From positions 1 through 34,936 of the IMG/VR virus record IMGVR_UViG_3300001683_000041: a DNA stretch of 34,936 bases. One strand, written 5' to 3'. The DNA is from a virus. Both the position numbers and the translations under genes were made by a program. Positions 1 through 34,936 of the stretch are shown piece by piece (position 1 is the first letter of the stretch; each line of letters starts with the position of its first letter). The notes beneath the pieces are model-generated. The model worked only from the letters and a program-made list of their open reading frames with translations, did no database searches and had not been told where the DNA came from.

Positions 1-438
1 TTCACTGCTCTTGATACTATGATTGATCAAGTCCGCGACAAAGACGGTATGGTTGACTACATCATGATGCATAGTCGTGGCGTTCGTCAGTACACTGGCT
101 TCTTGCGTGCTATCTCTGCAGCTGGTTATGATGATGTCATGGAAGTTAAAATGTCTTCTGGTGGTATCATGAAAGTTCAAAGCTATCGCGGTATTCCAAT
201 CTTCAGAAATGACTTCATCCAAACAACTGCTGGTTCTGCGAACCACGTATACGTTGGTACTTTAGATGACGGAACTTTCACTCACGGTATTACTGGTTTG
301 ACTGCTGCTAAATCTGCAGGTATGCAAGTACAGAAATTAGGCGCACGTGAAAATGTTGATGCTGAAATCACTCGCGTGAAATGGTACTGTGGTCTAGCTT
401 CTTTCTCTGAATTAGGTTTAGTTCGAGGTTCTGTATAA
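1..438 (+). CDS. Major capsid protein, C-terminal part (5' end outside window)
   Basis: This is the last 145 residues of the phage major capsid protein, the shell subunit that forms the icosahedral head. The frame is open from base 1 and ends with TAA. Visible features are an alpha/beta segment with a Gly-rich turn followed by the motif GIPIFRNDFI, typical of the axial domain of HK97-fold capsid proteins (a G-x-P-I/V-x-x-N/S-D pattern near the C-terminus), then a beta-rich end. Its position just before neck genes fits. The N-terminal arm, E-loop and any scaffold or protease gene lie upstream of the window. The family assignment rests on motif and position, not on a search. Confidence 0.82.
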   Translation, partial: FTALDTMIDQVRDKDGMVDYIMMHSRGVRQYTGFLRAISAAGYDDVMEVKMSSGGIMKVQSYRGIPIFRNDFIQTTAGSANHVYVGTLDDGTFTHGITGLTAAKSAGMQVQKLGARENVDAEITRVKWYCGLASFSELGLVRGSV

Positions 439-461
439 TATAAATAACTATGGGGTGAATT

Positions 462-1202
462 ATGTCTCAATTTCCAATACCTGAGATAATCACTTACGAG
501 GATGATGACTTCGTGATAACAAGCATCTCGAATGGGATAGCTGTAGCTACGAGTAATACACATTTGTTAGCCACTATCGATCTCCCCGCTGGGGACAACG
601 TGATAGGCTCAACGAAAGTCGTGTATAATAGCTACACTTCCTCTCAATTTGCGGATATCTATCACAGTCGTAGACTCGGTAATGATATCTGGCGTACATG
701 TGATACGACGGATGACACCCGCATCTCTGCCCTCTATTGGGCAACTGACATCTTAAATAGACAATCCTGGATTGGTCAACCTACTTCTTACAGTCAAGCG
801 ATGAGCTGGCCGAGGGAGTGGGTTGCCAACCGCAATTACGCACTGAAAGGTAAGGGAAATCGTCGTCGGTCTTTTGAAGACAGACATCGTACTCTTACTG
901 AATCTCCAAGTTACTTGTCTGACTCTCACGTTCCTCCATTCTTAATGGATGCGACTGCCGAGTTGGCTCTGTATCTTATCAAGCGTTCAGCGACTTCAAC
1001 TGACGAAGTGTCTCAGTACACTGACCAGTTGTCTTCGTTGTCACTTGGCTCTGTGAGTTTAAACTTCAGAGGAGATAGCGAGGTGTCTACCACGGATATG
1101 CCACAGCAAGTATACCAGATAATCCGAGATTACTTACATGTAGTCAAGGAGCTGGATCCAACTATGAAAACCGTTTCTAGAGCAACTCTTAGGAGGGGCT
1201 AG
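462..1202 (+). CDS. Head-tail connector, DnaT-like / gp6-type adaptor
   Basis: This protein of 246 residues probably binds under the portal as the adaptor ring that starts the neck. Residues about 85-122 hold the pattern A-L-Y-W-A-T-D-I-L ... W-I-G-Q-P-T ... Q-A-M-S-W-P-R-E-W-V, which matches the phage family often annotated as 'DnaT-like ssDNA-binding protein' and found between capsid and tail genes in many siphoviruses. The C-terminal part is helical (PQQVYQIIRDYL). The start has a good ribosome site (GGGGTGA). The stop is 2 bases before the next gene. The connector role is inferred from family and position; the DnaT name is historical and DNA replication activity is not implied. Confidence 0.72.
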   Translation: MSQFPIPEIITYEDDDFVITSISNGIAVATSNTHLLATIDLPAGDNVIGSTKVVYNSYTSSQFADIYHSRRLGNDIWRTCDTTDDTRISALYWATDILNRQSWIGQPTSYSQAMSWPREWVANRNYALKGKGNRRRSFEDRHRTLTESPSYLSDSHVPPFLMDATAELALYLIKRSATSTDEVSQYTDQLSSLSLGSVSLNFRGDSEVSTTDMPQQVYQIIRDYLHVVKELDPTMKTVSRATLRRG

Positions 1203-1204
1203 AT

Positions 1205-1570
1205 ATGGCGATCAACTTTGATGACCACATGAAGAATGCAGATGCAATTCTGCTATCTCAAGGTCTATACAACCCTGTGACCTTTACTGAAATAACTGGA
1301 GAGTCAAGCTACGACCCCGTCACTGGTTCATACGGAACTAGTAGCTCGACCGACCATTCTTTCAACGCAGTACTTTTATCAGAATCCTCTTCCCCTAAAG
1401 ACGGAAGTGGTTTCAAAGTTACATTAGATATAATCGTTATAGCAAGGAACATCTCGTTCACACCTATCGTAGATCAGATATTTTCTATCAATGGTATTCC
1501 ATGGCAAGTTGCCAGCTCCAAGATGGAGTCACAGAATACTGTATATGAAATATCCCTCGGGAGGAAGTGA
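1205..1570 (+). CDS. Probable head closure / head-tail joining protein
   Basis: A 121-residue, beta-rich protein between the adaptor and the gp10-like gene. This is the usual place of the stopper or head-closure protein that prevents DNA leaking before the tail docks. The central part has alternating strands (KVTLDIIVIAR, FSINGIPWQVASSKM), compatible with the small beta-barrel fold of SPP1 gp16 and lambda gpFII relatives, but no diagnostic motif is visible. Its TGA overlaps the ATG of the next gene by one base, so the two are translationally coupled. The function is inferred from size and position. Confidence 0.55.
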   Translation: MAINFDDHMKNADAILLSQGLYNPVTFTEITGESSYDPVTGSYGTSSSTDHSFNAVLLSESSSPKDGSGFKVTLDIIVIARNISFTPIVDQIFSINGIPWQVASSKMESQNTVYEISLGRK

Positions 1571-1926
1571 TGGCCAAGGAATTCGATCTTAAAGATCTTG
1601 GCAGAGTTGTGACTGAGCACGTGAATGATCAGACCGAAGAAGAGTATCGAGCTTTTGCATTTGATGTCTTTGGGGAAGTCTTGAAAAGGACTCCTGTAGA
1701 CACAGGTAGAGCGAGAGCGAACTGGCACATCCAGATCAATACTCCGGACTATTCCACGAGCGATGATACTTCTTTTAAATTCCAGTCCATTGATACGAGA
1801 GGACACCCTAACGTGTACATCTCGAATGGATTGAGTTACATTGAGAGCTTGGATGAAGGAAGATCGAAGCAATCTCCCAATGGTATCACACAGCCAGCAT
1901 TAGCTGCTGTAAGATCAAGGAGGTAG
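1570..1926 (+). CDS. HK97 gp10-like neck / tail completion protein
   Basis: A 118-residue protein. The family signature is clear: R-T-P-V-D-T-G-R-A-R-A-N-W near residues 40-52, followed by YIESLDEGRSKQSPNGI near residues 90-106. These are the two conserved blocks of the HK97-gp10-like / minor tail protein Z-like family, which act at the head-tail interface. I chose the ATG at 1570, overlapping the previous TGA, over an in-frame GTG at 1567, because the GGGAGGAAG ribosome site sits at proper spacing from the ATG. It ends one base before the tail terminator gene. Confidence 0.8.
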   Translation: MAKEFDLKDLGRVVTEHVNDQTEEEYRAFAFDVFGEVLKRTPVDTGRARANWHIQINTPDYSTSDDTSFKFQSIDTRGHPNVYISNGLSYIESLDEGRSKQSPNGITQPALAAVRSRR

Positions 1927-1927
1927 T

Positions 1928-2353
1928 ATGTCAATAACTATATTTGAGGAGACTAGACAGATCTTGGAAACAAGGTTCTTTGCTGGTGCTCCATATGACT
2001 TTGAAGTATTCCTAGAAGGTCGGACGTTTAAACAACCGACTGGTAAAGACTGGGTAGCACTTTCAATAGAAGACGCGGGTTCTGCCCTTAAGTCGTTCGG
2101 TAACAAGAACGATAGAAAGACAAGCGGAACTATGAGGTTCAAAATATCCACACAACATGGTAATGGCACTAAGCGTGTCAGAGCAATCGCTGATAAAATC
2201 AATGATGTCATGTCCTTCACATCTGGAGGAAATGGTATCGCTGGAGCAGGGACTCTGTACGTAATGGCAGGAGCTGTAAGAAAGGTGTCAGATGATGACA
2301 GTGGTTATCTAAATTATATAATCGACTTTTCGTATGATTACTATACGAGCTAA
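1928..2353 (+). CDS. Tail terminator-like protein
   Basis: A 141-residue protein. It starts with a helix (FEETRQILETRFF), continues with a strand-rich middle including GTMRFKISTQHGNGTKRVRAIADKIND, and ends with a strand pair (YLNYIIDFSYDYYTS). The helix, the 'R-I-x-I-x-T-x-x-G-x-x-R/A-x-x-x-A-D-x-I' style block and the last gene slot before the tube protein fit the gpU-type tail terminator family (DUF4128-like), which caps the tube and joins it to the neck. The ribosome site AAGGAGG overlaps the end of the previous gene. The family is recognised by pattern only. Confidence 0.65.
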   Translation: MSITIFEETRQILETRFFAGAPYDFEVFLEGRTFKQPTGKDWVALSIEDAGSALKSFGNKNDRKTSGTMRFKISTQHGNGTKRVRAIADKINDVMSFTSGGNGIAGAGTLYVMAGAVRKVSDDDSGYLNYIIDFSYDYYTS

Positions 2354-2380
2354 TAAGCTCAAACTAAAAAAATATTTAAC

Positions 2381-3043
2381 ATGGCTATAAATAATAAATT
2401 CGTAACTTCCTTTTCGGAGTTATACTTAGGTGGCGCAATCGCTACTGGTGGCGTAGATGAAGCTGCGGTAAACACTTGGTTTACTGTTCCATCTAGCGCT
2501 GTTCTTGCTGCTAACTCAGTAGTAGTTGCTGCTAATGGAGTAGTATTCCTGGAATCAGAAACTGGTCTTGCAGAATACCGTGTATATTTCAAACACGCGG
2601 TTGGCTTGACTTTAGCTACTGCTGACTTATCTGTAAAAGGTTTGTTAGACAAAGGTTTCACAGTTGAGTTCGCTAAAGTCCCTCTGTTATCAGAGATTGG
2701 TTCTTTGTCTAACGAAGCTACTGTAGTTGACGTCCCTGAGTTCGGTGAGCGTTTCAAAGGTAAGCTACGTGGTCAATTAGACGGTGGTCAATTAGACACT
2801 ACTATTTACTGGGCACCTCGTGAGACTGCTCACTTGTTGATCAGAGAATTGGCTGCTGGTGGTGTTGCTGTTGCCGCTGGTATCAAATGGCTTCCAGATG
2901 ATGGTGCTACTACTCTAGGGGAATTAGTTGTTTTCAACAGCTTCGTATCCTCTTTCGGTATTGACACTGCATTCGATGACGTTGCTAAAGTGAGTGCTAC
3001 TCTGGTAGTTGATGGCGCTGAGTCATTCGCTGCTGAAGTATAA
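2381..3043 (+). CDS. Major tail (tube) protein
   Basis: A 220-residue tube subunit that polymerises around the tape measure. The block VVDVPEFGERFKGKLRGQLD and the following GGQLDTTIYWAP are characteristic of siphoviral tube proteins (a V-P-x-F-G-E-x-F-x-G-K-L-x-G-Q-L-D-G-G pattern). There is no C-terminal Ig-like domain. Odd point: the 27 bases upstream are A-rich and hold no recognisable Shine-Dalgarno sequence, unlike nearly all neighbours. Initiation may depend on an unstructured A/U-rich leader. A UUCG hairpin follows the stop codon, which suits separate control of this highly expressed gene. Confidence 0.85.
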   Translation: MAINNKFVTSFSELYLGGAIATGGVDEAAVNTWFTVPSSAVLAANSVVVAANGVVFLESETGLAEYRVYFKHAVGLTLATADLSVKGLLDKGFTVEFAKVPLLSEIGSLSNEATVVDVPEFGERFKGKLRGQLDGGQLDTTIYWAPRETAHLLIRELAAGGVAVAAGIKWLPDDGATTLGELVVFNSFVSSFGIDTAFDDVAKVSATLVVDGAESFAAEV

Positions 3044-3058
3044 GAAGTAAGTAACTGA

Positions 3059-3082
3059 GAGCCAGTCCTTCGGGGCTGGTTC
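3059..3082 (+). terminator. UUCG hairpin after the tail tube gene
   Basis: A 10-bp stem (GAGCCAGTCC with GGGCTGGTTC, two G-U pairs) closes a TTCG tetraloop 15 bases after the tube protein stop codon. The following bases (CATTATTA) are only partly T-rich, so it may be a weak terminator, or a 3' end-stabilising hairpin that raises tube protein mRNA over downstream genes. Confidence 0.55.
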
Positions 3083-3100
3083 CATTATTAGGAGATTATT

Positions 3101-3280
3101 ATGGAAACCTCACCACAGAATATCTATTTAGTTTATAAGAAGAAGTTTGAAGAGACTGGAAGCTTAGAAGCTAAAGCTGTTATGGAAGAGTATAAAGCGT
3201 TCGCGCCTGTAGAAGTCAAAGTCGTAGAAGAAGTGAAAGAAGTGAAGAAGTTTACTCTTCCCTCCTTTACTAAAGAGTAA
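3101..3280 (+). CDS. Small charged hypothetical protein
   Basis: A 59-residue protein between the tube gene and the first chaperone gene. It starts METSPQNIYLVYKKKFEETG and is dominated by Lys, Glu and Val (for example VEVKVVEEVKEVKKF). There is no membrane segment or Cys. The ribosome site AGGAG sits 6 bases before the ATG, and a hairpin follows the stop. The alternating charge suggests a helical or coiled segment. I do not recognise the family; a tail-assembly accessory role is only suggested by position. Confidence 0.7.
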   Translation: METSPQNIYLVYKKKFEETGSLEAKAVMEEYKAFAPVEVKVVEEVKEVKKFTLPSFTKE

Positions 3281-3292
3281 GAATACAAATCC

Positions 3293-3310
3293 GAAGAGGA
3301 TAACCTCTTC
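3293..3310 (+). other. Perfect 7-bp hairpin before chaperone gene
   Basis: GAAGAGG and CCTCTTC form a perfect 7-bp stem around an ATAA loop in the 62-base gap between the small charged gene and the first chaperone gene. It is not followed by a T-run, so termination is doubtful. It could be an RNA processing or stability element. Confidence 0.35.
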
Positions 3311-3342
3311 AATCTAAAACATACAAAATGAGAGAGATCAGA

Positions 3343-3651
3343 ATGAACAAAAAAGACCTATTTAAATCCTACACCTTAGCAACTGACGAAGTATCTGTGC
3401 CGAACTGGGGTGAAGATCCTGTTCGAATTCAAGAGTTATCAGCTGCAGCAATCGACAAGATGCGCACATTGGGAGAAGGTAAAGAATTGAAGGCAGCTGT
3501 GCTGTCTATTATCCATGGAGTCATTGATGAAGATGGAAAAAGAATATTTGTAGAATCAGACATGAACAACCTCATGGAAATGTCAGTGAATGATTTGAAT
3601 AAAGTGTCAGAGGCTGTATTGAAAGTTTCTGGTTTAGGTGTCTCTGAGTAA
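3343..3651 (+). CDS. Tail assembly chaperone, first frame (gpG-like)
   Basis: A 102-residue, mostly helical protein located between tube and tape measure genes, the fixed position of the gpG-type tail assembly chaperone that coats the tape measure and recruits tube subunits. It reads MNKKDLFKSYTLATDEVSVP, followed by alternating helix (AAAIDKMRTLGEGKELKAAVLS) and a C-terminal helix. I chose the ATG at 3343, not the in-frame ATG at 3328, because GAGAGA sits correctly before 3343 and nothing precedes 3328. Odd: there is no slippery heptamer near the end and the second chaperone frame begins almost 100 bases later, so a lambda-style -1 fusion cannot be formed simply. Confidence 0.7.
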   Translation: MNKKDLFKSYTLATDEVSVPNWGEDPVRIQELSAAAIDKMRTLGEGKELKAAVLSIIHGVIDEDGKRIFVESDMNNLMEMSVNDLNKVSEAVLKVSGLGVSE

Positions 3652-3662
3652 GAGATATAAGA

Positions 3663-3734
3663 GTGCACAATGTCGACCTGCAAGTTCCCGATGGGTACGA
3701 TGTGGGTCCATTTTGTGTTAAAGAGTCCACTTAG
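3663..3734 (+). CDS. Possible 23-residue peptide between chaperone genes
   Basis: A short GTG-initiated frame encodes VHNVDLQVPDGYDVGPFCVKEST and stops just before the strong ribosome site of the next gene. The frame is also open back to 3648, right at the stop of the first chaperone gene, and is in the -1 frame to it. The composition looks protein-like, but the ribosome site (AAGAGA) is weak. It could be a minigene, the remnant of a frameshifted extension, or chance. Confidence 0.3.
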   Translation: MHNVDLQVPDGYDVGPFCVKEST

Positions 3735-3748
3735 AGGAGGGGAGAGCC

Positions 3749-4033
3749 GTGGAGGAAGACGAAAGATTAACACGTGAAGAAAAGTTTGAGTTAGCACTAT
3801 CTCTGCAGCTAGGCATTCCTCTAAGTCGTCTCAAGGTTGAATTGACCGCAAGAGAATACGTAGCGTATCAGAAGTACTATTCCCAAGTAGGTTTTGGAGA
3901 AGAGTCTGCTTTTATACGTTCAGCGAATTTAATAATAACACTTGTCCAGCAAGTCCATGGAGCAATGGGAGGGAAACCCCCTGAGTTATCTATGGAGGAT
4001 ATCTATCCACAGCTAGGAGAAGGAAAAGAATGA
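3749..4033 (+). CDS. Tail assembly chaperone, second frame (gpT / DUF4035-like)
   Basis: A 94-residue protein with GTG start behind a very strong ribosome site (AGGAGG, 8 bases upstream). Residues about 14-55 hold LALSLQLGIPLSRLKVELTA followed by REYVAYQKYYSQVGFGEE, matching the pattern 'A-x-x-L-G-x-x-x-x-x-L-x-x-x-L-T-x-x-E-x-x-x-W/Y-x-x-Y/F-x-x-x-x-P/G-F-G-E' of the gpT-type second chaperone domain. The following IRSANLIITLVQQVHG helix fits as well. It would bind tube subunits and hold them at the tape measure. In most siphoviruses it is made only as a fusion; here it has its own start. A protein-like continuation in another frame follows its stop (4032-4148). Confidence 0.68.
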   Translation: MEEDERLTREEKFELALSLQLGIPLSRLKVELTAREYVAYQKYYSQVGFGEESAFIRSANLIITLVQQVHGAMGGKPPELSMEDIYPQLGEGKE

Positions 4034-4148
4034 TGGAAATAACTTAATAAAATGGGATAGCACTCCAGACAGAATGAAGAAGCAGCTGATAGCTGCGGGT
4101 CTGTATGACGAGGATGGGAACCCGAAAGGGTATAATCCTCACGCTTGA
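4032..4148 (+). other. Out-of-frame C-terminal continuation of second chaperone
   Basis: In the +1 (equivalently -2) frame relative to the chaperone, the reading is open from 4017 and encodes, past the chaperone stop, DGNNLIKWDSTPDRMKKQLI then AAGLYDEDGNPKGYNPHA and a TGA. The sequence is convincingly protein-like. The only start codon in it is an ATG at 4074 with no ribosome site. Just before the chaperone stop, the bases GGA-AAA-GAA-TGA offer a place where tRNA-Lys on AAA could move +1 to AAG. A programmed frameshift, an indel, or a decayed gene are all possible. Confidence 0.42.
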
Positions 4149-4171
4149 CTAAGAATGTAATATGATCAAGG

Positions 4172-4240
4172 ATGAATATCGAATACGAAAATCAACTTGT
4201 CGTCTATCTAATTAGAGAAATATACACGAGGAGAAAATAA
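4172..4240 (+). CDS. Possible 22-residue leader peptide before tape measure
   Basis: An ATG frame encodes MNIEYENQLVVYLIREIYTR plus RK, and its TAA overlaps the tape measure ATG (TAATG). That overlap is typical of translational coupling. Against it, the AAGGA sequence near its start overlaps the ATG itself, so initiation would be poor, and the tape measure gene has its own AGGAG site. Confidence 0.3.
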   Translation: MNIEYENQLVVYLIREIYTRRK

Positions 4241-7200
4241 TGGCTGAATTTAAGTCGACCATAATACTTAAAGCCTCTACCAAGGATCTCGACAGGAAGC
4301 TCGCGAGGGTAGACTCTAACCTCAAGGAAGTGTTCAAAGAGGTAAATAAGACACAAGAGGGTATAAGAGAATTCGGGATCAAAGGCAGTAAAAGCTTTGA
4401 TAAATTAAGCAGTTCTTCAGCTAGAATGAACAAGAGTTTTGACAGGCTGGGACAAAAATTAAAGAAGATAGGTGGGCATCTCAAAATCATGGGAGCTGTG
4501 CTCGGTACTGCTCTCGGGGCGAAGGGTCTTAGCTCCGCTGTCGCGTTTGAAAAAGGGATGGGCGCAGTTCGTGCTACTACGAATGCCTCTCTGCAAGAGA
4601 TGAAGCTTCTAAACAAAGAAGCTCTCAGACTCGGTTCGACTACGAAGTTCACTGCTGGTGAAGCTTCTGAAGCAATGCTGATGCTTTCAATGGCAGGTTT
4701 CTCTGTCAATGATACTTTCAAAGCAACGAAAGATACTCTAGCATTAGCTTCGGCTGGTGCACTCGGTCTTGGCGAATCTGCTGACATCGCGAGTAACGTG
4801 TTAGCTGGTTTCGATCTAAAGATAAAGGATCTGGCAAGAGTAACAGATGTCATGGCGAAGGCTGCGTCGAAATCTAACACCTCCGTTCAGGAGCTAGGGT
4901 TTGCTTTATCCTATGTTGGACCAGTCGCAGAACAATCTGGGTTATCTATAGAAGATACCGTAGCAGCCATCGGCAAGTTGTCTGATGCGGGTATCAAAGG
5001 TACTCGAGCTGGAACAAACGTAAGAGGAATGCTGTTAAGGTTGCAGAAGCCTTCAGCGGAAGCAAGAGGAGCACTTGAAGAACTAGGAGTTGCAACAAGA
5101 GATGTATCAGGAGACTTCCGACCTTTCTTAGAGATTATGGGAGAGATCGGATCGAAAACTAAAGATGCTGGTAAGTTCGCTGCTATCTTTGGTAGAGTGG
5201 CATCATCAGGTGCTGGTGTTCTAGCAAAGGCTTCTCTTAATGGTCAACTCGGTGAACTCGGTGACAGTCTGAGAGATGCTCATGGGGCAGCTAAGAAAAT
5301 GGCTGACCTGAGAATGGACAACTTAGCAGGATCATTGACTCTTATGTCCTCTGCTTTCGATGGACTTATGCAGTCCTTGCTACAAGGATCAGCTCTCGGA
5401 TTATTCCGCAGTTGGGCAGACGGGATGACGAGTATTCTGGGTTCTGTTACTCAAGCAGTTAAAGACTACCAGTCAGGCACTAAAGGAGCCTGGGGTATGG
5501 TGTCAAAGACCCTGGCTAAAACAGGGGGCATGTTCTACAAGTTCTTCGACGTATTGAACTATGGACCATCCTATGTGTTCGCGGTATTCTTCCAAAGCTT
5601 CAATGCAATGATGGGGGAAATAGTAGAGGCTGTGAAGAACTTCAACATAGCCGAAATACTAGGAGGCGCACTGAGGAAAGTGTCACAAGTCTTCCTGCGG
5701 TACTATTTGTACGGTGGTGTTCGGGAATGGAATAAGTTCTGGGCGGTAGGTATGACTGACCCTGTCGGAGATTTCTTGGACAAAGTCGAGGAGATACTCT
5801 CTTCCGGTAAGAATATAATTGCAGTAGTAATAAATAAGATATTAAGTGAATCTGTGAGGGCTATGTCTGGCTTCAGAGATAATCTCGTAGATATCTCTTG
5901 GGAGATTAGAGAAGGAGTAGTCAGAGCCTTCAAGAGTCTATACAAGAAACTGATAGGAAATACTATCATCTGGGATCTGATAAATGACTCAGTAGCAGCT
6001 TGGAAATACTCTTTCGCTAAACCGCTTATACAAACCTCTTGGGAGATAAGGGAGGAAGTGGTTAAATCTTTCGAAAAGCTAAAGAAGAGAATGGCAAAGG
6101 TTTCTGGAGATATCTTCAAGAAAACCAAAGGGAAGTTCTTAGAGTTAAAGAAATCGATACTTAGCTCACTCTCAGAGATGGGTCAAGGTGGTGACTTCGC
6201 TGAGCAATTTACTTTCAAAATACACTATGCTTTCCTCAATCTTTCACACTCAATTACTGGGATACTAAGAGGCATATCCGCTGCGATGACCAGGGTATTT
6301 GGCCATAACGCATTAGTTGACGGATTTACTAAATCCATGCAGACAGCGTCTACCGTGGTTGCAAATGAGTCTGTCTTGGTGAACGCTGTTGGGCAAACTG
6401 TCGCAAAGGTTGGGTTAATGACTATCCCTGTACAGTTGGTTATGCACAGAGAGAGAGTGTTCAATGCCTTGAAAGATATAGGCAAGGCGATACGGGAAGG
6501 AGAGATTCTTAACGCTGTTAAAATCCTCGCGGGAGGAATAGACACATACATTGGAGGAGCGATAAGAACCCTAGGTACAGTTGTTAATGCTGTTATCGGT
6601 GCAGCCATCGGAGATGCGAGCGGGATACTTGACTTATTCCCTAAGATTGCAGAAGAGGCTAAAACCGCATTTGAAAATTTGAAGGATACTCTGATGGGAG
6701 TATTTGGAGGTCTAACAGGATTACTCGAGGGTCCATTTGAAGTTCTAATGAATGCAGCTGGGTTATTCCTGGACATATTTACTGGAATAGACAGCGACAG
6801 TATCGTCGGTAAACTCGTAACTGCTTTCATAGCCATTAAAGTTGGTATCTGGGGTGCGACGAAGGCTCTTAAACTCTTCATGAGAACTATGTTCTCGACA
6901 GATGAGCAAGGAGCAGCTCTCGGCATCGGAGCCAAGAAGTTACACATCTACACGAAGAAGGCGAAGCATATCTGGAGGAAGTACTCCCGAGATATGAGCA
7001 AATTCATGAAGGCAGATGCGAAGAACATTAAATCTGGTTATGCTGAGCATTTTGGTCCGATAAACACTCAGATCAAGGTAGCTGGTATGCAAGTAAAAGC
7101 CGGATTGAAGAAGATACTAGGGATGTTTACCTTCTCTAAAAAGAAAGCTGGAGCTGGTAAGTCAATGGCAACAATGGCTACCTTTGGTCCAGGTGGTAGG

Positions 7201-10200
7201 GTAAAAGCTCAAGCCGAAGTAAAGGCATATACCCTCTCTGCCTCCCAAAGTTTGAGCAAGGTAGGGAAAGGAAGTGCTGGTCAGGGTGCTTCCGTAGGAA
7301 AAGGCTTTTTTAGAGGCTTTGGTAAAGCAGCACTGGGTGTAGCAGGTCTGTCCTTAGCTTCTATATTCTTCTCCGGTGATGCTAATGCTACTGAGTTTGG
7401 AGAAGATATTGGTCAGAGTGTTACCGCAGGAATAGATGCTGGGATTCAAGCAGAGCAAGCTTCTGGTGGTCTGATGAGTACTCTGTTAGACGGAATCATG
7501 ACAGCTACAATGCTTCTTGGTCCAGGTGTAGTCTTCGGTATACTTTCTTCTGGATTCACTGGTCTTGCTGCTATTGTTGGAGGAGCGTCTGTAGCTATGG
7601 CGAGCGGTGTAGGCCTTGCGATGGCTGGTTTGACCGTCGGACTTGGTGTTGCCGTGTACGCAGCGGGCAGTGCCATCGAAGAGAATCTGTTCCGTCCTCT
7701 GTCTAGAGCTTGGGAAAGGGTCGAAACCAAGATGGATAACTCTGATGTCTTTAATTTTGAGATGTCATTTGATCTGACTTTCCGAGATAATATTCGGGGT
7801 GTGATGATGGAAGCCTCCGACATGTTGGACTGGGGGATGACGCGAGCAGCTAATAACTTCAAACTCGCGATGGTAGACTACCTGCCTAGAATAATCTCTG
7901 AAGGGTTGATGGGGATTGACGGGATAGGTGAAGCTCTCGCAGAGGCTAAGCTCGGAATGCAGAGCAGAGGCTTCGACCTAGAAGCAATAAAAAAGGTCAA
8001 GAAGATAACCCACTCGATAATCATAGATCCTGTTAAAGATCTTGGTGAGGGGATGCTCCAAGCTTCCAATAAGCTAGATAAGAATATCGGAGAAATCTTT
8101 AAGAAGTATGCGAGTACTACACCAACTTGGGTGTCTCGTCTTGCTCCAAAAGAAGCTAAGAAGCAACTTATGGACATCATTGATTCTCAAGTGGAAGGTG
8201 GCACTTTGGATCAATCCACGTGGTGGGGTGTAGATGCTGAAGACGCGGTAGAAGAGATAAACGACGAGATGCCGAAAGCTTACAAGAATATTCAGGCTTT
8301 GTCTGAGCAGCTGGCTAAAGGTTCAATTACTGCTAAAAACTTTGCTTTAGAAGTCGAGAAGATAAATGCGGAGTTTAGAGCTACTGCGGCTGGTGAGGGG
8401 GTAGCTGTCCCTGAAACCTTTGCTCTGATGACTGAAGATCTGGTGAATTTCAAGATAGTTCAAGCTGAAGTGAACGCACAGTATGTTGAGCTTAATCGTC
8501 TAATAGTTCTAAGTAATAGACCGATGAAGAAAGACCAACAAACAGAAGCTCTTCAATTGGTTGACGCCCAATACAAGAAAGTCGAAGAGTCTGTGAAGTC
8601 TAGCAGGGCAGTTGAGCTAGTTGCTTTTTCAAAAGTATTCCACAATCTACATAAAGAGGCCGAATACCTTGAGCGTCTGAAGAAGATAAAAGATGAGGTA
8701 GGAGGGGTAGACCTACGAGGCCACGACGCCATCAAGCTGTATGAAAGCTGGGCTAAGGTTCAGGAAAGCATGAAGTCTGTTGCTGAGAAGAGAGCAGACA
8801 AAGAAGAGGAAGCTAATAGAAAGTTCGACATATACCTCGCTTTAGCTAAGTCAGGGCAGAAGGAGCTTACTGCACTTATTGAGAAGAAGGCAGCTGCCGA
8901 GGCTAAATACGAGCTAGCAGTTAAGGCTAGTAAAGCCGCTGAAGCAGGTATTATCCACAAAGGAAGAAACAAAAACACTAAGACACTCTTCGATGCAAAG
9001 GGCGACGTAGCTACATCCAGGGAGGCAATCAATAAAATTGATGATAAAATTTCCTCAGCTAAATCAAACACAGTGGACACGAAAGAGAGAGATAGACCTG
9101 CCTTCGTGGCTGCTCTCCTCGGAGATACCGCCAAGTTTGAGAGTGCTTGGAAGGCTGTAGTTAAAAGCAGTATTCCAGATGCGACTGCTTGGGATAGGTA
9201 TCAAACTAAGGTTAAAGCTGCTGAGAAAGCGCATAAGGAGTACATCGACTCTCTTGCGGCCGGTAAGGAAGGGAATCAAGAGAAAATAGATAAAGCTAAT
9301 AAAGATCTTGAAGTGGCTAAGGCCAAGCTCAAGGCTGAGGAAGTTAAAGGCACTAAATCTGATAAGGACAAGATAGAGAGAGATAGCAAGTCAGAGGCGT
9401 TAAAGCCGATAAATGACGCTATCGCTAAACTTAATCTTTCAATCAAATCTACTACTGATGAAAATGTTAAAGCTGCGCTAAGCTTAGAAGTTGGAAGTCT
9501 TAACCTACAGAAGGAGTTTATTTCTGTACACGGAGCTGGCTGGAAAGAACTCGCTGCTGTGAGGGAAGAACACAATGCTCTTGAGAAGAAAAGTCTTAGT
9601 GATCATCTCGCTAATACGAGCATAGCTGCACTTGATAAAAAGATAGCGAGCTTAGGTCTTGCTGCGAGAGCTACTTCTGATGAGGTAAAATCTCTCGAGC
9701 TTCAACACAAATCTGCATTAGAATCTCTTAAGGTCGAAGAGATTAACGCTCTAAAGGCTGGAGGAGAAGACAAGGCGTCTATAAGAGCTGATTTTGCTTC
9801 GGTTCGTCTAAAGGTGATCTCTGACAACGCCAAAGCGATAATAGCGCAGGAGAAGGCCATTGCTGACGAAAGGAACGGTCTTCTGCAAAGAGGCTTAGCA
9901 GGTTCTATGGCGGGTCTTAAATTTGCTATGGCTAATACCTTATCTGACATCCATAAAGATCTAGATATTATGGTCGAGAAAGAGCGTATTAAGCAATTTG
10001 AAGCTGATAAGATATTCCAGGTTGAGAAGCTTGCTCTGCAGAAGAAGTTTGCTAAAGAAAGTTTGAAGTACTCTGATAAGGGTATGGACGGTGTCCGTGT
10101 TGCTGTAACTGGTTTCTTCGATGACATGAAGTCTTTCGCGGAGCTTATGGCAGAGGCTACTACTAATACTCTGAACACTCTGAGAACTACTCTCAAGGAT

Positions 10201-12237
10201 GTTTTGAAGGGCAAAGATGTAGATTTCAAGCAAGTCTTCCAAGGTATATTCCAGAAGTACCAAGATGCTATGATCGACGATGCGTTGAACACGGTTCTTA
10301 AAGGCACTGGTCTTGAAAAGATGTTCGGCATTGAAGTTGAAGCTGCTAAGAACGATGGATCTGACGCAGGCAAAGCGTTATATGTTCAGGACATAAATAA
10401 TCCTGGTGGTGGTGTAGCTGGTGGTGTAGCTGGTGGTGTAGCTGGTGGTAAAGATGTCAAGGGCATGATCAAAATGTTCAAAGATAGTCCTTTCTCTAAG
10501 ATGATTGCCAGTGACAGGGTAGCTTCTGCTGAAGCAGGATTACTTGCGAACGAAGGCAACGAAGAGGCAATGAAAAACCTCAAAGCAATGTATGCTAATG
10601 AGTGGAGCAAAGGTCTCGCCCCTGTGCTGAAGAACAACTTGGAAGACATGACAGAAGGTCTGTCCCTCTCCAACAATGGACTATTCGAAGGGTTAGGGAA
10701 AGTATTCTCTGGTGCTTGGGAAGGTCTGTCCGGTATATTCGGTGGACTGATGAATGGTCTAGCTGGCTTATTCAGCGGTGGCGGTGGTGGTTCAGGCGCA
10801 GGTATGGCTGGAGGTCTTAGTGGACTTCTTGGTGGTATCGGCAGCATGTTCGGTGGTAGCGGAGATAGCGGAGGCATGGGCTTCAGTGGTCTAGGCGACT
10901 CTGGTTCATCATTCGGTGGACTAGGTGACACTTCTGGTTCAGGGTTTGACGCTAGTGGTGGTTTCTCTGGTTTGGGTGGCAGTAGCTTCTCAGGAGATTC
11001 ACTCGGTGGTGGGTTCTCTAACTACGGTTCGGACTGGGGTTCCGCTTCAGACCTAGGCTTTATGTCAACAGGTGGACTAGTTCCTAAATACTTCAACACT
11101 GGTGGGTTCGTATCTAAAGGGACTGACACAGTTCCTGCTATGCTGACTCCAGGTGAAGTGGTATTAAACACTGGGCAACAATCCAATGTAGCTGATGCTA
11201 TACAAGCTCCTATGGGAGAAGGTGTAGAGGCTGCTGGTGCTCTAGCTGCTGGCGAGCAAGGTGAAAGCGCTATGAACGCTGGTGGTGGTGGCGCTGGTGG
11301 TGGTGGCGCTGGTGGCGCTGGTGGCGCTGGTGGAGATGATGGAGGAACTCCTTCTGATCCTTTGTCCTATCTGCGTCTGTTAATACAGAAACAGAGAGAG
11401 GCTACAGCGGTATCGGCAGAGGAATCTGCTAATCGTCTGGTTGTCTTAGGTGCAGAAGGTACTCAAGGCACTGGTATCGTCGCTGAAGGCGAAGCTGCTA
11501 AGGCTGTTGCTGTACAGGGTGGGGAAGATGCTCAAGAGAAGTCTCGTAAAGATGGTGCTGCTAAGCATAAAGCAATGTCTATCATCGGTGCGGTTGTCGC
11601 TACAGCTCTGTCTGTTGCTAAGACTCTCGCTACTCTTGGTATCCCTGCTGGTATCGCTCCTGCTGCTATAGCTGGCGCAATGGGTGCTGTTCAAATAGCT
11701 ACTATTGCTGCTGCTGCGACAGGAGGACGTATTACCGAGCAAGGTGTTGATGTATCATCAGGTGGTAAACTCCGTGGTCCAGGTTCAGGAACATCTGACA
11801 GCATCCCAGCACTGTTATCAAACGGTGAGTATGTCATTAACGCTGCTCAAACTCAGAAGTATTCTGATGTATTAGCTGCTATCAACTCTGGTAAATCTGA
11901 AGATGAGATAATGTCTAGGATTGCTCAGAGAGATAACCATCGCAGTAGAATAGCTGCATTTGCTACCGGTGGACCAGCCGGCAAGAGTGAGGGGGGAATA
12001 ACCACAGGAAAATCCAGAGCTATGCGGGCACCCCCTGTGGTGGACAAGATGTCACCAACAAGTGAAAAAGCCGAGAATACCTACAACACCACTAACGTGA
12101 ATGTTTCAGGGAATGTCGATCAACGCTCTATCGACCAAATCAAAAGGGTCATTCTACAATCCCATAAAGAAGTTAATCAGGCCAACAACAGAGGCCAGAG
12201 ACAAGGTTCTGGGATAAGAAGCAGAGCAGATCGCTAA
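4240..12237 (+). CDS. Tail tape measure protein (TP901 family)
   Basis: This 2665-residue protein spans the tail lumen, sets tail length and is ejected with the DNA. Residues about 100-300 are the TP901 core (FEKGMGAVRATTNASLQEM, then TTKFTAGEASEAMLMLSMAG). Residues about 1020-1045 and 1076-1146 are hydrophobic, probable membrane segments used at DNA injection. Residues about 1400-1950 are long charged helices. A Gly-rich linker lies around 2060 and 2150-2270. Two copies of the C-terminal tape motif follow: GTDTVPAMLTPGEVVLN near 2294 and GTSDSIPALLSNGEYVIN near 2517. A 47-residue-spaced internal repeat has SWEIRE at 553 and 600. At about 0.15 nm per residue, known for lambda-type tails, the tail would be near 400 nm. 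I see no lysozyme or peptidase motif. Confidence 0.96.
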   Translation: MAEFKSTIILKASTKDLDRKLARVDSNLKEVFKEVNKTQEGIREFGIKGSKSFDKLSSSSARMNKSFDRLGQKLKKIGGHLKIMGAVLGTALGAKGLSSAVAFEKGMGAVRATTNASLQEMKLLNKEALRLGSTTKFTAGEASEAMLMLSMAGFSVNDTFKATKDTLALASAGALGLGESADIASNVLAGFDLKIKDLARVTDVMAKAASKSNTSVQELGFALSYVGPVAEQSGLSIEDTVAAIGKLSDAGIKGTRAGTNVRGMLLRLQKPSAEARGALEELGVATRDVSGDFRPFLEIMGEIGSKTKDAGKFAAIFGRVASSGAGVLAKASLNGQLGELGDSLRDAHGAAKKMADLRMDNLAGSLTLMSSAFDGLMQSLLQGSALGLFRSWADGMTSILGSVTQAVKDYQSGTKGAWGMVSKTLAKTGGMFYKFFDVLNYGPSYVFAVFFQSFNAMMGEIVEAVKNFNIAEILGGALRKVSQVFLRYYLYGGVREWNKFWAVGMTDPVGDFLDKVEEILSSGKNIIAVVINKILSESVRAMSGFRDNLVDISWEIREGVVRAFKSLYKKLIGNTIIWDLINDSVAAWKYSFAKPLIQTSWEIREEVVKSFEKLKKRMAKVSGDIFKKTKGKFLELKKSILSSLSEMGQGGDFAEQFTFKIHYAFLNLSHSITGILRGISAAMTRVFGHNALVDGFTKSMQTASTVVANESVLVNAVGQTVAKVGLMTIPVQLVMHRERVFNALKDIGKAIREGEILNAVKILAGGIDTYIGGAIRTLGTVVNAVIGAAIGDASGILDLFPKIAEEAKTAFENLKDTLMGVFGGLTGLLEGPFEVLMNAAGLFLDIFTGIDSDSIVGKLVTAFIAIKVGIWGATKALKLFMRTMFSTDEQGAALGIGAKKLHIYTKKAKHIWRKYSRDMSKFMKADAKNIKSGYAEHFGPINTQIKVAGMQVKAGLKKILGMFTFSKKKAGAGKSMATMATFGPGGRVKAQAEVKAYTLSASQSLSKVGKGSAGQGASVGKGFFRGFGKAALGVAGLSLASIFFSGDANATEFGEDIGQSVTAGIDAGIQAEQASGGLMSTLLDGIMTATMLLGPGVVFGILSSGFTGLAAIVGGASVAMASGVGLAMAGLTVGLGVAVYAAGSAIEENLFRPLSRAWERVETKMDNSDVFNFEMSFDLTFRDNIRGVMMEASDMLDWGMTRAANNFKLAMVDYLPRIISEGLMGIDGIGEALAEAKLGMQSRGFDLEAIKKVKKITHSIIIDPVKDLGEGMLQASNKLDKNIGEIFKKYASTTPTWVSRLAPKEAKKQLMDIIDSQVEGGTLDQSTWWGVDAEDAVEEINDEMPKAYKNIQALSEQLAKGSITAKNFALEVEKINAEFRATAAGEGVAVPETFALMTEDLVNFKIVQAEVNAQYVELNRLIVLSNRPMKKDQQTEALQLVDAQYKKVEESVKSSRAVELVAFSKVFHNLHKEAEYLERLKKIKDEVGGVDLRGHDAIKLYESWAKVQESMKSVAEKRADKEEEANRKFDIYLALAKSGQKELTALIEKKAAAEAKYELAVKASKAAEAGIIHKGRNKNTKTLFDAKGDVATSREAINKIDDKISSAKSNTVDTKERDRPAFVAALLGDTAKFESAWKAVVKSSIPDATAWDRYQTKVKAAEKAHKEYIDSLAAGKEGNQEKIDKANKDLEVAKAKLKAEEVKGTKSDKDKIERDSKSEALKPINDAIAKLNLSIKSTTDENVKAALSLEVGSLNLQKEFISVHGAGWKELAAVREEHNALEKKSLSDHLANTSIAALDKKIASLGLAARATSDEVKSLELQHKSALESLKVEEINALKAGGEDKASIRADFASVRLKVISDNAKAIIAQEKAIADERNGLLQRGLAGSMAGLKFAMANTLSDIHKDLDIMVEKERIKQFEADKIFQVEKLALQKKFAKESLKYSDKGMDGVRVAVTGFFDDMKSFAELMAEATTNTLNTLRTTLKDVLKGKDVDFKQVFQGIFQKYQDAMIDDALNTVLKGTGLEKMFGIEVEAAKNDGSDAGKALYVQDINNPGGGVAGGVAGGVAGGKDVKGMIKMFKDSPFSKMIASDRVASAEAGLLANEGNEEAMKNLKAMYANEWSKGLAPVLKNNLEDMTEGLSLSNNGLFEGLGKVFSGAWEGLSGIFGGLMNGLAGLFSGGGGGSGAGMAGGLSGLLGGIGSMFGGSGDSGGMGFSGLGDSGSSFGGLGDTSGSGFDASGGFSGLGGSSFSGDSLGGGFSNYGSDWGSASDLGFMSTGGLVPKYFNTGGFVSKGTDTVPAMLTPGEVVLNTGQQSNVADAIQAPMGEGVEAAGALAAGEQGESAMNAGGGGAGGGGAGGAGGAGGDDGGTPSDPLSYLRLLIQKQREATAVSAEESANRLVVLGAEGTQGTGIVAEGEAAKAVAVQGGEDAQEKSRKDGAAKHKAMSIIGAVVATALSVAKTLATLGIPAGIAPAAIAGAMGAVQIATIAAAATGGRITEQGVDVSSGGKLRGPGSGTSDSIPALLSNGEYVINAAQTQKYSDVLAAINSGKSEDEIMSRIAQRDNHRSRIAAFATGGPAGKSEGGITTGKSRAMRAPPVVDKMSPTSEKAENTYNTTNVNVSGNVDQRSIDQIKRVILQSHKEVNQANNRGQRQGSGIRSRADR
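10408..10443 (+). repeat. Three tandem 12-bp repeats in tape measure gene
   Basis: Three perfect copies of GGTGGTGTAGCT encode GGVA three times in the flexible Gly-rich part of the tape measure. Being perfect at DNA level, the array could expand or contract by slippage in steps of four residues without breaking the frame. Confidence 0.85.
11281..11334 (+). repeat. Gly/Ala codon repeat (GGT/GGC-GCT) in tape measure gene
   Basis: A run of GGT, GGC and GCT codons encodes an alternating Gly-Ala linker (GGGGAGGGGAGGAGGAGG) between the first and second C-terminal tape motifs. It is low-complexity DNA of the same kind as the 12-bp array upstream in the gene, and is likely length-variable between relatives. 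Confidence 0.75.
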
Positions 12238-12241
12238 TAAG

Positions 12242-12285
12242 AAAAGGGGATGTCTCTTAGGAGACTTAGAGGCATCTCTCCTTTT
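12242..12285 (+). terminator. Imperfect hairpin after tape measure gene
   Basis: Bases 12242-12257 (AAAAGGGGATGTCTCT) pair imperfectly with 12268-12285 (AGAGGCATCTCTCCTTTT), giving a long stem that ends in a CCTTTT side. It lies 4 bases after the tape measure stop and 98 bases before the next start. It could act as an intrinsic terminator in either direction because of the A-run and T-run sides. Confidence 0.5.
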
Positions 12286-12382
12286 GTATGTATAAACCAA
12301 CAATGATAGAAGATACAACGCAATACCAAATTCTTAAACAAGCCTCTCGAGATAATCGGGGATAAACCAGCAGGAGGTTAAC

Positions 12383-13072
12383 ATGGCGATAATAGACGGA
12401 CAAGGTCTCCTTCGATACGCGGAGAGCATAGAGCTATCACAACAAGTAAGTATAGCCCAGGTGAAATCCCAGAGTGGGAGGCGGTCAGCGCAAAGGCGTG
12501 GACCAGTCCTGTACAATCTGACAGTCGTACTCGGAGTTGCTAGCTTACACAGCGAGAAGTATTATGCAATACAAGAAGAGATAATCTCTCTGAACTACGG
12601 GGAGAACACCCTGAGATTTAAATTTGAAAAAGGAACGAGTGAAGAAAGGCATCTGACCTCTCCTAGGGGGAACTGGTCGGGAGATCCGAAGGTGAGAACA
12701 CCAGATTTAACTGGCACTTCTTTAGAGATAATGGCGGCACAGGCTAATGATCTCTCCTTCGCGAAGACAGGAGATTACTTACAAGTGTCAGGCTCTACGA
12801 AGGTATACCAAGTCGCACCTACCTTCACCAGCACCCCCGCAGCAGGTAAATCTGCTGTACACAATTACATATCAAATTCTTCAGGGAACTTGAATATTAA
12901 CTTAAACACACCTCTCGTTAATCCTCCAGATCCTGCAAGTGCTATCGTATTCGGCAACGACGTAGCCTTCCACATGATGCTCAGAGAGAAACCCAAGGTT
13001 ACTTACCTAGCCGGAGACATCGTGGAGTTTGGCTCTGTAACTTTCGAGGAAGTTATAGAGAATACAATATAG
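12383..13072 (+). CDS. Distal tail protein (Dit-like)
   Basis: A 229-residue protein directly after the tape measure, the slot for the distal tail protein that joins tube and tip. The N-terminal half is a beta domain with Q-x-x-I-A-Q-x-K-S-x-S-G-R-R near residues 22-36 and LYNLTVVLGVASLHSEKYY. The middle holds an inserted domain with AKTGDYLQVSG then STKVYQVAPTFTSTPAAGK, a 'GDYLQ ... VYQV' pattern seen in distal tail proteins of chi-like siphoviruses. The C-terminus returns to the first domain (GSVTFEEVIENTI). The ribosome site is GGAGG, 7 bases upstream. Recognition is by order and pattern. Confidence 0.65.
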   Translation: MAIIDGQGLLRYAESIELSQQVSIAQVKSQSGRRSAQRRGPVLYNLTVVLGVASLHSEKYYAIQEEIISLNYGENTLRFKFEKGTSEERHLTSPRGNWSGDPKVRTPDLTGTSLEIMAAQANDLSFAKTGDYLQVSGSTKVYQVAPTFTSTPAAGKSAVHNYISNSSGNLNINLNTPLVNPPDPASAIVFGNDVAFHMMLREKPKVTYLAGDIVEFGSVTFEEVIENTI

Positions 13073-13081
13073 GAGACTAAT

Positions 13082-14410
13082 ATGGCATCAGAAGCAGCCG
13101 AATCGTTTGTAAGAAGTTTATACTTGACTTACTTCCTTCGTGAAGCAGACCCAGGAGGACTAGCTTTCTACGCTGACGCACTGGATCTCGGAACTGTAAC
13201 TCAAGCACAACTTACTCAGCAATTCTCCGAGCCAGAGAACATCGTTAAAGATCTGTACTTATCCTTCTTCGGAAGGGAAGCAGACCCAGGAGGACTAGCT
13301 TACTACACTAACGAACTGACTGAAGGGATAATCACCACGCAAGGTATCTTGGACTCTTTTGCGGATTCGATAGAAGGGCAGTTCTTCAAGAACTTCGACA
13401 CAAAGAACTCAGGTCACTCGATAGCGAACACCCAAGCGGCAGCAAGTCTCGTAGATAACGGAGATGGAGAAGGGTATGTTCCTCAGGATTGCTGGCCAGT
13501 TGACTTCTTGGAAATAAAAGTGGGATCGAACCCTGTAACGAGATTAACTAATCACTTCCATGACATAAAGAATCCTACTGACTTCGATGAACCAGGTTTG
13601 TTCAATTTCGTGGCTGTCTCAAATCTGTTAGGCTTCGGTGATATCTCATCTGATTTAGAAGCTAAAGATAATTCTCTTAGTATATCCTTGTCTGGAGTAG
13701 GTCAAGCTACTACCTCCCTTGTACTGGCGAACCCTATTGAAGGTTCCAGAGTCTACATACGAAGAGGTTTCTATAACTCTCGGACAGGGAAGCTAGTTGA
13801 CGCGCCTTACCTTCGTTGGGCAGGAAGAGTTCACTCATACAGTATCTCAGATGATTACAGGTTCTCCTCAGAAGACACAATTGTGGTATCTTTAAGTTGT
13901 CGTTCTTTGCTGGTATCCTTACTTAGTCGACAGACTGGAAGATACACCAACCAAGCTGGGTTTGAACAACACCTTAACTCTTACACCACACCTCTTATGG
14001 CAGATTACAGTATGGAATTTGTATCATCACTTACAATGTACGCACCTGACTTTGGTAAAGGTCATCGATCTTCTGGGGATGGTGGCGGCAAGATTGTCTG
14101 CACAGCTATGAACTCTAACTACGGTTTTGGTTCATTCCGTCAGTCTATCTGGCTAGATCAGTCATCTGAACTCACTCCTTACCATGAGAAAGGGTATCAT
14201 ACGATGTTCAAACCTCTTGTGACAAGGATGTACACAGAAGCTTGGTATAACCCTTGGTTGACAGGCTGGTTAGAGGGAGTTGCTAGAAGAAGGACTTCAG
14301 ATATCTGGGCAGTTAAGCGTGGAAGAGAGAAGAGGGATATGAGAGCTCGTATTGAGAGAGTCATAATGGAGCCTATATGCTACTTAGTAGGACGTTTTAT
14401 AAGTAAATAG
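13082..14410 (+). CDS. Composite tail-hub protein with DUF4214 repeats
   Basis: A 442-residue three-part protein. Residues about 8-95 are two DUF4214-type repeats (LYLTYFLREADPGGLAFY and LYLSFFGREADPGGLAYY). Residues about 138-300 resemble the gpL-like minor tail/hub domain (VDFLEIKVGSNPVTRLTNHF, then VYIRRGFYNSRTGKLVDAPY). Residues about 345-440 carry a conserved phage-tail block (CTAMNSNYGFGSFRQSIWLD, HEKGYHTMFKPLV, RRRTSDIWAVKRGREKR, EPICYLVG). It likely forms part of the tip ring. DUF4214 repeats occur in bacterial surface and adhesion proteins, so the N-terminus may protrude. The last codons are followed by an open -1 frame (14407-14553), so the real C-terminus may be longer. Confidence 0.7.
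   Translation: MASEAAESFVRSLYLTYFLREADPGGLAFYADALDLGTVTQAQLTQQFSEPENIVKDLYLSFFGREADPGGLAYYTNELTEGIITTQGILDSFADSIEGQFFKNFDTKNSGHSIANTQAAASLVDNGDGEGYVPQDCWPVDFLEIKVGSNPVTRLTNHFHDIKNPTDFDEPGLFNFVAVSNLLGFGDISSDLEAKDNSLSISLSGVGQATTSLVLANPIEGSRVYIRRGFYNSRTGKLVDAPYLRWAGRVHSYSISDDYRFSSEDTIVVSLSCRSLLVSLLSRQTGRYTNQAGFEQHLNSYTTPLMADYSMEFVSSLTMYAPDFGKGHRSSGDGGGKIVCTAMNSNYGFGSFRQSIWLDQSSELTPYHEKGYHTMFKPLVTRMYTEAWYNPWLTGWLEGVARRRTSDIWAVKRGREKRDMRARIERVIMEPICYLVGRFISK
13142..13301 (+). repeat. Direct 25-bp identical repeat, 135-bp period
   Basis: The same 25 bases occur at 13142-13166 and 13277-13301, each coding EADPGGLA in the two DUF4214 units. The 135-bp period is 45 codons. Identity at third positions as well suggests recent duplication or gene conversion. 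Confidence 0.85.
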
Positions 14411-14553
14411 GAAGTAAACACAAGAGCAGCCAAAAGGCTAGAAGCTCACCTAGACGCGGTGTACCTCCTCGTAGTAAGAAGATAACAGTTCAGACAACCC
14501 AACGGTTAAGTTTGGAGAATATCTTCCTACAACGAGATGGTGCTCCTCCCTAG
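14407..14553 (+). other. Open -1 frame continuing the hub gene (basic tail)
   Basis: This stretch has no start codon at its beginning but is open from 14407 to a TAG at 14551. It encodes a basic, Ser/Pro-rich peptide (GSKHKSSQKARSSPRRGVPP, then RSKKITVQTTQRLSLENIFL). It begins exactly where the hub gene stops, at AGT-AAA-TAG. One extra A there would join the two frames as ISK-IGSKHK. It may be a lost or miscalled C-terminal tail of the hub protein. No classical slippery site exists, because the -1 codon is TAA. The same bases in frame with the hub stop are also open for 24 codons, so chance is not excluded. Confidence 0.4.
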
Positions 14554-14574
14554 TCTAAATTAGGAGAATATAAA

Positions 14575-15111
14575 ATGATAAAAGATAACATTTTTAATGA
14601 AGGAATGCTTAGCGCTATCCAGAACACTGCGAGAAGCCATTCATACTACCCATTAGACAGGGGAGATGATACGAGCATCTACGTTTCAAGTTGCCCTGCG
14701 TTCTTTGAGAGAAAGCTCAATGCGGCACTAGAAGAAGAGTTTGGCAAATTCGAGACAATTACTAGCTATTTTCGGAGCAACACTCCGGACATCGATACAC
14801 ATTTGAGAGTTCACTCCGATAGAGATATCTTAGGACAACAACCAACCCACGGTGTCGTATTCTTTATGGACATAACGGAAGGTGGGACAGGGTTCTATGA
14901 CCATGTAACTCATGGAGATAGGTTGCCTAAAGGGGCTGCGCAAGATGAGTCTGAGTATGGGGATGAGAGTCTTTGGACGTTTAGAGAATTCACGGAGGGA
15001 AAGCCTAATCGGATGATAGCATATCCCTCTAATATGTTCCACATGAGACACCCTATCATCCCTAGCTCAGACAGACTAGTCTGGGTGTCATTTATTAAAG
15101 TAGGAGAGTGA
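14575..15111 (+). CDS. 2OG-Fe(II) oxygenase-like protein
   Basis: A 178-residue protein with the double-stranded beta-helix pattern of 2-oxoglutarate/Fe(II) dioxygenases. His80-Ser-Asp82 (in LRVHSDRDILG) is the HxD metal motif; the block GVVFFMDITEGGTGFYDH follows; the distal His is His156 or His159 in MFHMRHP; Arg167 in SDRLVWVSF is placed to bind 2-oxoglutarate. The length is normal for small phage members of this family. The ribosome site is TAGGAG, and the next gene starts one base after the stop. The substrate is unknown. Within a tail operon it could hydroxylate virion proteins, but metabolic or DNA targets are possible. Confidence 0.78.
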   Translation: MIKDNIFNEGMLSAIQNTARSHSYYPLDRGDDTSIYVSSCPAFFERKLNAALEEEFGKFETITSYFRSNTPDIDTHLRVHSDRDILGQQPTHGVVFFMDITEGGTGFYDHVTHGDRLPKGAAQDESEYGDESLWTFREFTEGKPNRMIAYPSNMFHMRHPIIPSSDRLVWVSFIKVGE

Positions 15112-15112
15112 T

Positions 15113-15586
15113 ATGAGTATTTTTGTCAGAGCAGCAGAACAAGAGGATATCCTGTCGATAATTCATCTACTGGAGAAATTTGCTGGAGAGTCTGGAGTCA
15201 AGAATGGCTCTAAGCATTTCAGTCCGCAGGCAGTAGGAGGAATGGTCGGTTATAGTCTTATGAATGGTTGTTGCTTCGTAGCGGTAAATAAAGAAGAAGA
15301 AGAAGAAACTGTGGGGGTAATCCTCGGAGCTATCGGAGTAAACTCTTGGACAGCAGACATCAGAGAGATGAGAGAGATTGCCTGGTATGTACTTCCGGAA
15401 TATCGGAAGACGAAAGCAGGTATAAAACTCTACGGAAGATATGTAGAGTATTCAAAAGAATTAATAGAAGGTGGAGACATTTGTGCTAGCTTCGTGGCGA
15501 CCTTAACTGGTTCCGGAGAGCAAATAGAGAACCTCGTTCTTCAAGATTTCGAGAGATCGGAAGTTCATTACGTAATGGGAGGTTAA
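15113..15586 (+). CDS. GNAT-family acetyltransferase-like protein
   Basis: A 157-residue protein with the GNAT layout: N-terminal IFVRAAEQEDILSIIHLLEK (strand-helix), a strand pair ending TVGVILGAIGV, then motif A as REIAWYVLPEYRKTKAGIKL. The acetyl-CoA loop there reads R-K-T-K-A-G, so one Gly of the usual R-x-x-G-x-G/A is replaced by Lys101. A five-codon GAA run encodes Glu61-65. It is coupled to the oxygenase upstream and lies one base before the J-like gene. The target is unknown; acetylation of a host or virion protein is possible. GNAT genes inside siphoviral tail operons are known but poorly studied. Confidence 0.72.
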   Translation: MSIFVRAAEQEDILSIIHLLEKFAGESGVKNGSKHFSPQAVGGMVGYSLMNGCCFVAVNKEEEEETVGVILGAIGVNSWTADIREMREIAWYVLPEYRKTKAGIKLYGRYVEYSKELIEGGDICASFVATLTGSGEQIENLVLQDFERSEVHYVMGG

Positions 15587-15587
15587 T

Positions 15588-18500
15588 ATGGCATTATTTT
15601 CATCAATTGGTGTATATGTCGCAGGAGCGGTCGGTGTAGCACTGGCTGCAGGTTCCATTGCGGCAGTCGTCGTTGGAGTGGTAGTAGCTATCGCGGTAAT
15701 CGCGGTAATATCAGCAGTCGTAATGGCGTTAATGGGTGGTGCTGGTTCTGCCCCGACAGACCAAGGGGTTAGACAGAGAGTCCCAACAGATCCATCTAAT
15801 AAGCTTCCAATAGTCTATGGTAACAGAAAAAGCGCTGGATCAATCACCATGGCAGACATCAGCCCGAACAATGAGTACATGTACTTCATAATCTCATTGG
15901 CAGAGGGTCCATGCGAAAGTATTGGTAAGGTCTACTATGATGATAAATTAGTTTTCTTCGAAGGACAAGGGGACTACGACGAAGATGACGTCCAAGGGAG
16001 TATCGACGGAAATATCGGTCTAACTGGAGTAACAGAACTTCGAAAACCTACTACGGTGGTTGGAGACAGGGGTTATGGGGAAAAGTCTAAAGACCTTCTC
16101 AAAAACATCAAATTCAGAGCTTACCCACAAGGTGGCAGATGTGTTGAGATGGAAGAGAAAAGTGTACGTTGGAGAAAAAATAAAAAAGACAGGACGATGC
16201 CTGATACCGCTTACGTCTATATCGAGCTAAGATATAGCGCGAAGAGGAGGGTACATGGGCTATCTAATCGAATCGGTTTCTACTTGGAAGGAAAGAAAAT
16301 CAGAACTTTCGGTGTAAATGGTACACTAAGCACGGAGCTTTCATACTCCCGTAACCCAGGGGAGATTCTCGTTGATTATCTCACCAACCCTATTTATGGG
16401 TGTAATCTCGCGGACAAAGAGTTAGATCTTAACTCCTTCTTCGATCACACGAGGTTCTGCGGAGAGATGGTGGGTAACCTAGCGACTGATGGGAGGGACG
16501 ACTTCTCACCTCGTTATGAGATCAACGGGGTTATTAATCCAAAACAGGATCTAGATAGAAATATCTCAGACATCTGTATGAACTCAGGGGCTTGGTTCAC
16601 GTATACTCTTGGGAGATTCGGAGTTATCTCTGACAAGTCTCAAAGAGTTCTTGCCAGCGACACCCGAGATATAGAGTCCGCGAAAGATGGGCTGATGGTA
16701 GGGAAAATATATATAATTCATGACACCGGCCAAAATGGCTCATTCTCTGACTTCGGAGCCAGCAACTCCCCGTCAATTGGAGAATCATTCGTTGCCACAA
16801 GAAGCTCCGTACCAGGAGACATCGCTTTCACTGGAGAAGCGGAAGAGGTTAAGAGGATATATACAGAAGAGGACATGTACGGAGAGATAGATGTATCTAG
16901 CGGAGGTTTCGATAGTATGATCAATAGGTTGACATTCGAGTTCCCATCTGATGATCAAGGGCAACAAGAGTACGATCAGCTTATCATTGACACCAGAGTC
17001 ACACCGGCACCTGGAGTAGGTAACCCATACTACATCGACCCTTCCTTGCCAGGATCTCTGGCTAATCTAGATGAACCTCTTTTAGAGAAAACGCTGAAGA
17101 TGCATCTGAGCAGGGGGAGTGTGCAAGCTGAGAGACTCGCAGCTATTACTCTCAACAACTCTCGCCAAACTATATCGGTTAGATTCACTGTTGATCTGAG
17201 TTCTCTCGATTTAAGAGCTGGAGAGCTGATAGCGCTACGCCATGCGACACCTGGTTGGGGATACAAGACAGAAAATTTTGATCCAATGAACTTGGAGCTG
17301 GATACCCCTAAGATATTTAGGGTTTCCGAAATACTGGAGGAGGCCAAAGGGGATAGCATCTCACTGCATGTGTCTGCTTCAGAATACTCTAGCCAGAACT
17401 ATCAAGACAGAACTATCCAGAAAAGAGATTTCGCCCCAAACACTGGGTTCAGAGATGCGACTGCTGCTCCAGATATCGGATCCACAGTTGTGCGAGGCAA
17501 GATTGCTGAGTACTCTTTTGAGCAGACAAGCCTTGATGACATAGACGTTACGATTAACTCTTCGTTAGGAATACCTCTCTCTCTAGTAGAGATTGGTAAG
17601 ACCTACCGCATATCCTCACTAGGCGATACTCTCCCAGAGACTTTTAACGTAATCGCTGGGACAACAGGGGTTAGCTATCCAGTCGGAAGTTTAATAACTA
17701 TCGCAGGGTTTGCTACTATTCAACACGACGTTACTCAAGTACTCGCTGGCAAGGTATACCAGATTGTTTCTTTAGGAGACACCACACAAGCTAACTGGAA
17801 TTTCCTAGCGGGGACTTCAGGTGCTAACTACGTAGTTAACAGCACAATCTCTGCCATATCTAATGGTGGAGCTGGACTTGGTAGTGGAGTTGTCAAGAGA
17901 GACGCAGGAACAGGAGAAGTTGCCCAGACAGAAACTTACTCCGTTAACATTCCTGCTGTACTCCCTGATGGAGCGAGAGACGAGATAGATTCTTCCCTTG
18001 GAGATGGTACCGACACAGGAGTGATCGTAGAAAAAGTAAACAGAGCTCTTGAGGAGTTCGATCTCTACACCGTTCTCCTGACGGCTCCACTCCCTGAAGG
18101 GGTGTTCAACAGTGGAGATCGGATTTCTCCTAACGCATCAGGTGAACCATACAACACACTAAGGGTTACACCTTTTACCCGAATAGGTCATGGGGCTATC
18201 CCAGCTTTTCGTCCTCGCTTGTTTTCCTTTGAGGAGTTGTCTGTGTTTGCTCCAGGGGATTCTGTATTCTTCTTCAGCAGAGAGAACATTTCTTACATCG
18301 ACCCTGAAGATGCTGTTCCAGAAGGTTTCAAGTCTGCAGCTAACGTAGCGTATGCTATGGCCTTAGCTGCTCAAGACAATAGAGATCTAATCGCTGCTGC
18401 GACTGTTGAAGGAACTTTGAGTGACACTATTTACGCAGCCTTCAGGACAGAAGCTGGTGATGCGGATTTCTCTGCTGCTGATATGATTTCTGGACAAGTA

Positions 18501-19910
18501 ATCACATCTTTTGATGACGCTTCTCTGTACGCAGAAGATGCTGGAGTCTCTGGCATCAAGAATGGTGTACCGAGCAGTGCTTTGTCTGTCCATTTCAAAG
18601 ATTCTGACCCTTTTCTTGAGAGAGTAGAGTTACGTTGGTTTCAGAGTTCAGATGTTAACGTAGAACTTGAGCCAGGAGAACCTAATTCCATTGCGGATCA
18701 GGTTATCATTGGTGGACCATTTAGAGGTATTAAGGGGAGTTTTCTGATCAAGAAAGCTGTTTGTACAGATAACAGTCCTTTCGAGATCTCAGGATTAGAA
18801 CCTCAAGCTGACTATCAGATCGACATACGAGGAATTAGTGCGATAGGAGCTAAAGGAGAGTGGATAAGACTTCCGACCGCACAGTCCAAGAGTTTGGCGA
18901 GTTTGTATACAGCTACTCTGACTAATAAGTCTTCTAATGTGCCTTCTAACGCCACAAGTGGCTCATTCTCCGTTGGTGGACAATTCCAAGTTTTCACAAA
19001 CGATGTGAGAGTTACTAATAACATCTTTTACAGTATCAATAAGGTGAACGGAGTTCCAGCATCAGATGCTACGATAGACTCTACTGGTGTTTATACGGTA
19101 ACAGGTATCTCCTCTTCAGGGAATGCACCTGGTATTGTTACTCTACAAGTAGCTATTTCTGATGGCGTGAATACCCTTGTCAGCGATGGTGATACCCTCT
19201 CTCGCGGAGGAAGATATATCATCACGGAGTTAGGAAACACCACACAAACTAGTTGGATCAACGCAGGTTTCCCTGCTGGGGTAACCCCTCAAATTGGTCT
19301 TCCTTTTACTGTCACTGGTAGTTCAGTTGGAACTGGCAAGGTATCTAAAGCCCTTGTTGAGATCACTCGAGATTTCTATCTAGAGAAGGTCATCGACAGC
19401 TCAGACTTTACCAAGGTTGATATTGTGCATGAGTTTGAAGAAAGTGCTGGTAGCGGGAGTTATGTACCCGCTCCTGCTTTCTTTAAGGACGGCAAAGAGT
19501 TCTCTGGAGAGGAGTTAATTCACACCTTGAATGAGATACAAGAGAGCCATCAGTACACTATCACTTCCGTCGGGTCTAGTCAGGGGGATTGGAATACTCT
19601 TGCTGGCACATCCGGTGTCACTTATCTCGTGGGAGATAAGTTCATCTCTGTCCAGGATGGAGATTCACTTGGTGGTGGTGGAATAGCCGTCACAACAGAA
19701 AGAAACTACAGGCTTAGGGCAGTAATACTGGTCGGAGCAACAGAAGATACCAGCTCAGGTAACTACACTTTCCAATGGTTTCGCAAGAAGCCAGGGGAAG
19801 CAGAGGGGCTTGTTGGGTCTGGAATCGGGATGCACACTCTTAACGTAAACTCAGAGGATATCTCATCGGACGGAGAGAATTCTTACAGAGTGTCCGTTTC
19901 AACCCTATAA
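15588..19910 (+). CDS. gpJ-like central tail tip protein
   Basis: This 1440-residue protein is probably the central tip/host-specificity protein. Residues 1-52 are strongly hydrophobic and Gly/Ala/Val-rich, like the end of lambda gpI, then PTDPSNKLPIVYGNRKSAGS begins the J-type hub (PIVYG motif). NNEYMYFIISLAEGPCE and KVYYDDKLVF follow, as in TipJ proteins. The middle includes insertion domains and fibronectin-like segments (SGLEPQADYQIDIRGISAIG). Five copies of a small module, Y-x-I-x-x-x-G-x-x-x-x-x-(W/F)-x-x-x-x-A-G, sit near residues 371, 669, 720, 1205 and 1320. Near 1111-1177 is a module shared with the next gene's product. No lambda gpK or stand-alone gpI gene is seen in the window. 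Confidence 0.83.
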   Translation: MALFSSIGVYVAGAVGVALAAGSIAAVVVGVVVAIAVIAVISAVVMALMGGAGSAPTDQGVRQRVPTDPSNKLPIVYGNRKSAGSITMADISPNNEYMYFIISLAEGPCESIGKVYYDDKLVFFEGQGDYDEDDVQGSIDGNIGLTGVTELRKPTTVVGDRGYGEKSKDLLKNIKFRAYPQGGRCVEMEEKSVRWRKNKKDRTMPDTAYVYIELRYSAKRRVHGLSNRIGFYLEGKKIRTFGVNGTLSTELSYSRNPGEILVDYLTNPIYGCNLADKELDLNSFFDHTRFCGEMVGNLATDGRDDFSPRYEINGVINPKQDLDRNISDICMNSGAWFTYTLGRFGVISDKSQRVLASDTRDIESAKDGLMVGKIYIIHDTGQNGSFSDFGASNSPSIGESFVATRSSVPGDIAFTGEAEEVKRIYTEEDMYGEIDVSSGGFDSMINRLTFEFPSDDQGQQEYDQLIIDTRVTPAPGVGNPYYIDPSLPGSLANLDEPLLEKTLKMHLSRGSVQAERLAAITLNNSRQTISVRFTVDLSSLDLRAGELIALRHATPGWGYKTENFDPMNLELDTPKIFRVSEILEEAKGDSISLHVSASEYSSQNYQDRTIQKRDFAPNTGFRDATAAPDIGSTVVRGKIAEYSFEQTSLDDIDVTINSSLGIPLSLVEIGKTYRISSLGDTLPETFNVIAGTTGVSYPVGSLITIAGFATIQHDVTQVLAGKVYQIVSLGDTTQANWNFLAGTSGANYVVNSTISAISNGGAGLGSGVVKRDAGTGEVAQTETYSVNIPAVLPDGARDEIDSSLGDGTDTGVIVEKVNRALEEFDLYTVLLTAPLPEGVFNSGDRISPNASGEPYNTLRVTPFTRIGHGAIPAFRPRLFSFEELSVFAPGDSVFFFSRENISYIDPEDAVPEGFKSAANVAYAMALAAQDNRDLIAAATVEGTLSDTIYAAFRTEAGDADFSAADMISGQVITSFDDASLYAEDAGVSGIKNGVPSSALSVHFKDSDPFLERVELRWFQSSDVNVELEPGEPNSIADQVIIGGPFRGIKGSFLIKKAVCTDNSPFEISGLEPQADYQIDIRGISAIGAKGEWIRLPTAQSKSLASLYTATLTNKSSNVPSNATSGSFSVGGQFQVFTNDVRVTNNIFYSINKVNGVPASDATIDSTGVYTVTGISSSGNAPGIVTLQVAISDGVNTLVSDGDTLSRGGRYIITELGNTTQTSWINAGFPAGVTPQIGLPFTVTGSSVGTGKVSKALVEITRDFYLEKVIDSSDFTKVDIVHEFEESAGSGSYVPAPAFFKDGKEFSGEELIHTLNEIQESHQYTITSVGSSQGDWNTLAGTSGVTYLVGDKFISVQDGDSLGGGGIAVTTERNYRLRAVILVGATEDTSSGNYTFQWFRKKPGEAEGLVGSGIGMHTLNVNSEDISSDGENSYRVSVSTL

Positions 19911-19914
19911 CCGT

Positions 19915-19942
19915 TTATCTCCTCTCTGAGGTTCTAAGATAA
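19915..19942 (+). other. Branched hairpin between J-like gene and large fibre
   Basis: TTATCT pairs with AGATAA, with an inner CCTC-TCT-GAGG hairpin between, in the 65-base gap after the J-like gene. There is no T-run after it. It may be a processing or stability element. Confidence 0.3.
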
Positions 19943-19975
19943 GCTTACAAGAACATAAATTAAGGAGAGTAAGAT

Positions 19976-22900
19976 ATGGCTACTTTTTCAGCCAGTACTA
20001 GCGTAGGAGATGTAACGACGGGGAAGAGATTCAGATTATTGTCAGATAGTCAGTTCTTCTCTTATGACACTAACGGTTCGCCTAGCCCTTCGGGGCAGGT
20101 GATTACCTTTAGTGAACATGTGAGTAATCTCGGATTCAACAACCAAGTAATTTACTCCACAAGCCCAGCCGTGACGCTAGGTGGGACTGCGGGGGCAAGG
20201 ACATTAAGCTTAGCCTCCTTTGGAAGCAATGATAAGGTCGTCGTTACCGCATCAGCTACCGACGGAACTGCTACAACTCTTGATGATCTCGTTGATCAGG
20301 TGACTATCCACAGATTGAGAGCAGGAGACAGTGCTTACCATGTGTTTCAATCAAATGAGGCGCACACCGTTGTCGCTGATTCAGAAGGAACAGTTAACCT
20401 TTTCTCAGGATCTGGGACTGATATCTCAGTTTTCTATGGATCAGAAAGAATAAATTTACAAGCAGTACACAATGTGGGTCTCTCTGCAGATGAGTTCCGG
20501 ATAAGACTGGTCAAACAGTCCGGTACTCTGACTCTGAACGATTCCAATGATTTGATCACTCCTTCTTATGGAGATTTCGGAGCTATCTTACTAGACCACA
20601 CGATCAATGATATTGCCGCTCTTACAGAGGACAACGGCACGAGAACCTTCGAAGTAGAAGTGTCTGGACCAATAGGGACAACTTCTCAGAAGTTTGAGAT
20701 AGTCCAGTCCTTCTCTAAATCTAAGAAGGGGAAAGACCCATTCGCTGGGTTCTTGACTAATGAAGTCGAGACAGTCGCAGCTACTTCTACAGGTGACGCG
20801 GGTTCTTTCTCTGTAGGAGGAGAGTTCGTCGTGTTCCAAGGGACTGAGGATATTACCTCTTCAGGAGGTGTAGTTTTCTCAGTGGAATCCTCTACAGGTG
20901 TCGTTGGAGCGACTATCGGCACGAACGGTGTTTATTCAGTCACAGGGTTCTCTAGCACTACTACCGAAGCAGGAGGTTCTGTATCTTTCAAAGCTACTAT
21001 CGGATCTGTCTCGATTAGTAAGATCTTCAGCATCAGTAAGTCGATAGCTGGAATAAATGGATCCCGCTTATTGAAGCTGACAACTAGTCGTCATTCCTTT
21101 GAGTTCGAGGACAGTAATCCTACAACCACGGCCACTGGTGTAGCGAGCTTAAGCGTGGAGTTGCTCAACTTCCAAGACAACTCCTCCATAACAAGTTGGA
21201 CGGCTACGGCTTTCACGGCAGCTGGAGTTGCTACAGACATAACTCTTTTAACTTCTAAGTTCGACTCAATATTTCCACAGAGCTTATCAGCGACTTTGAA
21301 AGCTTTCGCTTTTGAGACTAACGCTCAGGAGATAACAAGGGTGTCTGTCACCGCGACCAAGACAGTCTCGTCAGAGACCCTGCCAGGAGAGACCGATACC
21401 TTGTCCGATACTATCACTTTTTTCAAGGTGAGAGAAGGTGATAAAGTCAACGTAACGAAGTCAGGTAACACTCTTACTCTTTCTTCCTCTAACGGAGTAA
21501 CCCAATCTATCCTAGACGGAGCTACTTGGCACACTGGAGCAGGAGCTCCTCCCAATTCACTTGGTGAAAACGGAGATTACTACTTACGAACCAGCGATGA
21601 GTCTGTGTACCTCAAAAATGAGGGAAGCTGGGGAGTACTGATTAACACACTGAGAGGGGGCAATGGGCTAAACGCTGATGTCTTAAACTTCGTATTTCAA
21701 GATGCTGTTTCTAAGCCTTCTGTTCCAGCTGTCTCAGTAGGTGTACCATCTGGTTGGGTTGATTCAGTTCCTGCGATAGTTACTAACACTTTATGGTCTA
21801 CTTTAGGGAGACAAACCTCTGGAACAGGAAACTTCTCTTGGGGTCAAATAGCTCAAGTGACCGGAGATGACGGAGTCCCTGGTGCGGATGGAGCAATAGC
21901 TCGTGGTCCAGGGATTGACGCTGTGCCCGCGTATAGTAACGCAGATTATAACACAATCACTTATGATGAATCAGAAGGTGCTCTTGTCTTACAAAGTGAC
22001 ACTGATTTCTCCATCGGGATGGCGTATCCCGCATTTAATGTAGAATCAGGGAACACTGTAGAGTTCTCTGTGACTTACAAGGCATCCGCAGCTGCTGGAA
22101 CTGGATTCTATGTACGGGTGTATGAATATGACAGTGATTTGCCATCTGGGAAGGTGGCAGTGTCTAACTCAGCGAGTAACCCAGTTGTCCAAGAGGACAC
22201 TCGTACTGGACCTATCTCTCCTCTTGTTGAGAACCAAGCGATAACCACTTCATACCAGACCAAGGCTTTTACTTACACACCTACAAGTACCGCTAGATGG
22301 GCTAGTATCGTGATATTGAACTGGACAGGCATAGGGAATAACTCTCTGTTCATCAAACCAGTCAATACATCAATTAGGGGATACGACGGTGTTAACGGAG
22401 ACCTTCTGAACTTTATATTCAGGGAGTCAGTCACAGAGCCTGCTAGACCACTAGACTCCGCAGGGATACCAACAGGTTGGTCAGACTCCTCCCCTCCACC
22501 ATCTACATTGTCGTACACCTTGTGGACTTGTTTAGGAACTAAGATCGGCTCCACAGGGGACTACTCTTGGGGAGAAGTTATACAGCTCACAGGACAAGAC
22601 GGTCAACCAGGCCAACCAGGCCAACCAGGTGATCGCGGTGCTGGACGATACTCGAAAGAGATCTCCGTCAGCTATGCTCCAGAGATAGGAAGTGATGCTT
22701 TTAACCAACATGCGACCCAGCTAGTTGTCGATGTAACCGGCAGTAACCCTATCGCAGGGGATACGGTAACCATCGCCTATAACGACTCGTCAGCCCCCTT
22801 CACCATCCTGGTAGGGTCATTCGCTGGGAGTGTTACAGCAATCACCGTCTCTTCTACAGCAGGGTTCGCTGAGAAGGGAAGACTGACTATCGGGTCAAAC

Positions 22901-24142
22901 ACAGGGTTTAACTATACAAGCCGTTCCTCCTCTCAGTTCTTTGGTCCAACCCAAACCTTGGAGAATACTATCACCAGCGGATCAGTCGTTACTAGTAACT
23001 CTAAAACCATAACCCGTAATGCAATACATGATGGTACAGGTCTAGCTTCCAATGATTGGCAAGCCTTCGCACTATCCTTAGATGGGTCTCTGTTAGTCAA
23101 TGGAACCGTCGTTTCTGACGCTATCGTTGCTGGAGCTATCTCTTCTGAGAAGCTTTCGGCAACTGCCTTATTCGGCAAGTATGCTAGGTTCTCTTCGGAA
23201 GAGGGAGTGGTGTTGGACTCATATGCCCATTTAACTGCAATTGTCGTGGCAGATGGAGCCTCGGGTGTGGGTGCACAAGTCGGGCTTTATGGACAGGGTT
23301 CTCTACATGGCGTAGTGGGTGAGGCCGAGACTGGGGGGTCATGGAGCTGTGTCGGCTGGGGACAAACCAACGACACTGTTGGTGTACTGGGTACAAGTAC
23401 TAGTAAATATGCGGTACAGGCGGTAAACTACTCAGCCGGTATTGAAGCAATCGTAGGTCTTAACCAAGGTGGTGGGACAGGTGTGAGAGGTGCATCCCAG
23501 AACCATGCCGTTAACGGACAGACTTCTCATCCGGCTGGCATGTGGGGTTTTGCCACGAATCAGAAGGTGTATGCTGAACTAGGTTATAGCCCATTCACTG
23601 GTTCTCATCTCTGCTTCGGAGACGCTACGTTGGCGGTGGGTGATATTGTGAGTACCTCTTTTTCACAGGTCGCTTCGATAGATAACGCATTTATTAGTGT
23701 GGAGCGGTGTACGACAGCTAAAGATAAGAAAGCGATTGGCGTAGTCTCTAGCGTTTCTGCGGTTGCCCTGACCTCATTGGCAGTTGATTTCTGTGAGATT
23801 ACTTATGTTGATGAAGGCGAGGTAGAGATAGATATATTGAGTAAGGGTACTAAACCAAAGCTAACTGAGAAACGTGAGATAAAAGAAGAGTACCTAGTAC
23901 TGATCGGCTCGGACTCCCTTATTGAAATTAATTCACTCGGGGAAGGTGGTATCAGCGTGTGCGGAGAAGGTGGAGATCTCGAAGCAGGGGATTACATCTG
24001 TTCTTCTTCAATACCAGGAAAAGGTATGAAACAAGAAGATGACTTGATGCGCAACTACACCATAGCTAAGTGTCTTTCTGACATAGTCTTTACCAGTCCG
24101 GAAGAAGTTCGAATGGTTCCGGTCACTTACCACTGTGGGTGA
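19976..24142 (+). CDS. Large tail fibre protein
   Basis: A 1388-residue fibre following the tip protein. Residues about 260-328 are a beta module also found in the J-like protein (GSFSVGGEFVVF type). Residues about 565-635 and 805-875 are two copies of a unit with P-x-G-W-x-D-S, LW(S/T)-x-LG and SWG, each ending in collagen-like Gly-x-y (GDDGVPGADG; GQDGQPGQPGQPGDRG). Residues about 1085-1240 look like beta-helical shaft (GVVGEAETGGSWSCVGWGQT). The end holds GDYICSSSIPGKGMKQEDDL, RNYTIAKCLSD and a final VPVTYHCG, a C-terminus I recall from fibre or IMC-type (Peptidase_G2-like) domains of aquatic phages. The stop is TGA followed at once by TAA in frame. Confidence 0.82.
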   Translation: MATFSASTSVGDVTTGKRFRLLSDSQFFSYDTNGSPSPSGQVITFSEHVSNLGFNNQVIYSTSPAVTLGGTAGARTLSLASFGSNDKVVVTASATDGTATTLDDLVDQVTIHRLRAGDSAYHVFQSNEAHTVVADSEGTVNLFSGSGTDISVFYGSERINLQAVHNVGLSADEFRIRLVKQSGTLTLNDSNDLITPSYGDFGAILLDHTINDIAALTEDNGTRTFEVEVSGPIGTTSQKFEIVQSFSKSKKGKDPFAGFLTNEVETVAATSTGDAGSFSVGGEFVVFQGTEDITSSGGVVFSVESSTGVVGATIGTNGVYSVTGFSSTTTEAGGSVSFKATIGSVSISKIFSISKSIAGINGSRLLKLTTSRHSFEFEDSNPTTTATGVASLSVELLNFQDNSSITSWTATAFTAAGVATDITLLTSKFDSIFPQSLSATLKAFAFETNAQEITRVSVTATKTVSSETLPGETDTLSDTITFFKVREGDKVNVTKSGNTLTLSSSNGVTQSILDGATWHTGAGAPPNSLGENGDYYLRTSDESVYLKNEGSWGVLINTLRGGNGLNADVLNFVFQDAVSKPSVPAVSVGVPSGWVDSVPAIVTNTLWSTLGRQTSGTGNFSWGQIAQVTGDDGVPGADGAIARGPGIDAVPAYSNADYNTITYDESEGALVLQSDTDFSIGMAYPAFNVESGNTVEFSVTYKASAAAGTGFYVRVYEYDSDLPSGKVAVSNSASNPVVQEDTRTGPISPLVENQAITTSYQTKAFTYTPTSTARWASIVILNWTGIGNNSLFIKPVNTSIRGYDGVNGDLLNFIFRESVTEPARPLDSAGIPTGWSDSSPPPSTLSYTLWTCLGTKIGSTGDYSWGEVIQLTGQDGQPGQPGQPGDRGAGRYSKEISVSYAPEIGSDAFNQHATQLVVDVTGSNPIAGDTVTIAYNDSSAPFTILVGSFAGSVTAITVSSTAGFAEKGRLTIGSNTGFNYTSRSSSQFFGPTQTLENTITSGSVVTSNSKTITRNAIHDGTGLASNDWQAFALSLDGSLLVNGTVVSDAIVAGAISSEKLSATALFGKYARFSSEEGVVLDSYAHLTAIVVADGASGVGAQVGLYGQGSLHGVVGEAETGGSWSCVGWGQTNDTVGVLGTSTSKYAVQAVNYSAGIEAIVGLNQGGGTGVRGASQNHAVNGQTSHPAGMWGFATNQKVYAELGYSPFTGSHLCFGDATLAVGDIVSTSFSQVASIDNAFISVERCTTAKDKKAIGVVSSVSAVALTSLAVDFCEITYVDEGEVEIDILSKGTKPKLTEKREIKEEYLVLIGSDSLIEINSLGEGGISVCGEGGDLEAGDYICSSSIPGKGMKQEDDLMRNYTIAKCLSDIVFTSPEEVRMVPVTYHCG

Positions 24143-24157
24143 TAAATATCTAACCAA

Positions 24158-24568
24158 ATGAGAGAGAAAGAGAGTAACACTAAGTCTACAGATAGCGCGA
24201 CCAATGGAAGGGAAGATATCTTCTGTGGCGATTTACACGCTTCAGGGGATATAACCATAGTCTCTGATAAGAAATTCAAGGATGATATAAGAGTGATACC
24301 CGATGCTATGAATAAGATCGTCGAGTTGAGAGGAGTAACTTTCACTCGGGCTGATCAGTGTACAGATAAGAGATTCACGGGGGTTATCGCGCAGGAAGTT
24401 CAAGAGGTTCTCCCTGAAGCGGTGAATGTCCACAGAGATCATCTGTCAGTGTCCTACGGGACTATGGTAGGCTTATTGATAGAGGGTATGAAAGAACAGC
24501 AAGAAACCATAGAGGAGCTATCTAAAGAGGTAGCGGATCTAAGGGCACGTATGGAGAGGAGGTTGTAG
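24158..24568 (+). CDS. Stand-alone Peptidase_S74-type intramolecular chaperone
   Basis: A 136-residue protein matching the C-terminal chaperone domain that trimerises and then cuts itself off many fibres and spikes. Residues 31-45 (DITIVSDKKFKDDIR) hold the conserved cleavage-site Ser36 with Asp37 and Lys41; residues 72-81 (RFTGVIAQEV) are the G-x-I-A-Q-E-V hallmark; SVSYGTMVGLLIEGMKEQQ leads into a coiled coil (to residue 134). It is in the same frame as the large fibre but separated by TGA-TAA and three sense codons, and has its own ATG with no Shine-Dalgarno sequence. It may be made by reinitiation and act in trans, or be a domain cut from the fibre by mutation. Confidence 0.8.
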   Translation: MREKESNTKSTDSATNGREDIFCGDLHASGDITIVSDKKFKDDIRVIPDAMNKIVELRGVTFTRADQCTDKRFTGVIAQEVQEVLPEAVNVHRDHLSVSYGTMVGLLIEGMKEQQETIEELSKEVADLRARMERRL

Positions 24569-24616
24569 GGATGAAATCCTCATACCCTCCCCGTTATCTA
24601 AAGAACAAATTTTCAT

Positions 24617-24654
24617 CCTGTAGTGAGCCTGAGGAGGGCTACTACGGGTATTTT
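24617..24654 (+). terminator. Probable intrinsic terminator after S74 gene
   Basis: CCTGTAGTGAGCC (24617-24629) pairs with GGGCTACTACGGG (24636-24648) with one bulged G and one G-U pair, then TATTTT follows. It lies 48 bases after the S74-type gene and 40 bases before the next start, so it could separate the fibre unit from the genes after it. Confidence 0.6.
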
Positions 24655-24693
24655 CGAGAGTTAGATCAGGCATGATCCAAATTGGAGAACAAT

Positions 24694-25230
24694 ATGGCAG
24701 CAACAAACTTTACGATCAGGAAGGGAGAAACTTGGTCGAAGGTATTAAATTTAGAAGATTCTAATTGTGTACCCACTCTTCTCGCTGATCTCGGCAGCAA
24801 CCCTTATATGTATTTTGCAGGAATGGCAACGAAGTCCGGAGAGACTTCTGTACCAATCCATTTCAAATACGGAGAGGTGGAGACTAAGACATCCGGCAGG
24901 GGTAGTGGGAAAAAGACGACCACAGGGATATTCGAAGTAATATTATACATTCCAGCGGATGAAGTAGGGTCTTGTAGTATAGTAGGAAATAACACACGGA
25001 CTGAATGTAACTCCGCAGGGGGAACGTGGACAGTAGATGTTCCTGCTAGTCTATTAACGACTACTAATATGGCAGAAGGCTCATGGAGCTATGAGGTGAG
25101 GAAAGGATCAGCATTGGATGTATCCGGTGCAGAATCCTCTGAAACTCTGCTCTACGGTTCTATATCTGTAGAAGCTAGTCCTATAGATCTTTCAGCTGGA
25201 AGTAGTTTTACTTTCTCAACACCGAGATAG
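24694..25230 (+). CDS. Small virion / fibre-associated protein with Cys motif
   Basis: A 178-residue protein beginning MAATNFTIRKGETWSKVLNL, a start seen in phage baseplate/fibre-network proteins that open with a 'G-E/D-T-W' beta strand. I chose ATG 24694 because GGAG lies 6 bases before it; an in-frame TTG at 24682 is less likely. The middle contains GSCSIVGNNTRTECNSAGGT, a two-Cys insertion also present in the next gene. The rest is beta-rich (FEVILYIPADEV, EGSWSYEVRKGS). Function is probably structural, at the tail tip; no enzyme motif is seen. Confidence 0.6.
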   Translation: MAATNFTIRKGETWSKVLNLEDSNCVPTLLADLGSNPYMYFAGMATKSGETSVPIHFKYGEVETKTSGRGSGKKTTTGIFEVILYIPADEVGSCSIVGNNTRTECNSAGGTWTVDVPASLLTTTNMAEGSWSYEVRKGSALDVSGAESSETLLYGSISVEASPIDLSAGSSFTFSTPR

Positions 25231-25236
25231 GGGGGG
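25230..25236 (+). other. G7 tract in the ribosome site of the next gene
   Basis: Seven G residues lie 3 bases before the ATG at 25240 and include the last base of the previous stop codon. The tract serves as the Shine-Dalgarno region, so slippage in it would alter start-site spacing. Confidence 0.6.
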
Positions 25237-25239
25237 TGG

Positions 25240-26022
25240 ATGTCAACGATAACAGTAAAAGATTTATCCACTGGATATTCAACCGTAAAAGATTTATCCA
25301 CTGGACATTTAACCGTAAAAGATTTATCCACTGGATCTTCAACAGTAATAGTCTCTGATAAGGGGACAAAAGGTAGAGCAGGTTTAGTGTGGAGAGAAGC
25401 TTGGATTGGAACTGTGGATTATTATGTAGGAGACGCAGTACAATATTTAGGGTCTAGCTATATCTGTAAAAGATATATAGTAGCTAATGCTTCTGGATTT
25501 CCAAGCGTACTTCCTGATGACTGGCACGTACTGTCGTCACGAGGGGATAGCGGAACAAGGACTGCTTATTCCCCAACAGCTCCTTTAGGTAGTTGTGAAG
25601 TATCATCGCATACAACGGAATCCGCTTGTCTGTCTGTTGGTGGTGTTTGGAAGAATTCCGTAGTAGGAGATATGTGGATAGATTCCAATACAAATGAAGT
25701 ATACATACTTATCTCGACTGCTCCAGTAGACTGGAGAGACATATCAAAGAATGTAACATCAACTGACATCAATGTAACCTCTCATAATAATTTGCCTGCT
25801 GGGAACCTACAGGAGGCTTTAGAGCACCTAGAAGACCAGCTGTACCAGCAAACTGCAGCACCTATGGGGGGCAATCTCTCTGAAGGAGATTTGTGGTACG
25901 ACACAGTTAACGATCGCATGAATGTATATAGAAATAACACATGGGAAGTGCTAGTGACTAGTCCTGCTTTGTCGGATGATACAGGCTACGATAACCTCTC
26001 TATGAATGGTGGATTTTTCTAA
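25240..26022 (+). CDS. Short tail fibre with CBM-like domain
   Basis: A 260-residue fibre. Residues 5-36 hold three near-identical TVKDLSTG repeats. Residues about 48-100 resemble a carbohydrate-binding module 5/12 unit: GLVWREAWIGTVDYYVGDAV, QYLGSSYICKRY, and P-x-x-x-P-D-D-W. A two-Cys insertion follows (GSCEVSSHTTESACLSVGGV), then GDMWIDSNTNEVYI and GDLWYDTVNDRMNVY, two 'G-D-x-W-x-D' beta units common in fibres. It ends in NGGFF, like other fibres here that end GGTF. It is probably a sugar-binding accessory fibre. The ribosome site is the G-rich run just upstream. Confidence 0.68.
   Translation: MSTITVKDLSTGYSTVKDLSTGHLTVKDLSTGSSTVIVSDKGTKGRAGLVWREAWIGTVDYYVGDAVQYLGSSYICKRYIVANASGFPSVLPDDWHVLSSRGDSGTRTAYSPTAPLGSCEVSSHTTESACLSVGGVWKNSVVGDMWIDSNTNEVYILISTAPVDWRDISKNVTSTDINVTSHNNLPAGNLQEALEHLEDQLYQQTAAPMGGNLSEGDLWYDTVNDRMNVYRNNTWEVLVTSPALSDDTGYDNLSMNGGFF
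25255..25344 (+). repeat. Three tandem 30-bp repeats at the start of a fibre gene
   Basis: Three copies of a 30-bp unit starting GTAAAAGATTTATCCACTGG encode VKDLSTG plus three variable residues each. The copies differ at only a few positions, so the array looks recently amplified. Confidence 0.92.
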
Positions 26023-26072
26023 ATCATCCCCCATTACAATGTCCAGAATATACAATCAAAGGAATTAATACA

Positions 26073-27737
26073 ATGGCAAACGTAATAAGAATTAAAAGAA
26101 GTACGATAACAGCAGCACCTGCTAGCTTACTCGAGGGCGAATTAGCTTACTCGGAACTATCAGGTAATCTGTTTATCGGAACGAGCGGATCTTCTCAAAA
26201 AGTAATAGGTGGTAAAGAAGGAATACAAGACACTGTTGGTGCAATGGTCGAAAGTAATGCTGAGACTGGCATCAATGTCACATATGTGGACGGTGGAGTA
26301 GGAGCAGGCAAGCTAAACTTTGAGTTGTCTGCTGACCCCACTATCCAATTGGCTGGAGATTTAGGTGGTTCTGTAACTTTAACAGATCTAGCTACTAGCA
26401 CTTTCAGCTTAGACGCTACTATCCAGACTGGCGCAGTTCAGAGATTGATGGTAAACAAGGATGTTATCACTGGTCAAGTTGACTTAGTAGCTAACCCTGA
26501 CGCAGACGCAGACCGGGTTTTGATATACGACGCTAGCGCAGATGTATTCAAGAAGATCGCTCCTAAGTTTTTAGGTGCTACTACTTTAGGTGCTCTAGAC
26601 AACGTAGGTTCTGACACAATCACATCTGGCAACATTATGATTGCTGATGGCACTGATTGGGAAAGTGTGACAATGTCTGGGGACATCCTAATCACCAACA
26701 CAGGTGATACTCAGATTCAAGCTAACAAAGTAGGTGCAGTGGAGTTAGGTGTTACTGCAGGTACTGCTACAGCTAGCAGAGCATTGGTTGTCGATGCGAG
26801 CAAAGATATCAATTTAGGCACTGGTGACATCACTGCCACGAATATCACAGGTACTTTACAAACTGCTGCTCAAACGAATGTAACATCCGTGGGAGCTCTG
26901 AACGGTCTAGCAGTCGCTGGAACTCAGATTATCGACATGGGAGCCAACAGAGTAGCTAACGTCGCTGAACCAACTCAAGCTCAAGATGCTGCGACTAAGT
27001 CGTATGTTGATGCTGTCAAAACTGGCTTAGATGTAAAAGACTCTGTAAGAGTTGCTACAACTGTTGCTGGAACTTTGGCTACGAGCTTCGAGAATGGCGA
27101 CACAGTTGACGGTATCTCGTTGGCAACTGGTAATAGAATCCTGATTAAAGATCAAGCTACTGCTTCTGAAAACGGTATCTATACAGTTAACGCTTCAGGT
27201 GCACCAACTCGCTCTACAGACATGGATGCGCCACTTGAGATAAGTGGTGGAGTATTTACTTTCGTAGAACAAGGCACAGCTAACGCTGACGCAGGTTTTG
27301 TATTAGCTACAGATGGGGCTATCACGCTTGGTACTACTTCTTTAAGCTTTGTACAGTTCTCTGGGGCTGGTCAAATTACCGCTGGATCAGGCTTATCTAA
27401 AACTGGTAATACTCTAGACGTTAACGTTGATGATTCTTCTATAGAGATAGACGGAGACATTCTCCGTGTTAAAGCTCTAGGGATCACTAATCCGATGATA
27501 GCTGCTGCTACGATTGATCTTACAGCGAAGGTTACTAACACTCTTCCTGTAGCAAATGGTGGTACTGGTCTATCTTCTATAACCTCTAATCACTTAGTTT
27601 ACGGTAACGGATCAAGTGCGATAACTACGTTGGCTCCTGGGACTTTCGATTCAGGAAACAGTGTAGGTCAAATCCTCTCAGTAAACTCTTCAGGTACACC
27701 CACTTGGACGAGCACTATCGACGGTGGGACTTTCTAG
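26073..27737 (+). CDS. Tail fibre protein
   Basis: A 554-residue fibre. The N-terminus (MANVIRIKRSTITAAPASLL, EGELAYSELSGNLFIG) is the widespread fibre head in which a 'P-x-x-L-x-x-G-E-L-A-x-x-x-x-x-G-x-L-F-x-G' pattern attaches to the virion. The shaft includes LGALDNVGSDTI and repeats of short beta units. Residues about 306-360 (QDAATKSYVDAVKTGLDVKD, SVRVATT) are a common fibre module, followed by NGIYTVN. The C-terminus has NTLPVANGGTGLSSITSNHL and ends DGGTF. It is a probable receptor-contacting fibre. The nearest upstream purine-rich ribosome site is AAAGGA, about 9 bases from the ATG. Confidence 0.82.
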   Translation: MANVIRIKRSTITAAPASLLEGELAYSELSGNLFIGTSGSSQKVIGGKEGIQDTVGAMVESNAETGINVTYVDGGVGAGKLNFELSADPTIQLAGDLGGSVTLTDLATSTFSLDATIQTGAVQRLMVNKDVITGQVDLVANPDADADRVLIYDASADVFKKIAPKFLGATTLGALDNVGSDTITSGNIMIADGTDWESVTMSGDILITNTGDTQIQANKVGAVELGVTAGTATASRALVVDASKDINLGTGDITATNITGTLQTAAQTNVTSVGALNGLAVAGTQIIDMGANRVANVAEPTQAQDAATKSYVDAVKTGLDVKDSVRVATTVAGTLATSFENGDTVDGISLATGNRILIKDQATASENGIYTVNASGAPTRSTDMDAPLEISGGVFTFVEQGTANADAGFVLATDGAITLGTTSLSFVQFSGAGQITAGSGLSKTGNTLDVNVDDSSIEIDGDILRVKALGITNPMIAAATIDLTAKVTNTLPVANGGTGLSSITSNHLVYGNGSSAITTLAPGTFDSGNSVGQILSVNSSGTPTWTSTIDGGTF

Positions 27738-27756
27738 TATCCTCCTAAAAATAATG

Positions 27757-27783
27757 ATACCTCTCTTCGGGGAGGCTATTTCT
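27757..27783 (+). terminator. UUCG hairpin after fibre gene
   Basis: CCTCTC (27760-27765) and GGGAGG (27770-27775) close a TTCG loop; an outer ATA/TAT pairing extends the stem, and CTATTTCT follows. It resembles the hairpin after the tail tube gene and may terminate or stabilise fibre mRNA. Confidence 0.55.
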
Positions 27784-27809
27784 AATAAATTAAGCTATAG
27801 GAGAATAAT

Positions 27810-28559
27810 ATGGCGACTTTCGATTATGCCGTAGTTGGCTTTCCAACTAGCCCAACAACAGGGGACTACTTGATAATAGGTTCTATCACTTACCGATATA
27901 CAGCTAAAGGTGCTTGGGACGTGGCATCCTCAGGTGAGAGCACCGTGGGTGGGGCTATGATCTCTGGGATCATCCCCGACACGGATAATGCGTATGACAT
28001 CGGTTCAGCAGGCTATAAAATAAGAGATGTATATATATCAGAGAATTCTCTTTGGTTAGGGGATAACCATAAGATATCAGTCTCTGGCGGCAGAAAGAAG
28101 ACTATAACACGCAAGTTCGGTAAAACTCCTAAGAAAATATTCGATGCTTTAATTGGACCAGGAAAAGCATTTGAGAATGAAGATGCACTGCTCAATAAGT
28201 TCAAGGCTGACATCCACGACCCAGTGCCAGACTCTAGAACAGAACCTGGACAAGCGGATTTCCATCCATCAGTGAAGAACTGGTTGGATTTTGCCGCATT
28301 TAACGGACAAGGAATCTTCAAGACACCAGCAGAGATATTCGACGATGATGAGGATTTTGAAGACGAGGGCAATACTGTATCAGCAACTGATCCTTTAGTA
28401 ACTACCAACCCTGCGGCTGTAGGACATCTGTGGATTAACTCTGTTTCTGGTGAGACATTCGTCTGCAAGGATGCGACTACTAATGCTAATGTGTGGGTAA
28501 ACGGGAATACCGATCCTAACCAGATAAGCTCGATTGCTGCTGCAATCATATTCGGATGA
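27810..28559 (+). CDS. Fibre-like virion protein
   Basis: A 249-residue protein. Residues about 48-85 (GGAMISGIIPDTDNAYDIGS, then YKIRDVYISENSLWLGD) are the repeat 'D-N-A-Y-D-I-G-S-x-x-x-x-x-R-D-V-Y-x-S-x-x-S-L-x-L-G-D' common in aquatic phage fibres. The centre (KKTITRKFGKTPKKIFDALI) is basic and then acidic (DDDEDFEDEG), which is unusual for a shaft. The C-terminus has VGHLWINSVSGETFVCKDAT, a 'G-x-L-W-I-N' beta unit. It likely joins the fibre array; the exact role is unknown. The ribosome site is TAGGAG. Confidence 0.65.
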   Translation: MATFDYAVVGFPTSPTTGDYLIIGSITYRYTAKGAWDVASSGESTVGGAMISGIIPDTDNAYDIGSAGYKIRDVYISENSLWLGDNHKISVSGGRKKTITRKFGKTPKKIFDALIGPGKAFENEDALLNKFKADIHDPVPDSRTEPGQADFHPSVKNWLDFAAFNGQGIFKTPAEIFDDDEDFEDEGNTVSATDPLVTTNPAAVGHLWINSVSGETFVCKDATTNANVWVNGNTDPNQISSIAAAIIFG

Positions 28560-28565
28560 TAGATA

Positions 28566-28646
28566 ATGTCTTTTAAAAATATAAAAGGGATAGGTAATGG
28601 TGCTGCTCAGGTGGTAATTACTTCCCCTATTTTAATGGAGAATTAG
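28566..28646 (+). CDS. Possible 26-residue peptide, in frame with next gene
   Basis: This small frame encodes MSFKNIKGIGNGAAQVVITS then PILMEN and stops with TAG immediately before the ATG of the next gene, in the same frame. The sequence looks like the start of small virion proteins of the next gene's kind ('kNikG-x-G ... vvit-s-p'). It may be a truncated duplicate or a leader peptide. The ribosome site is weak. Confidence 0.35.
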   Translation: MSFKNIKGIGNGAAQVVITSPILMEN

Positions 28647-28961
28647 ATGGAAAATTTTACAAACATACCTATTAGCAGTATAGGGACCAATCCCGTAACA
28701 ATATTCACAGCCACCACAGCTAGCATAGTTCTTAGTTGTAATGTGGCAAACACTTCTTCCTACATAACTCCAGTAGACCTTGTCTTAAATAACGGTGTCT
28801 CTGATACTTACATTAGGAAAGCATTCAGAATAACCAATGGAGATTCTGAAGAATTAACGAAGGGAAACAAAATAGCTTTAAAGGCAGGAGATTCTATTGT
28901 AATTAAAAGTGGGATAGATAATTCTATAGATGTAGTACTAACAGTAGTGGAGGTAGGATAA
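28647..28961 (+). CDS. Small virion-associated protein, beta-rich
   Basis: A 104-residue protein with a beta-sandwich look: NPVTIFTATTASIVLSCNVA, then PVDLVLNNGVSDTYIRKAF, then GNKIALKAGDSIVIKSG and a final strand. This arrangement resembles small decoration/fibre-associated proteins in aquatic tailed phages in which 'L-x-x-G-D-x-I-x-V-x-S' precedes the last strand. The ATG follows GGAGA, and the stop overlaps the next ATG by one base (ATAATG), so the two are coupled. Function unknown; virion location inferred from context. Confidence 0.55.
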   Translation: MENFTNIPISSIGTNPVTIFTATTASIVLSCNVANTSSYITPVDLVLNNGVSDTYIRKAFRITNGDSEELTKGNKIALKAGDSIVIKSGIDNSIDVVLTVVEVG

Positions 28962-29191
28962 TGGCTGGTTTTTATGAAGGATCTGATTTAGCTGATAAAT
29001 CATTCTATGGGTTTAGACTAAACCCTGACAATGGACAACTAACTGTCGAAATTATTAATGATGGGGTATCTGCTGTTGTTCTGCCCCAAGACAGTATCTT
29101 AGATAAATACGACTATAAGCAATGGGTTTGGTCACAAAACTCTTTAAATTTTCAATGGGATAAAGGTCACTTACAGGTGAAAATTATATGA
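28961..29191 (+). CDS. Small hypothetical virion protein
   Basis: A 76-residue protein starting MAGFYEGSDLADKSFYGFRL. Its C-terminal half, YDYKQWVWSQNSLNFQWDKG then HLQVKII, holds a pattern (D-Y-K-Q-W-x-x-S-x-x-x-L-x-F ... G-H-L) that I recall from small proteins next to fibre genes in aquatic phages. It overlaps the gene before it by one base and the gene after it by four (ATGA), indicating a tight three-gene translational unit. Function unknown. Confidence 0.55.
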   Translation: MAGFYEGSDLADKSFYGFRLNPDNGQLTVEIINDGVSAVVLPQDSILDKYDYKQWVWSQNSLNFQWDKGHLQVKII

Positions 29192-30852
29192 CACAATTAA
29201 TAGATTTAGGTAAATTACGGTTTCATTTTGCAGGAGATTGGTTACAATCAACTGTTTATGAATCCAATGATGTAATTAAATATGGTGGTAATGTATATGT
29301 TTATACTTACGCACTAAAATTAGCAGGAATTCTTCCTACTGAGACTTCTCATTGGGCATTGATGGTTGAAGGTTTCAAATTCCAAGGAGTATTTGACACT
29401 AGTGTTTCTTATCGCATTGGTGATGGTATTGCTCACGGTGGTAAGATCTACGTTTCTATATTGGATAGCACAAACCAAACTCCTCCTAATACTACTTATT
29501 GGAGCCAATTCGTTGATGGTATCCAATATGAAGGTATCTACTCTGGCGTAGGTATCTACCAAAAGAATGATGTTGTTATCTACGGTGGTTCTACTTATAT
29601 CGCTAAACAAGATACTACAGCAAACCTTCCTACTGTTACAGCATATTGGGAAAAATTCATTGAAGGTATCTCTCCTAGAAGTGTTTACAATAATGCTACT
29701 ATATATGTTCCTAATGATCTAGTTGCTTATGGTCCTAACATTTATAGAGCAAAAGTGGATACAACAGGCAACGTTCCCTCACTTACAGCTTTTTGGGAAA
29801 TCTATATATCTGGTGTAGTATTCCAAGGGGCTTACGACAGTGCCACTACCTATTATTTGAATGATATAGTTTCTTATGGCGCTAATACATATAGATCTAA
29901 ATTAACACAATCTAATGTATTACCAACCGTTACTACAGAATGGGAATTGCTAACAACTGGGTTCTCTTACCAAGGTGTTTGGTCTAGTACTACTGCTTAT
30001 CTGATTGGGCAAGTAATTAAGTACGGTGGTTCAATATTTCAAGCAATATCAGATAACGATAATGTTAATCCAACTGTTACCGAAACTTGGACAAAACTTG
30101 TTGCTGGTTATGATACTAAAGGCGATTGGGATACAGCAACACAATATGGTATTGATGAAGTAGTCTCTTATGGTGGTAATACTTATATCTCTGTATTACC
30201 TCATGCTTCTACCGTATTCAATACAGATCTTGTTGCTGGTAAGTGGTTGAAGTTCAACAGTGGTATTAGGTTTCGTGGTGTTTGGTCTAGTGCCAACACT
30301 TATCTGCCTGATGATATTGTAACTTCTGGTTCATCTTCTTATATTGCTATTGAACTCGTAACTGCTGGAACAGAACCTCGTTTAGGAAATAATACTAGTT
30401 TCTTATTGTTAGCAGCTGGTGCTGAAGGTTTTATTTCTAAGTCTGGTGACACAATGACTGGGGTGTTAACTTTAAGCGGAAATCCTCAAGCAAATTTAGA
30501 TGCAGCAACAAAGGTTTACGTTGATAACGCAGAAGCAGATGCAAAAACATATTCTGATAGTAAAACTGCTGCCGCAATTGTAGCATCAGAAGCATATGCT
30601 GATCAATCAGAAGAAGATGCAAAAGCATATACTGATATTAATACTGTACCTTTCACAAAGGAAAATTTAATAGAACTAAAATCAGATCAATCATTAGGAA
30701 AATATGAAACAATTTCTGTTGGTGGTTTATCAACTCACACTATTGTATATTCTGGTAAAACTATAGTATCATGGAAAGAAACTAATTCTATTACACAAGA
30801 AACGAAATCTTATACAGTTAATGCTGATGGCATTTCATTTACAGTTACATAA
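29188..30852 (+). CDS. Tail fibre with eight carbohydrate-binding-like repeats
   Basis: A 554-residue protein. Residues about 12-410 are eight tandem units of roughly 49 residues with the pattern G-x-(W/Y/F)-x-x-x-x-x-Y-x-x-x-D-x-V-x-Y-G-G-x-x-Y-x-A ... P-x-x-x-x-x-W. Examples are YEGIYSGVGIYQKNDVVIYG and YQGVWSSTTAYLIGQVIKYG. This is the layout of CBM5/12-type chitin- or polysaccharide-binding modules. After them comes the classic fibre element SGDTMTGVLTLSG and DAATKVYVDN, a helical Ala/Asp stretch, and a beta-rich end. It probably binds surface glycans. The coding DNA is clearly AT-richer than upstream genes, suggesting separate acquisition. Confidence 0.8.
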   Translation: MTQLIDLGKLRFHFAGDWLQSTVYESNDVIKYGGNVYVYTYALKLAGILPTETSHWALMVEGFKFQGVFDTSVSYRIGDGIAHGGKIYVSILDSTNQTPPNTTYWSQFVDGIQYEGIYSGVGIYQKNDVVIYGGSTYIAKQDTTANLPTVTAYWEKFIEGISPRSVYNNATIYVPNDLVAYGPNIYRAKVDTTGNVPSLTAFWEIYISGVVFQGAYDSATTYYLNDIVSYGANTYRSKLTQSNVLPTVTTEWELLTTGFSYQGVWSSTTAYLIGQVIKYGGSIFQAISDNDNVNPTVTETWTKLVAGYDTKGDWDTATQYGIDEVVSYGGNTYISVLPHASTVFNTDLVAGKWLKFNSGIRFRGVWSSANTYLPDDIVTSGSSSYIAIELVTAGTEPRLGNNTSFLLLAAGAEGFISKSGDTMTGVLTLSGNPQANLDAATKVYVDNAEADAKTYSDSKTAAAIVASEAYADQSEEDAKAYTDINTVPFTKENLIELKSDQSLGKYETISVGGLSTHTIVYSGKTIVSWKETNSITQETKSYTVNADGISFTVT

Positions 30853-30866
30853 AAAGAGGAAAGAAA

Positions 30867-32225
30867 ATGTCAGATATACTATTACAAAATGCTATCAGTC
30901 AAGTAACTGAAGCAATTACTGATAAAATTAAATCACCACCATCTTTACCCTCACTAGATATGATAGATCTAAAAGCTACTATCATATCTGGGGTAGATGA
31001 TATTCTAGCATCACTGGCAACGAATACAAGTGGGTTTAAAGAAGATACACACGGATGTCGTATTTGTCTTTTATCATGCCAGTGCCAGATCGGTTCTTGT
31101 TATCATGCTGTTAGGGGGGCAGCCCAATCTCCATTAGGGAATCAGGATGATACTAATAGTAGCTGGTCACAACTCGGATTTACTACAGCAGATTCAGAAG
31201 ATTCACTGAAGAGTATTATCGACATTTGGTTTGAATCACCTTCAGCAATTCTATATAAACTTATGTATAATGAGTTTTCATCTGTTCAAAGGTCAGAGTT
31301 AAAGGCTGTGGTACGAAATGTATTAATAGAACATTTGGCAGAAAATGATATCAACCCTTCAGGTTTAAAAGCAACGTTAGAAGAATCCTTGATATCTACT
31401 GATATCTTAAAGGTTTGTGGTGCTAGTTGGAAAACTGGTGAAGGTAAAAGTCAACAATGGGTCGTTCCAGCGGGAGCATCTAGAGCAAAGTTTCAGGGAA
31501 CATCGGGCGCTTGTTGCTGTGGTGGAAACCAATTTGGTGCTAATGGGGCTTTTGCTCAAGTAATTATGGATGTAACTCCAGGGGAAACTTACACACTTTG
31601 TGCTGGTTGTTCTTGTTCAAGATACTGTTGCTCAAATAGCGAACCTGGTCGTGCTTGTATGTCAGGGGTTACTGGTCCAGGTATTTCTACTCTGAAGGCG
31701 GATGGGGGTTGCTGGAACAACTGCAACGCCATGCATTGTTTAAGAACCATAGTTGGTGTTGGTGGTACATGCTACAGGTTCCAAAACCCTTATTGTACAA
31801 GTAGTGGTCCTTGTTATTGCAACTATGGTGAGTATTGTTTTGGCGGTTCTTGCTCAACTTGTGGTGTTGTCCCAATTTACGCTGATTGTTCGACTGGTAG
31901 ATGTTTCTTAGCAACAATAGATAGTTCAAGAAACCCAGAAGATATAGGGGGTATGAGACCATTACATGGTGGTGGTTGTTTAGATACAAACAATTATGGA
32001 TGGCACTCAAGACCACCAGTATTAGATTCTGATGAATGTAAAATGTTTACTGCTGGATGTCAAATCCAAACCTTTACTTCAGGCTCTTGCTGTGGTGGTT
32101 GTCATGGAAAAGACTGGGCCACCCATCCTGGACACGGTGGTGCTGGTACACATGTTATGGGTGGTGCTAATAATCATATAGGTGACACTGGTCGTGGTGG
32201 TTTAGTAAAAGTTGAGTGGAAATAA
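30867..32225 (+). CDS. Cys-rich tail tip / receptor-binding-like protein, copy 1
   Basis: A 452-residue protein. The N-terminal 180 residues are helical with a conserved Cys cluster (CRICLLSCQCQIGSCYHAVR). From about residue 182 (LKVCGASWKTGEGKSQQWVV) a Gly/Cys-rich domain begins: GACCCGGNQFGANGAFAQV, YTLCAGCSCSRYCCSN, then many Cys and His to the C-terminal GRGGLVKVEWK. I recall such Cys-rich ends from structural proteins of aquatic phages. Multiple disulfides or metal sites would make a rigid tip. Its second half is duplicated in the next gene. An adhesion role is inferred from place and type. Confidence 0.68.
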   Translation: MSDILLQNAISQVTEAITDKIKSPPSLPSLDMIDLKATIISGVDDILASLATNTSGFKEDTHGCRICLLSCQCQIGSCYHAVRGAAQSPLGNQDDTNSSWSQLGFTTADSEDSLKSIIDIWFESPSAILYKLMYNEFSSVQRSELKAVVRNVLIEHLAENDINPSGLKATLEESLISTDILKVCGASWKTGEGKSQQWVVPAGASRAKFQGTSGACCCGGNQFGANGAFAQVIMDVTPGETYTLCAGCSCSRYCCSNSEPGRACMSGVTGPGISTLKADGGCWNNCNAMHCLRTIVGVGGTCYRFQNPYCTSSGPCYCNYGEYCFGGSCSTCGVVPIYADCSTGRCFLATIDSSRNPEDIGGMRPLHGGGCLDTNNYGWHSRPPVLDSDECKMFTAGCQIQTFTSGSCCGGCHGKDWATHPGHGGAGTHVMGGANNHIGDTGRGGLVKVEWK

Positions 32226-32226
32226 T
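31407..32226 (+). repeat. Duplicated Cys-rich domain, copy 1 (partner 32836-33655)
   Basis: The segment coding the Cys-rich domain occurs twice in tandem. The first 92 bases (31407-31498 and 32836-32927) are identical, and most of the remainder is alike, with scattered codon-level differences. The partner in the second gene contains one extra G at the start of the divergent part. Confidence 0.92.
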
Positions 32227-32256
32227 TTTTTAGGAGAACATAAAATGTCAGATATA
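32181..32256 (+). repeat. 76-bp direct repeat spanning stop and next start, copy 1
   Basis: A 76-bp stretch covers the end of a Cys-rich gene, the intergenic TTTTTTAGGAGAA ribosome site and the first codons (MSDI) of the next gene. It recurs at 33608-33683 with a single base difference. Recombination between the copies would remove or add exactly one gene cassette. Confidence 0.93.
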
Positions 32257-33652
32257 CTATTACAAAATGCGGTAAGGGAAATAGGAGAATCCTTACAGGG
32301 CAGCGAGTCAATGCCAGAAAACTTAAATCCTATAAATATAACAAAACTCAAAACAGCAATAATATCATCAGTAACAGCATTACTTGGAGGATACAATACT
32401 CTTACAGGTAATGCAATTGAGGCTGGATTTACGGAAAATTCAGTTAGTAACATCTGCACACTTTCTTGTAATCAACTAATGGCAAATTGCAATCATAATG
32501 TTAGGGGTAATGGTACTACCAATCCTTCACCAATTGATAATGACAGTAGTTGGTCGAGTGGAGATTTTTATACACCAAAGAGCACATTAGTATCTTTAGC
32601 TGCCGCATCTGAATATGAAATATCTAGTGCTGTAACACTACTGTTAAATCTCACTGGTATGGAGACGTATAAAAGACTATATGCAAATGTAATTACAGAA
32701 GATATCCCATCGATCAGGTTAACACTCGCATCATTATTACTAACAGAATTAAATCGACTTGATGTTGATTTAACAAAATTCATTGAGTTTTATCGCACAT
32801 CAGATTTAACAGAAGGAGCAGACGGAGGAAATTTTTTAAAGGTTTGTGGTGCTAGTTGGAAAACTGGTGAAGGTAAAAGTCAACAATGGGTCGTTCCAGC
32901 GGGAGCATCTAGAGCAAAGTTTCAGGGGAACAGGAAGTGCTTGTTGCTGTGGTGGAAACCAATTTGGTGCTAATGGGGCTTTTGCTCAAGTAATTATGGA
33001 TGTAAGTCCTGGCGAATCTTATACACTTTGTGCTGGTTGTTCTTGTTCAAGATACTGTTGCTCAAATTCTGGTGGCGGCTTTGCTTGTATGTCAGGGGTT
33101 ACTGGTCCAGGTATTTCTACTCTGAAGGCGGATGGGGGTTGCTGGAGCAACTGTGAAGCCATGCATTGTTTAAGAACCCTAAATGGTGCTGGTAGTACAT
33201 GCTACCTGTTCCAAAACCCTTATTGTACAACTTCAGGTGCTTGTTATTGTGGTTGTGGCGAGTATTGTTTTAACGGTTGCTCAACTTGTGGTGTTGTCCC
33301 AATTTACGCTGATTGTTCGACTGGTAGATGTTTCTTAGCAACAATAGATAGTTCAAGAAACCCAAATGATGCAGGGGGTATGAGACCATTGCATGGTGGT
33401 GGTTGTTTAGATACAAACAATTATGGATGGCACTCAAGACCACCAGTATTAGATTCTGATGAATGTCAATGGTTTAGTCCTGGATGTCAAATCCATACCT
33501 TTACTTCAGAAAATTGCACTGGTGGTTGTCTATATAAAGATCACACATACCATCCTGGACACGGTGGTGCATCTGCACATGTTATGGGTGGTAATAATTC
33601 TCATATGGGTGACACTGGTCGTGGTGGTTTAGTAAAAGTTGAGTGGAAATAA
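32245..33652 (+). pseudogene. Cys-rich tail tip protein, copy 2, with one-base frameshift
   Basis: A paralogue of the preceding gene, starting MSDILLQNAV. It reads in one frame to 32973, ending in a non-homologous NRKCLLLWWK tail, while the rest of the Cys-rich domain continues in the +1 frame to 33652. At 32925-32928 there are four G where copy 1 has three. With three G the protein would read QGTGSACCCGGNQFG and be 468 residues, close to copy 1 (452). The downstream frame keeps its coding sense to the end, with substitutions that respect the Cys pattern. So the break is recent, is a sequencing error, or is bypassed by +1 frameshifting at GGG-A. The N-terminal half has diverged much more than the C-terminal half. 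Confidence 0.85.
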
Positions 33653-33655
33653 TTT
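32836..33655 (+). repeat. Duplicated Cys-rich domain, copy 2 (partner 31407-32226)
   Basis: This is the second copy of the Cys-rich coding segment. It carries the extra G at 32925-32928 and several codon changes relative to the first (for example EPGRA replaced by GGGFA after CCSNS). Confidence 0.92.
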
Positions 33656-33683
33656 TTTAGGAGAAAATAAAATGTCAGATATA
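33608..33683 (+). repeat. 76-bp direct repeat spanning stop and next start, copy 2
   Basis: This is the partner of 32181-32256 with one base difference (AAATAAAATG against ACATAAAATG before the start). Here it links the frameshifted Cys-rich gene to the next gene, which shares only the MSDI start with the Cys-rich family. Confidence 0.93.
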
Positions 33684-34325
33684 AACGTAGATTACACATA
33701 TAATATACCAGATGAACAATTCATTGCTGGATTTGATTTGGGATTAACTGCAACTTTTAATTATACAGGACCATCGCAGTTGATAGTAACAATACCAGGA
33801 TGTGGTTCTGGTTATACACAGAAATTGGATGGTCCTGTATATGATGATGAGAAGAATATCACAATTGATCTGGATATCAACCCAGAACTTTTTGGTATTG
33901 CATCTTTATTATGGGGGAGACCTGAAGCTCATATCCAAGAATTCCAAGAAACACTTTTAGAGGGTGGTGAGGTATATCAAGAGCAAACTAATTGTGAAAT
34001 TCATGATTATTATCACGTTCCAGTTTATAATCATGAAACTGGAGATTGGCTTGAAGTTAAACAAATCTTGAGAGATACATTAACACCAACTATGAGAACT
34101 AGTATTGCCAGAGGTGAGATGTTCATAGAGATATTATCGAAGTTTAGATTGGCTGATGATGATAAAATTTCATTAGATAACTATAAAGTGGAACTTGGTG
34201 AATATAAAAAATCTGTGGCAATGCCTTGGAAATATGTTGGTGTGGATCCACACGACCTCAAGTCTCCTCTTATACCAATGTCGTTAGTCACAACATTGAA
34301 TGCGATAAAATTAGCAGACATTTAA
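33672..34325 (+). CDS. Unrecognised protein, possibly fibre assembly-related
   Basis: A 217-residue acidic protein starting MSDINVDYTYNIPDEQFIAG. I chose ATG 33672 because TAGGAG sits correctly before it; an in-frame start further upstream would lie inside the preceding gene. The first half is beta-rich (LIVTIPGCGSGYTQKLDG). The second half is mainly helical (EMFIEILSKFRLADDDKISL, DNYKVELGEYKKSVAMPWKY). There are few Cys and no membrane or enzyme motif. It does not share the Cys-rich domain of the two genes before it. As the last gene before a strong terminator in the fibre block, a fibre chaperone or adaptor role is possible but unproven. Confidence 0.6.
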   Translation: MSDINVDYTYNIPDEQFIAGFDLGLTATFNYTGPSQLIVTIPGCGSGYTQKLDGPVYDDEKNITIDLDINPELFGIASLLWGRPEAHIQEFQETLLEGGEVYQEQTNCEIHDYYHVPVYNHETGDWLEVKQILRDTLTPTMRTSIARGEMFIEILSKFRLADDDKISLDNYKVELGEYKKSVAMPWKYVGVDPHDLKSPLIPMSLVTTLNAIKLADI

Positions 34326-34339
34326 ACGTTATATATAAT
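34311..34339 (+). promoter_or_regulatory. Possible sigma70-like promoter at end of the operon
   Basis: TTAGCA (34311-34316, 4 of 6 to TTGACA) and a perfect TATAAT (34334-34339) are 17 bases apart, overlapping the end of the last gene. A transcript would start near 34346 and meet the strong terminator at 34385 unless read through. The AT-rich setting makes a chance match possible. Confidence 0.35.
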
Positions 34340-34384
34340 ATTATGACCTAGATTAAAAAGAGTTTAGAGATTATAGTATTGGTT

Positions 34385-34411
34385 TGGGGAGGTAATGCTC
34401 CCCATTTTTAT
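34385..34411 (+). terminator. Strong intrinsic terminator closing the late operon
   Basis: TGGGGAG (34385-34391), loop GTAATG, CTCCCCA (34398-34404), then TTTTTATT. A perfect 7-bp GC-rich stem with a T-run is a canonical Rho-independent terminator, about 60 bases after the last virion gene. Confidence 0.88.
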
Positions 34412-34436
34412 TATCAGTAATTACTACGGAGTTACT

Positions 34437-34936
34437 ATGGAAAAGAATAAGTTAAAAAGGGCGTATTTTATTAATGGTGGTGCTGGAAGGGTGTTATGCT
34501 CAGTTCCTGCATTAGAAAGACGTTTAAAGACAGATAAAGATTTCATTATAGTATGCGATAGACGCGATGAAGTTTTCATTGGCACAGAGTTGTATGAACG
34601 CTCGTTTAATAGCAATCACAATAGACTATTTGAAGATTACCTTCAAGACAGGCAAATCATAGAACTAGAACCATACCAATTAAACGAGTATTACACACAA
34701 AAATGTTCATTGATTAATGCGTTTGACATTTTAATAAATGGATCAATTTCTAAAGAAAAACCCAACATTAATATAAGTTTATCTTCAGAAGAACAAGTTT
34801 TTGGTTATTCTACTATCGAATCATTGAAGCGTAAATATAACAAGGATAAAGTTTTAGTTATCCAACCATTCGGATCTACTATACAAAAAGAGGGACCGTT
34901 ATATTGGGATAATTCTGGAAGATCTATTGAATATGC
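34437..34936 (+). CDS. Heptosyltransferase/GT9-like protein, 5' part (runs off window)
   Basis: At least 166 residues; the frame is open at the window end. The N-terminus KRAYFINGGAGRVLCSVPAL followed by ERR resembles the 'G-G-x-G-x-x-x-x-x-x-P-A-L' opening of GT9 glycosyltransferases (ADP-heptose:LPS heptosyltransferase type), and KVLVIQPFGSTIQKEG with DNSGRSIEY resembles their second-domain 'P-x-x-x-x ... x-R-S' part. It would transfer a sugar, perhaps to host surface glycans or a phage glycoprotein. It lies behind the terminator, with its own ribosome site (GGAG), so it probably belongs to a new transcription unit. The C-terminal half is not visible. Confidence 0.62.
   Translation, partial: MEKNKLKRAYFINGGAGRVLCSVPALERRLKTDKDFIIVCDRRDEVFIGTELYERSFNSNHNRLFEDYLQDRQIIELEPYQLNEYYTQKCSLINAFDILINGSISKEKPNINISLSSEEQVFGYSTIESLKRKYNKDKVLVIQPFGSTIQKEGPLYWDNSGRSIEY

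Follow-up and report, generated by a model that had tools for sequence, protein, structure and literature searches.

Can a Peptidase_S74 domain stand as a gene of its own behind a phage fibre, and on what would it then act? Known S74 domains trimerise via a C-terminal coil, hold the fibre end during β-helix formation and then cleave themselves off. The window analysed here is a whole IMG/VR record of 34,936 bases from a marine-type phage, with a siphophage-like tail module comprising a distal tail protein, a gpJ-like protein and several fibre genes; a 2665-aa frame looks like the tape measure, judging from its size and position. As a side observation, the Cys/Gly-rich adhesin-like gene 30867-32225 occurs twice: the stretch 32248-33652 repeats it, almost without differences in the 3' part. 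A one-base difference in a G-run near 32925 (four G vs three) disrupts the reading frame of this second copy and may be a sequencing error, slippage or phase variation. The features around the S74 gene are as follows.

19976-24142, + strand: upstream fibre, 1388 aa, with a conserved C-terminal domain of about 190 residues and the end YHCG
24140-24145, + strand: tandem in-frame stops TGA TAA at the boundary of fibre and S74 gene
24158-24568, + strand: stand-alone Peptidase_S74/intramolecular-chaperone gene, 136 aa (PF13884, PHROGs, AlphaFold2 with Foldseek)
24158-24226, + strand: residues 1-23, polar tail without homologue, predicted disordered (pLDDT, coding score)
24227-24262, + strand: residues 24-35, GDLHASGDITIV, the conserved strand ahead of the cleavage Ser in fibre-borne S74
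24263-24280, + strand: Ser36-Asp-x3-Lys41, Ser/Lys autoproteolysis dyad (alignment of 51 sequences)
24455-24565, + strand: residues 100-136, C-terminal helix, expected trimeric coiled coil (AlphaFold2 helix 100-135)
24571-24675, + strand: 34-codon frame (MKSSYPPRYLKNKF...), no homologue and no PHROG match, Shine-Dalgarno GGAGAGGAGG inside the S74 3' end
24694-25230, + strand: next gene, weak phrog_1084 match (E 7e-4); frame listed from 24682, ATG at 24694

The initial annotation had recognised an S74-type domain in the 136-residue frame from Ser36 in IVSDKKFKDD, the GVIAQEV motif and the C-terminal coiled coil, and the profile search bore this out. PF13884 matched residues 36-89 strongly (E 7.6e-14; 52.2 bits against a curated cut-off of 22 bits), covering profile positions 1-57 of 58. 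PHROG families representing the C-terminal ends of long tail fibres matched residues 18-135 (best E 8.8e-34), and among the 25 PHROG matches listed the match always lay at the far end of the longer profile. The segment GDLHASGDITIV accounts for 12 of the 35 residues preceding Ser36; upstream of Ser-13, the product showed no likeness to fibre bodies and no fibre-like repeats. No other frame of the window carried an S74 domain. The product of 24158-24568 is a bona fide Peptidase_S74, and it is not the in-cis C-terminal end of a fibre or spike, as it has its own frame after TGA TAA and 35 residues before the Ser.

The description of this domain as a separate gene, in frame with the 1388-residue fibre and with its own start codon, was likewise confirmed at the coordinate level: four codons past the TGA TAA pair, the ATG at 24158 opens 136 codons in the frame of the fibre, ending with TAG at 24566-24568. 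The frame scored as coding (+0.15 bits per codon vs -0.74 and -0.52 for the other two forward frames), as did its first 23 codons when taken alone (+0.22 vs -0.23 and -0.81). A chance open frame was ruled out by the PF13884 match together with the coding score.

Alignment with other S74 domains showed that all 11 invariant columns of a 51-sequence alignment were kept (S36, D37, K41, G59, G75, A78, Q79, P86, Y100, K112 and E113) and that 37 of the 46 strongly conserved columns agreed (80%). The same agreement in fibre-borne S74 domains was 67-83% for the twelve lowest rows, with a median of 88%; judged by these columns, the window product lies within the fibre-borne range. The AlphaFold2 monomer model had a pLDDT of 86 and was confident from residue 40 on, with residues 1-30 at 55-58 and a 36-residue C-terminal helix (residues 100-135) at 97-98. 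Foldseek returned the MyRF ICA (7dc3, TM 0.68) as the best match, followed by endoNF (3gw6) and GA-1 (3gud), and no further credible PDB match. The monomer model and these matches point to an IMC fold with a C-terminal trimerisation helix.

Two signs of changed constraint were found in the window S74. The strand before Ser36 is altered, either by an Ala to Ile change at -2 that was unseen in the 50 other sequences or by a loss of about four residues relative to the DLHVDGDVIAYS subtype. The window branch is also the longest in the S74 tree (1.98 vs a median of 0.69, in a poorly resolved tree), which could reflect relaxed constraint. The stalk Arg/Asp required for cleavage in endoNF and T5 is absent from the window protein, and because there is no stalk in cis, any chaperone action would have to be exerted in trans.

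Whether the fibre ends naturally at YHCG, as had been proposed, was addressed with an IMG/VR scan using the last 200 fibre residues as query, which yielded 56 loci. The fibre, whose last residues in the window are ...PVTYHCG, stopped at the same point in all 56 loci and in Colwellia phage 9A, usually as ...ACIYLCG or ...ACTYHCG, and a continuous fibre-S74 frame was found in none of these 57 relatives. Because the end is conserved without an attached S74 domain, it is natural, and a recent nonsense mutation splitting a fibre-S74 gene was ruled out. Of the two observations that the initial annotation had named as refuting it, relatives with an uninterrupted fibre-S74 frame and a missing S74 profile match, neither was made. 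As for the stop pair, tandem stops follow the fibre in many relatives too; the sequence there is commonly TAA TAA or TAA CAA. The fibre C-terminal domain itself (23540-24139, ...NVCGENGDIEIGDLIVTSSIPGKGMKQ...CG) is very conserved and common to gpJ-type and T4-like relatives; it gave no match in Pfam or PDB profile searches, and its model was weak (pLDDT 67) with no significant PDB match.

The fibre C-end forms part of a gpJ-type protein in L009, L027, L040, L041, L045 and L048, L009 being assigned via its annotation "central tail fiber J" and the other five via one frame matching both window proteins. In the window and in L061, the gpJ-like part and the fibre are separate genes. The counterparts of 15588-19910 and 19976-24142 are one gpJ-type protein in L027, L040, L041, L045 and L048, and probably in Colwellia phage 9A (L009), and the two window genes may be described as a split (or unfused) central fibre; a search with the window gpJ-like protein returned no relatives. 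Since its C-end is fused to a gpJ-like N-terminal part in several relatives, the window fibre probably makes up the distal portion of a central tail fibre of the gpJ type, and the client adjoining the S74 gene is therefore probably a central fibre.

The position behind the fibre is variable among relatives. A phrog_1084-type gene begins 4-7 nt past the fibre stop in 22 of them, often as TAATAAATG without a Shine-Dalgarno sequence of its own, and homologues of this gene have a further match to phrog_3304, "L-shaped tail fiber protein assembly". In T4-like relatives, for example at L011:6571-6897, this gene begins, as TAATAAATG, at the tandem stop that closes the fibre, again with no Shine-Dalgarno of its own. 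In L023, L042, L055 (L055:2196-2534) and L059, a protein of 113-116 aa lies between the fibre and the phrog_1084 gene, with a membrane segment and a coiled coil as judged by eye. The window gene 24694-25230 is the syntenic counterpart of the gene directly after the fibre in relatives. The order in L055 is fibre, coil protein, phrog_1084, further small or fibre genes, and close homologues of the genes at 28647, 28961 and 29188; the window has the same order, the S74 gene occupying the variable slot. Because the two orders match, the S74 gene does not lie at an assembly seam. The 34-codon frame at 24571-24675 may be translated. In two other records, L046:7026-8060 and L056:7038-8066, proteins of 343-345 aa with a C-terminal S74 domain after a glycine-rich stretch are encoded shortly past a YHCG fibre. 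A shufflon or a duplicated fibre end was also considered and ruled out, only chance repeats of 14-15 bases being present around the S74 gene.

Expression of the S74 gene would have to proceed without a regular ribosome-binding site. The statement of the initial annotation that no Shine-Dalgarno sequence precedes the ATG at 24158 holds at normal spacing, but it needs to be qualified: a single anti-SD-like stretch, GGGTGA, spans the fibre stop and precedes the ATG by 15 nt. Its duplex energy (-5.8) does not stand out from the background of this AT-rich genome, in which random places often reach such a value. Nearly all of the remaining tail-module genes have a Shine-Dalgarno sequence. Genes without one directly after the fibre are, however, the rule in T4-like relatives (TAATAAATG), which fits coupled translation. 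Because the following gene in relatives also lacks the sequence and starts at the stop, a restart after the fibre would be the likeliest route for S74.

The rarity of this arrangement was assessed with 226 distinct S74 domains from viral and bacterial collections, 122 of them in frames with a closed 5' side; these are samples of best matches and no census. The 122 frames had a median length of 585 aa and a median of 481 residues ahead of the catalytic Ser. The window frame has 35 residues before the Ser, compared with 55 (L176) and 79 (L007) for the next smallest among these frames. The only other frame starting so close to the Ser, L239 (63 aa), is cut inside the S74 domain, and L007, a mini-fibre of 180 aa in which 79 residues precede the Ser, is otherwise the shortest credible S74 protein. 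All 17 S74 matches in 229 genomes of one bacterial class were in frames of at least 207 aa. Bacterial genomes gave no match when searched with a single S74 sequence, and with the profile the S74 domains found there were all part of longer proteins, apart from a frame truncated inside the domain. Among the records with a YHCG fibre, 6 of 44 carry S74 elsewhere, in frames of 343-1332 aa. A stand-alone S74 gene at this place was found in no relative and occurs once, in one genome. Unannotated S74 stretches in KVP40 and VH7D were considered as further cases and ruled out, as they are the ends of continuous frames (1088 and 579 aa). A literature search, with most subscription journals outside it, returned no description of a stand-alone S74 gene.

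For this genuine S74 module with its own gene after the fibre, we consider it about an even call that it is translated by reinitiation and acts in trans as a fibre chaperone or cap. The main rival of this trans-chaperone reading is that the gene is a relic: when fibre tips were exchanged, the S74 end of a fibre now lost would have stayed in place after the new fibre gene, functionless or barely translated, and intact because the event was fairly recent. The missing Shine-Dalgarno, the N-tail without homologues, the long branch, the occurrence in one genome only, the altered or shorter strand immediately ahead of the cleavage Ser and the exchange-prone region, in which the genes downstream are fibre genes, would all fit such a relic. 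Yet no catalytic or core residue has been lost and the coil is complete, the start of the open frame coincides with the edge of the conserved segment, the N-tail scores as coding and the S74 3' end contains a strong Shine-Dalgarno for the small frame that follows; moreover, a fibre remnant should retain some fibre body, and none is present. On balance, we regard the relic as rather unlikely.

A structural or accessory role of its own for the product, with the N-tail binding a virion protein and S74 trimerising and then being cleaved off, as in the shortest S74-bearing proteins, appears improbable: the Ser/Lys dyad is kept and L007 offers a precedent as a mini-fibre, but only 23 non-S74 residues remain here, predicted to be disordered and lacking fibre-like repeats. 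A single fibre-S74 chain made by stop readthrough, frameshifting or bypassing, with S74 acting in cis, is very unlikely. The two frames are in register and six codons apart, but two tandem stops separate them, in 57 relatives without S74 the fibre truly ends at YHCG, and no conserved recoding element was seen. We consider least probable of all a contig that is chimeric or misassembled at the S74 gene; a single occurrence in a metagenomic record would be compatible with it, but homologues of both flanks stand in the same order in L055, and the composition and codon use of the S74 gene match those of its neighbours.

Under the trans-chaperone reading, the S74 module would once have ended a T4-like (gp37-type) fibre, from which it was cut off; it would then have become a gene of its own, placed in the variable slot that has the central tail fibre on one side and the downstream partner gene on the other. 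Ribosomes finishing the fibre would probably restart at the ATG at 24158. The product would trimerise via its C-terminal coiled coil and act in trans on the adjoining fibre end or on another fibre of the phage, either helping it to fold or capping it transiently. The separation of S74 from the fibre looks real and old. Counted against this reading were the single occurrence, the absence of a proper Shine-Dalgarno, the longest S74 branch, the missing stalk residues for cleavage and the fact that relatives of the fibre manage without S74. A wider proposal is put forward tentatively, at slightly less than even probability: an S74 domain that retains its protease dyad would have turned into a free chaperone gene acting in trans, perhaps for several fibres of the same phage, and would directly link self-cleaving fibre ends with separately encoded chaperones in evolution. 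A stand-alone bona fide S74 behind a fibre would represent a missing intermediate towards separately encoded fibre chaperones. It would also give a simple system for asking whether S74 and its client have to be covalently joined, and a small trimerising helper protein for phage fibre production.

The window protein shares with the S74/IMC/CIMCD domains of endosialidase, T5 pb1, GA-1 gp12 and S16 and KVP40-type gp37 the family, the Ser/Lys dyad, the fold and the C-terminal coiled coil. Those domains, however, are the last ~100-130 residues of their fibres and are self-cleaved, whereas the window S74 is its own gene with no fibre body ahead. The dyad corresponds to S911/K916 in endoNF and S587/K592 in MyRF (PMC8326128). 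Stalk residues are needed for cleavage in endoNF and T5, whereas trimerisation suffices in MyRF (PMC8326128, PMC4690869). The MyRF ICA, a eukaryotic S74 and the best Foldseek match, is cleaved in a way that depends on trimerisation and hardly on the stalk; it is part of a membrane-bound transcription factor and no free chaperone.

With a gene of its own immediately behind a fibre gene (24158-24568 after 19976-24142), the window S74 is arranged like an intermolecular chaperone, although it has no sequence homology to Tfa, gp38 or DUF4376, its Pfam and PHROG matches being S74 fibre ends. Tfa-type chaperones (phage Mu Tfa, Pam3 gp25) and T4 gp38 also act in trans and lie downstream of the fibre, and Pam3 gp25, a trans-acting, trimeric, IMC-shaped chaperone encoded right after its fibre (PMC9608196), has an IMC-like helical bundle; these proteins differ in their N-terminal fibre-binding domain and have no S74 sequence match. 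Parallels in arrangement are Alteromonas V22 gp27 and A5 gp9, trans-acting, trimeric, IMC-shaped chaperones encoded right after the fibre, of which gp27 is essential for the fibre and gp9 may be a transient cap (PMC7289586, PMC10579305). They belong to an unrelated family of similar shape and demonstrate for it that a chaperone can work in trans. The likeness to the window lies in the separate gene directly after the fibre, the trimeric IMC-like shape predicted there and the proposed role as folding helper or transient cap. For V22 gp27, the authors report no homology to any known phage chaperone, only DUF4376. The V22 and A5 proteins contact the fibre through three extra β-strands, whereas the window protein is an S74 by sequence and carries the cleavage dyad. 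A resemblance between S74 fibre ends and some of the fibre chaperones encoded as separate genes has been proposed from structure alone (PMC10579305).
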